Assembly: GCA_014763895.1 (NCBI GenBank)
Contig: JACXUM010000006.1
Span: 1-64,000 of the forward strand
Direction: 5' to 3'
DNA: 64,000 nt
Origin: Campylobacterales bacterium
Lineage (GTDB): Bacteria > Campylobacterota > Campylobacteria > Campylobacterales > Sulfurovaceae
Below are positions 1 through 64,000 of this stretch, in pieces. Position 1 is the stretch's first letter. The number at the start of each line of letters is the position of its first letter. Under the pieces are notes generated by a model. It was not told the DNA's origin. It did no database searches and saw nothing but the letters and a program-made list of their open reading frames with translations. Both the position numbers and the translations under genes were made by a program.

Positions 1-98
1 TTAAAGAGTGTGAGTTTAGGTTCAATTATAGAGGTGAAGATTTATACAAATTACTGTTAAAAATCTTCAGAAATGACCCTCTAAACTAGTCAAGCCCC
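1..98 (+). mobile_element. Right end of an IS1595-family insertion sequence (partial)
   Basis: The window opens inside an insertion sequence. An open frame running in from the left edge ends at 87-89 and encodes a typical IS1595/IS1016-type transposase C-terminus. Nine bases after the stop the sequence AAGCCCC ends at 98; read in reverse this gives GGGGCTTGACTAG, which resembles the GGGGC-type terminal repeat of this family. The next eight bases (99-106) would be the target duplication, but the left copy is outside the window. The exact boundary is inferred; the family call rests on the short protein tail. Confidence 0.6.
3..89 (+). CDS. IS1595-family transposase, C-terminal fragment
   Basis: Only the last 28 codons are visible. 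The frame reads KECEFRFNYRGEDLYKLLL and then a short basic tail before TAG. The pattern of an ECEFRFNYR block followed by LYxLLLKI is what I recognise as the end of IS1016/IS1595 DDE transposases, just before the right inverted repeat. Whether the copy is intact cannot be judged because the catalytic region lies outside the window. It sits close to a damaged gene pair at 258-1077. Confidence 0.65.
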   Translation, partial: KECEFRFNYRGEDLYKLLLKIFRNDPLN

Positions 99-219
99 TA
101 AAATTAATATACACTAATATTATATAGGATGTCAATAAAAATAAACACAAATATTTTATTATAGGCAATTTTATTGCGAATAGATATGAAGAAGATTTTT
201 TAAATAAGTGATGCCAACC

Positions 220-237
220 GACAGCATTGTTGCTGTC
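220..237 (-). terminator. Small hairpin downstream of the barrel gene, possible terminator
   Basis: GACAGCA at 220-226 and TGCTGTC at 231-237 form a perfect 7-bp stem around a 4-base loop, 20 bases past the stop of the barrel gene. The bases that follow in the leftward direction are not a clean T-run, so termination is uncertain. The rest of 99-257 is AT-rich spacer with no credible gene. Confidence 0.35.
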
Positions 238-257
238 AATGTTGACCTTCAATGAGA

Positions 258-842
258 TTAGAATGTATAAGTTGCACCTACGTTTACTGAATCAAGTGTT
301 ACATCTACACCTGAAAGTTCTCCGTCAAATCCAGTATCATCATACAATCTTGTGTAATCTACGAATACACCGATGTTTTCTGTAACAGCATAGTTTGCGC
401 CAAGACCCCATTGGAATCCATTTTCTGAATAATCTTCACCGTCAAAACTTGCAGATACTTGACCATATCCAAGAAGTGCATAAACATTAAAGTTATCTGC
501 TACTGGGTACATTGGTTTAAGATAGATAGCAAAGTTTGAAAGATCTTCATTAACATCTTCATCATAAGTTCCATCATCCAAGTTTACATCGCTAAGTACA
601 GTCGAATATCTACCTTCTACCGCAATATATTTGTTGAAGTTGTATCCTGCCAATGCAGTCAAGGCATGACCTGTTACATCAATATCTGCACCTCTTGTTC
701 CTACATCCGCAATTGTCCCTGTCATATAAGAATAACCCAAACCTACATAGAATGAACCTGGTGTTGATTCGACTACTTCTGGAACCGTTACTTCTGGCTC
801 AACAGGAGCGATATCTCCACCTGCAAATGCAAAAGAACTCCA
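258..842 (-). pseudogene. 8-stranded-type outer-membrane beta-barrel protein, 5' end lost
   Basis: The frame encodes alternating barrel strands (for example FYVGLGYSYMTG, YIAVEGRY and FQWGLGANYAV) and ends in a terminal phenylalanine (GATYTF), the usual signature of an outer-membrane barrel of the OmpA/OmpW size class. Reading upstream of the first possible start (TTG at 738-740) the frame stays open through SSFAFAGGDIAPVEPEV, which is the end of a signal peptide, its AxA-like cleavage site and a Pro/Glu linker. It then stops at a TGA (843-845). The signal peptide start and ribosome binding site are absent: at about 838 the sequence becomes the 3' part of the neighbouring gene. The barrel is therefore probably not made from this copy, unless the join is an assembly error. 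Confidence 0.7.
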
Positions 843-1077
843 TCAATTCAGCCAAAAGTTCATCGATCTCATCTTCATCCAGTTCATTGCGTTTCAACTC
901 TTCAACAATAGCAAAACACTCCGTTCTCATCTCTCTGAGTTCTTCAAGATCCTCTTTTTGTTCTTTGGAGGCATTCTTGGCTTTATCGATCTCTTCAAAG
1001 AGCTCATCGATAGCAACTTCAAGATCCGGGATGATCTCCAATTCCAATAAATTTTGCAATTTTTCTGCATTTGTCAT
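799..1077 (-). CDS. Small acidic helical protein, C-terminus replaced by out-of-frame sequence
   Basis: A protein of about 80 native residues, very rich in Glu, Asp and Leu with heptad-like spacing (IDELFEEIDKAKN, LRNELDEDEIDELLAEL-like stretches), so probably a helical or coiled-coil cytosolic protein. I do not recognise the family. The ATG has an AGGAAA ribosome site ten bases upstream. The frame looks native through AELMEF and then runs out of frame into the signal-peptide codons of the barrel gene, adding CICRWRYRSC before a stop. The natural stop and 3' end are missing, which mirrors the 5' loss of the barrel gene. Confidence 0.55.
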   Translation of the reverse strand: MTNAEKLQNLLELEIIPDLEVAIDELFEEIDKAKNASKEQKEDLEELREMRTECFAIVEELKRNELDEDEIDELLAELMEFFCICRWRYRSC

Positions 1078-1152
1078 AATAAAATTTCCTATATTGTGTT
1101 ATTTAAATGGATATTGTAGCAAAAAAGAGAAAGTTTAAAAAGAAAGAAGAAA

Positions 1153-1178
1153 TTTCTTCCGAGAACCCTCGGAAGAAA
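1153..1178 (-). terminator. Rho-independent terminator of mrp/thiC
   Basis: TTTCTTCCGAG at 1153-1163 and its exact complement at 1168-1178 form an 11-bp stem with a 4-base loop, 21 bases past the mrp stop. In the leftward direction the stem runs into a T-rich tract (1133-1152), as expected for an intrinsic terminator. It separates the mrp-thiC unit from the damaged genes to its left. Confidence 0.75.
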
Positions 1179-1198
1179 AGAAGGCAGATCAATGAAGA

Positions 1199-2371
1199 TT
1201 AGTGGCAGCCGCACCCTGTTCCGCAGCTTCCGCCGGAACTTTCCTGCTTGGGTGCAGCTTGTGTACTGCAGGCACTTACACCTGGAGGTGTAGTCGGTTG
1301 GATCGCCTGGTTGCTTACACCGCCTTGGGCATTGACTTTATCGATGAATGCAAGGACTTTTCCTGCCGCTTCCTGATAACGTTTTGCTGTTTCACTGTCT
1401 GGTTTATGGTACGTTACCGGCATACCTGTATCACCACCGATCCTAACGGCAGGTTCGATCGGGATGCGGGCGATAAGCTCTGTATCATATTCCATTGCAA
1501 CCGGTGTTGCAGTACCCATACCGAAAATATCCGATTCTGTTTCACAGGAAGGACAGATGAAACCGCTCATATTTTCAATAATACCGGCGGTAGGGATATG
1601 CAGTTTTTTGAACATATCAAGTGATCTTCTGCTATCATCCAAACTGACTTCCTGAGGCGTTGTTACCGTAACCCCAGCAGTAACAGGAACTGACTGCGCC
1701 AATGTCAGCTGGGCATCACCTGTTCCAGGAGGCATATCAATGACCAATACATCAAGGTCGGACCACAAAATATCTCTGAGGAACTGTTCGATCGCTTTCA
1801 TGATCATAGAACCTCTCCAGATCAAAGATTGCCCCGGCTCCATCAAGGATCCCATTGACATGATCTCAACACCGTATGCTTTTAGCGGAAGTACTTTATT
1901 CCCCTGGATCTCTGGTTTCTGATCTGCCACACCCATCATACGGGGAATGTTCGGCCCATAGATATCTGCATCCAAAAGCCCGACTTTTTTACCCTGCATT
2001 GCCATTGCCACGGCAAGGTTTACAGAGGTTGTTGATTTACCAACCCCACCTTTACCTGAGCTGACCATCACAAAGTTTTTAACTTGCGGAGCAATATTTT
2101 TACCACTGATAGAGTTACTCATCTGTTTTGGCGCTTGCGGTGCTTTGATATTAACATTGATTGTTTCAAATCCGATCTTTTTGAGTTCAACCGTTACATC
2201 CTGCATGATCTGCTGCTTGACTTCATCAGCAGAAGAGGTGATATCAACCGTTAAACTCACATTGTTGCCTTCGATAACAACATCTTTCACAAATCCAAAC
2301 GTAACGATATCTTTTGTAAATCCAGGATAGGTTACATTTTTTAATGCTTCCATTACATTATTTTCAGTCAT
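1199..2371 (-). CDS. mrp: Mrp/ApbC-family iron-sulfur cluster carrier ATPase
   Basis: A 390-residue cytosolic P-loop ATPase that binds and passes on Fe-S clusters. The first ~90 residues match the MIP18/DUF59 domain fused to bacterial Mrp proteins. The deviant Walker A motif GKGGVGKST lies at 106-114, PPGTGDA follows near 214, and a CxxC (CPSC, 273-276) provides the bridging cluster ligands of the dimer. The C-terminus ends in an added Cys/His tail, GSCGTGCGCH, which could bind further metal. The gene lies 29 bp downstream of thiC in the same direction. Since ThiC is a [4Fe-4S] enzyme, co-expression with a cluster carrier makes sense. Confidence 0.92.
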   Translation of the reverse strand: MTENNVMEALKNVTYPGFTKDIVTFGFVKDVVIEGNNVSLTVDITSSADEVKQQIMQDVTVELKKIGFETINVNIKAPQAPKQMSNSISGKNIAPQVKNFVMVSSGKGGVGKSTTSVNLAVAMAMQGKKVGLLDADIYGPNIPRMMGVADQKPEIQGNKVLPLKAYGVEIMSMGSLMEPGQSLIWRGSMIMKAIEQFLRDILWSDLDVLVIDMPPGTGDAQLTLAQSVPVTAGVTVTTPQEVSLDDSRRSLDMFKKLHIPTAGIIENMSGFICPSCETESDIFGMGTATPVAMEYDTELIARIPIEPAVRIGGDTGMPVTYHKPDSETAKRYQEAAGKVLAFIDKVNAQGGVSNQAIQPTTPPGVSACSTQAAPKQESSGGSCGTGCGCH

Positions 2372-2400
2372 TTATACTCCTATTTTTAATCAATTATTCT

Positions 2401-3780
<1,380 letters not shown>

Positions 3781-3909
3781 CTAAATAGTGTGGTTTATAT
3801 TCGAGTTATACCAAGCCAATCTTAAATTTGATTGAAATTGAGGCGATATGGAGATTAAATAAGAGTAAAAATATCTTATTTATACAGATACAATCAAGCA
3901 AGCGGAGAG

Positions 3910-3915
3910 TATAAT
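3910..3915 (+). promoter_or_regulatory. -10 element of the ispDF promoter
   Basis: A perfect TATAAT lies 34 bases upstream of the GTG start of ispDF. No good -35 hexamer is visible, which is usual for Campylobacterota sigma-70 promoters. The same 178-bp spacer must carry the leftward thiC promoter; a TATAAC in reverse orientation near 3807 is a possible -10. Confidence 0.55.
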
Positions 3916-3949
3916 ACGTTACAATTTGATACATAATATAGGAAAATAC

Positions 3950-5071
3950 GTGTCTGATATAACATTGGTCCTTTTGGGCGCTGGTAGTTCAACCCGGTTT
4001 AAATCTCCTGTCAAAAAACAATGGATCTATAACGGAGAAGTTCCGTTATGGCTGCATGTTGCCCAAAGATTTGAAAAAACTGCTGACTTTAGGCAGATCA
4101 TTGTCGTTTCGAGTAAAGAAGAGATTGCATACATGCCGTATTTCGCAGATTATCAATTTGTTGAAGGCGGTGATACAAGACAGGATTCTCTGAGCAATGC
4201 TATCAAAGAAGTTAAAACCTCTTATGTCCTGGTAAGCGATATCGCTCGCTGTTGTATCGATGCCGCGATGATCCAACGCATCATCGCGGCTAAAGAAGAA
4301 GCATCCTGTATCGTTCCTGCTTTAAAGGTTGTGGATACCCTTTATCTGCAAGATTTACCTATCGACAGAGAAGAAGTGAAGATCATACAGACCCCTCAAC
4401 TAAGCAAGACGGCTATCTTAAAAGTGGCGCTTCAAACCAAAACCATGTTTACAGATGAAAGTTCTGCTATTAAGGCGTTAGGCGAGACTATTAGCTTTGT
4501 AGAAGGTTCTTCGTTGGCACATAAGCTGACTACAATAGAAGATCTTGCAAAACTTCCTTGCCTCAAAGCGCCCTCTTCCAAAACACGCACAGGTTTTGGG
4601 ATGGATATCCATCCGTTCCAAAACGGAAAAACGATGATGCTTTGCGGGGTCAAGATCGATGTAGACTTCGGGTTCAAAGCCCATAGTGACGGAGATGTTG
4701 CTATCCATGCACTGATCGATGCACTGTTGGGAGCAGCAGGAATGGGCGATATCGGAGAGCTCTATCCTGACACGGACCAAAAGTATGCGGGGGTGGATTC
4801 GAAGCTACTGTTGAAAGATACGGTTGCAAAGATCAAGGCCTTTGGTTTTGAAATAGGAAATGTGGACATGACGATCGTGGCACAAGCACCAAAACTCATG
4901 CCGTATAAATCACAAATGAGAAAATCTATCGCAACGATGCTTGACATCAAACAACATTTGGTTAATATCAAAGCGACAACTGCAGAAAATCTTGGATTTG
5001 TAGGCCGTAAAGAAGGCGTAACCGTACATGCGGTTGCCAATTTAACTTATTTTGACTGGAAAACATTATGA
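3950..5071 (+). CDS. ispDF: Bifunctional IspD/IspF, methylerythritol phosphate isoprenoid pathway
   Basis: A fusion of 2-C-methyl-D-erythritol 4-phosphate cytidylyltransferase (N-terminal ~205 residues) and 2,4-cyclodiphosphate synthase (C-terminal ~160). The IspD half starts with the nucleotide-binding loop LGAGSSTRF. The IspF half has the metal-binding DIHPF motif, the SDGDVAIHALIDAL block and the TTAENLGFVGRKEG end motif. The fusion is typical of Campylobacterota. The frame could begin at a TTG (3926), but the GTG at 3950 is preceded by AGGAAA at correct spacing and gives the usual N-terminus, so it is preferred. The stop overlaps the next start in ATGA. Confidence 0.95.
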   Translation: MSDITLVLLGAGSSTRFKSPVKKQWIYNGEVPLWLHVAQRFEKTADFRQIIVVSSKEEIAYMPYFADYQFVEGGDTRQDSLSNAIKEVKTSYVLVSDIARCCIDAAMIQRIIAAKEEASCIVPALKVVDTLYLQDLPIDREEVKIIQTPQLSKTAILKVALQTKTMFTDESSAIKALGETISFVEGSSLAHKLTTIEDLAKLPCLKAPSSKTRTGFGMDIHPFQNGKTMMLCGVKIDVDFGFKAHSDGDVAIHALIDALLGAAGMGDIGELYPDTDQKYAGVDSKLLLKDTVAKIKAFGFEIGNVDMTIVAQAPKLMPYKSQMRKSIATMLDIKQHLVNIKATTAENLGFVGRKEGVTVHAVANLTYFDWKTL

Positions 5072-5949
5072 AAATCATCATTATAGAAAATGAACTTTAT
5101 CTTGCTCAAAGTATCGCATCCAAATTGAGTGAACATGGTTTTGAGACAGAAGTTTTCAGTTCAATCAAAGAAGCAATGCAAAGCAAAGGGGATGTCTATC
5201 TTCTCTCAACCAATCTGCCAGGCCAAAACATCACACTGTTGATCAAAGAGTTTAATGACAAGATCATCATCCTTATGGTCAATTATATCAATAATGATAC
5301 GGTTGGAGAACCTCTTAGACTTGGTGCAAAAGACTATATCGTCAAGCCTTTCATGATCGAAGAACTTTTACGCAAGATAGATCACTATAAAGAGTATCAG
5401 GAACTCAAAAAAAACACCAGACTCTATCAGGAATATATGCAAAACCTGCTTCAGGAGATAGAGACCGATTTTGATACAGACAAATTAACCATACCTATCG
5501 TCATTCAGACCAATTATCAAAGGCTGGTTGATAAAATCGTTTTTGAATATGTCCAGAAAAAAGATATGCTACTTACATTTGTTCCTCTAACCAGTGAAAA
5601 TTGGCGCGAAAAGATCATCCAAAGCGGAACCAATACATTACTTTATATTACCGAGCTTCAGGCATTGAAAAAAAGTGATAGGGAACAACTTTTTGAACTG
5701 CTTAAAAATTATGATTTTATCATGTGCTCTACTGCAGAACTAGACTGTGATTTTGAAACGATCATTCTCAATACTGAAAACAAGCTTTATGATCAAAATG
5801 AGATATTAACGATTGACGATTATGTAAAATTTATCGTAAACAGCTTCCAATACAAGTTCCCTGATACGGAACTCTCAAAGAAACTTGGAATATCTAGAAA
5901 AAGCTTGTGGGAAAAAAGGAAAAAGTATGGACTCTTCAAAAAGAAATAA
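5068..5949 (+). CDS. HP1021/Cj1608-like orphan response regulator with pseudo-receiver
   Basis: A 293-residue regulator: a CheY-like N-terminal domain (1-115), a middle region (to ~255) and a C-terminal helix-turn-helix (KLGISRKSLWEKRKKYG). The receiver is atypical. The acidic pair after the first strand is EN (IIIENELY), the usual phospho-acceptor Asp position reads S (LLSTNLPG), and only the conserved Lys (IVKPF) remains, so phosphotransfer is unlikely. HP1021 of Helicobacter and Cj1608 of Campylobacter have this build, and in C. jejuni the gene likewise sits between ispDF and the sulfurylase-like gene. HP1021 is reported to be a redox-responsive transcription factor that also binds oriC; the equivalence here is inferred from architecture and position. 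Confidence 0.8.
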   Translation: MKIIIIENELYLAQSIASKLSEHGFETEVFSSIKEAMQSKGDVYLLSTNLPGQNITLLIKEFNDKIIILMVNYINNDTVGEPLRLGAKDYIVKPFMIEELLRKIDHYKEYQELKKNTRLYQEYMQNLLQEIETDFDTDKLTIPIVIQTNYQRLVDKIVFEYVQKKDMLLTFVPLTSENWREKIIQSGTNTLLYITELQALKKSDREQLFELLKNYDFIMCSTAELDCDFETIILNTENKLYDQNEILTIDDYVKFIVNSFQYKFPDTELSKKLGISRKSLWEKRKKYGLFKKK

Positions 5950-7126
5950 AGACTCAAAACAACTTTACATCGATACAGAGGCACTTTCTACCTTGGCACT
6001 GGTCAAAGCTGGGCTTATCGCGCCCGTTACAAAATTGATGAACAAAACAGAGGCCATGGAAGTTGATAAAACAAAAATGTATAAAGGTGTTCCATTCCCT
6101 TTTGCTTTCTTGCTGGCTCCAAAAGGTACACGCAACAAAAGAACATTGGAAAATTTAACGAAAGGTGATGTGGTAGATCTGATCACTGAAGATACAAAAG
6201 TCGGGGAACTGATCGTTGAGGATACGTTCAGGATCGATCCAATACAACGTTTGCACCATATCTACGGGACAGCGGATGAAAGTCATCCAGGGGTTAAAAA
6301 CACAATGGCCCGACTTGGAGAAATCGCTATATCAGGTGAATATACCGTACAATACCCCCTCATTGATGATAATATCAAACGTATCAAACAGATGATCAAT
6401 AAAACCGGTGCAAAAACCATCACGTCCATGATGCTTGCGGCAAACCCTCTTAATAGAGCCCATGAGAGAATTATCCGCCAGGCAGTCGGAGAAAGTGACC
6501 TGCTTGTAATCTTTTTAAGAAAACCTTTTACAAAAAAAGGGCTTCGTTACGATATACGTCACAAAGCGCTCACAACGTTTATAGATAACTTCTTACCACG
6601 CAATAAAGTCCTCGTTATTCCTTTTGAAAATACCTATATTTTTGCAGGATACAATGAGCTCATTCTGGATGCACTCCTAGCAAAAAACTATGGCTGTACA
6701 CAACTGGTCATAGGGAAAAATCATGGTGGTTTGGGGCTCTATTATGATCAAAACCGTTTGGCTTCCATCTTTGATAAATTCAAAGATCTGGATATCCGGA
6801 TCAAAACGATCGATGAATTTGTTTATTGTGATACCTGCAAAACACTTGTAAGTACACAAACCTGTCCGCATGGTCAGCATCATCACGTTCATTATCATTC
6901 CGAATCGATCATGAAATTGATCCAAAGCGGTCTTGTCCCTCCTTCAATCCTTGTCAGGAAAGAGGTTTCGGCAAATATCCTTGCAGCACTCTTTCCTAAC
7001 CGGTTTGAGAATCTACAGGAGATGCATTATTCACTCATGCCCGGATCTGGATTGATTGAACAACAAAGCGAAGAGCAGTTCTATCTGAAACTGATCGAAC
7101 TCTATCAAACCTCTTCTCTAACGTAA
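5927..7126 (+). CDS. ATP-sulfurylase-like protein with divergent active site
   Basis: A 399-residue protein with the layout of bacterial ATP sulfurylase: N-terminal PUA-like domain (1-150), nucleotidyl-transferase domain, and the zinc-type segment CDTCKTLVSTQTCPHGQHHH near 300. The catalytic motif normally written QTRNPxHRAHE reads LAANPLNRAHE, so the Gln, Arg and first His are replaced, and GRDHAGVG reads GKNHGGLG. A role in sulfate activation is therefore uncertain. The ATG at 5927 has AAGGAAAAAG before it and overlaps the upstream gene by 23 bases; a TTG at 5885 is less likely. The C. jejuni equivalent, Cj1609, is annotated as a sulfate adenylyltransferase and has the same neighbours. Confidence 0.75.
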   Translation: MDSSKRNKDSKQLYIDTEALSTLALVKAGLIAPVTKLMNKTEAMEVDKTKMYKGVPFPFAFLLAPKGTRNKRTLENLTKGDVVDLITEDTKVGELIVEDTFRIDPIQRLHHIYGTADESHPGVKNTMARLGEIAISGEYTVQYPLIDDNIKRIKQMINKTGAKTITSMMLAANPLNRAHERIIRQAVGESDLLVIFLRKPFTKKGLRYDIRHKALTTFIDNFLPRNKVLVIPFENTYIFAGYNELILDALLAKNYGCTQLVIGKNHGGLGLYYDQNRLASIFDKFKDLDIRIKTIDEFVYCDTCKTLVSTQTCPHGQHHHVHYHSESIMKLIQSGLVPPSILVRKEVSANILAALFPNRFENLQEMHYSLMPGSGLIEQQSEEQFYLKLIELYQTSSLT

Positions 7127-7138
7127 AAAGGAATATCA

Positions 7139-7633
7139 ATGACACCGCAAAAACTTTTTTTAACTTTTTTTGGTGCCGGTTTAAGTCCAAAAGCACCCGG
7201 CACTGTAGGAACACTCGCATCACTTCCGGTTGGTCTTGCTATTCTTTACTATCTTGGAATTCAAACACTCTTTATGATGACACTTGCCATCACGATCATC
7301 GGCATCCTGGAGATCAATAAATATGAAAAACTCACCGGGGACCATGACCAAAAAGAGATCGTCATTGATGAAGCAGCAGGTATGTGGCTTTCTCTTATGA
7401 TCGCATACTCAACAGCCGTTACGATGAACTATCCCTATGCCGAAATCGGTGCGATCAGTGTCAGTTTTCTGGCATTCCGTCTGTTTGACATATGGAAACC
7501 TTCTACGATAGGATGGATTGACAGGGAACTTAAAGGCGGCCTTGGGGTAATGGGTGATGATGTTCTAGCAGGCATCGCAGGAGGGCTTTTAACTTCCCTT
7601 ATCTTAATGGGAATTAATAAATTTCTGTCTTAA
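7139..7633 (+). CDS. pgpA: Phosphatidylglycerophosphatase A
   Basis: A 164-residue inner-membrane phosphatase that removes phosphate from phosphatidylglycerophosphate to give phosphatidylglycerol. The N-terminal block GAGLSPKAPGTVGTLASLP, the acidic motif VIDEAAGMWL and the C-terminal GGLGVMGDDVLAG segment are hallmark PgpA motifs, with hydrophobic helices between them. It ends the ispDF cluster, and its 3' end overlaps the oppositely oriented HEAGH protein gene by 30 bases. Confidence 0.93.
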   Translation: MTPQKLFLTFFGAGLSPKAPGTVGTLASLPVGLAILYYLGIQTLFMMTLAITIIGILEINKYEKLTGDHDQKEIVIDEAAGMWLSLMIAYSTAVTMNYPYAEIGAISVSFLAFRLFDIWKPSTIGWIDRELKGGLGVMGDDVLAGIAGGLLTSLILMGINKFLS

Positions 7634-8266
7634 ATTCTTCTTATGATGATCTTTAAATGCTTCAAATAGAAGTCTGACAATTGAATAGATCATCAAAAAA
7701 TATCCCACTAAACGGGTAAAACCGGAAATGAATGATTCATATTCCAAGATACCCAGTGCTGTAAAGATATAATGGAAATCATGTATCGCATCTACACCCA
7801 GGAAGGATTTACTTGCAGGTAATACCGCACCTTCATGTGCCGTTGACATATACCAGGCAGTATATAACAATGAAAAACCTGTAAAAAATAAAGCTATGTA
7901 GGCTCCAAAATCATTTTTCCGTTTTTTATAGTAAACCATCACTCCAACCGGAAAGAATACTTGAAACAACGTACCGTTAAGTACCATTAAAAATTGTGGA
8001 CAGGGAAAAATGTAACAGACCCCATGTCCTGCTTCATGAATGATCCCCAGTGCTTGATTGGCAACAAAAAAATAGAGTGTAAAAATCTGGCCTATCCATG
8101 AGTGAGATGAAGTATAATGAGGTCCCCATGGAGCATAGTGAGGAAATAGAAGTAAAAAAATAGACAATAAAACAGCAATGGTTTTTTTTCCCATTGGAGT
8201 AATATCCTTTAAAGACCGATCTGTTCTTTTAGGGAACAACTCTTTTAAATATTCTTTGTCTTCCAT
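7604..8266 (-). CDS. Integral membrane protein with HEAGH motif, putative zinc metalloprotease
   Basis: A 220-residue protein with about five hydrophobic segments. The segment IIHEAGHGVCYIFPCP places a HExxH zinc motif at the start of a membrane helix, followed by LNGTLFQVFFPVGVMVYY. A second acidic/His cluster (DAIHDFHYIF) further on could supply a third ligand. This resembles M50-like intramembrane proteases or peptidase-fold membrane proteins, but I cannot place it in a named family. Its start lies inside the 3' end of the malic enzyme gene (22-bp overlap), so the two are translationally linked. Its 3' end overlaps pgpA on the opposite strand. Confidence 0.6.
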   Translation of the reverse strand: MEDKEYLKELFPKRTDRSLKDITPMGKKTIAVLLSIFLLLFPHYAPWGPHYTSSHSWIGQIFTLYFFVANQALGIIHEAGHGVCYIFPCPQFLMVLNGTLFQVFFPVGVMVYYKKRKNDFGAYIALFFTGFSLLYTAWYMSTAHEGAVLPASKSFLGVDAIHDFHYIFTALGILEYESFISGFTRLVGYFLMIYSIVRLLFEAFKDHHKKNLRQKFINSH

Positions 8267-9546
8267 TGATCGGCTTCTTCATCGGGACATCCGTAAATAA
8301 TGCAGCGTAAATGCGTTTTATAGGCTTCATCATCATAAATATCGATCCTTGCAACACCTTCTTCAAATGCAGCCTTTGCTACAGCTGATGCCACCCATAT
8401 CAATACTTCTTTGTTAAAAGGAAGAGGGATGATATGTTCTTTTCCATATACGATATTTTGATTATGATAGGCTACTTTTACATCATTAGGTACAGGCTCT
8501 TTTGCCAGATCTGCAAGTGCCCTGGCAGCAGCCATCTTCATCCCTTCGGTAATCTTTTTGGCCCTGACATCCAATGCCCCTCTAAAGATAAACGGAAAAC
8601 CCAAAACATTATTGGTTTGGTTTGGATAATCCGAACGTCCTGTAGCGATGATAGCATCGTTTCGAACTTCTTTTACCTCTTCTGGCAAAATTTCAGGGGT
8701 TGGATTAGCCAAAGCAAAAATGATCGGTTCAGGTGCCATCTTGGCTACCATCTCTTTGGTCAGTGCACCCGCAACACTAAGCCCCAAGAACATATCTGCC
8801 CCTTCTATGGCATCTTCAAGCGTTTTAGCCTCTGTGTGAATCGCAAACTCAGTTTTATAACTGTTAAGATCATTACGTTCGGTCGAAATCACACCCTTGG
8901 AATCACAAACAACGATATGCTTCACCCCCAGACGTTGATACATCTTCGCACACGAAAGTCCTGCAGCCCCGGCGCCATTGACGACGATCTTAATCTCTTC
9001 GGCTTTTTTCCCCGTCAGTTCCAGCACATTGATCAAACCGGCCGTTGTGATAATAGCCGTCCCATGCTGATCATCGTGAAAAACAGGAATATCCAGAGCC
9101 TCTTGGAGTCTGCGTTCGATCTCAAAACATTGCGGTGCAGCAATATCCTCCAAATTGATTCCTCCAAATGTCGGTGCTATGGCTTTACATACCGATACGA
9201 TCTCCTCAATACTATGCACATCGAGTTCGATATCGACTGCATCGACATTTGCAAACTTCTTAAAAAGAACCGACTTGCCCTCCATAACAGGTTTGGCCGC
9301 CAAAGGACCGATATTGCCAAGACCTAAAACCGCCGTACCATCTGAGATAACGGCTATGAGATTGGAACGGTTTGTATATTCAAACGATAAATGAGGATCA
9401 CGGTGGATCTCCAAGCAGGGATAGGCTACTCCCGGAGTATACGCAAGAGAGAGATCATACTGGGTATTACAGGGCTTGGTAACTTTTATTCCAATCTTAC
9501 CCTCTTTGTGGTATTCAAGTGCTTTTTCTTTGGAAATATCAGGCAT
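8245..9546 (-). CDS. NAD(P)-dependent malic enzyme
   Basis: A 433-residue cytosolic enzyme that converts malate to pyruvate and CO2. It is of the short bacterial type without a phosphotransacetylase domain. Visible motifs are LAYTPGVAYPCLEI, the divalent-metal/substrate block VFHDDQHGTAIITTAGL, and the dinucleotide-binding VVNGAGAAGLSCAKMY. The C-terminal ~35 residues contain an ICYGCP-like Cys cluster (CIIYGCPDEEA). The ATG has a TATAAT promoter 24 bases upstream. The coenzyme cannot be decided by eye. Confidence 0.93.
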   Translation of the reverse strand: MPDISKEKALEYHKEGKIGIKVTKPCNTQYDLSLAYTPGVAYPCLEIHRDPHLSFEYTNRSNLIAVISDGTAVLGLGNIGPLAAKPVMEGKSVLFKKFANVDAVDIELDVHSIEEIVSVCKAIAPTFGGINLEDIAAPQCFEIERRLQEALDIPVFHDDQHGTAIITTAGLINVLELTGKKAEEIKIVVNGAGAAGLSCAKMYQRLGVKHIVVCDSKGVISTERNDLNSYKTEFAIHTEAKTLEDAIEGADMFLGLSVAGALTKEMVAKMAPEPIIFALANPTPEILPEEVKEVRNDAIIATGRSDYPNQTNNVLGFPFIFRGALDVRAKKITEGMKMAAARALADLAKEPVPNDVKVAYHNQNIVYGKEHIIPLPFNKEVLIWVASAVAKAAFEEGVARIDIYDDEAYKTHLRCIIYGCPDEEADQWKTKNI

Positions 9547-9554
9547 TTAACCCC

Positions 9555-9585
9555 TTTGCGATGCTTTTAAAGATTATATCGCAAA
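9555..9585 (-). promoter_or_regulatory. Malic-enzyme promoter with overlapping inverted repeat
   Basis: In the leftward direction TATAAT occupies 9573-9578, 26 bases before the malic enzyme ATG. It lies between TTTGCGAT (9555-9562) and its exact complement ATCGCAAA (9578-9585). The inverted repeat could be an operator or an RNA hairpin in the short spacer after the molybdoenzyme operon. No T-run follows it, so it is not a clear terminator. Confidence 0.45.
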
Positions 9586-9601
9586 TAGGTTTAAGTTGGT
9601 T

Positions 9602-10072
9602 TTACTCAAAATACTCTTCAATGATCTTTGGAAAGAATTTGATCGTTCTTCTTGCTTTCGCTATCTTTGCTGAAAAGATCTCACTGCTTGCAGGAAATTG
9701 TGACATCAATTCTTCATAAATACCGATCTTCTCTTCCATATGATCTTCAAGGGCATCCAAAACCTTTTCCATTGTTTCTTTGCTGGTTGCATATTTCATT
9801 AACAGCTCAAACATACGCTTACGTGGGTGGATAGCCATAGATTCACCTGCCGCCAAAGCGATATCTTTGATATCCCATCTTGAGATATAAATACCGCTTA
9901 CATGCGGGGCGGTCAATTTAGCATAAAGCGCTTCTGTATATGATGGATAATCCTTCAGATCTGCTTCTGCATCATTTTCACAACTGCTATCCGGACAAAA
10001 AGCCGGAGTCCCGTTAAAGTTCTGTAGATTTAAATTTTCAAATTCTTTTCTTAGTTCTTCTATCTCTTTCAT
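9602..10072 (-). CDS. Unrecognised protein, last gene of the molybdoenzyme operon
   Basis: A soluble protein of 156 residues, acidic at the N-terminus, with a CPDSSCEND Cys pair near 26-31 and a helical second half. I do not recognise the family. The segment LTAPHVSGIYISRWDIKDIALAAGESMAIHPRKRMFELLM is well ordered and would be a good search query. The gene starts 3 bases after the previous stop and is the seventh gene of the operon, which suggests an accessory role in making or assembling the molybdoenzyme. That role is inferred from position only. Confidence 0.65.
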   Translation of the reverse strand: MKEIEELRKEFENLNLQNFNGTPAFCPDSSCENDAEADLKDYPSYTEALYAKLTAPHVSGIYISRWDIKDIALAAGESMAIHPRKRMFELLMKYATSKETMEKVLDALEDHMEEKIGIYEELMSQFPASSEIFSAKIAKARRTIKFFPKIIEEYFE

Positions 10073-10074
10073 TT

Positions 10075-10545
10075 TTACTCTCCTATTAATAACGGTATCT
10101 CATCAATATCTATCTCTACACCATACCATCGGTGGGCTATCAGCATCATTTTGGCAACAAAACGTATCTGCTCATCGATATATTGTGGGTCATTGAACAA
10201 TTTTTCTGCATCATCATCCAAACAGTATCCGAAGATCTTTCCCTCTTTGACTTCAATAAAATCAACCCTGCCTTCACGTTTGGCAGCAACGTTTAGATGA
10301 TCGCAGTATCCAACTGTTTTTGCTTGGAACTCCTGTTCGATCATCATCTTATCCACTTTTGATTTTGCCACATTGGATAGGGTAAAATCAAAATGCTCAT
10401 CATTGATATTCAGCGCGATTGCCGTGGCATTCAACCCATTCTGTTTCAAAATTTTATTGAAATATTTTCGGATATAACCGGTTTGTGCATTGTAGCCCAC
10501 GATAGTACAAAGAGCGGTATCAGGTTTGATCTCATGAGGCTGCAC
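10075..10545 (-). CDS. Unrecognised protein, possibly AroE substrate-domain-like
   Basis: A soluble 156-residue protein. The run CTIVGYNAQTG, then a helix YIRKYFNKILKQNGLNAT and the strand AIALNIND has the rhythm of the N-terminal substrate-binding domain of shikimate dehydrogenases (compare IFGNPVSHSKSPLMHN and GVDACYTRYLLND in the aroE product of this window). The Rossmann half is missing and the match is weak. The gene follows the polyferredoxin gene by 2 bases and precedes the last operon gene by 2 bases, so tight co-translation is likely. Function unknown. Confidence 0.6.
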   Translation of the reverse strand: MQPHEIKPDTALCTIVGYNAQTGYIRKYFNKILKQNGLNATAIALNINDEHFDFTLSNVAKSKVDKMMIEQEFQAKTVGYCDHLNVAAKREGRVDFIEVKEGKIFGYCLDDDAEKLFNDPQYIDEQIRFVAKMMLIAHRWYGVEIDIDEIPLLIGE

Positions 10546-10547
10546 GG

Positions 10548-11660
10548 TTATTCCTCCCCTCTCATTCTTTTGGCATTGGCATGCAAAAACACGGCTTCCT
10601 CTTCTTCCACTCTACAGCGCGGACATATTTGTTCTCCGCCTGTATAGGTAAAAGAGTTGCCGCATTCTATACAACGTTTGACATTGAATGTTGCCAGTGT
10701 TCTTTGTGTCGGTTCAAAAAACTCTTTGATCTCAAAACCGTTTTGGAGCTTGATCGCATCCGGTTCACACGCATCATGGCACAAATGACATTTGACACAA
10801 AGCATTGTATCAAAATGAATCAGGGAAAACTTATGATCAGAGCTTAGGGCTCCTGTCGGACAGATACGGTAACAGATCTGACAATTGGTACAAGCTTCGG
10901 TCACATATTTTTGTGAAATGAAACTTACCTCTTCCTGAGGAAGAACTTCGAAAACTTCAGGAACCTTGGCTCTTTTGAGTGTTGTAAAAAGGATCTTTCT
11001 TTTATCGGGCAAATGTTTATCTTTGATTTTAGAGATCACGCTGCTGTCTATCTCGAAATGCTGCATTTCATCTGCATTAACAGCATCTTCAAAAGCCATT
11101 TTATGTTTTATTGCACCTTTGAGGGAAGCATTTTTAAAAAAATCACGTCTGGAGGTTTCCTGCTCAAATGTATCTTCCAAAGAAAGTTGTTTTTCTTCCT
11201 CATGCTTCACAAGATTGGTCTGGAGTTGTTTGTCACAGAAACTTGAAAGTACGAAATTAGCCTCTTCAATCATTGCTTCAATATGGCCCAATAGCAAACT
11301 GCCTTCTTGATAGCTTCTTAGGTCTATACTGATTGTCTCATCGCTTGCTAAGGCAAGAGAGATAAGATGCTCGACACTCAAAACAGAAACACACGGCACA
11401 TTTACTTTGGGAGAGATCAGCCTTACTTTTGAATCTAAAAAACGAAAGAAAAACTCTGTAGTAGAAAAATCGGATAGCTTGAATGCTTGTGTCGGGCATA
11501 TCCCAACACAAGCAGCCGCTTCTACACCCGTTGATACAGGAAAGCTTGGCAGATTATCCACCATCTGAATACTTGAGGGGCATACATCGACACATTTGGT
11601 ACACTCAGAAAACTTACTCTTGGCCCTAACACACAGACCTACATCAAAATGTAATCTCAT
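10548..11660 (-). CDS. Polyferredoxin-like 4Fe-4S protein with rubredoxin-like end
   Basis: A cytosolic protein of 370 residues without signal peptide. Cys motifs in order are: SECTKCVDVCP with an upstream LCVRAK Cys and ACVGICP near the N-terminus; CTNCQICYRICP and CVKCHLCHDACEP in the second half, a standard two-cluster ferredoxin pair; and a terminal CIECGN plus CPRC pair that looks like a rubredoxin or zinc ribbon. About 170 residues with few Cys separate the two halves. The ATG at 11660 overlaps the torD stop as TAATG; a TTG at 11672 is less likely. It probably moves electrons or helps insert clusters for the molybdoenzyme, but this is inferred from context. Confidence 0.8.
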   Translation of the reverse strand: MRLHFDVGLCVRAKSKFSECTKCVDVCPSSIQMVDNLPSFPVSTGVEAAACVGICPTQAFKLSDFSTTEFFFRFLDSKVRLISPKVNVPCVSVLSVEHLISLALASDETISIDLRSYQEGSLLLGHIEAMIEEANFVLSSFCDKQLQTNLVKHEEEKQLSLEDTFEQETSRRDFFKNASLKGAIKHKMAFEDAVNADEMQHFEIDSSVISKIKDKHLPDKRKILFTTLKRAKVPEVFEVLPQEEVSFISQKYVTEACTNCQICYRICPTGALSSDHKFSLIHFDTMLCVKCHLCHDACEPDAIKLQNGFEIKEFFEPTQRTLATFNVKRCIECGNSFTYTGGEQICPRCRVEEEEAVFLHANAKRMRGEE

Positions 11661-12301
11661 TACTTCCCACAATATTCGTTCAATTTTTGCGTGATATATT
11701 CAAAATCACTTAACAAAAACTCTAAAGTCAGTTCAGCACCGTCATGATAAAGCGGTGTTCTGGATTCTTTTTTGACATTGATCAAAAATAATGGTACCCA
11801 TTCGAGTACATGCTCCTTCATAAAGGCCTTTTGGACTTCAAGCAGTTCACAAACCCCTTCTTTATCATCTGCCTGTAATGCTTTTTGCTGAGCAACACAA
11901 AGCATATACATAAATTCAAGCTCAACACCGATATGGTCTGCACTCACAACCCTTGCTGCATCCAACTCTACACGGAAATCCAGGTCATTGTAAAGTGCAA
12001 TCACCGGATTTTCTCCGCCGCTTTCGATCATCTGGTCATCACGCGTATAAAAACTCTCATAAGGAACCAAGTGCATCAAAAAAAGATTCGTATAATCAAC
12101 ATTGTAATACTGTTCAACCAACTCTTTTGTTGAAATTTCTTTGCGCTTAGCCCAATCTCTATAATTTGGGAAAAATGAAAGTATCGTATCATCTTGCTCC
12201 AGATGCTTCAAAAAAGCTTCATCAACTTCTTTGAGCATCAAACGGGATATCAATCCATACAGCGAAATACGATTTTCGATCTCTTGCTTCATTAAATCCA
12301 T
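11660..12301 (-). CDS. TorD/DmsD-family redox enzyme maturation chaperone
   Basis: A 213-residue all-helical cytosolic protein of the TorD family, which binds the twin-arginine signal of a molybdoenzyme and holds it until the cofactor is inserted. The family core is visible as VDYTNLFLMHLVPYESFY followed by a conserved acidic helix (AADHIGVELEFM-like), and the late EWVPLFL motif. It lies 128 bases downstream of the catalytic subunit gene, separated from it by a hairpin and a Fur-like palindrome. The client is almost certainly the adjacent TAT-exported oxidoreductase. Confidence 0.88.
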   Translation of the reverse strand: MDLMKQEIENRISLYGLISRLMLKEVDEAFLKHLEQDDTILSFFPNYRDWAKRKEISTKELVEQYYNVDYTNLFLMHLVPYESFYTRDDQMIESGGENPVIALYNDLDFRVELDAARVVSADHIGVELEFMYMLCVAQQKALQADDKEGVCELLEVQKAFMKEHVLEWVPLFLINVKKESRTPLYHDGAELTLEFLLSDFEYITQKLNEYCGK

Positions 12302-12356
12302 TGTAACCTCTGTCTTTATTATGATGGCATCATACCACTTTCAAGATAAATAGCCA

Positions 12357-12371
12357 AAATGATAATTATCT
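12357..12371. promoter_or_regulatory. Fur-like palindrome upstream of the torD gene
   Basis: The sequence AATGATAATTATCT contains the perfect palindrome GATAATTATC (12361-12370). About 11 of 13 bases match the core of the Fur consensus GATAATGATAATCATTATC. It lies 56 bases upstream of the chaperone gene, so it could control a second internal promoter. The match is weaker than that of the site at 17485-17503. Confidence 0.35.
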
Positions 12372-12402
12372 AAAAAATGGTAATAATTTGGAAATGGTAG
12401 TT

Positions 12403-12424
12403 CAGGATGCCGGAGGGCACCCTG
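12403..12424 (-). other. Intercistronic RNA hairpin after the catalytic subunit gene
   Basis: In the leftward transcript CAGGGUGCC and GGCAUCCUG form a 9-bp stem (one G-U pair) around a 4-base loop, 6 bases past the stop of the catalytic subunit gene. On the plus strand one pair is a mismatch, so the structure is tuned to the leftward RNA. No T-run follows, so it more likely protects the upstream mRNA from 3' decay, or partially attenuates, than terminates. Confidence 0.55.
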
Positions 12425-12429
12425 TAAAG

Positions 12430-15400
12430 TTAAGAAATGTTAACTGAATATGCTTTGTCAGACAACGGCACAGCCGGTCTTTTGACATGTTTAGGTCTTC
12501 TAATTGTATCGCTGCTGTTAAGCGGGCGAGTCAATTTATCTCTCCATGCCTGTGTGACTTTCATGTTGTTTTCATAGTTCACATAGATATCGCCGATCGT
12601 ATCATCTTTACCTGCAAGCTCAATGCTTACTTTCTGATGCCATGCATGGTTACCCGCGATCGGGTCCGGATGCGAAGGGGCCACAGCATTCTGCCATGCA
12701 CCGCTTAGACCATCCCACCAGATATTGTCAAGGTCTTTATTGAACTCTTTGAACTGCCATGAATCTCTACGTGCTTCCATTCCTTGATCTAAACCTTCTT
12801 TTGGTTTAAGTGTACCGATCTTACCATCCATTGTCATCTCATACAATGGTGCACCAAGCCCCATAACCCCAAGTTTATGTTCAAATCCAGGGATTTCAAC
12901 TGCATTTTTAAGTTTCCATCGACCGGCATGGTGTGAACAAGCAAGTACACCCGGCATTGTACCTTCAGTCGGTACGGCCATTGCGATGAAGTAACCTGAC
13001 TCCAAACCTGAAACCGTATCGGTGATCGTTACTTTTACCGCATCTCCTCTCTTGATACCGAGCCTTTTTGCATCTTCAGTATAGATCCAGATCGGGTTAT
13101 GGTTTTGTGAGATCTCCATCAAGTGCTTAGAGTTCACTGAACGGGTATGGATATTATACGGCAATCTAAAGATTGTATTGAGCGCAAAATCGTTCTCTTT
13201 TTCCATGAAGTCATGGTGTACCTGAGTAACAACATGCGTCATCTTTTCTCTATCTTCTTTCGTTGTCGGATAGATAGGAATTGCATATTCTGGCCATTTC
13301 CATTCTTTAAGGTATTGGCTGTAGAACTCAAGTTTTTTACTCGCTGTTTCAAACCCTTGTGCTTGTCTTCCTTCTACATCGACACCGATAACATGTCTCT
13401 TACCTTCTTCTTCGATATAAAGTGCGCCGAACTCATCTTTTTGTACTTCACTTTCTTCGATTTCATGACCCTCTACCAAGAAAGTAGTACCTTCTTTTTT
13501 CAATGGTCTCTCCTGAGGTCTATAAACATGATCTTCTTCCATCCATGTCCCTCTATCCCTCATCATTTCATAGTTAGGATATTTGGAATCAGGATAAGCC
13601 GCTTTGGCTGTTTTTCTAAGCAGTGGAAGCTTATCAAATGCAACCTGATACCACTCTGGAATCGATACGGCTCTGCTTGGATCTTCCTTCGATGCCCAGT
13701 ATTGTCTTACTCCAAGGCTTCCATCCGGGTCTACATAATCTACCATTAAGTTTGCCCAGAACTCAATCTCTTCCCATATCTCCCCAAGTCCTGCTTTAAT
13801 ATGTGCTTCAAGTGTCGCTCTTGCTGGGTGCTTAGGTTTCCATCCCATTTTTTCAAGCGCTACTCTAAGAGCAGGGTTTCTAAAACTCAGCCATCTTTTT
13901 GGCTCAGTAGCTTCTGAATGCTGGTCGTGTCTCTCACCAGCAAGACCTGTAGGCAATACATAATCACAATACCAGTTTGTCTCAGACCATGTCGGAGAAA
14001 GGTTAAAGCTCAGCTCAACTTTATCTTCTCTCTTAAGCGCTTCGATCCATCTAAATCCATCCGGGTTAATCCATACCGGGTTGTACATACGTGGCACATA
14101 TACTGCCAATTTATCTGGAACTTGCAAGCCTTTTGCATTCCAGTTATTTCTCCACTCATCATCAAGCAAAAGGTGCGGCAAAATATGGCTCATCTCATAT
14201 GAACTTAGTGGATATTCCGGCGGCCAAATCAACTCATTCCATACATCAACTTTTCCAGGCTTCACACCTGCAACAGTCGCTTCATCACCTTGACCATTCA
14301 CAGAGATAACGCTCCATTCATGCAAACCGACACCACCTTCATCCCCCGCCATAGCTCCACGAAGAACAAAAGGCAAGAATGCTGAACGGCCGATCATCCA
14401 TCCACCTTTGTGCCCGATCGTACCGGCTCTCCAGATATAGGTTGCGACTCTAGTACCTGCATCTATGAACATATCATACAGCTTTTCAACGATTCTTGGT
14501 TCGATACGGCACTCTTTAGCTACAAAATCAAGTGTATATGGGCTATACATCTCTGCGATCATTGCGATGAACTCTTCATAACTGTTACCCTGCGGTACAG
14601 ACTTGACATATCCTCTTTCAGCAAGGTAAGCAAGATATTCTCTATCTGCCATCAATCTGTCCCAGTTTACCCAGTTTTTCACAAATTCATGGTTCACAAG
14701 ATCCTCACCGTTGATTCCTTTTTCATTCAGGATTCTGTTTGCAAGGTAAAGATAAAGTGCTGTCTCCGTACCCGGCCAGCATGGTACCCATAAGTCTGCC
14801 ATACCCGCTGAATTTGACATACGTGGGTCCATAACGACCAATTTCGCACCTTTTTTGCGTGCTTCGGCGATACGTCCGGCTGCTTGCTGGAAATAATGCC
14901 CTGCATCTGCAGCATGTGAAGACTGCAAGAAGATCAACTTCGCATTTGCCCAATCCGGGTTGTTTCTGTCATCACCTGTCCATTGGATTGTCGCCTGTCT
15001 TGCACCGGCACTACAGATATTGGTATGAGAGTCATATCCATCCAATCCCATTGTATGAGGTACACGAGGACCAAAACCGTTCTCATTTGGACGGCCGACG
15101 TGATAGATAATCTGCTTTTTAGAGATCTCATCACCGTTTTTAAGCGTATCATGGATCTTTTGACCGATCTCTTTCATCGCTTCATCCCAAGTGGTTCTTA
15201 CCCACTTTCCTTCCCCTCTTTTTGAACCTGGAGCTCTTTTAAGTGGGAAAGGGATACGGTCTGGATCATACATCTGTGAAAGCGTCGCATAACCTTTTGC
15301 ACAGTTTCTACCGCGGCTACCTGAATGAAGCGGGTTACCCATGTATTTTTTAACTGCAAGCTGACCACCAGCTTTGTAAGTTGAAAGGTCAACCCATGCA

Positions 15401-15756
15401 GTCAATCCGCAAGATGCTTCACAGTTTGAACATGCAGTTGGTACAAGCATATACTCGGTTGCTTTGATCCCGTTAGGGTTCTCTTCGCTCTGTACACCGT
15501 TTCTACCTGTACCACCTCTTTTCCAGTCATTTCCATCAAGTTCCGTAAAACTATTCCACTCTTCAAGCGGGGGATAGAATGCAAGTGTCTGAGGTGTCGG
15601 TGTAAATTTTGTTTCAGCTACAGCTGGGGTATCTGCGATCGTTTTGAAAACACCTGTTGCAAAGGTTGCTCCCGCTACAGAAAATGCAGTACCTTTAAGA
15701 AACGTTCTTCTGCTTTCTACAAAAGAAGGTTGTTTATTATTCATTGATTTTGTCAT
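12430..15756 (-). CDS. TAT-exported molybdopterin oxidoreductase catalytic subunit (DMSO reductase family)
   Basis: A periplasmic molybdenum or tungsten enzyme of about 1108 residues, longer than PsrA/PhsA (about 760) and nearer TtrA/SreA size. The N-terminus has the twin-arginine signal ESRRTFLKG (Arg 16-17). The [4Fe-4S] motif CSNCEASCG with a later GRNCAKG Cys follows, then the Mo-site region SHTNICSAGARQ, whose Cys is a plausible metal ligand. C-terminal domain blocks include IHTRSVNSKHLMEISQNHNP and the cofactor-binding KRGDAVKV. The ATG at 15771 overlaps the anchor stop, but the ATG at 15756 has AGGAGT at correct spacing and is preferred. The substrate cannot be told from motifs: polysulfide, thiosulfate, tetrathionate, arsenate or a novel acceptor are all possible. 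Confidence 0.9.
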   Translation of the reverse strand: MTKSMNNKQPSFVESRRTFLKGTAFSVAGATFATGVFKTIADTPAVAETKFTPTPQTLAFYPPLEEWNSFTELDGNDWKRGGTGRNGVQSEENPNGIKATEYMLVPTACSNCEASCGLTAWVDLSTYKAGGQLAVKKYMGNPLHSGSRGRNCAKGYATLSQMYDPDRIPFPLKRAPGSKRGEGKWVRTTWDEAMKEIGQKIHDTLKNGDEISKKQIIYHVGRPNENGFGPRVPHTMGLDGYDSHTNICSAGARQATIQWTGDDRNNPDWANAKLIFLQSSHAADAGHYFQQAAGRIAEARKKGAKLVVMDPRMSNSAGMADLWVPCWPGTETALYLYLANRILNEKGINGEDLVNHEFVKNWVNWDRLMADREYLAYLAERGYVKSVPQGNSYEEFIAMIAEMYSPYTLDFVAKECRIEPRIVEKLYDMFIDAGTRVATYIWRAGTIGHKGGWMIGRSAFLPFVLRGAMAGDEGGVGLHEWSVISVNGQGDEATVAGVKPGKVDVWNELIWPPEYPLSSYEMSHILPHLLLDDEWRNNWNAKGLQVPDKLAVYVPRMYNPVWINPDGFRWIEALKREDKVELSFNLSPTWSETNWYCDYVLPTGLAGERHDQHSEATEPKRWLSFRNPALRVALEKMGWKPKHPARATLEAHIKAGLGEIWEEIEFWANLMVDYVDPDGSLGVRQYWASKEDPSRAVSIPEWYQVAFDKLPLLRKTAKAAYPDSKYPNYEMMRDRGTWMEEDHVYRPQERPLKKEGTTFLVEGHEIEESEVQKDEFGALYIEEEGKRHVIGVDVEGRQAQGFETASKKLEFYSQYLKEWKWPEYAIPIYPTTKEDREKMTHVVTQVHHDFMEKENDFALNTIFRLPYNIHTRSVNSKHLMEISQNHNPIWIYTEDAKRLGIKRGDAVKVTITDTVSGLESGYFIAMAVPTEGTMPGVLACSHHAGRWKLKNAVEIPGFEHKLGVMGLGAPLYEMTMDGKIGTLKPKEGLDQGMEARRDSWQFKEFNKDLDNIWWDGLSGAWQNAVAPSHPDPIAGNHAWHQKVSIELAGKDDTIGDIYVNYENNMKVTQAWRDKLTRPLNSSDTIRRPKHVKRPAVPLSDKAYSVNIS

Positions 15757-15770
15757 CTCATTACTCCTCA

Positions 15771-16721
15771 TTAACTCAACGGTAACATTTGTGGAATTTT
15801 AAGCCATACATCTTTTGCAAGGTAGAGACCTACCAATGCCAAGATCGCTGCAAATCTCAAAAGTGTTTTATTGTCGCTCTTCATTGCGCTTACAGCCAGA
15901 AAGAACGGAATGATAAATCCAAGTGCCATACCAAACCAGAATTCCACATTGAACGCTCCGCCTGCATGTACATATGCCAATGTTGCCTCTGCTTCAGATG
16001 ATTTGAATGAGAAGAAATACTCACCCATATACATCAAGAAACTTGCAAATACGGCAATCGCAAGCACCAATGAAAGGTCTTTTCTTGCCTCTTTGCTCCA
16101 CTCATTAGAAGCCAGGATCAACGCTGAAGAACCTGCCATCAATGCAGCCCACAACATCTGGATCACTTCTGTAGGTGCCTGCCAAAGTTCTCTTGCACTA
16201 GACTCCGCCATGATGATCGCAGTATAAAGTGTTACCGGAATCGCCAAGAATACAACGAATGGGAAGATCTTTTCATAAACGGCACTATTACTTCTAGCCA
16301 TTGCTGTTATCTTGCATTTTTTGCCACCAAGCCCAGGGAATGCGTCTGCTGCACCGATCACCATCAAGATCGTAATCAACAATGTAAAGAGTGATGCCAT
16401 CCATGCACCGACTGTAATTGCCGAAGTCCAGTGTGGATGAAGGAAAATATTGACCATTCTATACGGTTGATGGAGATCCGTCAATGTAAATAGAAGAAAA
16501 ATGTTCAAAAATACAAATGATACCAGTGGCATGATCCATCTAAGATTAGGCATTTCATCTTTCTTATGTCTATAAAGAAGATAAGCACCTACCAAGATCA
16601 CACCGGTACCAATACTTTTTGCCCACATGTTCAATGTAATCATCCAACCCCAGATAATGCCCGGAAGTGCAACATCCAATGTCACGACAGCCTGTGTCGC
16701 ATGTATCGTATTTTCAACCAT
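15771..16721 (-). CDS. NrfD/PsrC-type membrane anchor and quinol-interaction subunit
   Basis: A 316-residue inner-membrane protein with eight to nine hydrophobic helices, of the NrfD/PsrC class that exchanges electrons between the menaquinone pool and the FeS subunit. Typical features are a first helix starting IIWGWMITLNMWAKSIGTG, the loop LTDLHQPYRMVNIF carrying conserved polar residues, and YTAIIMAESSARELWQAP. It contains no heme-ligand pattern. Its ATG overlaps the stop of the FeS gene (TAATG) and has an AGAGGGGGG ribosome site; the order B-C-A is unusual only in that the catalytic gene comes third. Confidence 0.88.
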   Translation of the reverse strand: MVENTIHATQAVVTLDVALPGIIWGWMITLNMWAKSIGTGVILVGAYLLYRHKKDEMPNLRWIMPLVSFVFLNIFLLFTLTDLHQPYRMVNIFLHPHWTSAITVGAWMASLFTLLITILMVIGAADAFPGLGGKKCKITAMARSNSAVYEKIFPFVVFLAIPVTLYTAIIMAESSARELWQAPTEVIQMLWAALMAGSSALILASNEWSKEARKDLSLVLAIAVFASFLMYMGEYFFSFKSSEAEATLAYVHAGGAFNVEFWFGMALGFIIPFFLAVSAMKSDNKTLLRFAAILALVGLYLAKDVWLKIPQMLPLS

Positions 16722-17473
16722 TAGTGACCCCCCTCTTGTGAAGACTTAGCATCTTTGTTAAAATTCATAAAACTGTCATTGTCAACTTTTCCATGACCTA
16801 CAAATGGAGCCAAAAATCTGTCGATCACGCCATGATGTGGATCACCGACATGCTTCAGATGTGTTATATTATTAAACAGGTTATAACCTTCAAGTCTCTC
16901 ATGTGCAAGAGGATCAAGCGTTTGTGAACCTCCTCCGACATAATAATGCTTAGGATTCGTATGCTTTTCTGGTTTTCTAACCTGTACTGCCCCCTGATGT
17001 TCCATGATATAGAGCGAAATATGGCTATGGTCATCTTCAACGTCACCAAAAATATTTGCTTCAACCGGACAGGCAACAACACATGCCGGCATCATACCGC
17101 TCTCGATACGGTGAGCACAGTAAGTACATTTATCCGCTGTATTGGTTTCAGGGTCCATATAGATAGCTCCGTATGGGCATGCCATCATACAACCTGCACA
17201 ACCTATACATCTTGCACTGTCAACGTTAACGATACCGTTCTCAAGATAATGTAACGCAGATACCGGACAGATACGTTCACACGGTGCATTTTCACAGTGG
17301 TTACAGCGCAATGGCGTAAACGATCTTGATGTTTCCGGGAATGTCCCGATATCAATATATTTTACACGTAGACGCCAAGAGCTAAGCGGTACGTCATTTT
17401 CGACTTTACAAGCGATCTCGCAACCCTTACAACCCATACACAGGTTCAGGTCAACTAAGAAACCTAGTTTCAT
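16721..17473 (-). CDS. Four-cluster ferredoxin subunit of the molybdoenzyme (DmsB/PsrB/PhsB type)
   Basis: A 250-residue electron-transfer subunit with the full set of four [4Fe-4S] motifs: CMGCKGCEIACK, CNHCENAPCERICP, CIGCAGCMMACP and CTYCAHRI...CVVACP. There is no signal peptide, so it should be carried across the membrane with the TAT-signal catalytic subunit. The C-terminal ~50 residues are a His-rich tail (HVGDPHHG, HGKV, GGH) not needed for clusters. It is the first gene of the operon, with a strong AAGGAGGA ribosome site, and its promoter carries a Fur-box match. Confidence 0.92.
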   Translation of the reverse strand: MKLGFLVDLNLCMGCKGCEIACKVENDVPLSSWRLRVKYIDIGTFPETSRSFTPLRCNHCENAPCERICPVSALHYLENGIVNVDSARCIGCAGCMMACPYGAIYMDPETNTADKCTYCAHRIESGMMPACVVACPVEANIFGDVEDDHSHISLYIMEHQGAVQVRKPEKHTNPKHYYVGGGSQTLDPLAHERLEGYNLFNNITHLKHVGDPHHGVIDRFLAPFVGHGKVDNDSFMNFNKDAKSSQEGGH

Positions 17474-17484
17474 ACATCCTCCTT

Positions 17485-17503
17485 GATATTAATTATCATT
17501 ATA
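17485..17503 (-). promoter_or_regulatory. Operon promoter -10 overlapped by a near-consensus Fur box
   Basis: In the leftward direction the 19 bases TATAATGATAATTAATATC match 16 of 19 positions of the Fur consensus GATAATGATAATCATTATC. The first six are also a perfect -10 element (17498-17503), 24 bases before the start of the FeS subunit. A Fur protein bound here would block RNA polymerase. The remaining spacer to 17685 is AT-rich and also holds TGGTAATACCA at 17527-17537. No -35 is evident. Confidence 0.6.
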
Positions 17504-17685
17504 GTACTTATTATTTTATATAAGTATTGGTAATACCATTAGATTGTATTGCATAAACAATTAACTTTAAATGATTTTTTTAGATAAAGAGACTATATTT
17601 TATAAAATCTACTAAAAGTGTAGAGAATCGTTTCTTTTTGACCTGTTTTATTCAAAAAAATGAATGATGAGCATAAAAATATCTG

Positions 17686-18720
17686 CTATTCATTAACTAA
17701 TATAAATGAAAAAACTGATCCTTTTCCGAGTTCACTTTGGATTTGCAGTTTCATATTATGCAGAAGCAGAATAGTCTTTACGATAGAAAGCCCTAATCCC
17801 ATAGAATTATCCCAATTGTGCATGCCGGAACGATAGAACTTTTTGGTCACCTTCTCTATATCCTCCGGTGCGATTCCGACACCTTTGTCACTCACGCTTA
17901 CGAGATTGTGGTCAACCCTCACAATAACCTCATCCTTGGAGTATTTGATTGCATTTTCAATAAGATTTTTCATCACCACATCCATCAACGTACGGTCTGC
18001 TTCTATCATAACACTTTGACCTTCTATAATGATCTGTCGCGTCTTATATTTATCCTGCAAAGCAGATTGTACCTCGTGAATCAGCTGAAACATATCAAAT
18101 CTGCTCTTATGCAAATGTGCTTCTCCGCTTTCAAACTTATTCCAAAGGATCAAACGGCTAAGTAAAGCCTCGATCTTATTACCGTTATTGTAGATTTTAT
18201 TTAAAAATTTTTTTTGTAAAGCTTGGGAAATATCCGGATCATCCTGGAGTGTCTGTGCATATCCCATGATCGATGCAACAGGATTACGGAATTCATGGGC
18301 AATTGCGGAGATCATATCAGCCCTTTGCCTGTTTTTCAATTTCAGTTTTGCATTATACTTCTGTTTGAGTTCTTCTCTTTTACGTGCTTTTTTCAAAGCT
18401 CTTGCGAGATTATGGTTAAGTTCTTCAAACTCCTGGGTAAAAAAATGGGCTTTGTAATCGATCTTATCGATCTTATCAATGTTTTCAAGGTATTTATTGA
18501 TCGTTTTAAGCTCTTTTTCCATACGTTTTGCACCACGGTAAATGGAAAAAATGAATATGAAAAACCCTGCTCCGAGTAATGATATTGTCAAGAAAGCCGT
18601 TTTTTGATCGATACTGAACATATAAAGTATGGTCGAAAATATAATAAATATCATGACTGCCAGCGTTACTAGCCTGGCCATCATATACTCTTTGAAGTTC
18701 GGACGTTCAAACATCATCAT
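17686..18720 (-). CDS. Membrane sensor histidine kinase
   Basis: About 344 residues: two transmembrane helices near the N-terminus (LVTLAVMIFIIFSTILYMF and a second up to FIFSIYRG) with only a few residues between, so almost no periplasmic sensor. A linker coiled coil follows, then the kinase core with H box AHEFRNPVASIMG, N box NLIENAIKYS, G1 DKGVGIA and G2 GLGLSIVK. All catalytic boxes look intact. The ATG cluster at 18714-18720 is preferred to a TTG at 18750. No response regulator gene is adjacent, so its partner is elsewhere. It is the last gene of a leftward run starting at 21575. Confidence 0.9.
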   Translation of the reverse strand: MMMFERPNFKEYMMARLVTLAVMIFIIFSTILYMFSIDQKTAFLTISLLGAGFFIFIFSIYRGAKRMEKELKTINKYLENIDKIDKIDYKAHFFTQEFEELNHNLARALKKARKREELKQKYNAKLKLKNRQRADMISAIAHEFRNPVASIMGYAQTLQDDPDISQALQKKFLNKIYNNGNKIEALLSRLILWNKFESGEAHLHKSRFDMFQLIHEVQSALQDKYKTRQIIIEGQSVMIEADRTLMDVVMKNLIENAIKYSKDEVIVRVDHNLVSVSDKGVGIAPEDIEKVTKKFYRSGMHNWDNSMGLGLSIVKTILLLHNMKLQIQSELGKGSVFSFILVNE

Positions 18721-18756
18721 ACTAGTTATTATTCTCCTGTTTCTACCCAATATACC

Positions 18757-19161
18757 CTATGGTTTGACCGTACCATTACGCTCCACATCATCGATATAAC
18801 TGATAAAGTCCTCCACATTGAAATATCCGACAACTTTTTCCAATACTTTCTTCTCAGAAGTCATAAAAAAAATCGTTGGAACGCCTTCTACCATCGGCAA
18901 TTGTTCAAACACATTTTCATCTTCTCTAGAGACTTTGACCACAATATACGCTGCCAATCTTTTTTGTACACTCTCATCTGCGAGTGTCCTATGTTCCATC
19001 TTTTTACACCATCTGCACTCTTCGCCTTCAACCATCACCATTACATTTTTATGTTCATTTTTAGCCAGTTCAAATGCCTTTTGCAAACTCTCCTGCCAAA
19101 ACAAATCTGCTCCAAACAATGTATTGATTCCCAATAAGAGTCCAAATATTATTTTTCTCAC
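18757..19161 (-). CDS. Periplasmic thioredoxin-fold protein
   Basis: A 134-residue protein with a cleavable signal peptide (MRKIIFGLLLGINTLFGA). The mature part has the thioredoxin-fold order of the DUF255/Thioredoxin_7 group: FELAKNEHKNVMVMV, an active-site-like CRWCKKME, and the cis-Pro segment VEGVPTIFFM. It probably reduces or isomerises disulfides in the periplasm. It lies between dapE and the histidine kinase gene, 10 bases after dapE and 36 before the preferred kinase start. Confidence 0.8.
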   Translation of the reverse strand: MRKIIFGLLLGINTLFGADLFWQESLQKAFELAKNEHKNVMVMVEGEECRWCKKMEHRTLADESVQKRLAAYIVVKVSREDENVFEQLPMVEGVPTIFFMTSEKKVLEKVVGYFNVEDFISYIDDVERNGTVKP

Positions 19162-19170
19162 ATCTATCCT

Positions 19171-20283
19171 TTACACTGACAACTCTGCGTTAAAATGTAT
19201 AATCATATCTCTAAATACTTCATAAAGCCCTTCTACTTCTTGTACCGTAGTTCTTTCATTAGGGGCATGTATGGTATCGTTTTTGACACCAAATTCCACG
19301 ACATCCACTCCATATGCGGCGATAAACCTGGCATCGCTTGTCCCGCCTGCTGTAGAAAATTTTGTTTGTTGTTTCGTTACTTTCAAAATACTCTCAACCA
19401 ATTTTTTTACTACAAGGGAGTCTCTGCCTGTCACAAAAGGATAGGCAGATTGGGAAAGGCTCAATTCATATTCGAGTCCTTCAAAGCATCGGTCAAAATG
19501 CAGTTTAATCTCTTCCTGTGTGGTTTTGGTGGAATTTCTTACATTGAACATCATCTTTAACGATCCAGGTGAAACATTGGTGACTTCCATTCCTGAACGG
19601 ATATCCGTTATGACGATTTGGCTTGGAGCAAAATCATCATCCCCGTTATCGAGATATACCCCTGCAATCTTATCTAAAAGAGGCGCGATCTGATGAATAG
19701 GATTGATGGCTTTTTGGGGATATGCAGCATGTCCCTGTTTTCCCTTTAATGTCAAAGTGCCATTGATCGATCCGCGTCTTCCTATTTTGATCGCATCTCC
19801 GAAAATCAGTTCACATGTCGGCTCGGCTACGATACAATAATCAGGCAATAGATCAATCTGCTTTAAATGTTCAAGCATCACTACCGTACCATACTTTGCA
19901 TCACCCTCTTCATCTGATGTCAGCAAAACAGAAAGGCGTCCTTTAAAGTTATCCACATCATGCAATGCCTGAACAAAGGCAGCAACGCCGCTTTTCATAT
20001 CCTGTGCACCACGTCCATAGATCGTCTCTTCTTTGATGACAGGAGTAAAAGGATTGCTATCCCATCCTTCTCCTGCCGGAACCACATCTACATGTCCCGC
20101 AAAACACAAATGGGGGCCATCAGCATATTTTTTCGTCAAAAAAAGGTTTTTTACTCCTTCTTGATTGACATGATGGGCTTCATACCCTTCTAAATAATTC
20201 TCTATAAATGCCAAAGAACCGGCATCATCCGGTGTAACCGATTCAAAACTGAGTAATTTCATCAAAAGATCAACAACATTCAT
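19171..20283 (-). CDS. dapE: Succinyl-diaminopimelate desuccinylase
   Basis: A 370-residue di-zinc M20 peptidase-family enzyme that makes L,L-diaminopimelate for lysine and peptidoglycan. Metal-site blocks are CFAGHVDVVPAGEGW, the YGRGAQDMKSG motif, the catalytic LTSDEEGDA and the late STAGGTSDARFI and NDTIHAPNER segments. Length is normal for DapE. It follows the esterase gene by 2 bases. The substrate-lid GRRGSINGTLTLKGKQGH motif separates it from ArgE-like relatives. Confidence 0.93.
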   Translation of the reverse strand: MNVVDLLMKLLSFESVTPDDAGSLAFIENYLEGYEAHHVNQEGVKNLFLTKKYADGPHLCFAGHVDVVPAGEGWDSNPFTPVIKEETIYGRGAQDMKSGVAAFVQALHDVDNFKGRLSVLLTSDEEGDAKYGTVVMLEHLKQIDLLPDYCIVAEPTCELIFGDAIKIGRRGSINGTLTLKGKQGHAAYPQKAINPIHQIAPLLDKIAGVYLDNGDDDFAPSQIVITDIRSGMEVTNVSPGSLKMMFNVRNSTKTTQEEIKLHFDRCFEGLEYELSLSQSAYPFVTGRDSLVVKKLVESILKVTKQQTKFSTAGGTSDARFIAAYGVDVVEFGVKNDTIHAPNERTTVQEVEGLYEVFRDMIIHFNAELSV

Positions 20284-20285
20284 TC

Positions 20286-20834
20286 TTACTTCCTAAAATG
20301 GTCTATCATACTGATATAATCTTCTATATTTTCAAAGCGGTGATTTCCGCCATATTCAACAATTACTCTTTGATCTGCATAATAGGCTTTTGCTATCCGG
20401 TAGTCCAAAATCTCATCTTCACTATGCAACAAAACCAAATAGCATCCTTTTTGAGGATTAACCTGCAATGTTTTGAGCTGATCAAGATAGATCTTTTTAA
20501 ATTCAAACAGCTGGCCGTCACAAAATCGCTTTTGCCATCCAACATGGTCAGCAAGTGTAATCCAAGGTTCGGTTGAAGGATTCAGTAACACGGCTTTAAG
20601 TGAGTACATTTCAGCCATGTATGCTGCATAATAACCGCCTAAAGATGATCCTATGAGTAATTCATAAGTTCCCGATTCAAGCAGTTCTTTGATCAATGCT
20701 ATCGCTTCTAAGGGTTCGGAAGGAAGATCTGGGGCGGTAACGGTATTTGGGCCAAAATAGTTCTTCAAATAGGTAGACTTCGTACTTACCCCGCAACTGC
20801 CAAAACCATGCAGATATAAAATCTTTGGTTTCAT
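20286..20834 (-). CDS. YqiA/YcfP-family alpha/beta-hydrolase
   Basis: A 182-residue cytosolic serine esterase of the UPF0227 (YqiA/YcfP) group. The oxyanion motif LYLHGFGSC is at the N-terminus, the nucleophile elbow reads IGSSLGGYYA, and the late GGNHRFENIEDY supplies the catalytic His. Its ATG directly abuts the rhodanese stop. Natural substrates of this family are not well known. Confidence 0.82.
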   Translation of the reverse strand: MKPKILYLHGFGSCGVSTKSTYLKNYFGPNTVTAPDLPSEPLEAIALIKELLESGTYELLIGSSLGGYYAAYMAEMYSLKAVLLNPSTEPWITLADHVGWQKRFCDGQLFEFKKIYLDQLKTLQVNPQKGCYLVLLHSEDEILDYRIAKAYYADQRVIVEYGGNHRFENIEDYISMIDHFRK

Positions 20835-21188
20835 TTATCTTTCTATTTCACCGCGATAAGAGACAATCCCGCCTGCATGGTTGATCACATGTGAATGACC
20901 GTTGTGTTTAAAAATCATTTGAACCTGTCCGCTTCTATTCCCGGTACGACAGGTAAAAATCACTGTTTTATCCTGTGTTTCGTTAAATAACACTTCTGCC
21001 CAACTTGGAAAAGTAGAAGTCGGTTTAAGCATATCAACACCTTTGATATGGCCCATATCATACTCCATATCCTCTCTCACATCCACCAATAGGAAATCTA
21101 CTTCACCTTTTGCCCTGGCTTCCAAAAGCGATTCAAGTTCTTCTGAATTGATATGGCTTTTTTGTAACATTTTCTCTATTTGTTCCAC
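20835..21188 (-). CDS. Single-domain rhodanese-like protein
   Basis: A 117-residue cytosolic sulfurtransferase-fold protein. The active loop FTCRTGNRSGQV has the persulfide-forming Cys in the CRTGNRS form, and VDVREDMEYDMGHIKG is the usual N-terminal motif. The start is a GTG with GGAG eight bases upstream. It stands between an FTR-like Fe-S protein and an esterase, so it may move sulfur in a redox context. Confidence 0.85.
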   Translation of the reverse strand: MEQIEKMLQKSHINSEELESLLEARAKGEVDFLLVDVREDMEYDMGHIKGVDMLKPTSTFPSWAEVLFNETQDKTVIFTCRTGNRSGQVQMIFKHNGHSHVINHAGGIVSYRGEIER

Positions 21189-21230
21189 TCTCTCATACTC
21201 CCAAAACTATATATCATTCATTTTATTTTT

Positions 21231-21575
21231 TTATTTATGTGCTTCAAAATATTCAGGTGTACAGAAGATCTGACAATGACAGATACCCTCTTCAGGGATC
21301 TCTTTCTCGATGGCCGGTTTACAAGGACAGATCCTGTCATCCGTACTTTTAAATTTCCCTGGGTGATTTGGATCTTCTTCAACCATAAAACAAGGGCAGA
21401 ATCTTTTACCGTATAAGAGTTTATGTCTGGCCAATCCCATGATCACGCCTTCATTTACATCGGCGTTTGGTCCATATACCCATCCACGGCTTTCACATAC
21501 TTTATCGGTAAATTTCTCTGTTTTCGCAAGTTCTGCTTTAAATTCCTCTGAATTCATATCCAATCGTTGTAACAT
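21231..21575 (-). CDS. Ferredoxin:thioredoxin reductase catalytic (beta) subunit-like protein
   Basis: A 114-residue protein with the full FTR-beta signature: RFCPCF, ICPCKPA and GICHCQIF, the CPC-CPC-CHC pattern that holds a [4Fe-4S] cluster next to a redox disulfide. In phototrophs this enzyme reduces thioredoxin with ferredoxin. In anaerobes and Campylobacterota it occurs without the variable subunit, and none is encoded nearby. It is the first gene of the leftward run that includes the rhodanese, dapE and the thioredoxin-fold protein. The frame ends ten bases after the motif-rich C-terminus, so it is complete. Confidence 0.88.
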   Translation of the reverse strand: MLQRLDMNSEEFKAELAKTEKFTDKVCESRGWVYGPNADVNEGVIMGLARHKLLYGKRFCPCFMVEEDPNHPGKFKSTDDRICPCKPAIEKEIPEEGICHCQIFCTPEYFEAHK

Positions 21576-21643
21576 ATACTTATCCTTTACTCTACTTATC
21601 TGTGTAATTGATTATCGTAGTTATATCTTAAACTAAATTAATA

Positions 21644-21649
21644 TATAAT
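21644..21649 (+). promoter_or_regulatory. -10 element upstream of gatC
   Basis: A perfect TATAAT within an AT-rich tract, 25 bases before the gatC ATG. It lies in the divergent spacer between the FTR-like gene and gatC, and starts the long rightward gene run that follows. Confidence 0.5.
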
Positions 21650-21674
21650 AAGAAAAATCAGGTACGAGTGGATT

Positions 21675-21965
21675 ATGCAGATAGATAGCACTATTTTAAA
21701 CAAATTGGAAAAATTATCCCATCTTCATGTGGATGGAAGCAAAAAAGAAGAAATCATGGGCCAATTGACCGAAATTCTTGCCTATGTTGAAAACTTGAAT
21801 GAACTTGACACTTCTACTTTGGATGCCTCTTTTTCGACACTTGAAGGCGGAACGCCAATGAGGGAAGATACACCAAGAACAGCGGATGAGATAGCTAAAG
21901 ATATTCTTTCCCATGCACCGCAAAGCCAGGATGACTTTTTCATTGTCCCTGCCATCATCGAGTAA
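21675..21965 (+). CDS. gatC: Asp-tRNA(Asn)/Glu-tRNA(Gln) amidotransferase subunit C
   Basis: A 96-residue subunit that wraps around GatA and GatB of the tRNA-dependent amidotransferase. The arrangement LEKLSHLHVDGSKKEEIMGQ, ILAYVENLNELDTS, then TPMREDTPR and a terminal FFIVPAIIE matches GatC. GatA and GatB are not in the window, so gatC is separated from its partners, as is common in this phylum. Confidence 0.92.
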   Translation: MQIDSTILNKLEKLSHLHVDGSKKEEIMGQLTEILAYVENLNELDTSTLDASFSTLEGGTPMREDTPRTADEIAKDILSHAPQSQDDFFIVPAIIE

Positions 21966-21968
21966 TTC

Positions 21969-22310
21969 ATGCTAAAAGTATACGGTATCAAAAATTGCGA
22001 CAGTGTCCGTAAAGCGCTCAAGTACTTTAAAACACATGATATACCGTATGAATTCATCGATTTTAAGCAAACCCCGGTTTTACGAAACAAAATCGATGAA
22101 TGGCTCCAACAGACCGATATCACCACTCTTTTCAATACCAAAGGTACAACCTACCGTACGCTAAAATTAAAGGATATCGGATTGAATGAAAAAGAAAAGG
22201 CAGATTGGCTCGTAAAAGAAAATATGCTTATTAAAAGACCGATTATTGAGTATAATGGTAAAGTGATTGTCGGTTACAACGAAGCATACTATCGGGAAAA
22301 TTTATCTTAA
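21969..22310 (+). CDS. ArsC/Spx-family (YffB-type) thioredoxin-fold protein
   Basis: A 113-residue cytosolic protein with the N-terminal motif YGIKNCDSVRKALKYF, in which a single Cys stands where arsenate reductases have theirs. The late LIKRPIIEYNGKVIVGYNE block is also typical. The KNCDSVRKA form is that of the YffB/Spx-like subgroup, whose function is often not arsenate reduction. It starts 3 bases after gatC and there are no arsenic genes nearby, so arsenate reductase is not a safe name. Confidence 0.85.
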   Translation: MLKVYGIKNCDSVRKALKYFKTHDIPYEFIDFKQTPVLRNKIDEWLQQTDITTLFNTKGTTYRTLKLKDIGLNEKEKADWLVKENMLIKRPIIEYNGKVIVGYNEAYYRENLS

Positions 22311-22324
22311 AAGAAGGAAATTAC

Positions 22325-23383
22325 ATGGCTGATTTTGATATTAAAAAATTACTTCAGAGTGTTACCGTGCACGGTGCATCTGATCTTCACCTTGTCAGTA
22401 GGTCTGAGCCTCAGATAAGATTGGATGGGAGCCTTAAGCCCGTCAATCTTCCCAAGCTAACGGGCAGCGATATCGAAGAGATGTGTTACTCTTTGATCAC
22501 GGAAAAGCAAAAACAGCTTTTTGAAGAAAACAATGAACTTGATTTTGCACTTCTGCTTCCAGGGATCGGCCGTTTCAGGGCAAACTACTATAGGACGTTA
22601 GGCGATATGGCCGCTGCATTCAGAACGATTCCCATCGATGTTCCCTCTTTAGACCAGCTTGGCATGCCACAGGTTTACAAAAACTTAATCAAAAGAGAAA
22701 AAGGGCTGATACTGGTCACCGGACCCACAGGTCAAGGGAAATCAACCACTTTGGCAGCCATGCTTAATGAAATAAACCTTCAATTTAAAAAACACATTGT
22801 AACGGTTGAAGATCCAGTCGAATTTATCCATGAAAATAAAAAAAGTGTATTTTCACATAGAGGGGTAGGAGAAGACACCCGTAGTTTCGCCGTTGCTTTG
22901 AAGTATGCGATGCGTCAGGACCCGGATGTTATTCTCATCGGGGAGATGAGAGATAAAGAGACGATTGAAGCGGCATTGACAGCTGCGGAAACCGGGCACC
23001 TTGTTCTTGGAACGCTTCATACCTCTTCTGCGCCAAGTACGATCAACCGTATTATCGATGTTTTTTCAGGTGAAGAACAACCTCAAGTACGTGCAATGCT
23101 CTCTTCCTCATTGGTTGCGGTCATTTCTCAGGCTCTATTGCCAAAAATCGGTGGAGGAAGGATTGCCGCACCTGAAATCCTTATCACTAACCATGCTATT
23201 GCAAACTTGATCCGCGAAGACAAGGTACATCAAATTTATTCTCAAATGCAGCTTGGACAGGGCGATACTGGAATGCAGACACAAACTCAGGCTCTTTTGA
23301 AATTCCTAAGAGAGGGAAAAATCAGTCGGGACATAGCTTTACAATTTGCCAATAAACCGGATGAACTTTCGAAATCGTTATAA
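22325..23383 (+). CDS. pilT: PilT-type twitching motility ATPase
   Basis: A 352-residue hexameric secretion ATPase that retracts type IV pili. Walker A is GPTGQGKST (133-141), with Gln in place of the usual Ser. The Asp box DPVEFIHE, the Walker B region DPDVILIGEMRD and the His box HLVLGTLHTSS follow. The AIxNLIRE motif characteristic of retraction ATPases is present as AIANLIRED. No other pilus genes are in the window, so it acts with components encoded elsewhere. The ATG has AAGGAAA before it. Confidence 0.9.
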   Translation: MADFDIKKLLQSVTVHGASDLHLVSRSEPQIRLDGSLKPVNLPKLTGSDIEEMCYSLITEKQKQLFEENNELDFALLLPGIGRFRANYYRTLGDMAAAFRTIPIDVPSLDQLGMPQVYKNLIKREKGLILVTGPTGQGKSTTLAAMLNEINLQFKKHIVTVEDPVEFIHENKKSVFSHRGVGEDTRSFAVALKYAMRQDPDVILIGEMRDKETIEAALTAAETGHLVLGTLHTSSAPSTINRIIDVFSGEEQPQVRAMLSSSLVAVISQALLPKIGGGRIAAPEILITNHAIANLIREDKVHQIYSQMQLGQGDTGMQTQTQALLKFLREGKISRDIALQFANKPDELSKSL

Positions 23384-23440
23384 AGTTACTAAAGTGTTTT
23401 TCGATACAATTTCAAAAAATGAGATGGGAATGAGGATTTA

Positions 23441-24088
23441 ATGGATTTTATACTATCAGATTTCAACTATTTTGATGTGACCATCGGTGCTATTGTGATT
23501 ATTTTGGGTATCAAAGGTTTTATAAACGGGTTCATCAAAGAGATATTCGGTCTGATAGGACTTGTGGCTGGTGTTTACTTCGCTTCAAGACTCGCTGAAA
23601 CGGCAGCAAAATACATCGATCAGAATTTTTTGCATATGGAAAATACTTCATTATTGAAACTGTTAGGATTTCTTGCCATCTTGATCATTATTTGGCTTGG
23701 CGCAACAATAGTCGGAACGATTATTTCAAAACTGACCGATGCCAGCGGACTTGGTTTTTTAAATAGACTTTTGGGTTTGATCATCGGCGGGGGAAAATAT
23801 TTTATTATTTTTGCGCTTATCGTAACTGCCCTTTCAAACGTTACGCTCATCAAAGACAATCTTGAAAAATATGTCAAAGAAAGCGTCCTTTATCCTTATT
23901 TGAAAATCACCGGTTCCTATCTAATCAATATGGATACTTCGGCTTTAGGGTTAACCCCCTCAGAAATAACCACTCAGCTTCCAAATCATGCAGAAGCCAA
24001 TGAAACCAATCTCACTGTTCAAACTATGACCGTAAACGAGTCCAATGCCACAACTTCTGATAGAAACAGTACCGTGCTTTCCCATTAA
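23441..24088 (+). CDS. CvpA-family membrane protein with Thr/Asn-rich tail
   Basis: A 215-residue inner-membrane protein with four hydrophobic segments. The N-terminal DVTIGAIVIILGIKGFINGFIKEIFG and the GLGFLNRLLGLIIGGGKYF block match CvpA, known from colicin V production and linked to envelope homeostasis. After about residue 165 the protein continues into a polar, low-complexity tail rich in Thr, Asn and Ser. It sits between pilT and fur; the spacing to fur is 9 bases. Confidence 0.82.
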   Translation: MDFILSDFNYFDVTIGAIVIILGIKGFINGFIKEIFGLIGLVAGVYFASRLAETAAKYIDQNFLHMENTSLLKLLGFLAILIIIWLGATIVGTIISKLTDASGLGFLNRLLGLIIGGGKYFIIFALIVTALSNVTLIKDNLEKYVKESVLYPYLKITGSYLINMDTSALGLTPSEITTQLPNHAEANETNLTVQTMTVNESNATTSDRNSTVLSH

Positions 24089-24097
24089 AGGATATCG

Positions 24098-24571
24098 ATG
24101 ATAACATATCCTATTCTATTGGAACAATTTAAAACCTTATTGAAAGATAATGCACTTAAATTTACTAAACAAAGAGAGCTTATCTTAAAGTTTTTATATG
24201 AAAACCATGGCCATTATACCCCAGAAGAGATCTATATGCTCCTTAAACAGGCCCATCCTGATGTCAATATCGGTATCGCGACCGTTTATCGTACCTTGAC
24301 ATTGCTTGAAGAATCCGGAATCGTCAGTTCCATCTCCTTTGGAGTGCAGGGTAAGAAGTATGAGCTTGGGATTAAAAAACACCATGACCATCTCATTTGT
24401 ACTTCCTGCGGCAAGATTATAGAATTTTTCGATGAAACAATCGAAAACCAACAGGAGAAAATCGCCCGTGCATTTAACTTCAAAATGACTGACCATGCTA
24501 TGAAAATCGTAGGAATCTGCGAAATGTGCCAAAAAAATCAAGAAACACCAAAACCGGAGGAGAAATTTTGA
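24098..24571 (+). CDS. fur: Ferric uptake regulator Fur
   Basis: A 157-residue metal-dependent repressor. The N-terminal winged helix contains [23 protein letters not shown] and [16 protein letters not shown]. The metal-binding dimer domain has [16 protein letters not shown] with the first CxxC and ICEMCQ with the second. The arrangement fur-lysS-glyA-DUF1882-SPOR-aroE matches C. jejuni (Cj0400-Cj0405), which supports Fur over PerR. It may act on the Fur-box-like sites at 17485-17503 and 12357-12371. The stop overlaps the lysS start (TTGA). Confidence 0.93.
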
Positions 24572-26223
24572 TATTTGACAATCAATATATCCAAGAACGT
24601 ATCAAAAAAACAAAAAAACTAAGGGAAATCGGGATCAACCCTTACCCTAACCAGATCAAAAAAGGAATGCCTTCCAAACATTTCCTAGCTGAAAATGAAA
24701 TACTTAAAGAACTTGATGCCGAAGTCAAGAAAGATGAAACAAAACACTATACATTAACAGGACGCATCAAGTTTGTCCGTATCATGGGGAAAGCTGCTTT
24801 CGCCAAAATCGAAGACAATGACGGACTTGTTCAAATCTATTACAACAGAGATGATCTTCCAGAGGGCTACTACAACGATGTCGTTAAAAAACTTTTTGAA
24901 GTAGGTGATATCATTGAGGCAAAAGGTTTTCCGTTTGTAACCCAGACCGGTGAGATCACCCTGCACTGTACCGAAGTAAACATTGTCAGTAAAGCGATCT
25001 TCCCTTTGCCTGAAAAATTCCACGGACTGCAAGACCAGGAACTTCGCTACAGACAGCGTTACCTGGATATGATCATGAACCCCCATGTCAAAGAGACGTT
25101 CGTGATGCGTTCGAAAGTCGTATCTTTGGTGAGAAGGTTTTTTGAAGAGAAGAACTTTTTGGAAGTCGAAACACCGATGATGCACCCGATTCCTGGAGGT
25201 GCAAATGCCAGGCCTTTTATCACCCATCACAATGCACTTGATGTAGAGCGCTATCTTCGTATCGCACCCGAACTCTATCTCAAACGTCTGATCGTCGGGG
25301 GTATGGAAGCAGTTTTTGAAATTAACAGAAATTTTAGAAATGAGGGAATGGATCACACGCATAACCCTGAATTTACGATGATTGAGTTTTACTGGGCATA
25401 TCATAGATATACTGACCTGATGAATATCACCGAAGAACTTTTTGACTATCTTTTTGATAATCTAGGGCTTGATAGAAAACTTCCTTATGGTGAAATAAAG
25501 ATCGATTTTACAACCCCATTTACGAAAGTCCCCTATATTGAAGCACTCACAACGATCGGTGGAATACCTGCAGAGATCACAAAGGACAAAGTAAAAATCC
25601 TTGCTTACCTCAAAGAGCACAAGATAGAAGCTGATGAGAACCTTACATTAGGCTACCTTCAAGCAGAGCTTTTTGATGCCTTTGTCGAAGAAAAATTGAT
25701 CAATCCTACCTTTATCACCGACTTCCCGGTCGACATCTCTCCTTTGGCTCGCAGAAGTGATGACAATCCGGATATTGCTGAACGTTTTGAACTCTTTATG
25801 GCAGGGAAAGAGATCGCAAACGGCTTTTCAGAACTTAATGACCCTATCGATCAGTATGAGCGGTTTAAAGCTCAAGTAGATACCAAAGAGGCAACAGGCG
25901 ATGATGAGGCGATGCATATGGATACGGATTATGTCAAGGCACTCAGCTACGGTATGACTCCGACTGCGGGTGAAGGTATCGGGATAGACCGTCTTGTGAT
26001 GATGCTTACCAACCAGCACAGTATCAGGGATGTACTCCTCTTCCCTGCGATGAAACCGGAAGCACCACGGCCTGAGCTTCAACCACTGTGTGATGTAGAA
26101 ACGATCTGCAAAAAGTGCGGACATGATGTAGCAGAGGATCTTAAACCTGCCAAAAAAGGCAAAGGGATGTTCTGTATCGATGTAGCGGCGTGCAAACAAA
26201 GAGCACAAGAGAAAGCCAAGTAA
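24568..26223 (+). CDS. lysS: Lysyl-tRNA synthetase, class II, with Cys-rich C-terminal tail
   Basis: An enzyme of 551 residues that charges tRNA-Lys. The OB-fold anticodon domain is followed by the class II core with motif 2 [20 protein letters not shown] and motif 3 [11 protein letters not shown]. The family normally ends soon after the APRPE motif (about 500 residues); here some 45 residues follow with Cys at 508, 514, 517, 536 and 542 ([18 protein letters not shown]), suggestive of a zinc ribbon. The start is TTG at 24568 behind GGAGGAGA, overlapping the fur stop; an upstream in-frame ATG at 24526 lies inside fur and is unlikely. Confidence 0.94.
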
Positions 26224-26266
26224 ACTTTGGATATAAATTCGACATTTAGAGAAAGAAAGGAAAAAC

Positions 26267-27517
26267 ATGTCATACGCAATGGAAACTTTTGACCCTGAAG
26301 TATTTGAAGCGATCAATCACGAACTTGAAAGACAAACTGATCATCTTGAAATGATCGCAAGTGAAAACTTCACGATCCCGGCAGTTATGGAAGCAATGGG
26401 TTCTGTATTTACAAACAAATATGCAGAGGGTTACCCGGGGAAAAGATATTACGGCGGTTGTGAATTTGCCGACAGAGTAGAACAACTGGCAATTGACAGA
26501 GCCTGTGAACTCTTCAACTGTAACTATGCCAACGTACAGCCGCATTCAGGTTCTCAAGCAAACGGTGCCGTGTACGCAGCTTTGCTTAAAGCAGGTGATA
26601 AGATCTTAGGTATGGACCTTAGCCATGGCGGTCACCTTACGCATGGAAGCAAACCGAGTTTTTCCGGTAAAAACTACCAAAGTTTTACCTACGGTGTAGA
26701 ACTTGACGGTCGTATCAACTACGAAAGAGTGATGGATATTGCAAAAATCGTTCAGCCAAACATCATCGTATGTGGTGCATCTGCCTATGCCAGAGAGATC
26801 GATTTTAAGAAATTCAGAGAAATCGCTGATGCAGTAGGTGCTATCCTTTTTGCGGATATTGCACACATCGCGGGACTCGTATGTGCAGGCGAACACCCTA
26901 GCCCATTCCCATATGCTGATGTCGTTACGACAACTACACACAAGACTCTTGCAGGGCCAAGAGGCGGTATGATCATGACAAATGACGAAGAGATCGCCAA
27001 AAAAATCAACTCTGCTATCTTCCCGGGACTTCAGGGTGGACCGCTTGTTCATGTAGTAGCTGCCAAAGCCGTAGGATTCAAATACAATCTAAGCGATGCA
27101 TGGAAAGTCTATGCCAAACAAGTAAAGACTAATGCTTCTGTACTTTCCGACATCTTGATGAAGAGAGGTTATGATGTTGTTTCAGGCGGTACGGACAATC
27201 ACCTCGTACTGGTATCATTCCTAAACAAAGATTTTTCAGGGAAAGATGCAGATGCGGCTCTTGGTGCAGCGGGTATCACCGTAAATAAAAACACCGTTCC
27301 TGGTGAAACAAGAAGCCCGTTTGTAACTTCAGGTATCCGTATCGGTTCTCCTGCACTGACAAGCAGAGGAATGAAAGAAAAAGAATTTGAGATCATTGCA
27401 AACAAAATCGCCGATGTACTGGATAATATCAATGATGCAGCACTTCATGCCACGATCAAAGAAGAGATGAAAGAGCTTGCATCTAATTTCAAGATATATG
27501 ATAAACCAATCTATTAA
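26267..27517 (+). CDS. glyA: Serine hydroxymethyltransferase
   Basis: A 416-residue PLP enzyme that interconverts serine and glycine with tetrahydrofolate. Motifs visible are [32 protein letters not shown] and the PLP-lysine block [17 protein letters not shown]. The late [16 protein letters not shown] segment is also canonical. Length is standard. An AAAGGAAAA ribosome site precedes the ATG. folP and other folate genes are elsewhere in the window. Confidence 0.97.
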
Positions 27518-27528
27518 TAGGACGTTAT

Positions 27529-27639
27529 TTGAATAAAATCCAAATAACTACGCTGACACTGTGTCCACTTCAGCAGCGGGCTCATACGGCCAGTCACATC
27601 GTCTTTATTAAAACACGTATTCATAGTAAGGTCAAATAG
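27529..27639 (+). CDS. Possible small protein filling the glyA-DUF1882 gap
   Basis: A 36-codon frame begins at TTG with AGGA seven bases upstream. It ends in TAG that directly abuts the TTG start of the next gene, so it fills the spacer almost exactly. The product would be basic and polar (it starts NKIQITTLTLCPLQQR). It may be a translated leader or a small protein, or the frame may be chance. No homolog comes to mind. Confidence 0.3.
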   Translation: MNKIQITTLTLCPLQQRAHTASHIVFIKTRIHSKVK

Positions 27640-28134
27640 TTGAAGATATTTGACCTCGAACTTTTTGACGATCACTATTATATCAAACGTAACACGATTG
27701 TAGAGCAGATCCAGTTTAACAATCGTACTTTCTATGCCAAGTTTGAACGTATCAACGAACCCCTGACAAAACTTTTGTTCGAACAGCATTTAAAAAGAGA
27801 GTACACAATAGCTGCACCGCTGCTTAGAGACGGGGTTACAAACTATCTGGTGATAGAGTATAAAGGTGAGGAATATCAGCGATTTATTCCGCTAGTTAAA
27901 CATCTTTTCCATACTTTGAATATCAACGATTACAGTATTTTTCAAGGGAAAAGCGATGAAAAGATTCAGGTCTATATTAAAGTAGATCAACTCACTCTTG
28001 AAGAAGCCGATGAACAATTGCTGAATATCTCAAATGCACTTAAAACCAAACTGACTAAAAAATGGAAATCTCTGCCATCCTCCTCGCTTCCGGAAGATTA
28101 TAACATTGTTACACTCCCGTATAAACCGTTATAA
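27640..28134 (+). CDS. DUF1882-family protein
   Basis: A soluble 164-residue protein of unknown function. It corresponds in position, after glyA, to the DUF1882 protein of C. jejuni (Cj0403). The N-terminal FDLELFDDHYYIKRNTIVEQIQFNNRTFYAKF is tidy. The second half is helical, and no catalytic motif or Cys pair is visible. The start is TTG with a TAAGG site; no in-frame ATG gives a better start. Confidence 0.75.
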   Translation: MKIFDLELFDDHYYIKRNTIVEQIQFNNRTFYAKFERINEPLTKLLFEQHLKREYTIAAPLLRDGVTNYLVIEYKGEEYQRFIPLVKHLFHTLNINDYSIFQGKSDEKIQVYIKVDQLTLEEADEQLLNISNALKTKLTKKWKSLPSSSLPEDYNIVTLPYKPL

Positions 28135-28163
28135 AATATTTAAACTTTTTAAATCAATAGAAT

Positions 28164-28853
28164 TTAGTCCAAAATATCTTCTTTAGAAATAATCCTAAAT
28201 TCACCTTCCTTAAGTTCATCAACGTCAATATTGGCAAATCTTTTTCGATGCAGCTTGATCACCTTATTGCCAACGGCAGCAAACATTCGTTTAACCTGAT
28301 GATATCGTCCTTCATAAAGTTCCACTGTTGCATGATAAGGATCTAAAATAGTCAATTTGGCACTCATACACGGTTTTTCATCACCGCGCAACATTAACTC
28401 CCCGGAAGCAAATAGTTCAACTTCATTACCGCTCAAAGGTGAAGCCAACATCACCTCATAAAGCTTCCTTACATGTTTTTTGGGAGAGGTCAGTTCGTGA
28501 TTGAGTTTTCCGTCATCAGTTAGCAAGATCACTCCAGTGGTATCGCTGTCAAGCCTTCCGATTGTTGAGATCTTCGGATTTCGGTATTGCCATCTTAGCG
28601 GTAAAAGGCTATAGATCAGCCTACCGGCATCATCATGGGAACAGACATAACCGGAAGGTTTATTGAGAACGATAATAAGTGATTTAGGGTCAAGCTTTTC
28701 TCCATCTATCATGACCTCATCATGTTCAACTTTTTGACTCACATTTCTAATGACAATGCCATTGATAGAAACATGCCCGTTTTTGATCATTGTCTGTACC
28801 TCTTTTCGGCTTCCATAACCTAGAGAAGTAAGCATTTTATCCAATCTTTCCAA
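28164..28853 (-). CDS. RsuA/RluB-family 16S/23S rRNA pseudouridine synthase
   Basis: A cytosolic enzyme of about 229 residues. An N-terminal S4 RNA-binding domain (RLDKMLTSLGYGSRKEVQTMIKNGHV) is joined to the synthase domain, with the catalytic Asp in GRLDSDTTGVILLTDDG and the late YEGRYHQVKRMFAAVGNKV block. It could be RsuA or RluB; the length fits RsuA. A TTG at 28853 has GGAG nine bases before it and gives the usual start; another TTG at 28868 is possible. It is the only leftward gene in this rightward run and breaks the C. jejuni-like order between the DUF1882 and SPOR genes. Confidence 0.9.
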   Translation of the reverse strand: MERLDKMLTSLGYGSRKEVQTMIKNGHVSINGIVIRNVSQKVEHDEVMIDGEKLDPKSLIIVLNKPSGYVCSHDDAGRLIYSLLPLRWQYRNPKISTIGRLDSDTTGVILLTDDGKLNHELTSPKKHVRKLYEVMLASPLSGNEVELFASGELMLRGDEKPCMSAKLTILDPYHATVELYEGRYHQVKRMFAAVGNKVIKLHRKRFANIDVDELKEGEFRIISKEDILD

Positions 28854-28988
28854 GCCTAAACGCTCCAAAATATTTATGAGAGTCTATCCAAAATGAGATT
28901 AAATCCAAAAGGCTGTCTTCGTACCTTAACTGTAAAAATATGATTAAAATCTCATCAACTGCCTAAAGTTTTATATAGATAAATATGA

Positions 28989-28994
28989 TATAAT
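28989..28994 (+). promoter_or_regulatory. -10 element upstream of the SPOR protein gene
   Basis: A perfect TATAAT, 33 bases before the ATG, in a very AT-rich leader. The ribosome site is TTGGAG. In the same spacer ATGAGATT (28893-28900) and its complement AATCTCAT (28948-28955) form an inverted repeat with a 47-base gap. Confidence 0.5.
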
Positions 28995-29027
28995 TAAAAT
29001 TAAATTATTTTTGGAGTATTTTCCCGT

Positions 29028-29837
29028 ATGAATCCACACAATCTTGATGACCTGATCATAGATAATATCGAACCTAAAAATAGCAAAATCAAAGGGTTGT
29101 TGACCATTATTGCACTTATCATTGTTATCTTGATAGTTGCCATTATCCTTACAAGAATTATCCTAAAAGACCCTAACGCAGAGCGAATTGCTTTAGAAGA
29201 AAACCATACCGAACTGATCAGCCCAGAACTGACACTTCAACAAGCTGCCCAAGAGCCAAAAGAGATCAAAGAGGAGACCATGCTCTCTTCAACGGTAAAA
29301 GAAGAACCTGTAAAAGAGGATCTCTCCATAGCCAATAACGACGTTTCTGCACCAAAAGAGATAACCTCGCAACCGATCGTAGAAAATAAACCAATTGATG
29401 AAGAGTTAGAAAATAATGCTGAAGATACTACTGTAATCCCTGAAGCAGAATCCATGCCAAAACCTGAAACTTCAAAAGAGACTCCAAAAATTGAAGAGAC
29501 ACCTCTTCCAAGAACGGTAAATGAGCCCAAAAAGATCGTTAAAGAGACATCGGCTAAAAAACCAGAACCAAAACCGCTTCCGGTTGCCAAGCCTCAACCG
29601 ACCGTTCCCCAGGGAGGAGAATATTATATCCAAGTTGGTTCATTCAGGTCTATGCCGAGTTCACAGTTTTTGAATGTGATCAAAAACAATGGTTTCCAAT
29701 ATCAGATCGTAACCGATGCTCATAGCGGAACCAATAAATTGCTTATAGGGCCGTATTCAAACCGTGCAGCAGCAGATCGTGCTGTTCCAAGTGTAAAAGA
29801 CCGCATCAATAAAGGTGCATTTGTCATTCAAAAGTAG
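29028..29837 (+). CDS. SPOR-domain membrane protein
   Basis: A 269-residue protein anchored by one helix (IKGLLTIIALIIVILIVAIILTRIIL, about residues 22-48). A long Glu/Pro/Lys-rich periplasmic linker (50-190) leads to a C-terminal SPOR domain (EYYIQVGSFRSMPSSQF to FVIQK), which binds denuded peptidoglycan at division sites. This is the FtsN-like layout. C. jejuni has a membrane protein at the same place (Cj0404). trpE follows 3 bases later. Confidence 0.88.
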   Translation: MNPHNLDDLIIDNIEPKNSKIKGLLTIIALIIVILIVAIILTRIILKDPNAERIALEENHTELISPELTLQQAAQEPKEIKEETMLSSTVKEEPVKEDLSIANNDVSAPKEITSQPIVENKPIDEELENNAEDTTVIPEAESMPKPETSKETPKIEETPLPRTVNEPKKIVKETSAKKPEPKPLPVAKPQPTVPQGGEYYIQVGSFRSMPSSQFLNVIKNNGFQYQIVTDAHSGTNKLLIGPYSNRAAADRAVPSVKDRINKGAFVIQK

Positions 29838-29840
29838 GTT

Positions 29841-31253
29841 ATGATGATACATAAAACAGTCCTTTTTGATCAGTTGACCCCTGTTGCTCTCTATGGTGAG
29901 ATCAAAGCTCTTTTTCCCACCGAAGTTACCATGCTTTTTGAAAGCGTGGTCAACACGAGTGACGGGAATTTCAGTTTCATTACGATCGGCGCGCAAGAGC
30001 GCTTGATCTATAAAAATAATGTTACGACGCATATCGACCATTCCGGACTTTCCAAAAGATTGGAAGAAAATCCTTTTGCTTTCCTCAAAAACTACTATGC
30101 ATCTTTAGACAAAGCAAAGTATCAGTCGGTTGCTTCTGAGCTCGGTTTTTCATTTGTGGACGGATTCATAGGATTTATCGGTTATGACATGGTCAAAGTT
30201 TTTGAACCGGTTCTTGAAAAAAGCATGGGAAATCTACCTGATCCTCTCCAAACACCCGACCTTGATCTGGTACGTCCAAAAATCATCATTGCCTATTCAC
30301 ATAAAAATGCAAAGATAACCTTTATCTTGAACGATGAAAGTATGAAAGATTCATTGGAACAAATAGAATCTTTACTGAATACCGTATTTACTCCGCTTTC
30401 TCTAAAGCCTGTAGATCTTGAGGGGGAGGGAAGCTTCAGCATTGATGAAGAGCGTTTCAAACAACTTGTTGATGAATCCAAAGAGAGTATCCGAAGCGGC
30501 GATATTTTCCAAATTCTGCTTTCCAACCGTTATACCCAAAAAGGGAAGATAGACCCGTTGAGCTTTTACAGGATCCTTCGTTCCAAAAACCCGTCACCAT
30601 ATCTTTTCCTGCTCGATTATGAAGAGTTTTCTATCTGCGGCTCATCTCCTGAGGTAATGGTTCGTTTGACAGATGGCGAAATCCTTTTAAGACCGATTGC
30701 TGGAACAAGAAAACGGGGTAAAAATCATCGTAGAGACAAAGAACTTGAACAAGAAATGCTGCATGACCCAAAAGAATGTGCCGAACATTTGATGCTTGTT
30801 GATCTTGGAAGAAACGATGTAGGACGTGTTGCCAAAACAGGAACGGTCAAAGTTACCGAAATGATGCGTGTTGAACGCTACAGCCATGTGATGCATATGG
30901 TTTCAGATGTGGAGGCAATCCTTAGCGAAGATAAAGATATGTTTGACCTTTTTGCCGCAACCTTTACCGCAGGAACCATGACAGGAGCCCCTAAGATTAA
31001 AGCAATGGAACTGATTGCGCAGTATGAAAATCTAAAGCGTGGCTTTTATAGCGGAAGTGTTGGTTATTTTTCTTTTAACGGTAATATGGATTCAGCAATT
31101 GCCATTCGTACTTCACTCATCAAACCTGACAGTATCACCCTTCAGGCAGGAGCCGGTGTTGTAGCTGATTCCAAACCTGAACTGGAATACCTTGAAGTAC
31201 AAAATAAGCTCGGTGCTTTGCTTTCAACACTCAAAGAGATGAAAGATATCTAA
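29841..31253 (+). CDS. trpE: Anthranilate synthase component I
   Basis: A 470-residue chorismate-using enzyme that makes anthranilate for tryptophan with a glutaminase partner. Blocks SGDIFQILLSNRY, ICGSSPEVMVRL, RPIAGTRKRG and HLMLVDLGRNDVGRV are those of TrpE/PabB. The N-terminal region has PVALY and LFESV, the latter in the place of the LLES tryptophan-feedback motif, which favours TrpE over PabB. No trpG or other trp gene is adjacent; aroE follows. Confidence 0.9.
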   Translation: MMIHKTVLFDQLTPVALYGEIKALFPTEVTMLFESVVNTSDGNFSFITIGAQERLIYKNNVTTHIDHSGLSKRLEENPFAFLKNYYASLDKAKYQSVASELGFSFVDGFIGFIGYDMVKVFEPVLEKSMGNLPDPLQTPDLDLVRPKIIIAYSHKNAKITFILNDESMKDSLEQIESLLNTVFTPLSLKPVDLEGEGSFSIDEERFKQLVDESKESIRSGDIFQILLSNRYTQKGKIDPLSFYRILRSKNPSPYLFLLDYEEFSICGSSPEVMVRLTDGEILLRPIAGTRKRGKNHRRDKELEQEMLHDPKECAEHLMLVDLGRNDVGRVAKTGTVKVTEMMRVERYSHVMHMVSDVEAILSEDKDMFDLFAATFTAGTMTGAPKIKAMELIAQYENLKRGFYSGSVGYFSFNGNMDSAIAIRTSLIKPDSITLQAGAGVVADSKPELEYLEVQNKLGALLSTLKEMKDI

Positions 31254-31308
31254 TATAAAGTTTCTTTCATAGCAGCCAGTTCAATATTACATTAGGAAAC
31301 AGTAAACC

Positions 31309-32103
31309 ATGAAACAGCTCTTTGCCATATTCGGGAATCCTGTATCTCATTCCAAATCACCGCTTATGCATAATCTGGCCTTTCAGGGTTTGGGTGTGGA
31401 TGCCTGCTATACGAGGTATCTACTGAACGATGGCAAGCATTTAAGGAAGAAGTTTTTTGATCTTGGATTAAAAGGCATCAATATTACTGTTCCCCACAAA
31501 GAGCATGCGTATGAAGCCTGTGATATGCTGGATAGCTTTGCAAAAAAAGTGGGTGCAGTCAATACGATCGTTGAAAAAGAAGGCAAACTCTACGGTTACA
31601 ATACGGATGCCCCTGGTTTCCTCAGGGCTATCAGTACTTTCAAGGATGCTAAGAGCGTCCTTTTTTTGGGCGCTGGAGGTACAGCCCAATCAACAGCCGT
31701 GATCTTGAAAGATGCAGGATATCGTGTAACGGTCACAAACCGTAGTGCCGGTAGATTGGAACGTTTTATCGAAGCTGGATTTGAAACTTATACCTTTGAC
31801 ACATTTAAACCACAGGCTTATGACCTGATCATCAATATGACCTCTGCAGGGTTGGAAGACAATGAACTTCCTGCCCCAAAAGAGATGCTCGATCCGCTCA
31901 TTCTTAATTCCAAAGCCTGCATCGATGTAATCTACGGCAAAGAGACACCTTTTTTAAGTTTAGCCAAAACCTATGGAAAACCGACCAAAGATGGAAGCGA
32001 TATGTTACTTTATCAAGGTATTATCGCTTTTGAATATTTTACTCAACACCGTTTTAATTCCAAAGAAATCGAAGTATATATGAAACAGGCTTTTATATTC
32101 TAA
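31309..32103 (+). CDS. aroE: Shikimate dehydrogenase
   Basis: A 264-residue NADPH enzyme that reduces 3-dehydroshikimate. The N-terminal substrate block FGNPVSHSKSPLMHN, the catalytic-lysine motif INITVPHKEHAYEACD and the nucleotide loop FLGAGGTAQS with the NRSAGR phosphate site are all present. With trpE upstream and a DAHP synthase gene at 34021, several aromatic biosynthesis genes are clustered here. Confidence 0.96.
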   Translation: MKQLFAIFGNPVSHSKSPLMHNLAFQGLGVDACYTRYLLNDGKHLRKKFFDLGLKGINITVPHKEHAYEACDMLDSFAKKVGAVNTIVEKEGKLYGYNTDAPGFLRAISTFKDAKSVLFLGAGGTAQSTAVILKDAGYRVTVTNRSAGRLERFIEAGFETYTFDTFKPQAYDLIINMTSAGLEDNELPAPKEMLDPLILNSKACIDVIYGKETPFLSLAKTYGKPTKDGSDMLLYQGIIAFEYFTQHRFNSKEIEVYMKQAFIF

Positions 32104-32173
32104 GCTGCTTCATTTGATTTCAATTAACCTTTTGTCATTACAATAAAATAAAAAATTATCAAAGGTGTAACGG

Positions 32174-32827
32174 ATGATAAACATTCTAATGATTGAAGAT
32201 GATCCGGAATTTGCAGAACTTTTAAGTGAATACCTCTCACAATTTGATATCAATATAACCAACTACGAAGATCCGTATCTTGGACTGAGTGCAGGGGTCA
32301 AGAAGTTTGATCTTGTTATCCTTGACCTAACGCTTCCAGGAATGGACGGCCTGGAAGTATGCGAAGAGTTAGTGCGTAAATATGATATTCCGGTCATCAT
32401 CTCTTCCGCACGCAGTGATATAAACGACAAGGTACAAAGCTTTGAATTGGGCGCTTATGACTATCTGCCCAAACCCTATGATCCTAAAGAGATGTATGCA
32501 CGTATCATGGCTATTTTAAACCGTGTCAATAAAGAAGAAAATAAAACAGCGGCTACACCTAAAAGTGACTTTGAGATCAAAGGGGATACGATCTATTTTA
32601 AGGGAGAGGCACTCTCTTTGACCCCGGCAGAATTTGAAGTACTTTCACTGCTTGTGAAACATCAGGGTATGACACAATCACGCGAACAGATCATCAACAC
32701 CTCTGCGACGATGAGCATTGATTCACAAGGGAAAAGCCTGGATGTCATTATCTCAAAGATACGCTCAAAACTGGATGACCCAAAACGTATCCAGGCAGTC
32801 CGAGGGGTAGGATACAAACTCGTATGA
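32174..32827 (+). CDS. OmpR/PhoB-family response regulator, ArsR(HP0166)-like
   Basis: A 217-residue regulator. The receiver is complete: IEDDPEF acidic pair, DLVILDLTLPGMDG with the phospho-acceptor Asp, SSARS with its conserved Ser and the LPKPYD Lys. A winged-helix DNA-binding domain follows (FEVLSLLVKHQGMTQSREQI, then the recognition helix SLDVIISKIRSKL). It overlaps the kinase gene by ATGA. The pair resembles the ArsRS system, acid-responsive in Helicobacter; the signal here is unknown. Confidence 0.88.
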   Translation: MINILMIEDDPEFAELLSEYLSQFDINITNYEDPYLGLSAGVKKFDLVILDLTLPGMDGLEVCEELVRKYDIPVIISSARSDINDKVQSFELGAYDYLPKPYDPKEMYARIMAILNRVNKEENKTAATPKSDFEIKGDTIYFKGEALSLTPAEFEVLSLLVKHQGMTQSREQIINTSATMSIDSQGKSLDVIISKIRSKLDDPKRIQAVRGVGYKLV

Positions 32828-34017
32828 AAGGCTTTAATTCACTGCGCAGCAAGATCAACCTGGTCTTCTCTATCACCCTGCTGCTTCTGTCTATACTCTT
32901 CATCGTTGCTGTCAGATATGATCACGGCAAAGTTGAAGAGCTTACCCTGGCTCAGGAAAGAGAGATATCCCACTATCTGTACAGTTATTTCCTGCAATAC
33001 GGCAAGATCGATGAAGCCTATCTAGAAGCACAGAATATTTCTGTCATTACGGACAAAGACCAAATCATACAAATTGAGAGTTATTTTAAAGATAAAGGTA
33101 AATACAAACGGTATGCAGTTGATACTTACCGCTTAAAGCGTATTATCCTCATCAATAATGACCGGTTTAAGCTCATTTTGGAAAATAAAAATAAAGCCAC
33201 TTTTCCGCTTAAACGGGCATTGATCTTTTCAATGGTCTTTTTACTGATCCTGCTGCTCTATTTTTGGATCATCAAAAGTCTTAAACCACTTTCACTCTTG
33301 AAAACAAAGATCAAAACATTTTCTCAAGGCAATCTGAATATCTCCTGTGCCAGTGACAAAAACGATGAGATCGCCGAAGTAGCAAATGAATTTGACCATG
33401 CCGTCAAAATGATACGTGAATTGCTGCACTCCAGACAGCTTTTTTTGCGTGCGATCATGCATGAGCTTAAAACACCGATAGCGAAAGGAAGACTGGTCAG
33501 TGAAATGCTCACCGAAGCAAAACAGAAAGAACGGCTTCACAGTATCTTTGAACGGCTTAATATTTTGATCGATGAATTTGCAAAGATCGAAAAGATCACT
33601 TCCAAAAATTTTACACTGAATCTCAAGCCCTATAAAGTAAGCGACCTTACCGAAGCAAGTATCGACCTTTTGATGATTGAAAATCCCAAACAGTTCATTC
33701 AGCTTGAGGTAAAAAAAGACTATCTACTCAATGTTGATTTTGAGCTCTTCACGCTGGTGATCAAAAATCTGCTAGACAACGGTATCAAATACAGTACAGA
33801 CAAAATCGTTTCCATCATCATCGACAGCAACAAATTCGAGATCATTAATCATGCAGAAGCGTTAAAAGAACCGTTGGAGAATTATTATAAACCTTTCCAT
33901 ACCTCACAAAAAGGATTGGGATTGGGGCTTTATATCGTAAAAAGTATTTTGGATATTCATAATCTGGGGTTAAGCTACCGCCATGAAGATGGCAAAAACA
34001 TCTTCACGGTAGCATAG
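32824..34017 (+). CDS. Sensor histidine kinase, ArsS-like
   Basis: A 397-residue kinase with a first membrane helix at 12-32, a periplasmic region of about 105 residues, a second helix near 138-156 and a HAMP linker. The H box is AIMHELKTPIAKG and the N box NLLDNGIKYS. The G1 box (DxGxG) is not recognisable, being replaced by INHAEALKE, whereas G2 is clear as KGLGLGLYIVKS. Lack of a G1 box is a feature I associate with ArsS-type Campylobacterota kinases. It is cognate to the regulator overlapping upstream. Confidence 0.87.
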   Translation: MKGFNSLRSKINLVFSITLLLLSILFIVAVRYDHGKVEELTLAQEREISHYLYSYFLQYGKIDEAYLEAQNISVITDKDQIIQIESYFKDKGKYKRYAVDTYRLKRIILINNDRFKLILENKNKATFPLKRALIFSMVFLLILLLYFWIIKSLKPLSLLKTKIKTFSQGNLNISCASDKNDEIAEVANEFDHAVKMIRELLHSRQLFLRAIMHELKTPIAKGRLVSEMLTEAKQKERLHSIFERLNILIDEFAKIEKITSKNFTLNLKPYKVSDLTEASIDLLMIENPKQFIQLEVKKDYLLNVDFELFTLVIKNLLDNGIKYSTDKIVSIIIDSNKFEIINHAEALKEPLENYYKPFHTSQKGLGLGLYIVKSILDIHNLGLSYRHEDGKNIFTVA

Positions 34018-34020
34018 ATA

Positions 34021-35370
34021 TTATTTTTTAGACGTATTGATCGTGTCAGAAAGCACAAATGCCAATTCCAAAGCCTGGCTGGCATTGAGTCTTGGATCGC
34101 ACTGTGTATGGTAACGGCTGGCAAGTCCTTCGTCCGTAATCGCACAAGAAGTACTTCCAGTACACTCTGTTACATCGTTCCCCGTCATTTCAAGGTGAAT
34201 TCCAGCTGCAACAGTACCCATCTCTTTATGGATACCAAAGAACTGTTTTACTTCACTGAGGATATTGTCAAAATCCCTCGTTTTGAAACCGGTAGAACTT
34301 TTTTCAACATTTCCATGCATCGGGTCACACGACCAAACGACATTTTTGCCTGCATCCCTTACACGTTTCAGCAACGGCGGGAAATATTCTCTAATCTTAT
34401 CTGCACCCATACGAACGATCAGGTTCAGCCGTCCTTCTTCATTGTTCGGGTTAAGGATATCGATTAACTCTATAAGCTCATCCTCTTTCATGCTAGGACC
34501 TACTTTACATCCGATCGGATTTTGAATCCCTTTGAAATACTCAATATGTGCTTCTTTCAAATCCCTGGTTCGATCCCCGATCCACAGCATGTGAGCAGAA
34601 CAGTCGTACCATTCACCTGTTTCGGAATCCAATCTCGTCAATGCCTCTTCATAATTCAGAAGCAACGCTTCATGTGAAGTATAGAGTGTCGTTTGATGAA
34701 GCTGAGGCAATACATCGCTGTTAAGACCGCAAGCTGCCATAAAATTCATCGCATTATCGATCTTCTCACTCAATTCATCGTATTTTTTTCCCAGAGGATT
34801 GTCCTTGATAAAATCAAGGTTCCATTGATGCACTTTTTTCAAATCAGCCAAACCACCTCTTGAAAATGCACGCACAAGATTCAGTGTTGCAGCCGACTGG
34901 TTATAGGCCCTGATCATATTATGAGGGTTAGGTATTCTAGCTTCGGCTGTGAATTCGATACTGTTGATGATATCCCCACGGTAACTAGGGAATTTCTCAC
35001 CATTGATCTCTTCATAATCGCTGCTTCTAGGCTTAGCAAACTGTCCAGCAATACGACCGACTTTTACAATAGGTTTTCCTGTAGAATACATTAAAACCAT
35101 ATTCATCTGTAGCATTAACTTGAAAAGATTTTTGATAGTTTTTGCACTAAAATCACTAAAGCTTTCTGCACAGTCACCGCCCTGAAGCAAAAAGGCTTCT
35201 CCACGTCCTGCCGCTGCAAGCTTCTCTTTAAGTCTTCTTGCCTCACCTGCAAAAATAAGCGGAGGATATGAACTTAGCTCTTTTTCAACGGTTTTAAGCT
35301 CTTCTTGGTTTTCATAGGTTGGTTGTTGCTTGATCGGGAAATCTCTCCAACTGCTTGGTGTCCAACTCAT
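34021..35370 (-). CDS. Class II (plant-type) DAHP synthase
   Basis: A 449-residue enzyme that condenses phosphoenolpyruvate with erythrose 4-phosphate at the entry of the shikimate pathway. The N-terminal WTPSSWRDFPIKQQPTY, then LLQGGDCAESF with the metal-binding Cys, RIAGQFAKPRS, WIGDRTR and the late CDPMHGN and HLEMTGNDVTEC blocks are those of type II DAHP synthases, not the AroFGH type. It is convergent with the histidine kinase gene, 3 bases away. Confidence 0.94.
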   Translation of the reverse strand: MSWTPSSWRDFPIKQQPTYENQEELKTVEKELSSYPPLIFAGEARRLKEKLAAAGRGEAFLLQGGDCAESFSDFSAKTIKNLFKLMLQMNMVLMYSTGKPIVKVGRIAGQFAKPRSSDYEEINGEKFPSYRGDIINSIEFTAEARIPNPHNMIRAYNQSAATLNLVRAFSRGGLADLKKVHQWNLDFIKDNPLGKKYDELSEKIDNAMNFMAACGLNSDVLPQLHQTTLYTSHEALLLNYEEALTRLDSETGEWYDCSAHMLWIGDRTRDLKEAHIEYFKGIQNPIGCKVGPSMKEDELIELIDILNPNNEEGRLNLIVRMGADKIREYFPPLLKRVRDAGKNVVWSCDPMHGNVEKSSTGFKTRDFDNILSEVKQFFGIHKEMGTVAAGIHLEMTGNDVTECTGSTSCAITDEGLASRYHTQCDPRLNASQALELAFVLSDTINTSKK

Positions 35371-35663
35371 ACGTTATCCTTCAAAAAATAAATTGGAGGA
35401 TTATAGCTAAAATTGATGAAAAAACGATAAATGCGTAAGAAGAACCTATATCCCATCTTTGCATCTATCTTATTTTGACAGCAAAAATAAGTTGGGTTTA
35501 TAGAGAGAATAATAATTATCACTTGATAATAAAAACAGTTATTCACCCCGGTGAATTGCGTGTGAATAACTACTATTAATTAATATAAAATAAGAGTAAA
35601 TTTATCCATCTAATCACTAAAATAATCACAGGTTATTCACGAAGTGAAAAATATAAATTCACA
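35371..35663. promoter_or_regulatory. AT-rich spacer with clustered DnaA-box-like TTCAC motifs
   Basis: This 293-base spacer is the largest gene-free stretch in the window. It holds TTATTCACC (35539-35547), AATTCACC in reverse (35550-35557), TTATTCACA in reverse (35561-35569), TTATTCACG (35633-35641) and AATTCACA (35656-35663). GTTATTCAC and GTGAATAAC (35538-35546 and 35562-35570) form a perfect 9-bp inverted repeat. ATTATCA/TGATAAT (35515-35521, 35524-35530) is a further palindrome. TTATTCACA fits the E. coli DnaA consensus TTATNCACA, and a TTCAC core is known for Campylobacterota DnaA boxes. It may be a DnaA binding locus or a promoter region for the DAHP synthase gene. No dnaA is adjacent. 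Confidence 0.5.
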
Positions 35664-36374
35664 TTATTTTTTTGCGATAAACGTTACGAAGTTTGCCCAC
35701 TGAAAGATCGTATCAATCCTCGTAAATCCCGCATCTTTGCACATCCGAATGTTCTCCTCTATCGTAAATGGAATAAGTACATTTTCCAGTGCCTCGCGCT
35801 TTTGGGCAATCTCATATTCACTATACCCTTGTGCTTTTTTATAGGCATAGTAGATATCAATCATCTGCTTGTCCAATTTTTTATCTTCAAAAACTACCTT
35901 TTCAGAAAAAATGAACATCCCCTCCTCGCTTAATCCCTCAAAGATTTTCTTGATCAACTCGATACGCTGCATAGGACGGATAAACTGAAGGGTATAGTTT
36001 GCTACGATCACATTTTCACTCTCAAATGCATACTCCAGCATATCTGCCAGTTCCAGTGTAATATCGGCTCCGAATGCCTGGCATTTCTGTTTTGCACGTT
36101 CGATCATCGCCTGCGAATTATCCAAACCTTTAAGCAGCATTTTTGTCTCCATCTTACTATGCAGATCAAGTAAAAATTTTGCCGTGGAAGAACCAAGATC
36201 GAGTACCTTTTTCCCATCTTCTTGATTGGCAAGGATCAAAGCAATAATCAGCTTTCTAACCTCATCATAAAAAGGTACGGAACGTGTGAGCATATCATCA
36301 AACACAGAAGCCACGGCTTCATCAAATTCAAATTTTTTTTCTATCGGTCTTTCAAATACTTTGTCTTTCATCAT
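35664..36374 (-). CDS. cmoA: Carboxy-S-adenosyl-L-methionine synthase CmoA
   Basis: A 236-residue SAM-fold enzyme that makes carboxy-SAM from SAM and prephenate for wobble uridine modification of tRNA. The SAM loop reads [15 protein letters not shown], followed by [16 protein letters not shown] and the [17 protein letters not shown] block, which is characteristic of CmoA. The C-terminal [21 protein letters not shown] is also family-typical. cmoB is not in the window. Of the paired Met codons at the start, either may be used. Confidence 0.9.
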
Positions 36375-36526
36375 CTTTTCTTCAACTCACTTTGATACTG
36401 GAAGATATTATATCGCTATTAGCCTAACAAGTTGAAAATTCATGGTCAAATATGATTTATTTAATGTTTCTGCATAATTAATATTTATTTTATTTTTTTG
36501 AAGCTTGATATAAATAAAATCACTAC

Positions 36527-38368
36527 ATGGAACATATCAAAGTACTTATAGTTGATGACGATCGGACAACAACATCCATACTCAGACATATGCTCAAAAA
36601 TTATAGTGATGATATATTTTTGGCAAATGACGGAGCAGAAGGATATAAGCTTTTTATGCAGCATCATCCTGACATAATCCTATCAGATATAAACATGCCT
36701 ATCATGAACGGGCTGGAGATGGCAGAAAAAATCCGATCCCGCGATGAAGAAGTAAAGATCGCTCTTTTCACAGACTTTGAAAATCGGAATATTCTGCTTA
36801 AAGCCATAGAACTTGGGGTGAATCAATTTTTATCCAAACCTTTTGAGGCAAAAAGTTTTTCTAAAACCATCCAACAATTACATGATGACATTCAGGAAAA
36901 AAGACGTATCAAATATGAACTTCAAAGACAACAGGACATCTTGCATGCAATCAATCAAATGTCTCACAGCTTTCTTCAACAATCAGATTGGATGCATGCC
37001 TTGCATCAAGAGATGAAAACACTTAAAGATGCTTCAAAGGTTTCATCGATCTTTATTTATCAAAATGATCATAAAAACAATCCTCATTCAGCATATAAAC
37101 TTTTATACATCAATGACAATAAAGATGCTAAAAGCAAAAAACACATTGACTATAAGAAACACCATCTCATGCGCTGGAAAAACAAACTCAGGAAAAATCT
37201 TGCGATCAACGGGAGTTGGAATGACTATGATAACTCCAAAAAGAAACTTTTGGATCTTTTTAAAATCAATTCTCTGCTTATTTTACCCATATTTGTTCAA
37301 AATCAATGGTGGGGCTTTATGGGTATTGGCGATGAACATAGTGAAGTGCTGGAAGAGACCAATGTGGAAATGCTTAGTACTGCAGCATCTATCATTGGCG
37401 CGGCAATCAATAATGCCTATAATCGTAAATCACTCGAAATGTCTTCAACCGTACTCAAACATACAATGGACGGTGTTGTCATCACGGATTCAAACAACCA
37501 TATCATTCATGTGAACGATGCTTGCTTGAATATTACGGGATATCCAAGAGAATCCATTATCGGCAAAAATCCTAAAATCCTCAAATCGGGCAAACATGAC
37601 AAACATTTCTATCAAAGAATGTGGAATCAACTCTTTAAAGAAGGTTACTGGCAGGGAGAAATCACCAATCGTAAAAAAAACGGAGAGGTTTATCTCGGAT
37701 GGTTAAGTATCAATGCCATCAAAGATACGCAAGGGAACATAGAGAACTTTATAGCGATTTTTTCCGATGTCACGCATCATCGTGAAGATACACAAACACA
37801 AGCCTATTTAGCTACGCATGATCCGCTTACGGGTCTGTCAAACAGACTTTTGCTCAATGATCGATTAGAACATGCCATAGACCATGCAAACAGATTCAAC
37901 AAATCCATAAGTCTTATTTTCTGTGACTTGGACAACTTCAAGCCCATCAATGATACATTTGGCCATACCGTAGGAGATGAAATTCTTAAAAAAGTCGGAC
38001 ATTCATTGAAAGAAATATTGCGACCAGAGGATACAGTCTGCCGATTTGGAGGGGATGAATTCGTAATTCTCATTGAGGAACTCGACAGTTTTAGTTATCT
38101 TGACAATATTCTGCAACGGATCAATAATCTGACAAAAACACCATGTGTTATCGATGGCAATATCATACAGATCGGTATGAGTTTGGGCGCATCGATCTAT
38201 CCCGATGACGGTAGAAAGCCTTCAGAACTCATTGAAGCAGCAGACAAGGCAATGTATCGAGCTAAAAACAGGGGTAAAAACCGTATTGAATACCATTTGG
38301 AAAATATAGAGCAATATATACTCAAGAACAAAGAACTCGATATTACGACATGTGATTTTAGTATCTAA
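36527..38368 (+). CDS. REC-GAF-PAS-GGDEF diguanylate cyclase
   Basis: A 613-residue soluble signalling protein. Domains in order are a receiver (1-120: IVDDDRTTT, ILSDINMPIMNG with the acceptor Asp, LSKPFEAK), a coiled linker and GAF-like domain (about 140-290), a PAS domain (about 300-410: TMDGVVITDSNNHIIHVNDA, GYPRESIIGKNPKIL) and a GGDEF domain. The catalytic motif is intact (FGGDEF, 508-512) and an RxxD inhibitory site precedes it (499-502), so product-inhibited cyclic-di-GMP synthesis is expected. There is no EAL domain and no adjacent histidine kinase. A TATAAA -10-like element lies at 36509-36514. Confidence 0.92.
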   Translation: MEHIKVLIVDDDRTTTSILRHMLKNYSDDIFLANDGAEGYKLFMQHHPDIILSDINMPIMNGLEMAEKIRSRDEEVKIALFTDFENRNILLKAIELGVNQFLSKPFEAKSFSKTIQQLHDDIQEKRRIKYELQRQQDILHAINQMSHSFLQQSDWMHALHQEMKTLKDASKVSSIFIYQNDHKNNPHSAYKLLYINDNKDAKSKKHIDYKKHHLMRWKNKLRKNLAINGSWNDYDNSKKKLLDLFKINSLLILPIFVQNQWWGFMGIGDEHSEVLEETNVEMLSTAASIIGAAINNAYNRKSLEMSSTVLKHTMDGVVITDSNNHIIHVNDACLNITGYPRESIIGKNPKILKSGKHDKHFYQRMWNQLFKEGYWQGEITNRKKNGEVYLGWLSINAIKDTQGNIENFIAIFSDVTHHREDTQTQAYLATHDPLTGLSNRLLLNDRLEHAIDHANRFNKSISLIFCDLDNFKPINDTFGHTVGDEILKKVGHSLKEILRPEDTVCRFGGDEFVILIEELDSFSYLDNILQRINNLTKTPCVIDGNIIQIGMSLGASIYPDDGRKPSELIEAADKAMYRAKNRGKNRIEYHLENIEQYILKNKELDITTCDFSI

Positions 38369-38372
38369 CCGG

Positions 38373-39173
38373 CTATTTCTGATTTTCGATGTGTCTTTGC
38401 TGATGTTGTCTTATCATAAAATCAAGCAGCAGGCTAAAATATCTTGGATGAGATGAAATGGTCGTATGCCCGACATTTTCTAAAATCATCATTGAGACCT
38501 GTGACTTTGGAAATGCATCAAAAAGTTTTTGTGTATAGTGCATGGGTACAACTTTATCCTCTCCAGCTGCCAGGATAAACGTTTGAGCCTTAATATGATG
38601 AATTCTATCGACAGAATCATATGTCTCTTTCAATAACAAACGCATCGGATATAGAGGATATTTTCCTTGTGCAACATCTACTATGCTGTTAAAGGGTGTA
38701 ATCAATATCAATTTACCGATTTCCCTATTGGCTGCCAAGTAGGTTGAAATACCCGATCCCAAACTTCGTCCCATTACGATGATTTCTGTATATTTTGCAA
38801 CGATCGTATCATACAATTTCAGAGCATCGCTGTACAATATCTGTTCATTTGCCACTCCTGTACTTCCGCCAAATCCACGATAATTCATTACATAAATTGT
38901 AAACTCAGAAAAGTGTTGGGCAAGATCGTCAACGCTTAAGGCAGCCGATTCTCCATTCCCTCCAAAATAGATCAAAGCTTTTTTCTTTCCTTCATTGGCT
39001 ACGATGATTTCAATTGATCCATTACCGTCATACAGAGTAAATTCATCATAATGATGTTTGATCTTGGGTGTGGGATGATATAAAAAGTTTTGTTGTTGCA
39101 CGTATAAAAAAATACCAAATAACATATAAGCTGACAACACTACTAAAATCGATCTTATCAATATATTTTTCAA
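38373..39173 (-). CDS. Membrane-anchored alpha/beta-hydrolase (ABHD13/BEM46-like)
   Basis: A 266-residue protein with one N-terminal hydrophobic helix (SILVVLSAYMLFGIFLYV) and a periplasm-facing hydrolase domain. Motifs are ALIYFGGNGES for the oxyanion region, YRGFGGSTG, the nucleophile elbow VMGRSLGSGIS and the late GEDKVVPMHYT and NVGHTTISSHPRYF. This is the layout of the BEM46/ABHD13 family, whose substrates are mostly unknown. It overlaps nothing and sits 1 base from ribF. Confidence 0.85.
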   Translation of the reverse strand: MKNILIRSILVVLSAYMLFGIFLYVQQQNFLYHPTPKIKHHYDEFTLYDGNGSIEIIVANEGKKKALIYFGGNGESAALSVDDLAQHFSEFTIYVMNYRGFGGSTGVANEQILYSDALKLYDTIVAKYTEIIVMGRSLGSGISTYLAANREIGKLILITPFNSIVDVAQGKYPLYPMRLLLKETYDSVDRIHHIKAQTFILAAGEDKVVPMHYTQKLFDAFPKSQVSMMILENVGHTTISSHPRYFSLLLDFMIRQHQQRHIENQK

Positions 39174-39174
39174 A

Positions 39175-39975
39175 CTAATTCAACTTTGCCGCGCTGATGT
39201 CTTCTTGAATTTGTTTTTTTAAAGCATCCAAACTTTCGAATTTTTGATTGTCGCGTAAAAATGCCAAAAATTCTATCATGACTTCTTCTTCAACTTCACC
39301 GATACGCTCATCTATGATATGCGTCTCAACTGCGTAAGATCCGTCCGTAGTAACACGGTGCCCTAAAAAACTCACACTTGGATACGTTATACCCTTGACT
39401 TTTGTCCGTGTGGCATAAACCCCTTCTTTGGGAAGCTGATAGTGATCGACCGAAAGGTTAAGTGTCGGAACCAGTTCTTTTTGGCCAAGTCCCTGCCCCT
39501 TTATCACTCTTCCTTCTATCTCGTACATTCGCCCAAGAAGCATATTTGCCATCTTGATATCGCCTTCTTTGAGATAGGCCTTGATGTGGCGTGAATGTAC
39601 TGATATGCCTTCGATACTCACCTCCTCAACGATACACACTTCCCCATCAAACAGTGTTTGAAGATGCTCTGCATCCCCGGCTTTGCCATTTCCGAAATGA
39701 AAATCATATCCCACGACAATCTTTTGCAATGAAGGAAAATCGGCTTTTAGTCTTTGTACGAATGCTTCAGGGGTGAGAGATTTGATCTTGTCAAAATGGT
39801 AAAAATGACATGGCTTATCGGTATGTTGACTTCGTTTATATCCCGGTGTCAGATAACCGCCGTTACGCTCTATGATTACCACGGCCTCTACTTGGGCAAT
39901 CAGTTTTTGATGGGCTATATGCATACCGTCAAATGATCCGATGGCAACCGAAGCAATCCTATTGTTTAAGTGCAA
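39175..39975 (-). CDS. ribF: Bifunctional riboflavin kinase/FAD synthetase
   Basis: A 266-residue enzyme that converts riboflavin to FMN and then FAD. The N-terminal FAD synthetase half has SVAIGSFDGMHIAHQKLI and VVGYDFHFGNGKAGDAEHL. The C-terminal kinase half has GRVIKGQGLGQKELVPTLNL and GVYATRTKV. The start is taken at TTG 39975 with GGAG eight bases before it, 2 bases after the tlyA stop. The longer frame to 40062 would overlap tlyA by 85 bases and adds non-family residues. Confidence 0.92.
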   Translation of the reverse strand: MHLNNRIASVAIGSFDGMHIAHQKLIAQVEAVVIIERNGGYLTPGYKRSQHTDKPCHFYHFDKIKSLTPEAFVQRLKADFPSLQKIVVGYDFHFGNGKAGDAEHLQTLFDGEVCIVEEVSIEGISVHSRHIKAYLKEGDIKMANMLLGRMYEIEGRVIKGQGLGQKELVPTLNLSVDHYQLPKEGVYATRTKVKGITYPSVSFLGHRVTTDGSYAVETHIIDERIGEVEEEVMIEFLAFLRDNQKFESLDALKKQIQEDISAAKLN

Positions 39976-39977
39976 GC

Positions 39978-40700
39978 CTACTTCTCCATCTTTACAAAAT
40001 GGTAAAGATATTCCCTGTTTCCCTCTTTGCCTGCTACACTTGAAGCAACCATGTAGATACACTTCCAGCCCAATTTGGAGGTATATTCCTCAAATGCCTC
40101 TTTTTTTCTTTCGATGGCATCCATATCCATGACCACTCCCTTGGCATCACGTTTGACTTCACGTCCTACCTCAAACTGCGGTTTATAGAGTATGATGATA
40201 TCTGCCCTTTGAGCAGCAAGTCTGTCGATATCTTTAAGAATCTGTAAAATAGAGATGAACGAGACATCACAGGTGATCAGGTCAAACCTCACAGGACTTT
40301 GGAAATCCCTGATATCGGTCTCTTCATGCAAACAAAGCTTGGCATTGTCCCTCAGGGATATATGCAATTGATCTTTGCCTACATCCACACAGCTAAGATC
40401 TTTCACTCCCTGTTCAAGCAGGATCTGAGCAAAACCGCCTGTGGATGAACCGATATCCAGTGCCGTCTTGCCAACCAAAGCCATCGGATAAGCGGCCAAA
40501 AACATCTCCAGTTTCCTTGCCGCACGGCTGACATAGAACTTTTCGTTTTCCACTTCGATAAGCGATGTGGTATCGACCTTAGTTGAAGGCTTTGCCACTT
40601 TCCCGTCTATCTTCACTTTTTGGCTTTTGATCGCATCCAAAGCACGATTGCGGCTCTCAAAGTAGCCTTCTTCTACGAGGTATTTATCTATTCTCATCAT
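39978..40700 (-). CDS. tlyA: TlyA-family rRNA 2'-O-methyltransferase (hemolysin A-like)
   Basis: A 240-residue RNA methyltransferase. An S4 domain (MRIDKYLVEEGYFESRNRALDAIKSQKVKIDG) leads into an FtsJ-like SAM domain (TALDIGSSTGGFAQILLEQG, CDVSFISILQIL, YKPQFEVG). TlyA proteins methylate ribosomal RNA and set capreomycin sensitivity; the name hemolysin is historical. It is co-directional with ribF, and the same pairing is seen in other Campylobacterota. Confidence 0.92.
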   Translation of the reverse strand: MMRIDKYLVEEGYFESRNRALDAIKSQKVKIDGKVAKPSTKVDTTSLIEVENEKFYVSRAARKLEMFLAAYPMALVGKTALDIGSSTGGFAQILLEQGVKDLSCVDVGKDQLHISLRDNAKLCLHEETDIRDFQSPVRFDLITCDVSFISILQILKDIDRLAAQRADIIILYKPQFEVGREVKRDAKGVVMDMDAIERKKEAFEEYTSKLGWKCIYMVASSVAGKEGNREYLYHFVKMEK

Positions 40701-40825
40701 CGTTTCTTTTATGAAAAATTTTTTAACGAAAATTTTATTTTTGCGTTATTATAACATCATCAGGGATACAAAGCCCTAAGAACCGTTATAGAAAGCTATA
40801 TTTCAATCCATCTATTTTATTATCT

Positions 40826-41716
40826 TCAAACTTCTTTTGATTTTCTCCAATTGAATAGAAAGACTGCCAAAAAGGCAAGTAGACAGCCGATCAGCGTTGA
40901 GAGGAGAAGCCGTTCATCATAAACGATCCAACTTGAAACGATAGCCCCTACCGGGACAATAAACATATATACCCCTGTATTGTGTGCGCCGATCTTGCCT
41001 GCGGATATAAAGTAGAGCGCTGTGCTGAACGTTTCCGGGAATATCCCTATAAACAGGATCGTCCACCAAAACACCCTATCATAAGCTGTAAAATCGAAAG
41101 GATGGTATGGCAATGCAAAAAGCATATTGGTAAATCCCCTGATTCCAAAAACAACAAACGTATAGAAGATAGGATTAGCCCGTATTGATGCTTTTTGTGA
41201 AAAAATCGTTACCATCGCCCATACAATAGCGCATCCCAAAAAGTAGGAGCTTTCCACATTTAAAAAACCAAAACCTTCAAAAGGTACGCGAAGCAAAATT
41301 AGAGTACCCAACATCCCTATAAGAAGTGCAATAATTTGTCTAATAGAAACCTTAATACCTAAAAATGCGATGGAGATCAGATACGTAAAAATAGGTGCAA
41401 GTGCCGTTACCATCGTACCGCCGTAACCTGCCTGACCGTGGGCAAGCCCTGCAAAGAAAAGATAATTGAACAAAGAGGTCAAAAGCCCTGCACCAAGCAT
41501 ATAGAAAAATCCCTTTTTATCTGTTTGTAGCGGGGTTTTCATATACCACACAAAAGGAATGATACTTAGAAAAGAGAAAGCGTAACGCCAAAATGCAGCC
41601 ACTTGTGCATTTGAATGCTCTTGGGCCACCTTACCTGCCGTCCATGCAACACCCCACAACAGCATAGCGATGACCATACCTACCAAATAACGAGCATTAT
41701 ATTTGGTTTTATTCAT
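40826..41716 (-). CDS. EamA/DMT-family transporter
   Basis: A 296-residue inner-membrane protein with ten predicted helices in two EamA repeats (GMVIAMLLWGVAWTAGKVAQE at the start and YFLGCAIVWAMVTIFSQKAS at the middle). Such proteins export metabolites or amino acids, but substrate cannot be read from sequence. Upstream lies a 236-base spacer with a CACAGT/ACTGTG inverted repeat that may be its operator. Confidence 0.88.
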   Translation of the reverse strand: MNKTKYNARYLVGMVIAMLLWGVAWTAGKVAQEHSNAQVAAFWRYAFSFLSIIPFVWYMKTPLQTDKKGFFYMLGAGLLTSLFNYLFFAGLAHGQAGYGGTMVTALAPIFTYLISIAFLGIKVSIRQIIALLIGMLGTLILLRVPFEGFGFLNVESSYFLGCAIVWAMVTIFSQKASIRANPIFYTFVVFGIRGFTNMLFALPYHPFDFTAYDRVFWWTILFIGIFPETFSTALYFISAGKIGAHNTGVYMFIVPVGAIVSSWIVYDERLLLSTLIGCLLAFLAVFLFNWRKSKEV

Positions 41717-41754
41717 TAAATTCCTTTATTTTTTTACAATTGATTCGGTAGCAA

Positions 41755-41771
41755 CACAGTAAATCACTGTG
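41755..41771. promoter_or_regulatory. CACAGT/ACTGTG inverted repeat upstream of the EamA gene
   Basis: CACAGT (41755-41760) and ACTGTG (41766-41771) flank 5 bases. On the plus strand a T-run follows (41774-41779), so it looks like a rightward terminator, but no rightward gene ends here. It is therefore more likely an operator or leader hairpin for the leftward EamA gene. GTAGCAA is repeated directly on both sides (41749-41755 and 41780-41786). The rest of 41717-41952 has no clear feature apart from a CCTGATCAGG palindrome at 41895-41904. Confidence 0.35.
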
Positions 41772-41952
41772 CATTTTTTGTAGCAAATTACAAACTGGAT
41801 TTACCTGTAAACGTAACAGATATTTTTCTATTCACGCCTATACTCACACCATCCAATATTTTACAATCAATACATCTGTTTCAAGGGTAAAAAACCTGAT
41901 CAGGAAAAGAACTATTTTGGCAATTTTTGCATTTGCCTTATAACACACTAAT

Positions 41953-43902
<1,950 letters not shown>

Positions 43903-43964
43903 TCATCTTTATGGGTAGAGAATTTTATAGCTCATATTTTAGCATCCTTAGCCCCGCCAAAGGC

Positions 43965-44603
43965 TTACGGATGGTAGATAACCTGTACTTTTTTCCCAAA
44001 AAACTTCGGTTTGGTATCCAAAAGATAGATATCCAAAAATGCTTTCATCCTTGCAAAATATTCTCTGGTCTTCATCCTGTATGCTGCAGCTGTCCCGGGG
44101 ATATCCTTTGCCGCAAAACCGATCGCTTTTTGCCCTTTTTGCTTGGAAAGGAATAGCGCTCTTTCGAGATGAAAACGCTGTGAAACGATGATATAGTCAT
44201 CCAGATCAAAGATCTCTTTTGCCCTCACGATCGAATCAAGCGTTCGAAACCCCGCATAATCTAATGCAATGTATTTTTTAGGTACGCCTGCCTTGATAAG
44301 ATCCTTTTGCATTCTAATCGTTTCGTTATAATACTTCGTACCATTATCTCCTGATACTACGATCGCTTTGACCTTGCCTGCTTTGAAAAGTTCCTCAGCA
44401 GCCTGTATACGGTAAGTATAAAAATAATTGGGTTTGCCTTTAGCTATGTATTTTGCCGTGCCTAAAAGCAATACCGCTTTTTTGGGCGGTATCTTTCGCA
44501 GATCGGTATAGATATCCGCCTTGGCAGAGTGAGTCATCATAGCATTGATCCCGATAAAACTCAACAAAATCCCTACTACAATGATCCCGATCCACTTCAA
44601 CAT
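43965..44603 (-). CDS. SanA/YdcF-like DUF218 membrane protein
   Basis: A 212-residue protein with an N-terminal membrane helix (MLKWIGIIVVGILLSFIGINAMM) and a periplasmic DUF218 domain. The SanA-like motifs are KAVLLLGTAKYI, the TYRIQAAEELFKAGKVKAIVVSGDNG block and IIVSQRFHLERALFLSKQKG. SanA proteins affect envelope permeability and vancomycin resistance in enteric bacteria. The ATG at 44603 comes 4 bases after the cobB stop; a longer frame to 44711 lies inside cobB and is unlikely. Confidence 0.88.
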   Translation of the reverse strand: MLKWIGIIVVGILLSFIGINAMMTHSAKADIYTDLRKIPPKKAVLLLGTAKYIAKGKPNYFYTYRIQAAEELFKAGKVKAIVVSGDNGTKYYNETIRMQKDLIKAGVPKKYIALDYAGFRTLDSIVRAKEIFDLDDYIIVSQRFHLERALFLSKQKGQKAIGFAAKDIPGTAAAYRMKTREYFARMKAFLDIYLLDTKPKFFGKKVQVIYHP

Positions 44604-44607
44604 TGTT

Positions 44608-45303
44608 TCATGCCAAAAAGGTTTCGATCTCTTTGATGATCTCATCGATCGCCTGAGTTGCCGGCAGGTAAAAACATTTGGAGAAATACTGATCGATATT
44701 GGAATCTTCATCCAGATTATTTAGGATCGAATAATCCACAAGCTGGGCCATGTATGCCGTATCGATCACATACCCGCTGGTACCGATCACCACAACCATA
44801 TCGGCTTCCTCGTACAAATCTCGAAGATAGATATATGCCGGTGCCGCTTCTTTAAACATCACAACATTATGCCTGATCTGTTCACTGCCGCACGCCGGAC
44901 AGCATAATCCATTTTGAGATCTGTATCCTATCCTAAAAACCTCTTCGCAATTTTCACAGCGAAGGTCCACCAGTGTGCCATGCAGGTGAATGACGTCTTG
45001 ACATCCTGCACGTTCCAGCATATCATCGACATTTTGTGTCAGCATCACGATATGATCGGGGTATTTGTTTTTGATCGTTGCCAACCCTTGATGCGCACGA
45101 TTTGGCTTTTTATCCTCAAGATTTATCCGTAAGTTATCATAAAAGTCAAGCACTTTCTGCCTGTTGCGGGCAAATCCCTGAACCGAACAAACCTCTTCGA
45201 CAGGATACTCTTCCCATAACCCGTCCGCTTCCCTAAAAGTACGGATGCCAGATTCGGCAGAGAGTCCTGCTCCGCTAAGGATGTAGACCTTTTTTTCATT
45301 CAT
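44608..45303 (-). CDS. cobB: Sir2-family NAD-dependent protein deacylase
   Basis: A 231-residue cytosolic sirtuin. NAD-binding GAGLSAESGIRTFRE and the TQNVDDMLERAG and HLHGT motifs with the catalytic His are present. The structural zinc site is CENCEEV plus CCPACGSE. GTSGYVIDTAYM, instead of the usual GTSxxVxPAA, is slightly unusual. Its start overlaps the folP stop (ATGA), so the two are translationally coupled. Confidence 0.92.
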   Translation of the reverse strand: MNEKKVYILSGAGLSAESGIRTFREADGLWEEYPVEEVCSVQGFARNRQKVLDFYDNLRINLEDKKPNRAHQGLATIKNKYPDHIVMLTQNVDDMLERAGCQDVIHLHGTLVDLRCENCEEVFRIGYRSQNGLCCPACGSEQIRHNVVMFKEAAPAYIYLRDLYEEADMVVVIGTSGYVIDTAYMAQLVDYSILNNLDEDSNIDQYFSKCFYLPATQAIDEIIKEIETFLA

Positions 45304-46439
45304 CGCATCGCCTCTGCAACAGCCAATGCCTGCTTATGTTCTGCCACGTCATGACAACGGACAATGCTCGCGCCGTTTTCAACAGCCTTAAGATGAATCG
45401 CCAATGTTCCGGGCAGTCTCTGCTGGGTCGGTGCAGGGATGATCTTGTCGATCATCGACTTTCTGCTTGCGCCGATCAATACTTCACACCCAAAGTAGGT
45501 AAAATGTCTGAGGTTTCGAAGTAACGTAAGATTGTGCTCCAAAGTTTTGCCAAAACCGATCCCTACATCGAGGATGATCTTCTCTCTTGATATTCCCATC
45601 TCCTCACACTTGGCGATACGTTCCTGGAAAAAATCACTCACTTGTGCTGTCACATCTTCATAATGTGGATCTTTCTGCATCGTTTGAGGAGTACCCTGCA
45701 TGTGCATGATACAAAGTTGGGCATCGTACTTAAGCGCCAGCTTTATGATACGCTCATCACTGGCACCTGTGATATCGTTGATGAGTCCAAATCCACTTTG
45801 AAGCGCATACTCTACAACCGTTGGGGTATAACTGTCGATGCTGAAAAGCGCTTTTTCAAAAAGCTTTTGGTTTTTGATCGTATCACAGATCGGCTTGATA
45901 CGCTCAAGCTCCTCTTCTTCACTGACTGCTGCGGCACCAGGACGGGATGAAACCGCACCGATATCGATGATGGAAGCTCCCCCTTCGATCATTTTTAGAC
46001 ACTGTGACAGGGCTCCATCAGCCAGATATCTGCTTCCTTCAAAAAAACTGTCTTCATTGGCATTAATAACCCCCATGATACGAGTGGGATAAGTTTTGGA
46101 AACGATGAATTTGTGAAGCTCTTCAGCCAGCTGTTTAAGCCCAAAAGGCTGTGCCAGCTCTTTGCGGGATAGGATTTTAAGATGTTTTCGCGTACCGATC
46201 AAAATGCAGTCACAAAAAGGCTTCTCGCAGGTAATGACGCCGCCAGGTACGGCAAGCTCCGCACCGATACTGAGGGCATCCTGTTTGAGGATGTTTGCTG
46301 CGGGTGTCTTAATGTTTTTGATGAAAAGGCAATACCACTCCATCTTGTCGGCCATGATGGTTATACCGCCGCTCTCTACACCAAGCGCTTTAAGCGCTGC
46401 TCTTTTGTCTGCAATATTCCCAAGCCTGTAAATATGCAT
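45300..46439 (-). CDS. folP: Dihydropteroate synthase with N-terminal extension
   Basis: A 379-residue enzyme of folate synthesis that joins pterin diphosphate and p-aminobenzoate. The TIM-barrel motifs are RIMGVINANEDSFFEGS, ASIIDIGAVSSRPGA and LDVGIGFGKTLEHN. The first ~115 residues are not part of the usual barrel; Campylobacter and Helicobacter FolP proteins are of similar length. The gene lies in the order lysC-hobA-holB-folP also found in H. pylori (HP1229-HP1232). Confidence 0.93.
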   Translation of the reverse strand: MHIYRLGNIADKRAALKALGVESGGITIMADKMEWYCLFIKNIKTPAANILKQDALSIGAELAVPGGVITCEKPFCDCILIGTRKHLKILSRKELAQPFGLKQLAEELHKFIVSKTYPTRIMGVINANEDSFFEGSRYLADGALSQCLKMIEGGASIIDIGAVSSRPGAAAVSEEEELERIKPICDTIKNQKLFEKALFSIDSYTPTVVEYALQSGFGLINDITGASDERIIKLALKYDAQLCIMHMQGTPQTMQKDPHYEDVTAQVSDFFQERIAKCEEMGISREKIILDVGIGFGKTLEHNLTLLRNLRHFTYFGCEVLIGASRKSMIDKIIPAPTQQRLPGTLAIHLKAVENGASIVRCHDVAEHKQALAVAEAMR

Positions 46440-46481
46440 CCAGTTGATCCTTTTGTGCTTGTTTAGCTGAGTAGACTTATT

Positions 46482-47096
46482 TTACCTTTTTTTTCTTGCC
46501 AAAAGTTTTAAAAGAAGCGTAGTAAGTACAAACGAGGAAGGAGATCCCATATCCAGAGCAATATAGGCATTCGAAAAGAGCATCAGTGTTTTCTCATCCA
46601 GCTCATACCGGTCTGAATGCAATGCAGCTTTGGATATCTGCTGGACAAGATTTTTCATCTCTTTGGCATCCGTACGCTGATGGGATTGGATAAAACCATA
46701 GACATTGCCTAAAGAGAGTTGTTCAATATCCAAATCCAAAGGATTCTCTTCCTCCGTCCGGGAAAGAACCTTCATAGGAAGCCTTGAACGAATCGTTGAA
46801 AGTATGGTAGATTTGCTTGGCGTTATCAAAATAAATTCGGTCTTTGCAGGCGGCTCTTCAATGATTTTCAGCAGTTTGTTCTGCACAACAGGAGGAAAGA
46901 GTTTGGCACCCAGGATGATAATGGTCGGCTCTTCACTGGCAATATAGGCTTTTTCAATCGCCAGTTTGGCATCCTCGACCAAAAAGCTATCCTCTTTGAC
47001 GATCTTCACCAACCGCTCGGTCGTTTTTAGCGCCTCAAGCTCGGCAATAGTCTCTTCGATATGATGGGTTATAAGGACTTGGCTGACCAGTTTCAT
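46482..47096 (-). CDS. holB: DNA polymerase III delta-prime subunit, short form
   Basis: A 204-residue clamp-loader subunit. The part LLKIIEEPPAKTEFILITPSKSTILSTIRSR is the conserved SRC-like motif (with STIRSR) of delta-prime. There is no Walker A site, and the N-terminal ATPase fold is shortened, as in the short holB products of this phylum. It overlaps hobA by 4 bases (ATGA) and is followed by folP. Confidence 0.87.
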   Translation of the reverse strand: MKLVSQVLITHHIEETIAELEALKTTERLVKIVKEDSFLVEDAKLAIEKAYIASEEPTIIILGAKLFPPVVQNKLLKIIEEPPAKTEFILITPSKSTILSTIRSRLPMKVLSRTEEENPLDLDIEQLSLGNVYGFIQSHQRTDAKEMKNLVQQISKAALHSDRYELDEKTLMLFSNAYIALDMGSPSSFVLTTLLLKLLARKKR

Positions 47097-47641
47097 GCTT
47101 CGGGCTCTAAATCCCCAAAGAGCATTGCTGAAACCGTTTTATCAAAAAGCTTGTAAAGCTGTAAAAGCTTGATATCCAACAATGAATCTGCGTTTCTCAA
47201 CGCAAAACTGTTCTGCACTTCCTGGTCCATAACCCAAAGAAAACTATCATCGTTTCTATAGGCTATCTTGGTATAAGGATGATCTCCTTTGCCGATATAC
47301 CAGATAAAATATCCGTTGGGATAGGAGATATCAAGCATATCTTCAAGCAATTGGATATCCTGTGTATTTTGAATCGAAGAAAGATTCGGGAAAAGTTCTA
47401 CGAGTTGATAGAAAGGCAGAAGCGGCCTGTTCTTTTGCAGATCATTCACCGCATTAAGAATGTATTTCCCAAACCATTTACGGGATTCATCTGTCAAGAC
47501 CAATACGGTCTTGCCTTCCAATATCTGGACAACGGCACTTTTAACCAACGGAGCCCATTCATAACGGTGCTCTTCCATCCAAGAAAAGCATGACTCCTCT
47601 TCTCTGATGGCTAAAAGTGTCCAGTTTAAAAGCTGTTTCAT
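47093..47641 (-). CDS. hobA: HobA, DnaA-binding initiation factor
   Basis: A 182-residue cytosolic protein found only in Campylobacterota. It tetramerises, binds domain I of DnaA and promotes its oligomerisation at oriC. The recognisable pattern compared with H. pylori HobA is VLTDESRKWFGKYILNAVNDLQKNRPLLP, PNGYFIWYIGKG, SFLWVMDQEV and DSLLDIKLLQLYKLFDKTV. Its place between lysC and holB matches HP1230. The presence of hobA is one of the strongest signs of the phylum of this DNA. Confidence 0.93.
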   Translation of the reverse strand: MKQLLNWTLLAIREEESCFSWMEEHRYEWAPLVKSAVVQILEGKTVLVLTDESRKWFGKYILNAVNDLQKNRPLLPFYQLVELFPNLSSIQNTQDIQLLEDMLDISYPNGYFIWYIGKGDHPYTKIAYRNDDSFLWVMDQEVQNSFALRNADSLLDIKLLQLYKLFDKTVSAMLFGDLEPEA

Positions 47642-47645
47642 ACGA

Positions 47646-48851
47646 TTACTTGTCTAATTCGTAAGCTTCATGCAGCATACGGATAGCCAATTCTCCGTAT
47701 TTCTCATCAATGATCATCGATACTTTGATCTCAGAAGTAGAGATCATCTGGATGTTGATGTTGCTTGCTGCCAATACCCTGAATGCTTTTGCAGCTACTC
47801 CGGCATGTGATTTCATACCTACACCTACTACAGAGACCTTGCAGATATGATCGTCAAAATCCATTCCCTGGATATCATGGTCAAATTTTTCCATTACTCT
47901 TCTGGCATTTGCAAGTTCACTCTGAGGTACGGTAAAGCCAAGGTTGGTAGAACCATCCGTTCCCGTATTTTGGATGATCATATCGACATTGATGTTTTCA
48001 TTGGCCAATTTTGTAAATATCTCCGCTGCAATACCCGGTTTGTCTGAAACACCCCTGAGTGTTACTCTTGCCTGGTTTTTGTCTAGAACGACACCACTGA
48101 CCAATACTTCTTCCATACTGTTATTCTCCTCTGTTATAAGTGTACCTTCATTATCGTTGAAACTGCTTTTCGCATACAGTTTCACATTCAATTTTTTAGC
48201 CAATTCTACCGAACGGTTCTGTAATACCTTTGCTCCCAAAGAAGAGAGCTCAAGCATCTCATCGTAAGAAATCGTATCAAGTTTTTTTGCTTTCGGCTCG
48301 ATACGCGGATCTGTCGTATAGATGCCATCTACGTCCGAGTAGATCTCACACTGATCGGCTTTCAATACACCTGCTATCGCAACGGCCGAAAGGTCCGACC
48401 CTCCTCGTCCAAGTGTCGTTACATGCCCTTCTTTTGTCATTCCCTGGAAACCGGCTACAATGACGATCTTCCCTTCCTTTATGGCATTTTGCATAGCAGC
48501 AGGATTGATCGACTCGATACGCGCATACGTATGGATGTCATCGGTAACGATACCGGCCTGACGTCCGCTCATTGCAACCGCATCAAAACCTTTGGACTGC
48601 AATGCGATAGCAAGCAGTGCTGCTGTAACTCTCTCACCTGAACTAAGGAGCATATCCATCTCTTTTTTTGCAGGGTTCGGCGTAAAATGTGTCGCATAGT
48701 CAATGAGCTTATTTGTTTCACCGCTCATTGCCGAGACGACCACAACGATATCATTTCCCGCTGCTTTGACCTTTGCAACACGGTTTGCGACATTCTCGAT
48801 ACGGTCAAGATTTCCGACGCTTGTTCCTCCATACTTATGTACGACTAACAT
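47646..48851 (-). CDS. lysC: Aspartate kinase
   Basis: A 401-residue kinase, first step of the lysine, threonine and methionine pathway. N-terminal VHKYGGTSVGNLDRI and MSGETNKLI belong to the kinase, followed by TTLGRGGSDLSAVAIA. Two C-terminal ACT domains (VTLRGVSDKPGIAAEIF and KVSVVGVGMKSHAGVAAKAF) suggest lysine or threonine feedback. dapE of the same pathway is at 19171-20283. No lysine riboswitch fits in the 65 bases upstream. Confidence 0.96.
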   Translation of the reverse strand: MLVVHKYGGTSVGNLDRIENVANRVAKVKAAGNDIVVVVSAMSGETNKLIDYATHFTPNPAKKEMDMLLSSGERVTAALLAIALQSKGFDAVAMSGRQAGIVTDDIHTYARIESINPAAMQNAIKEGKIVIVAGFQGMTKEGHVTTLGRGGSDLSAVAIAGVLKADQCEIYSDVDGIYTTDPRIEPKAKKLDTISYDEMLELSSLGAKVLQNRSVELAKKLNVKLYAKSSFNDNEGTLITEENNSMEEVLVSGVVLDKNQARVTLRGVSDKPGIAAEIFTKLANENINVDMIIQNTGTDGSTNLGFTVPQSELANARRVMEKFDHDIQGMDFDDHICKVSVVGVGMKSHAGVAAKAFRVLAASNINIQMISTSEIKVSMIIDEKYGELAIRMLHEAYELDK

Positions 48852-48916
48852 AGGGTATTCATTCCTTTCTTTTCTATTTTTTCCAAATCAAACCTTCCTT
48901 CTCTCTATTTTACGTT

Positions 48917-49402
48917 TTAGATCAGTCCCTCTTGCATGAAATAGTCAATCACTTTGCGATAAACTTTTTTCTTGAAATAGGTTACTTTTTTAAATAACTC
49001 GTCATAATCTACAAATTCATGCTCCACAAATTCAGGCACTGCATAGGCATTAAGGTCAATCACAGCCTCCTCTTTGAGGCGGACCAAAAAGTATTTTTGC
49101 TTCTGCCCGTCAAAAGGATACTGCTTGCCTCTGGCCATCTTAGGGAAATCATATGATATCCACTCAGGAAACTCCCCCAATATTTCCACATCACTACAAC
49201 CGATCTCTTCCTCCAGCTCTCTGAACAATGCTTCTTCAGGGCTTTCACCATCATCGATCCCACCCTGCGGAAATTGCCATGCATTTTTGATATCACTGCG
49301 ATGAGCGACAAAAAATTCACATTTTTGCGGATATTTTGAAGAGAGGATGACGGCTGCAACATTCGGACGATAACACTTCTGCTTTTGCATCTTTTTTCTC
49401 AC
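48917..49402 (-). CDS. rppH: RNA pyrophosphohydrolase (Nudix, RppH/NudH)
   Basis: A 161-residue Nudix hydrolase that removes pyrophosphate from mRNA 5' ends or hydrolyses dinucleoside polyphosphates. The Nudix box GGIDDGESPEEALFRELEEE is complete, preceded by AWQFPQ. In H. pylori the homologous gene (HP1228) is likewise next to lysC and hobA. The start is GTG with AGGA eight bases upstream; an ATG four codons later is possible. It has the RppH-type FxxP-F-x-GQK block as YPFDGQKQKYFLV. Confidence 0.93.
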   Translation of the reverse strand: MRKKMQKQKCYRPNVAAVILSSKYPQKCEFFVAHRSDIKNAWQFPQGGIDDGESPEEALFRELEEEIGCSDVEILGEFPEWISYDFPKMARGKQYPFDGQKQKYFLVRLKEEAVIDLNAYAVPEFVEHEFVDYDELFKKVTYFKKKVYRKVIDYFMQEGLI

Positions 49403-49478
49403 TTCTTTCTTCCTGCGGTCCGGCTCAATATTTTCTGCTATTATTTTATCAAAAATGCCATTAAAAAAGTGAGTTATT

Positions 49479-50534
49479 GTGTTAGTCTATCTTCATATTC
49501 CCTATTGTGATTCAAAGTGCCATTACTGCAGCTTCAATTCTTATGTAGATAAATTTGATACCAGAAAAGAGTATATGCACTCGCTTCATCAGCAACTGGT
49601 TTTTGAGCTGAAACGTTTCAACGCCAACAGAGGAAGCATCAAAACCCTTTTTATTGGGGGGGGGACCCCTTCTACCATTCCGGCAGAACTTTATGAACCC
49701 ATTTTTAAACTGCTCAAACCTTATTTGAGAGAAAATGCAGAGATCACTGCCGAGGCCAATCCCAATTCGGCTACCCCAACCTGGCTGGCAGGAATGAAAA
49801 AACTCGGAGTCAACCGGATCAGTTTTGGTGTGCAAAGCTTTGACGAAGCCAAACTCAAAGCACTCAACCGAGCACACTCGCCAAAGCAGGCAAAAGAAGC
49901 GATCCATACGGCAAAATCACTGGGATTTGACCACCTTTCGCTTGATTTGATCTATAACTACAGGGGAGACACAAAAGCCTTGCTTCAAAAAGATATCGAA
50001 AAGGCTTTTTCACTGCCCATCGATCATATCTCCGCGTATGAACTGACCATAGAAGAAGGAACCGTATTTTCAAAAAATCCACAAGCAAGACAGGAGGATG
50101 ACGATCTGGCTTTTTTTGTCACCGAAGAGATCACACAAAGAGGATTTGAACAGTATGAGATTTCAAACTACGGAAAGTATCAGAGCGAACATAACAAAGG
50201 GTATTGGCGACTGGAGAACTATATCGGAGCAGGTGCCGGTGCAGTAGGCTTTTTAGAGGACCGCCGTTTCTATCCACAAACTGATATCGAAAGCTACATT
50301 AACCATCCTCTGTCCATTGCCGAAGAGATTTTGAGTGAAACCCAATTACTTACAGAAAAGATATTTTTGGGACTGCGTTCCAATGTTGGATTGGATCAAA
50401 CGATCCTTACATCCAAAATGATTGAAAAAGCAATGTTTTTAACAGATGAAGGCAAACTCACACTGCAGAACGGTATTTTTTACAATCCGAATTATTTTCT
50501 CACCGATTCGGTGGCACTCTATCTACTCGATTAA
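49479..50534 (+). CDS. hemW: HemW-type radical SAM protein
   Basis: A 351-residue radical-SAM protein of the HemN superfamily. The cluster motif is HIPYCDSKCHYCSF, and TLFIGGGTPSTI, NRISFGVQSFDEAKL and LSLDLIYNYRGDTK follow. Such short HemN-like proteins without the N-terminal extension of true HemN are HemW heme chaperones, often misannotated as coproporphyrinogen oxidases. The start is a GTG with a weak ribosome site. tatB follows after 57 bases. Confidence 0.9.
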   Translation: MLVYLHIPYCDSKCHYCSFNSYVDKFDTRKEYMHSLHQQLVFELKRFNANRGSIKTLFIGGGTPSTIPAELYEPIFKLLKPYLRENAEITAEANPNSATPTWLAGMKKLGVNRISFGVQSFDEAKLKALNRAHSPKQAKEAIHTAKSLGFDHLSLDLIYNYRGDTKALLQKDIEKAFSLPIDHISAYELTIEEGTVFSKNPQARQEDDDLAFFVTEEITQRGFEQYEISNYGKYQSEHNKGYWRLENYIGAGAGAVGFLEDRRFYPQTDIESYINHPLSIAEEILSETQLLTEKIFLGLRSNVGLDQTILTSKMIEKAMFLTDEGKLTLQNGIFYNPNYFLTDSVALYLLD

Positions 50535-50591
50535 GGTCGCCTCTAATTATTTTTTAGATAAAATTAGCCATTTTAATAGAAGGTCACGCAC

Positions 50592-51017
50592 ATGTTTGGA
50601 ATCGGTTTTACCGAATTACTAATGATTGCCATTATCGCGATACTCTTTTTAGGGCCTGATAAGCTGCCTGAAACGATGGTACAGATCGCCAAATTTATCC
50701 GAACTATTCAAAGGACCATCAGTGATGCTAAAAGTTCTTTGGAAGAAGAGATGAAAATCGCCGATCTCAAAGAAGAGGCCATGAGCTATAAAAAACAGCT
50801 CAATGAAGCCACGGATGAACTCAAATCGTTTAAAAATATCGGCGCCAATCCGGTCAAAGAGCTCGGGGAGGCACTCAATGATGCGAAAAAAAGCTATGAT
50901 GCCGAACCTTCAGCCAAAGAAGAATCTCAAAATATTGCTACACAGATAGAACCTAAAAGGGATACGGTCACCTTTGAGAAAAAGAAAACACAAAACGATG
51001 ATAAAGGCGATGCATAA
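50592..51017 (+). CDS. tatB: Sec-independent translocase protein TatB
   Basis: A 141-residue membrane protein. The N-terminal helix MFGIGFTELLMIAIIAILFLGPDKLPE with its FLGPDKLP hinge is diagnostic of TatB, followed by an amphipathic helix and an acidic tail. It binds TAT substrates together with TatC. tatC begins at the last base of its stop codon (TAATG). tatA is not in the window. Confidence 0.93.
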   Translation: MFGIGFTELLMIAIIAILFLGPDKLPETMVQIAKFIRTIQRTISDAKSSLEEEMKIADLKEEAMSYKKQLNEATDELKSFKNIGANPVKELGEALNDAKKSYDAEPSAKEESQNIATQIEPKRDTVTFEKKKTQNDDKGDA

Positions 51018-52000
51018 TGTTCAATGAACTTAGACCACATCTGGCCGAATTACGAAAAAGACTCGGGCTTTCTGTTCTTTCTGTCTTTATTGCTTTTATC
51101 ATTGCTTTTAGCTTCCATGAAGCCATCCTGACATGGATAACACAACCGCTCAATGACGCGCTTACGCAAGTCGGACGCATCATCGAATCCCAGGAAAAAG
51201 CAACCTGGAAACTTAAAACTGAAGAACAAAATCTTACAAAACAGGTAGAACCAACAACACCTCAGTCATCAGCGGCAAAACTCCAAACGAAACTTGAAGA
51301 AGCTGCTTCATTGGCAGATGAAAAACTTGGCGCCGTGATAAAAGATGCGGCTTTGGCTGCAAAAGAACTTACTTTGGCACTCCAACAAAAAGATGCCAAT
51401 GTCACGCATCCTGAGAACTTCGAAGGCAAGATCACGACCCATCAGGTCGGCGGTGCCTTTTTTGTTGCATTGAAAGTCTCTTTCTTTGCAGGCCTGCTTG
51501 GTGCGATCCCTTTTGTTCTCTATCAGATATGGATGTTCGTTGCTCCGGGGCTTTATGCCAATGAAAAGAAGATGGTGCTTCCATTCGTCTTTGGCGGCTC
51601 GATCATGTTTCTCATCGGTGTGCTTTTTTCCTACTATGTGGTAACGCCGTTTGGGTTCCAATTCCTTATCACATTTGGATCATTCCTCTATACGCCATTC
51701 ATCAATATCGAAGATTATGTCGGTTTCTTTACCAAAATTATGGTCGGTTTCGGTATCGCCTTTGAATTGCCTGTGTTTGCCTATTTCCTGGCTCTTCTTG
51801 GACTGATTACTGATCGTACGCTGATTGATTTCTTTAGATATGCCGTCGTCATCATCTTTATCCTTGCAGCTATTTTGACACCGCCGGATGCATTGACCCA
51901 GCTGCTTATGGCATTTCCGCTAGTCCTTCTGTATGGACTTTCTATTCTCATAGTGCGATTGGTCAATCCTGCCCCAAAAACAGAAAATGAAACAAAATAA
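51017..52000 (+). CDS. tatC: Sec-independent translocase protein TatC with periplasmic insertion
   Basis: A 327-residue TAT receptor, longer than the usual ~250. The core is intact: HLAELRKRLGLSVLSVFIAF at the start, then from residue 140 on AFFVALKVSFFAGLLGAIPFVLYQIWMFVAPGLY, FGIAFELPVFAYFL and LTPPDALTQLLMAFPL. Between the first helix and the second, about residues 51-137, is an extra ~85-residue Ala/Glu/Lys-rich stretch, probably a coiled coil, where normal TatC has a short periplasmic loop. The molybdoenzyme of 12430-15756 is one predicted client. Confidence 0.93.
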   Translation: MFNELRPHLAELRKRLGLSVLSVFIAFIIAFSFHEAILTWITQPLNDALTQVGRIIESQEKATWKLKTEEQNLTKQVEPTTPQSSAAKLQTKLEEAASLADEKLGAVIKDAALAAKELTLALQQKDANVTHPENFEGKITTHQVGGAFFVALKVSFFAGLLGAIPFVLYQIWMFVAPGLYANEKKMVLPFVFGGSIMFLIGVLFSYYVVTPFGFQFLITFGSFLYTPFINIEDYVGFFTKIMVGFGIAFELPVFAYFLALLGLITDRTLIDFFRYAVVIIFILAAILTPPDALTQLLMAFPLVLLYGLSILIVRLVNPAPKTENETK

Positions 52001-52017
52001 TATATATTGTCCCTACA

Positions 52018-52057
52018 ATACGACTCGTCGTATGAGCCAACTGCTGAAGTTGACTCA
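52018..52057. other. Two adjacent hairpins between tatC and queA
   Basis: ATACGAC (52018-52024) and GTCGTAT (52027-52033) are exact complements two bases apart. Directly after, TGAG-c-CAACT (52033-52042) pairs with AGTTG-a-CTCA (52048-52057) around a 5-base loop, with one mismatch. No T-run follows, so this is a structured spacer rather than a clear terminator. It may have a role in mRNA processing between tatC and queA. Confidence 0.45.
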
Positions 52058-52093
52058 GTGTAGCTTTATGTGCTCTGCCTCAAAAGTGTTCCT

Positions 52094-53122
52094 ATGAATA
52101 ATAATCCTGAACTATTGACAAGCAGCTATGATTATAACCTGCCAGAAGAACTGATCGCTTCCACTCCTGTCTATCCAAGAGACCATGCAAAACTGCTGGT
52201 CTATGACAGAAAAACCGATACCATCACCCACACCACCTTTAAACATATTTTGGAATTTATTCCTAAAGAGTGCGATGTTTTTTTAAACGATACCCGTGTG
52301 ATCAAGGCTCGTATTTTCGGGCAAAAAGAAAGCGGAGGAAAAGTCGAACTCCTTTTCAACAAGCCCCTTAATGCACACCATTTCCTGGTTCTCATAAGAG
52401 GTAAAGTAAAGATAGGTACCAAGCTCTTCTTTGAGGAAGGACTGAGTGCCAAAGTAACCGCTTTAAATGATGACGGTTCAAGGGTCGTTATCTTTACAAA
52501 AGACGGCAAAGAGATACGATTTGAAGATTTGGTTTTGATCCTTGATGAGATAGGCCATATTCCTCTGCCACCTTACATGCAGCGCGAAGACAATAAAGAG
52601 GATGAAAGAGACTACCAGACGCTCTTTGCCAAAAATTCTGGTGCCGTAGCCGCACCAACGGCTTCATTGCACTTTACGCCTGAACTGTTTGCAGAGCTCA
52701 AGGCAAGATATCATACTTACACCATAACACTGCACGTCGGTGCAGGTACATTCAAACCGGTCGAAGCTAAAAAGATTCTCGACCATCCGATGCATTCTGA
52801 GTATTATCATATTACTGACGAGGCTGCAAAAGTGATCCAAAGCGACAGGCCCATTTTGGCTATCGGCACTACCGTAACCCGAACAGTAGAGTATTATATT
52901 CGTACACATCAACCAGAAGGCGAATGCGACCTCTTTTTAAATCCACTCAATCCGCCGCAAAGAGTTACCCATCTACTCACGAATTTCCATCTGCCAAAAA
53001 GTACACTCATTATGCTGGTAAGCAGCTTCATTGGGCGTGAAAAAACGTTACAATTATATCAAGAAGCAATCAAAGAGAAATATCGATTTTTTTCATATGG
53101 GGATACGATGCTTATACTTTGA
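52094..53122 (+). CDS. queA: S-adenosylmethionine:tRNA ribosyltransferase-isomerase
   Basis: A 342-residue enzyme of the queuosine pathway that forms epoxyqueuosine on tRNA. Motifs are YDYNLPEELIASTPVYPRDHAKLLV, FLNDTRVIKARIFG, the GAVAAPTASLHFT block and HVGAGTFKPVEA. The ATG at 52094 gives the usual N-terminus. A GTG at 52070 would add eight residues; neither has a good ribosome site. A 12-residue spacing separates it from the next gene. Confidence 0.95.
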   Translation: MNNNPELLTSSYDYNLPEELIASTPVYPRDHAKLLVYDRKTDTITHTTFKHILEFIPKECDVFLNDTRVIKARIFGQKESGGKVELLFNKPLNAHHFLVLIRGKVKIGTKLFFEEGLSAKVTALNDDGSRVVIFTKDGKEIRFEDLVLILDEIGHIPLPPYMQREDNKEDERDYQTLFAKNSGAVAAPTASLHFTPELFAELKARYHTYTITLHVGAGTFKPVEAKKILDHPMHSEYYHITDEAAKVIQSDRPILAIGTTVTRTVEYYIRTHQPEGECDLFLNPLNPPQRVTHLLTNFHLPKSTLIMLVSSFIGREKTLQLYQEAIKEKYRFFSYGDTMLIL

Positions 53123-53133
53123 CAGAGGATTAA

Positions 53134-53772
53134 ATGAAAAAAAATTTTTGTGTATATTCGCTCATCATACTATCTTTTTTCCTTATAGGATGTAATGAAA
53201 GTCCCCAAGGGCCCAAACCCTACTGCTATCCCAACTACGATATCATCAAGCCAGAAACAATTTGCAAACCCAATCGTGAAAATATCCAAAAACTGCTTGA
53301 CAGTTATCTTGGTAAACCGTATGTCTGGGCTGAAGAGGGGCCTTATGCTTTCGACTGCTCAGGTCTTACCTATAACATCTACGGCTCTATGGGTGTCGAA
53401 ATTCCAAGGGTAGCCAGAGAACAGGCAAAAATAGGCAAAAACATACCTTATTCAAAACTCTATTATGGCGATCTGATCTTTTTTGGATCAATCAATCCAA
53501 GAAGTACCAGGATCAGCCATGTCGGTATCTATTTGGGAGATGGATGGTTCGCACATGCCAGCAGTAAAGACAGAAAAGTCACTATTAGCAATTTTGCAAA
53601 AGAACCGGTTTATTTCAAACGTATCAAAATGTGCAAACGGTACCTGAGCAAAAGCGAAAGATCACTGTTTATGACCTGCGATGCTCAACTTGAAAAGATG
53701 AAGATCACTGATACGCGCCATACAACACCATGGCAGCCTACGATGAAACTGCCTTTGAAAGCAGTACCGTAA
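53134..53772 (+). CDS. NlpC/P60 lipoprotein endopeptidase, first of a tandem pair
   Basis: A 212-residue periplasmic lipoprotein with signal peptide and lipobox LIGC (Cys 20). The NlpC/P60 domain covers about 45-160, with catalytic Cys in YAFDCSGLTYN, the His in ISHVGIYLG and a later HAS block. Such enzymes cut peptidoglycan stem peptides, usually D-Glu-mDAP. The mature N-terminus is Pro-rich. It lacks the SPOR domain of its neighbour. The stretch YVWAEEGP and flanks is shared with the next gene. Confidence 0.88.
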   Translation: MKKNFCVYSLIILSFFLIGCNESPQGPKPYCYPNYDIIKPETICKPNRENIQKLLDSYLGKPYVWAEEGPYAFDCSGLTYNIYGSMGVEIPRVAREQAKIGKNIPYSKLYYGDLIFFGSINPRSTRISHVGIYLGDGWFAHASSKDRKVTISNFAKEPVYFKRIKMCKRYLSKSERSLFMTCDAQLEKMKITDTRHTTPWQPTMKLPLKAVP

Positions 53773-53810
53773 TTAAGCAAACTTTAAACGCAGGAGACAA
53801 AAAAATAGTC

Positions 53811-53816
53811 TATAAT
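53811..53816 (+). promoter_or_regulatory. -10 element 6 bases before the second NlpC/P60 gene
   Basis: A perfect TATAAT ends 6 bases before the ATG at 53823, so transcription would start at or next to the start codon. That would give a leaderless or near-leaderless message. The same geometry recurs upstream of ruvX and of the MFS gene at 60459. Confidence 0.5.
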
Positions 53817-53822
53817 TAGTAC

Positions 53823-54764
53823 ATGAAGAGATTAGTTTATTTACCCCTTATTATCATACTTTTTTTAGCGACGGGATGTAGCCAGAAAAAGCCCAAGCCT
53901 CATCATCATCCAGCACATCCTGATTATTCCATCAAAAAACCGAAAGCTGTTTATCAGCCCAACAGAAAAAATCTGAGCAAAATGGTAGTGGAACTTCAGG
54001 GAAAGCCCTATGTCTGGGCTGAAGAGGGGCCTGCATGTTTTGACTGTTCAGGATTTACCTACTATGTCTATGGACGTATGGGCATGGAGCTGCCACGAAC
54101 TGCCAGAGAACAGGCAAAAGTTGGGAAAGAGATCCAGCTTAAGGATCTTGAATACGGTGACCTGATCTTTTTTAATACTACAGACCGGCCCGGCCAGAGC
54201 ATCACCCATGTAGGGCTTTACCTTGGAAACGGTTGGTTTACCCATGCCAGCACCAGACAATATGAAGTCCTATACAGCAATCTTTATACTTCACCCTACT
54301 ATAGAGAACGGTTACGTGTATGCAGACGCTATCTGCCTGATGCAAATGTCAAGGTGAGCAGAACAAAACCTTGGAAGATCGTCAAAGAGCAGCCACTTCT
54401 TGCACAGGCAGGGCCTGTTATGAGAGTAGCTTCCGTAGCACCTCCTGCTGCTACAGAAGTTCCGGTACTTGAGAAAAAAGTCAAAAATGAGAAGATCTGT
54501 GCAACTCCTGCAAGCAAAGAAAATATGGGAGCAGGAATTTTTTACGTGCAGATAGGCTCATTTGAGGGGAAACCCAACCATAACCTGCTTTCTCAGATTG
54601 CGCGTGAAGGCTACAGCTACAGATTGATCCAATTCCCTAAAGGGAATATCCAAGTCAACAAACTGCTCATCGGTCCTTACCAGAGCAAAAAAGCTGTCTT
54701 GGCGGTATTGCCGCAGATCAAACAGAAGATCCAAAAAGATGCCTTCATCGCCGAGATACGTTAA
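53823..54764 (+). CDS. NlpC/P60 lipoprotein endopeptidase with SPOR domain
   Basis: A 313-residue periplasmic lipoprotein (lipobox LATGC). The NlpC/P60 domain has catalytic Cys in CFDCSGFTYY and His in ITHVGLYLGNGWF. A Pro/Lys linker leads to a C-terminal SPOR domain (FYVQIGSFEGKPNHNLLS to FIAEIR) that binds septal peptidoglycan and should bring the peptidase to the division site. It is a paralog of the preceding gene, with a 24-base identical stretch at 53320-53343 and 54009-54032. The SPOR part resembles that of the 29028-29837 protein. Confidence 0.88.
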   Translation: MKRLVYLPLIIILFLATGCSQKKPKPHHHPAHPDYSIKKPKAVYQPNRKNLSKMVVELQGKPYVWAEEGPACFDCSGFTYYVYGRMGMELPRTAREQAKVGKEIQLKDLEYGDLIFFNTTDRPGQSITHVGLYLGNGWFTHASTRQYEVLYSNLYTSPYYRERLRVCRRYLPDANVKVSRTKPWKIVKEQPLLAQAGPVMRVASVAPPAATEVPVLEKKVKNEKICATPASKENMGAGIFYVQIGSFEGKPNHNLLSQIAREGYSYRLIQFPKGNIQVNKLLIGPYQSKKAVLAVLPQIKQKIQKDAFIAEIR

Positions 54765-54769
54765 CAAAA

Positions 54770-55171
54770 ATGGCAAAATTCTCACCCAATGCCTCCTGTC
54801 CATGCGGCAGCAAACTAAAATATAAAAAATGCTGTGCTATCTATCATAAAGGGGCATGGGCATCAAATGCGCTTGCTTTGATGAAATCACGTTACTCAGC
54901 CTATGTGTTCGGAAATGCTGATTACATCATCCAAACAACCCATCGGGACAATTCTGATTATACCTCAGATACAACTGAGTGGAAAGCTTCGATCCTTGAG
55001 TTTTCCCATCAGACGAATTTTCTGAATTTAGAGATCATCGAGTTCATTGACGGCCCTTCTGAAGCATTCGTTACCTTTGAAGCCGATCTTTCAAGCGGAC
55101 TTCTGAAAGAAAAAAGCCGTTTTCTAAAAACCGATGGAAGATGGCTTTATGCAGACGGCATTTTTTTATAA
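54770..55171 (+). CDS. YchJ-like SEC-C zinc-motif protein
   Basis: A 133-residue cytosolic protein of the UPF0225/YchJ group. The N-terminal SEC-C zinc motif is CPCGSKLKYKKCC, followed by the NTF2-like domain with MKSRYSAYVFGNADYIIQTTH. Function is not known. It starts 5 bases after the NlpC/SPOR gene stop and ends with DGRWLYADG, the family-typical end. Confidence 0.88.
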   Translation: MAKFSPNASCPCGSKLKYKKCCAIYHKGAWASNALALMKSRYSAYVFGNADYIIQTTHRDNSDYTSDTTEWKASILEFSHQTNFLNLEIIEFIDGPSEAFVTFEADLSSGLLKEKSRFLKTDGRWLYADGIFL

Positions 55172-55204
55172 AATTTTTCACCTCTTTTCTATCAAAAAAT
55201 AAGA

Positions 55205-55210
55205 TATAAT
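55205..55210 (+). promoter_or_regulatory. -10 element upstream of the lipoprotein gene
   Basis: A perfect TATAAT 79 bases before the preferred ATG at 55290. It follows the ychJ-like gene by 33 bases, so it opens a new transcript with a leader of roughly 70 bases. The leader shows no recognisable riboswitch. Confidence 0.45.
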
Positions 55211-55289
55211 TCGAAAAAAATATAGGATTACCTCATCAAAATGAGCGTAGTCATATCTATTGAATTTATTTCCCAAAAGAGAAGGAAGC

Positions 55290-56108
55290 ATGAAACAGAC
55301 AACATCCCTTTTTTTAGTACTATTTGGCACATTATGGCTGATGAGCGGATGCAGCCAAAAAGCCCCCAAAGCAGATGAGAGAAAAAAACCGCTAGGATTT
55401 CATACCGATCGCTCTAGGTTTATGAATACCATCGATGCGGCAACATCGGACAGAAAGGAAAGAAATGCCTTTATTGATGAGTTTATCGCCAAATCAGATA
55501 TCCAGTGTCAAACTTATCTCAACAAACCACTTACCAAATCCCAACGCCAGTCCAAAAGCGGTCTTTATATGAATCTATTTGATGCAACCAGTGCAGCATT
55601 TGGAACCAAAGAGATCACAGACAGCGCTAAAGCTCTGTTCATCAAAAATCCACACAAAGCCGCTGAAACTCAAATGGCCTATGAAAAAGCGCTTTCTACA
55701 GAGATAAAATTTGGTGTTCAGATTGCCAGAGAACGCTATGCCAGAACGATTTTGATCAAAAAAAACAGGCTGATCGAAAGCTATACGATCCCTATGGTTG
55801 AGAAAGATCTGCAAAAGTATGACAAACTCTGCGATTATGACTATGGTCTCATTGAGATCAATAACATTTTACGAAGAGCTCAAAAACCGAAAACATATCA
55901 ACCGTTTTCTTCAAAGCTAAGAATAGACCCTGCAACCATCAGAAATAAGGTTGAAGCAGTGACCATCGAAGTCAGGAGAAAAGAAGAAAAGAAGAAAGAG
56001 AAACACTCAAATAAAAACATCCAATATGAAGAAGAGATGCGAATGACTGAAACATCTTTAGATAGCAATACTTCTCTGTCCGCTACACCTAATTCAGATG
56101 CACTATAA
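55290..56108 (+). CDS. Unrecognised periplasmic lipoprotein
   Basis: A 272-residue protein with a signal peptide and lipobox LMSGC, then a helical, charged mature part. I do not recognise the family. The C-terminal ~50 residues are a highly charged Lys/Glu segment followed by a Ser/Thr-rich end (SLDSNTSLSATPNSDAL). The ATG at 55290 has AGAAGGAAGC before it; the longer frame to 55260 adds residues before the signal peptide and is rejected. The two Cys in DIQCQTYL and KLCDYDYG are the only ones outside the lipobox. Confidence 0.7.
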   Translation: MKQTTSLFLVLFGTLWLMSGCSQKAPKADERKKPLGFHTDRSRFMNTIDAATSDRKERNAFIDEFIAKSDIQCQTYLNKPLTKSQRQSKSGLYMNLFDATSAAFGTKEITDSAKALFIKNPHKAAETQMAYEKALSTEIKFGVQIARERYARTILIKKNRLIESYTIPMVEKDLQKYDKLCDYDYGLIEINNILRRAQKPKTYQPFSSKLRIDPATIRNKVEAVTIEVRRKEEKKKEKHSNKNIQYEEEMRMTETSLDSNTSLSATPNSDAL

Positions 56109-56244
56109 GGTGCATTTTGAAATAAATATTTCTTATTATCTCCATTAATAATACTTCACAATATCTCCACAAAAAGACCTTATGATCACCTTGAACATAT
56201 CCTTACCAATTAAGATATGAGACAAAAAATCGAAAGGATACAGT

Positions 56245-56832
56245 ATGAAAAAAACCATAGCAACACTGATCTTAGGCAGTGTGGTACTGTTTGGTGCAAA
56301 TCATGATGATAATGATGAGCGGCAAAAACAAAATAAGTCTAATACCACATCCATCCATGCTAAACAAATACGTCAAATAGATAGAGAACATACAAAAGAA
56401 CATACCCGCCAAAGAGATTTTAAAACACAAAAAGAATTTCAACGTATCAAAGAAAACAGAATGGGCGTAGAGATGAAACATGAAACGAGGCTCCGTGGCG
56501 ATCATCATGAACCGTCTTGGAAAGATAAAGATCATGATCACGGGCAAAATGATCCTTATGCTTATAAAAACAGAAAATATATCAAGGCAAAACAGATCCA
56601 TAGACACCGCGGATACAAATATCCCTTTAGATCATGGTTTAGATCCTATGAATACTACAGGGCGCCTTTTTATGATCAATTTGGCTATTACTACGGCTAT
56701 TTTAATCTGATTGGCTACTATTTTGAAGGGATATTTTACCGCTATGACAGATACTATACCTATCAAGACCGTATCAGAGGAAAAGGGCTGTTTGATGACT
56801 GGTATTACAGTCCAGAAGAGTTCAGACCCTAA
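56245..56832 (+). CDS. Exported basic, His/Tyr/Arg-rich protein of unknown function
   Basis: A 195-residue protein with a signal peptide (MKKTIATLILGSVVLFGA). The mature part is unusually rich in Lys, Arg, His, Asp and Gln, then in Tyr, Phe and Gly from about residue 125 (YKYPFRSWFRSYEYYR, FGYYYGYFNLIGYYF). No known domain is evident; the first half may be disordered and could bind metal or nucleic acid. It begins with GGATAC before the ATG and ends 39 bases before ruvX. Confidence 0.65.
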   Translation: MKKTIATLILGSVVLFGANHDDNDERQKQNKSNTTSIHAKQIRQIDREHTKEHTRQRDFKTQKEFQRIKENRMGVEMKHETRLRGDHHEPSWKDKDHDHGQNDPYAYKNRKYIKAKQIHRHRGYKYPFRSWFRSYEYYRAPFYDQFGYYYGYFNLIGYYFEGIFYRYDRYYTYQDRIRGKGLFDDWYYSPEEFRP

Positions 56833-56860
56833 AAGCTTTTGGTCGAAGAGAGTATTTGGC

Positions 56861-56866
56861 TATAAT
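56861..56866 (+). promoter_or_regulatory. -10 element 5 bases before ruvX
   Basis: A perfect TATAAT ends 5 bases before the ruvX ATG (56872). A TTGGTC at 56839-56844 is a possible -35 at 16-bp spacing. Transcription would begin at the start codon, so the message is probably leaderless; no ribosome site is visible either. Confidence 0.5.
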
Positions 56867-56871
56867 TGCGT

Positions 56872-57258
56872 ATGAAATTAGCCAGTATAGATATAGGACT
56901 CAAACGAATCGGTGTAGCGATCTGCCTTGATGGCAAGATCGTTCTGCCTCAAAATGCCATCCTCAGAAAAAACCGTAACCAGGCAGCACGTGACGTCAAA
57001 GCCTTTTTGGATGAGTGGGAAATAGACAAACTCATCGTCGGTCTGCCTAAAGGCGGTTCCAGTGAAGAAGAGATGGAACGGCGTATCAAACATTTTGTCT
57101 CTCTGCTTGAACTGGATATCCCCATTGAATACCAGGATGAACAAGGGACCAGTTTTGAAGCCAAGATGCTGACAGAAGGTGATTTCAAACATAAGCGGGA
57201 CGGACGACTTGATTCTGTTGCTGCCAAGATCATTTTAGAAAGGTTTCTTGGCCTTTGA
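56872..57258 (+). CDS. ruvX: Putative pre-16S rRNA nuclease RuvX/YqgF
   Basis: A 128-residue RNase H-fold protein. Motifs are SIDIGLKRIGVAICLDG, KLIVGLPKGGSSEE, YQDEQGTSFEAKM and DSVAAKIILERFL, with the catalytic Asp/Glu/Asp set at 7, 95 and 115 or so. It is annotated variously as a Holliday-junction resolvase or a 16S 5'-end maturation enzyme. The ATG at 56872 is preferred to the TTG six bases before. It is convergent with the MacB-like permease gene. Confidence 0.9.
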   Translation: MKLASIDIGLKRIGVAICLDGKIVLPQNAILRKNRNQAARDVKAFLDEWEIDKLIVGLPKGGSSEEEMERRIKHFVSLLELDIPIEYQDEQGTSFEAKMLTEGDFKHKRDGRLDSVAAKIILERFLGL

Positions 57259-57274
57259 AACTTCATCAACTTTT

Positions 57275-58486
57275 TTACTCATACCGTAAAGCATCGATCG
57301 GATTCATAGTCGCTGCTTTTCGTGCGGGGATGATCCCAAAAATGATACCGATCAACATCGAAAAGACCAAAGCAATCACTGTAATAGACGGATCAATCAC
57401 CAATGTGATATCAAGCCATTTTGCCCCACCAAGTGTGATCAAGATACCCGATACGATGCCAACCAGCCCGCCTAATCCGGAAAGTACGATAGATTCGATC
57501 AAAAACTGTATCAAAATATCTTTTGCCATCGCCCCGACAGCCATACGTATACCGATCTCTCTTGTGCGTTCCGTTACTGAAACCAGCATAATATTCATGA
57601 TCCCGATCCCCCCGACGACCAACGAGATCGCAGCGACAGCTCCCAGCATCATCGTTAGGATGGTTGTGACCTGAGAGATCGTATCGATGAGGGCCGTCAT
57701 ACTTCTGACTTGAAAGTTGTCATCCTCCACATGCTCTATATGCCTGCGTTCTCGCAATACCCTTTCGATCTGGATTTTTGCCTCTTCCAAAGGGATATTT
57801 TCTTTGACCGCAGCCATCATCAGGTGGATATTGTCACTTCCTCCGATACGGCGTTGAAACAGTGTAAAAGGAACAAGGACCACATCATCCTGATCCATCC
57901 CAAAGGTATTGGCACCTTTGGCTTCCAGCACACCTACAACTTCACACGAAAAGTTTTTCAGCCTGATCTTTCTGCCTATCATCGATTCTGCGGTTACAGA
58001 AAGATTTTTGATGACACTCTGACCTATGATACAGACATTCTGCCCTGTTCTGAGTTCTGTTTTTTCAAATGCTCTCCCCTCTTCAATCTTCCAATTCTGG
58101 ATATGAAGGTATTCATTCTCCACACCCCGGATGCTTGTGCGGTAATTCTGTTCTTTATAGATTACTGTCATAGAGGTAGATTCAACCGGAGAGATGGCAT
58201 CAAGAGCGTAGATAGAAGCACGCAATGTTTCAAGATCTTTCTTTTTAAAAGGTTTTTCTATCGCTCCCCTGTTACCAGGTCCCCTCTCTTGACCCGGCAT
58301 GATATAGAGAGTATTGCTTCCGAGTTTTTCGACACTTTGGGTGATCGATTGGCTGGCCCCTTTGCCGATATTCACCATCGCGATCACAGAGGCGATACCG
58401 ATCACGATACCGATCGCAGTAAGCAAAGATCGCATCAGGTTCCGCCTGATCTCCCTGAGTGCCTGCAAGAATGCGTTACGAAACAT
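57275..58486 (-). CDS. MacB-like ABC transporter permease
   Basis: A 403-residue inner-membrane protein with one N-terminal helix, a large periplasmic domain (about 45-275) and three C-terminal helices. This is the FtsX/MacB fold, with GIVIGIASVIAMVNIGKGAS at the start and MLVSVTERTREIGIRMAVGA, the coupling-helix motif, near the end. It works with the ATPase encoded just upstream. The start ATG at 58486 has GAGG before it and overlaps the ATPase gene by 11 bases; the longer frame to 58561 is less likely. Confidence 0.9.
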   Translation of the reverse strand: MFRNAFLQALREIRRNLMRSLLTAIGIVIGIASVIAMVNIGKGASQSITQSVEKLGSNTLYIMPGQERGPGNRGAIEKPFKKKDLETLRASIYALDAISPVESTSMTVIYKEQNYRTSIRGVENEYLHIQNWKIEEGRAFEKTELRTGQNVCIIGQSVIKNLSVTAESMIGRKIRLKNFSCEVVGVLEAKGANTFGMDQDDVVLVPFTLFQRRIGGSDNIHLMMAAVKENIPLEEAKIQIERVLRERRHIEHVEDDNFQVRSMTALIDTISQVTTILTMMLGAVAAISLVVGGIGIMNIMLVSVTERTREIGIRMAVGAMAKDILIQFLIESIVLSGLGGLVGIVSGILITLGGAKWLDITLVIDPSITVIALVFSMLIGIIFGIIPARKAATMNPIDALRYE

Positions 58487-59156
58487 GCTTGACCTCTTTT
58501 TCGATCCGTCCGTCACGCAGATAGATCGTCCTTGAAGCATATGCTGCGATATCCTTTTCATGGGTTACCATGATCACCGTAATCCCCTGCTTATTGAAAG
58601 TCTGGATCACTTCCATGATCTCATGACTGCGCGTAGTATCAAGATTTCCTGTGGGCTCGTCAGCGATCAAGACTTTGGGACGTGTCACCATCGCTCTGGC
58701 GATCGCAACACGCTGCTGCTGCCCTCCTGAAAGCTGTCCTGGGTCATAGTAAAGCCTATCTTCCAATCCCACGCTTTTAAGAGCTTCATATGCCATAGTT
58801 TTGCGCGTTTTGCGATCGATCCCTTGGTAGATCAAGGGCATTTCGACATTTTCAAGCGAAGTTGTTTTTTTTAAAAGATTGTATCCTTGAAAGATAAATC
58901 CCAATATATATCTTCGGAATAAAGCCCGTTGATCGGGATCAAGAGAACCTATCTGGGTATCTAAAAAAGTGTACTCCCCGCTGCTTGGTACATCCAGAGT
59001 ACCCAAGATATTGAGCAAAGTCGATTTCCCGCTCCCGCTAGGCCCCATGATAGCAACAAACTCCCCCGCCTTTATCTCTAGCGTGATATCGTGAAGTACC
59101 GTTGTTGCGGCATCACCGCTCCCGTAAACCTTACTGATACTCTTCAATGAGATCAT
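58476..59156 (-). CDS. ABC transporter ATPase (LolD/MacB type)
   Basis: A 226-residue ATPase. Walker [10 protein letters not shown], the signature [12 protein letters not shown] and Walker [13 protein letters not shown] are all intact. The KFALRRYIL-like segment and [18 protein letters not shown] are typical of the LolD/MacB group. It is fused to nothing, so MacB is split here into ATPase and permease proteins, as in some bacteria. It overlaps the adaptor gene by 4 bases (ATGA). Confidence 0.93.
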
Positions 59157-60361
59157 GAAGCCTTTTCCTGACTGACAATGATCTCTTGATTCTCTTTAAG
59201 CTCACTAGATTCTATCGCACTTAAGGGACCGTTATTGCCCAAAACCTTCACATAGATCTTTTTTGGAACACCGTTTTGGAGTACCCAGACATGTGGTTTT
59301 GGATCGACTTGGATCTTCTCATCCTGATCTTTGCCGAAAAGAGATTTTGATTTTGGTTTGACAGGGATGAAAAGCAAAACCGCACGTTTAACGACAAATG
59401 TATTTTTCAGCGTCTGTGTCACGATATCTGCATCCACACTCATTCCAGGCTTCAATAACAATGACTTGTTATCCACCTCCATAATGGCTTTATAGGTCAC
59501 AACGTTATCAAGTATCTCAGAATTGATTCTCACTTGACGTATCATCGCTTCAAAGGTAGTATCCGGATAAGCATCTACATTGAAACTGGCTTTTTGCCCT
59601 GCTTCGATCTTCCCGATATCAGCTTCATCGATACTGATCTGAAGCTCCATTTTGCTTAGATCTTTTGCAATGCTAAAGAGTACAGGGGTTTGAAACATCG
59701 CTGCTACGGTCTGCCCCGGATCAACATTTCTGACCAGGATCGTCCCGTCGATAGGTGAATAGATCTTGGTACGTTCCAAATCATACTGGGCTGCGGTCAA
59801 AGAGTGGTTGGCCTGTTCGATCTGAGCCTGAGCATTGGCTATCTGGGCTTTGGCCAAAAGATAATTCCCCCAATCCCTGTCCCAGTCACTCTGGGTAGGC
59901 AATGTCCCTTTGGATACACTTTTGAGCTTTTTATCCCGTTCAATGGTCGTTTCAGCCTGATAGTACTGTGCTTTTGCACTCTCCAATGCTGCCTGGGCCA
60001 TCTGCAGAGCAGCTTTTGCCTTGTCATAGGCACTTTGATACTTGGTCGTATCCAAGCGCGCCAAAAGCTCTCCTTTTTTGACCTCATCATTATAATCGAC
60101 ATAAACCTCTTCAATGGTGCCAGAAATCTCCGTGCCTACATCAACACTTTCTACAGGCTGGATATACCCGCTTGCCGAAACGGTCAGCGTAAGATCACCT
60201 TTGTTCAATGGTTCGGTTACATAACGATACTGCATTTGATGGGTATCTCTTGTAAAGAAAAGATAAGCTGACCCCACTACTCCAATGACAAATATGATGA
60301 TACCGATCCGCCATTTGAGCGTATCTTTTTGATAATTGATGATCTTTTGCATCTCTTCCAT
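59153..60361 (-). CDS. MacA-like periplasmic adaptor (membrane fusion protein)
   Basis: A 402-residue protein anchored by one N-terminal helix (GIIIFVIGVVGSAYLFF). It has a biotinyl-lipoyl-like domain (VESVDVGTEISGTIEEVYVDYNDEVKKGELLARLD), a long coiled-coil hairpin (residues ~95-190) and the SPIDGTILVRNVDPGQTV lipoyl half. It links an inner-membrane pump to an outer-membrane channel. With the two downstream genes it forms a MacAB-type exporter. No TolC gene is adjacent. ATG at 60361 or at 60352 may be used. Confidence 0.9.
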   Translation of the reverse strand: MEEMQKIINYQKDTLKWRIGIIIFVIGVVGSAYLFFTRDTHQMQYRYVTEPLNKGDLTLTVSASGYIQPVESVDVGTEISGTIEEVYVDYNDEVKKGELLARLDTTKYQSAYDKAKAALQMAQAALESAKAQYYQAETTIERDKKLKSVSKGTLPTQSDWDRDWGNYLLAKAQIANAQAQIEQANHSLTAAQYDLERTKIYSPIDGTILVRNVDPGQTVAAMFQTPVLFSIAKDLSKMELQISIDEADIGKIEAGQKASFNVDAYPDTTFEAMIRQVRINSEILDNVVTYKAIMEVDNKSLLLKPGMSVDADIVTQTLKNTFVVKRAVLLFIPVKPKSKSLFGKDQDEKIQVDPKPHVWVLQNGVPKKIYVKVLGNNGPLSAIESSELKENQEIIVSQEKAS

Positions 60362-60444
60362 CCGCCAAACCCTTTCGATAACCGATATGATACGCTACTA
60401 CTGCGCATTATAGCGTTCTTTACATTATTCTAACAGAGCTTGGT

Positions 60445-60450
60445 TATAAT
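60445..60450 (+). promoter_or_regulatory. -10 element 8 bases before the MFS gene
   Basis: A perfect TATAAT, extended with a TGGT before it, ends 8 bases before the ATG at 60459. It lies in the 97-base divergent spacer shared with the adaptor gene. The message would be leaderless or have a leader of only one or two bases. Confidence 0.45.
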
Positions 60451-60458
60451 GTCAATCA

Positions 60459-61634
60459 ATGAATTGTCCCCAGATCAAGGAGTCCGTTTTGCCTATCGCA
60501 AAAACCACCAAAGTTACGCTGTTACTCCTCTCTATGACGACGATGATGTCCAATGTCGCTATCGTCACCTCACTGCCACATCTTAAAGACCATTTTCCCG
60601 ATGTCAGCCAGATCGAATTTCTCTCCAGGATGATGATCACGCTTCCTTCTCTGGCCATAGCGATTCTGGCACCTTTTTTAGGCCATCTGCTGCATCATTT
60701 CAAACGTACCCACTCGCTGATGACAGCCTTGCTGTTCTTCGCTCTGGCAGGAAGTGCAGGGCTTTATCTTCAAGGTATCTATGCTTTACTCTTTTCACGT
60801 TTTCTACTCGGTATTGCTATCGCTGTTCTCATGATCCTGACGACCTCTCTGGTCGGAGATTATTTCAAAGACAAAGAACGGCACCGCTACATGGGGCTGC
60901 AAAGCGCTTTTACATCAGCAGGCGGCCTTCTATTTCTCCTTGGCGGAGGAATACTCAGCGATATTGATTGGCGTTATGCTTTCGGGATCTATCTGGCGGG
61001 GATCCTCTTTTTGCCATTGGTTTCTTTGTACATCAAAGAACCCATCCGTTCTCAGGCATTGAACGCAGAACAAACCCTCCAGCTAAGACTTTTCAATATC
61101 TATCTGCTTGCTTTTTTACTCATGCTGGTTTTTTATATCCTGCCTACGCAAATGCCTTTTTTGATGATGAACCATTTCGGAGCTGACGGGAAGCTAACCG
61201 GAATGATCATCGCCATGGCATTTATCTTCAATGCCCTTGGTGCATTCAGTTTTTCACGCTTTAAAAAGCATTATGACTACAAGTGCATCTACATGATCGG
61301 TATGGCTATCGTTGCGGTGGGGTTTTTACTCATCGGTAACGTGAATGATGTCCATCTTTTCTTCTTTACCTCACCCATCATGGGATTTGGTGGAGGTCTT
61401 TTAATGACCAATATCACCGCATGGATGCTCCACCTTGCCCATGAAGATAAAAGAGTAAGGTCTTCAGGCTACCTGACAAGTTCGCTTTTCATGGGACAGT
61501 TCTTCTCTCCTATCGTCTTTCATCCTGCGGTGGATTACTTCGGTGTACAGCACTTTTTTGTCGTAACGGGAATTACGTTGGGTGGATTTGTACTTGCAGC
61601 AGCTAGTATGCAAAGATTATGGTCTAAAAGATAA
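60459..61634 (+). CDS. MFS transporter
   Basis: A 391-residue protein with twelve membrane helices. Features are an N-terminal MMSNVAIVTSLPHLKDHFP, LLGIAIAVLMILTTSLVGDYF, the GGLLFLLGGGILSDIDWRYAF loop typical of drug/H+ antiporters, and a C-terminal GFGGGLLMTNITAW. The drug resistance subgroup (Bcr-like) is likely, but the substrate is unknown. It diverges from the MacAB-like genes, so the two may share a regulatory region. Confidence 0.9.
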   Translation: MNCPQIKESVLPIAKTTKVTLLLLSMTTMMSNVAIVTSLPHLKDHFPDVSQIEFLSRMMITLPSLAIAILAPFLGHLLHHFKRTHSLMTALLFFALAGSAGLYLQGIYALLFSRFLLGIAIAVLMILTTSLVGDYFKDKERHRYMGLQSAFTSAGGLLFLLGGGILSDIDWRYAFGIYLAGILFLPLVSLYIKEPIRSQALNAEQTLQLRLFNIYLLAFLLMLVFYILPTQMPFLMMNHFGADGKLTGMIIAMAFIFNALGAFSFSRFKKHYDYKCIYMIGMAIVAVGFLLIGNVNDVHLFFFTSPIMGFGGGLLMTNITAWMLHLAHEDKRVRSSGYLTSSLFMGQFFSPIVFHPAVDYFGVQHFFVVTGITLGGFVLAAASMQRLWSKR

Positions 61635-61656
61635 AACTCCTTTTCCCCTTCATTCT

Positions 61657-61687
61657 AATATTCCACTCTCTCTTCATTGGGAATATT
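61657..61687. other. Inverted repeat between the MFS and DedA genes
   Basis: AATATTCC (61657-61664) and GGAATATT (61680-61687) are exact complements 15 bases apart. The loop and the bases after it hold CTCTTC and GAAGAG, which allow a second, competing stem. It lies between two convergent genes, so a bidirectional end signal is possible, though no T-run follows on either side. Confidence 0.35.
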
Positions 61688-61768
61688 TGGAAGAGAAGAG
61701 ATACAAGCCGGAACGTAGCTGCTTGAGTTGCCATTCCATATCGAGATTCAAATGGGTAAGAAAAAATC

Positions 61769-62431
61769 CTATTTTTTCGTTTTTATATAAATGAACCGGA
61801 CAAGACCACCGCCCAAAATGAGAATAAGGGGTATCGCAAAATACATATGCTCTTTGATCCAGTCAAAAACAGACAATATCTCTTTTCCGAAATACCAGAC
61901 AGGTAAAATGGTGATCGTTGCCCAGCACCAGGCGCTAAACAAGTTGATAAAAGCAAATTTCTTTGCGTTATATCTTGTAAGTCCTATAGAGATGGGAATC
62001 ACGGTTCGCATACCGTACATATATCTTTGGGCAAAGATGATAGGCCAGCCGTATTTTTTTAACAACAGATGAGCCAGTGCAAATTTTCTTCTGTGAGCCG
62101 TAAATTTTGAGTAGACATAACCTTTGTTATATCTTCCGATATAAAAATAGATCTGATCCCCCACAAAACCGCCCAGTCCTGCAATAAATATCGCAAAGGG
62201 GAGCGACATATCGTTGGTATGGGAGAGAAGTCCGGCCATGACCAGACCCATTTCTCCTTCAATGATACTCCATGCAAACAGGATAATATATCCCTCTTTT
62301 TTCATCAAATAAAGAAATTTTTCATCTAATCCCTCAACCGGCGCCATAAATAGATTGTAGACTAAAAAGGAGAAGAGTATCAAAACTACGAAAGTTGTAA
62401 TTTTTCCCACATGCTTTTGTATCAATTTCAC
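61769..62431 (-). CDS. DedA-family membrane protein
   Basis: A 220-residue inner-membrane protein of the DedA family, linked to lipid scrambling and undecaprenyl phosphate recycling. Features are IIEGEMGLVMAGLLSHT, the re-entrant loop GLGGFVGDQIYFYIGRYN, the acidic-free YSKFTAHRRKFALAHLLLKKYG and the QRYMYGMRTVIPISIG helix end. The start is GTG with GAGG before it. It is read towards a convergent MFS gene and lies downstream of a PAP2 phosphatase gene, another enzyme type acting on undecaprenyl phosphates. Confidence 0.9.
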   Translation of the reverse strand: MKLIQKHVGKITTFVVLILFSFLVYNLFMAPVEGLDEKFLYLMKKEGYIILFAWSIIEGEMGLVMAGLLSHTNDMSLPFAIFIAGLGGFVGDQIYFYIGRYNKGYVYSKFTAHRRKFALAHLLLKKYGWPIIFAQRYMYGMRTVIPISIGLTRYNAKKFAFINLFSAWCWATITILPVWYFGKEILSVFDWIKEHMYFAIPLILILGGGLVRFIYIKTKK

Positions 62432-62460
62432 TGATGCCTCTGAGATAATGGTATTTCCTT

Positions 62461-62610
62461 TGCTTTACACTCTTTCAGTTGGAAAATGCAAAGGGATATC
62501 GTATTGTAGCGAACAAAGAGAAATCATATATTAACAGCGACTTTACCCTCAAACCGTCACACTCCAGAGATTAAAGCCGCAATCATACTTCTACAATACG
62601 ATGTAAAGCA
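62461..62610. repeat. Interrupted long inverted repeat in the DedA-PAP2 spacer
   Basis: ATCGTATTGTAG (62498-62509) is the exact reverse complement of 62591-62602. TGCTTTAC (62461-62468) is the exact reverse complement of 62603-62610. On the right the two units are joined in one 20-base arm, while on the left they are 29 bases apart, as if an arm of 20 had been split. Each 12-mer contains TACAAT, so the copies could also be two opposed -10 elements. The origin is unclear; a degraded small mobile element is possible. Confidence 0.45.
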
Positions 62611-62628
62611 ATGGAAGATCATAGATTC

Positions 62629-63264
62629 TTACTCTGTTTTGAGAAACAAAGCAAGGAAAGTGACCCAAAAGAGCCCGAGTCCCCATCCTGCGATCACATC
62701 GCCAAGCCAATGCACATCCAGATAAACACGAGAAATACCGACCATCATCGGCCAAAGGAAACACCCAAACATCAATAACATACAAATACTTTTGGATTTT
62801 ATTCTCTCTTGAAAAATAAAATAAAATGCTCCGGCCATTGCCATTGCCAATGTCGTATGGCCTGACGGAAAAGCATAACCGGCAACATGGACAAGCTCAG
62901 GTTCCGGACGTGCGCGATGGACCAGGTATTTGATGATGACAAATGCCCATGCAGCCCCACCGACGGAAAGTAGAAAAAACCACAGATCCTTATACCATTT
63001 TTTTATGATCAAAAAAACGACCGCAAAAGATGTGATCAGCACATTGCCACTTATATTGTTTAAACTCGTTACTGCAACCATAAAATGATTAAGCAGCGGT
63101 GTTTGCAGCATAGAAATATGCATACTGATCCAGCGATCAATCACAATCACAAACTCTTTTTCAACAACATCTTCTGCCATCTTGCCAAAAAGATAGATAC
63201 CAAAAAGATTGGATACCATCAATAGCGGGTAATTCTTAATAAGATGAATCAATTTACCTATCAT
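62629..63264 (-). CDS. PAP2-family phosphatase
   Basis: A 211-residue inner-membrane lipid phosphatase with about five to six helices. The three catalytic motifs are complete: KYLVHRARP (KxxxxxxRP), YAFPSGHTT (PSGH) and SRVYLDVHWLGDV (SRxxxxxHxxxD). Candidates are undecaprenyl-diphosphate phosphatase or phosphatidylglycerophosphatase. It precedes the DedA gene in the same direction and follows an MFS gene by 23 bases. Confidence 0.92.
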   Translation of the reverse strand: MIGKLIHLIKNYPLLMVSNLFGIYLFGKMAEDVVEKEFVIVIDRWISMHISMLQTPLLNHFMVAVTSLNNISGNVLITSFAVVFLIIKKWYKDLWFFLLSVGGAAWAFVIIKYLVHRARPEPELVHVAGYAFPSGHTTLAMAMAGAFYFIFQERIKSKSICMLLMFGCFLWPMMVGISRVYLDVHWLGDVIAGWGLGLFWVTFLALFLKTE

Positions 63265-63287
63265 GCTTGATATAACCTATATATTGT

Positions 63288-64000
63288 CTATACTGCTTGT
63301 TTACCATTCCTGACGATCAAGCCGAAAAGCACCAGCATCACCAATGTTCCTGCAAGCGAATACCCCAGTGCCGTTTGCATCCCGAAGTGTTCCCAGATCA
63401 CACCTCCCACATACACGCCTACTGCACCAAAGAGTGCCACACCTGCATAAAATATCCCATAGACAGACCCCTTGTTCTGTGCCTTGTTGGCAATATAGGC
63501 ACGGTTGGCATTGAGCGATGCAACCGTAAAGAGCCCCAGAAAAGCAAAAGCAAACCAGGTTGAAAGTGGGTTTTGCAAATACAAAAGCCCCTGGGAGGTC
63601 ACACCGCTGGCATAGGCAAACAGCATAATACGCTTGACTCCAATCTTGTCGATCCATGTCCCGATGAGATAACTGGTTGCCGTCTGCACACCCGTGGAAA
63701 CGACAAAAAGCAGAGGGATCACCGCTGTCGCTATACCCACCTGCTTTGCCTGCATCGTAAAAAACGCATCACTGAATATAAAAAATGTAAAGAAAAAATA
63801 GACCAACAACGCTTTAACCGTTTTTTTATCCTCTGGGCTGAACGTAAACTTCATGCGCTCGTATTTGGAAACTTTGGGAATGTCCTGAACAAAGAAGATC
63901 ATCAAAACAAGACCGATTACTCCAGGAATGAGCGTTGCATAAAAGATGTTACGCATCACGCTCTCGCTTTGACCAAAGTAGGCCAGCAGTCCAAAAAGGA
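63288..64000 (-). CDS. MFS transporter, N-terminal part outside the window
   Basis: The 3' part of a major-facilitator gene whose start lies beyond the right edge: the frame stays open to base 64000 (LFGLLAYFGQSESVMRNIF). The visible ~237 residues cover the second half, with helices AYFF-like VYFFFTFFIFSDAFF, LLFVVSTGVQTATSYLIGTWIDKIG and VYGIFYAGVALFGAVGVYVGGVI. The GTWIDKIGVKR loop is the mid-protein MFS motif. The subfamily is unclear. Confidence 0.85.
   Translation of the reverse strand, partial: LFGLLAYFGQSESVMRNIFYATLIPGVIGLVLMIFFVQDIPKVSKYERMKFTFSPEDKKTVKALLVYFFFTFFIFSDAFFTMQAKQVGIATAVIPLLFVVSTGVQTATSYLIGTWIDKIGVKRIMLFAYASGVTSQGLLYLQNPLSTWFAFAFLGLFTVASLNANRAYIANKAQNKGSVYGIFYAGVALFGAVGVYVGGVIWEHFGMQTALGYSLAGTLVMLVLFGLIVRNGKQAV

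Follow-up and report, generated by a model that had tools for sequence, protein, structure and literature searches.

In the 64,000-nt window (the whole stretch of DNA that was analyzed), a gene for an ATP-sulfurylase-like protein (ATPSL) lies between a regulator gene, itself preceded by ispDF, and pgpA (Table 1). The 3' end of the regulator overlaps the ATPSL ORF by 23 bases, and pgpA starts 12 bases past the ATPSL stop codon. A 220-aa ORF with no Pfam match lies beside pgpA on the opposite strand (7607-8266).

Table 1. Features of the ATPSL locus, in window coordinates.
Feature	Position	Strand	Basis
ispDF, bifunctional MEP-pathway enzyme, upstream	3926..5071	+	NF006899, 494 bits (cutoff 417); synteny
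Atypical response regulator, CemR/HP1021/Cj1608 type by position	5068..5949	+	PF00072, 36.1 bits; synteny
ATPSL, ATP-sulfurylase-like protein, 399 aa	5927..7126	+	ORF with ATG start; translation; PF01747 and PUA_2; AF2 model vs. 1v47
N-terminal PUA-like domain (domain I)	5939..6346	+	PF14306 (PUA_2), residues 5-140, 57.8 bits, E 1.3e-15
Catalytic domain II and domain III	6380..6982	+	PF01747, residues 152-352, 186.4 bits, E 6e-55
Degenerate QxRNPxHxxHE, reads LAANPLNRAHE	6434..6466	+	Residues 170-180; Gln, Arg, first His lost; Asn, Pro, second His, Glu kept
Degenerate GRDHAGVG, reads GKNHGGLG	6713..6736	+	Residues 263-270; ribose-contacting Gly and His retained
Zinc-type CxxC-x8-CPH motif (C301, C304, C313, H315)	6827..6871	+	155/155 relatives, 46/46 genera; by sequence
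Family-specific GxHHHxxY (G316, H318, H319, H320, Y323)	6872..6895	+	Abuts the lost SGTxxR position
Position of pyrophosphate-binding SGTxxR, reads HSESIM: lost	6896..6913	+	Ser 2/155, Thr 1/155, Arg 5/155
C-terminal tail of ATPSL, ending FYxxLxxLYQTSSL	6992..7120	+	Alignment of 155 relatives
pgpA, phosphatidylglycerophosphatase A	7139..7633	+	PF04608, 135.1 bits; synteny

Among solved structures, ATPSL is closest in sequence to those of the zinc-type enzymes 8a8d and 1v47. Its PF01747 score of 186.4 bits is above the gathering score (24.3); on the NCBIfam sulfurylase models it falls below the cutoffs (NF003166, 191.1 vs. 387; TIGR00339, 126.6 vs. 322.95). The AF2 model has the three-domain sulfurylase fold, with a Z score of 28.5 over 330 residues against 1v47, and Foldseek matches it to 8a8d (E 9.5e-25). 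It also resembles phosphopantetheine adenylyltransferases (Z about 12), with a Rossmann-like catalytic domain. The model was built from near relatives and has a mean pLDDT of 76.9, with good values through domain I and over most of domain II and poor ones in domain III, where 10-residue means are 41-64 from residue 301 on. Domain III was also considered as a separate known fold, but a 111-residue C-terminal piece found only ATP sulfurylase in Pfam; among solved chains its best matches were again ATP sulfurylases, and weaker rows (E 0.047 and above) were taken as chance.

Active-site and zinc motifs

In the A. vinosum enzyme, whose numbering is used here for active-site positions, sulfate is reported to be bound by Gln199, Arg201, and the Ala299 amide; the alpha-phosphate is contacted by Thr200, the Arg201 amide, and Asn202; the ribose by the Gly295 amide, the Arg296 carbonyl, and His298; and the pyrophosphate and transition state by Asn202, His205, His208, and Arg365 of SGTxxR, with the GxxKxxD loop forming a lid (PMC3779200). 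In an alignment of ATPSL with the solved ATP sulfurylases 8a8d, 1v47, and 1jhd, LAANPLNRAHE stands opposite QTRNPMHRAHE of 1jhd, with changes of Q to L, T to A, R to A, and the first H to N, and with the N, P, second H, and E kept; GKNHGGLG stands opposite GRDHAGVG, with changes of R to K, D to N, and A to G. This agrees with both motif readings of an earlier, sequence-only reading of this DNA, which had also described the zinc-type segment (CDTCKTLVSTQTCPHG, residues 301-316, window 6827-6874) as kept.

Conservation was counted, anchored on the motif Pro, in 155 distinct degenerate and 6 canonical sequences drawn from 196 loci and the window. One locus with a broken frame (L062) was left out of the 155-sequence alignment, and one with stops (L076) out of alignment A1. 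The set of 155 is skewed to Sulfurovum, as it includes the 80 nearest relatives; a second set of 46 genera from 12 families, one representative each, corrects for this.

The sulfate-binding Gln199 and Arg201 are each found in none of the 155 relatives and none of the 46 genera. All counted motif residues, these two included, are present in nine of nine canonical sequences (six from the phylum and the three solved ones). No other Campylobacterota copy of ATPSL in the set has the canonical motif, so the idea of an altered site is not contradicted by the relatives of the window protein, and the change is not one of local decay. Elsewhere in the first motif, Thr200 is kept in 11 of the 155, Asn202 in 103, His205 in 65 (with Asn in 89), His208 in 154, and Glu209 in all; in the second, Gly295 in 152, Arg296 in 12, Asp297 in none, and His298 in 148. 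The Gly position of the lid loop is Pro in 131/155, and its Asp position is Asp in 6/155. By genus, SGTxxR keeps its Ser in 2/46, Thr in 1/46, and Arg in 3/46; the His205 position is H in 38, N in 7, and T in 1; and His208 is present in 45, Glu209 in 46, Gly295 in 43, and His298 in 39. Position 199 is L, M, or I in 42/46 genera and position 201 is A in 39/46. As read from these alignments, three elements are lost throughout the family: the side chains that bind sulfate, the lid loop, and SGTxxR.

Loss of the catalytic Gln and Arg, proposed in the sequence-only reading, thus extends to the whole family; loss of the first His, proposed with them, does not. At its position, f3g10, f3g56, and each of the five f1 genera examined have Asn, and f2g9 has Thr; the change to Asn is lineage-specific and mostly a Sulfurovaceae trait. 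The suggestion that sulfate activation may be lost can be put more strongly: with the sulfate and pyrophosphate side chains absent family-wide, it is very probable. Loss of SGTxxR and the near-invariant GxHHH had not been mentioned in the sequence-only reading.

Family f2 was counted separately. In the 37 genera outside it, Q199 and R201 are each found in 0/37, H208 in 37/37, and G295 and H298 each in 36/37. Within f2 the ribose His298 is kept in 3/9 genera, and one genus is also without H208, so what is preserved may be something other than nucleotide binding.

Positions conserved at 95% or more are most frequent in domain III (16/58, vs. 8/137 in domain II and 3/149 in domain I). The Cys3-His ligands of a zinc-type domain III, C301, C304, C313, and H315 in ATPSL numbering, are present in all 155 relatives, as are G316 and H318; H319 and H320 are each found in 154, and Y323 in 152. 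In the genus set, the four zinc ligands, His318, and Tyr323 are at 46/46 each and His319 and His320 at 45/46 each. Outside f2 the zinc ligands and H318 are at 37/37 and H319 and H320 at 36/37, and C301/C304/C313/H315/H318-H320 are intact in 9/9 genera of f2 as well. The canonical sequences compared have no equivalent of the ATPSL tail from residue 365 on, the end of which has the family form FYxxLxxLYQTxSL. On alignment evidence, this tail and GxHHHxxY are family-specific conserved features.

Like the zinc-binding Sat enzymes of Thermus (1v47) and Methanothermococcus (8a8d), then, ATPSL has a three-domain fold (at ~26% identity) with a PUA-like domain I, a Cys3-His zinc motif in domain III, the second His and the Glu of HxxHE, and the ribose Gly and His. 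Unlike them, it is without the sulfate Gln and Arg, the GxxKxxD loop, and SGTxxR; it has the new GxHHHxxY and the C-terminal tail; and its host genome has no convincing APS-using enzyme among those searched (see below). With HxGH nucleotidyltransferases, for example the phosphopantetheine adenylyltransferase CoaD, it shares a Rossmann-like catalytic domain and an HxxH-type motif; it differs from them in its extra domains I and III and in the loss of SGTxxR, which we take to be the sulfurylase form of that superfamily's second phosphate-binding motif. At two f3 g17 loci (L126, L140) the first motif reads SSFDPFHRAHE, which is close to the FDPxHxGH pattern of general nucleotidyltransferases.

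Distribution and gene neighborhood

Of the 397 Campylobacterota genomes, 307 have a PF01747 match, representing 53 of 68 genera, and ATPSL is present in 305. The 92 ATPSL-negative genomes are the 90 without a match, G122 (canonical enzyme only), and G376 (E 6e-4). Those without a match fall mainly in f2 genera g21, g34, g35, and g38, in most of f6, and in f5. Apart from 20 that are listed, they were identified by their absence from the match table, with which the count of 90 agrees. ATPSL is therefore not universally needed.

Phmmer scores to the window protein fall into two groups, degenerate sequences at 197.7 bits or more and canonical ones at 129.2 or less. In a 55-row tree, a single branch with 100/100 support sets off all 46 degenerate rows. 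They cluster largely by family, with f3 and f10 each not cleanly separated, a topology that is read here as an old origin and mainly vertical descent of ATPSL. Between near relatives dN is 0.09-0.14, and synonymous change is saturated in all but one of six pairs, for which it is 2.46: ATPSL is under purifying selection. Plasmid records yield 28 matches, the closest of the 15 listed being a Sulfurovum; four unannotated non-Campylobacterota plasmid matches were checked for degenerate copies outside the phylum, and all have GRDHAG or GRDHSG. The diverged-sulfurylase fold and kind are already known. In the open-access literature, no description was found of phylum-wide loss of both substrate sites together with a family-specific His motif, nor anything on ATP sulfurylase as a pseudoenzyme.

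Two copies are unusual in form. One of 601 aa (L149) has a long N-terminal extension; a gene fusion was considered and rejected, the extension being judged low-complexity by eye. In Sulfurovum mangrovi (L216, 2262-3440; NZ_CP087125.1) the frame is disrupted close to the 3' end, and the gene annotated in RefSeq is cut short. As the frame is regained at the tail, this break may be a sequencing error.

The sequence-only reading had suggested a conserved cluster with a regulator and lipid enzymes, and this is borne out. Of the 104 degenerate loci, 100 have the regulator as the next gene upstream, 100 have ispDF at most three genes upstream, and 93 have pgpA at most two genes downstream; for the 52 of these loci outside the near-relative set, the corresponding numbers are 48, 49, and 44. 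(L152, L173, and L184 are outside the synteny count.) None of the three genes is found in these positions at any of five canonical sulfurylase loci. Among the Helicobacter- and Arcobacter-type genomes examined, ispDF, the regulator, and pgpA are contiguous without ATPSL at L197, L205, L206, L208, and L211. The regulator has other genes after it at L210 and L212. G387, G007, and G117 have no regulator match either, so that G387 may represent an assembly gap.

In three f6 genera (L160, L161, L193) ATPSL is outside the ispDF cluster and divergent from queH, and in 3/3 it is followed directly by a short lipoprotein-like ORF. A queuosine link was considered and set aside: QueH is present in 80/80 genomes tested, so its distribution is uninformative. 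A link to N-glycosylation was likewise rejected as an explanation. PglB/STT3 (PF02516) is associated with ATPSL in 80 genomes if phylogeny is ignored (33/46 positive vs. 8/34 negative genomes), with 13 positives lacking it and 8 negatives having it.

Cj1608 is reported to be under redox regulation (PMC12632262), and in HpCemR and CjCemR the redox Cys is described at residue 27 (PMC11334517). The window regulator has Thr at this position, as counted by eye, and so may not use a redox Cys switch.

Sulfur metabolism and Cj1609

The source genome has no convincing APS-using enzyme among those searched. For CysD/CysH, the best PF01507 match is weak (E 3.7e-5; strong matches elsewhere are ~1e-50); for APS kinase there is a weak match (E 4.1e-4, positions 12-72 of 152) marginally above the Pfam cutoff; and AprA reaches 24 bits against a cutoff of 641.75. 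Taking a best E below about 1e-30, as read from the table, as a strong PF01507 match, such matches are found in 98/305 ATPSL-positive vs. 38/92 ATPSL-negative genomes, which shows no association (Fisher p 0.13), and are missing in 207/305 genomes with ATPSL. A link of ATPSL to sulfate assimilation was rejected on this distribution.

Five f3-g17 genomes have a separate canonical sulfurylase alongside ATPSL, and APS kinase is nearby in three of the five canonical loci examined. Lineages that make APS therefore appear to use a separate gene. At L177, L178, and L179 the canonical sulfurylase has APS kinase nearby (and at L179 also a pyruvate-kinase-like neighbor); the enzymes at these three loci possibly supply PAPS for sulfated surface glycans.

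Growth on sulfate is reportedly not possible for C. jejuni (PMC9855970). ATP sulfurylase is listed for Sulfurimonas (PMC4584964), and some of these entries may be ATPSL; relabeling the family removes a false step from reconstructions of Campylobacterota sulfur metabolism.

The reported C. jejuni gene order is Cj1607 (ispDF), Cj1608 (regulator), Cj1609 (PMC4435418), and by gene order Cj1609, annotated as a sulfate adenyltransferase, is the expected orthologue of ATPSL. It is described as core in four Campylobacter species and as TraDIS-essential in just two of these, C. jejuni and C. coli (PMC10077673). The main text of an earlier C. jejuni essential-gene list has cj1607 and cj1610 and does not have Cj1609; given this pattern, the essentiality of Cj1609 in C. 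jejuni could be due to polarity on pgpA.

Possible functions

The residues for sulfate and pyrophosphate are lost, yet the protein is kept in a conserved gene cluster and has a histidine cluster of its own; a different job is therefore very probable. ATPSL is very probably not an ATP sulfurylase, and would instead be a repurposed Zn/His protein, likely nucleotide-binding. The sequence-only reading had proposed a different nucleotidyl-transfer role. The difference in role stands; nucleotidyl transfer is weakened as a proposal, since SGTxxR is gone in addition to the sulfate site and the pattern of conservation does not suggest a classical adenylyl transfer with release of pyrophosphate. That pattern is matched no less well by metal chemistry or by nucleotide sensing.

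The explanation preferred here, plausible although short of probable, is that ATPSL is an anciently repurposed sulfurylase performing or gating a step that depends on nucleotide and metal and differs from sulfate adenylylation. An ancient ATP sulfurylase, passed on mainly by vertical inheritance in Campylobacterota, would have lost sulfate activation, while its old pocket would still bind an adenine nucleotide. Domain III, braced by zinc, would hold its histidines, probably with a bound metal, over this pocket; because the AF2 model is poor in domain III, we can only infer this placement of the His triplet. Most economically, the metal/His center would have replaced the former pyrophosphate chemistry, and ATPSL would perform or gate a nucleotide- and metal-dependent step in core physiology. 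In the version favored here, ATPSL would act, with the help of a metal, on a nucleotide or a nucleotide-bound substrate; a non-catalytic sensor or scaffold of similar build comes close behind. Catalysis is placed slightly ahead because of the strong retention of His208, Gly295, and His298 outside f2. A more specific proposal, and a more speculative one, is that a zinc-braced His-triplet center at the old pyrophosphate site acts on an adenine nucleotide and couples the isoprenoid/phospholipid cluster to nucleotide or redox state, and that it is essential in the main food-borne Campylobacter. An apparently explained gene thus becomes a testable question, for which H179, H266, H318-H320, and C301/C304/C313 are starting residues.

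The non-catalytic possibility is that ATPSL is a pseudoenzyme whose Zn/His domain III, perhaps with nucleotide or redox/metal state, regulates a partner (CemR, IspDF, PgpA, or a membrane process). The zinc/His domain is the best conserved part of a protein that has been stripped of both substrate sites; the main evidence is from f2, where pocket residues erode and C301/C304/C313/H315/H318-H320 are still at 9/9. The tight linkage to a regulator of a redox-controlled type (PMC12632262, for Cj1608) is in keeping with it. A pure scaffold, however, would hardly need H208, E209, G295, and H298 in 36-37 of the 37 genera outside f2. CemR is also described as functional in H. pylori and A. butzleri (PMC11334517), and the sampled Helicobacter- and Arcobacter-type genomes have the regulator and pgpA without ATPSL, which is therefore not generally required for CemR or PgpA. 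Overall this remains a possible but somewhat doubtful reading. Less likely is that ATPSL is a nucleotidyltransferase whose acceptor has changed, perhaps to a lipid or isoprenoid phosphate. Here the Gln/Arg site would have become a small or hydrophobic pocket, as the residues now common at positions 199 (L/M/I 42/46) and 201 (A 39/46) would allow. HxxHE is largely intact (H205 in 38/46 and H208 in 45/46 genera), the neighboring genes belong to lipid pathways, and the AF2 model is similar to phosphopantetheine adenylyltransferases; but with SGTxxR gone (Arg 3/46, Thr 1/46) such an enzyme would need a new way of handling pyrophosphate, and the adjoining lipid steps already have enzymes of their own.

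The annotation itself, under which ATPSL would still be an ATP sulfurylase (or a selenate or molybdate adenylyltransferase) acting through substitute residues, agrees with the fold, the Pfam domain, and the RefSeq label of the Sulfurovum mangrovi copy (sulfate adenylyltransferase). It is very improbable in view of the family-wide absence of sulfate and pyrophosphate side chains, the NCBIfam scores far below their cutoffs, the lack of a convincing APS-using enzyme among those searched in the source genome, the reported failure of C. jejuni to grow on sulfate (PMC9855970), and the separate canonical enzyme of some lineages. Equally hard to credit, and already largely refuted, is a decaying relict gene on its way to being lost. 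The clusters without ATPSL in Helicobacter- and Arcobacter-type genomes and the additional erosion in f2 would be expected of a relict; presence in 305/397 genomes, a dN far below dS, residues invariant over 12 families, and the reported TraDIS essentiality in C. jejuni and C. coli (PMC10077673) argue for a gene that is being maintained.
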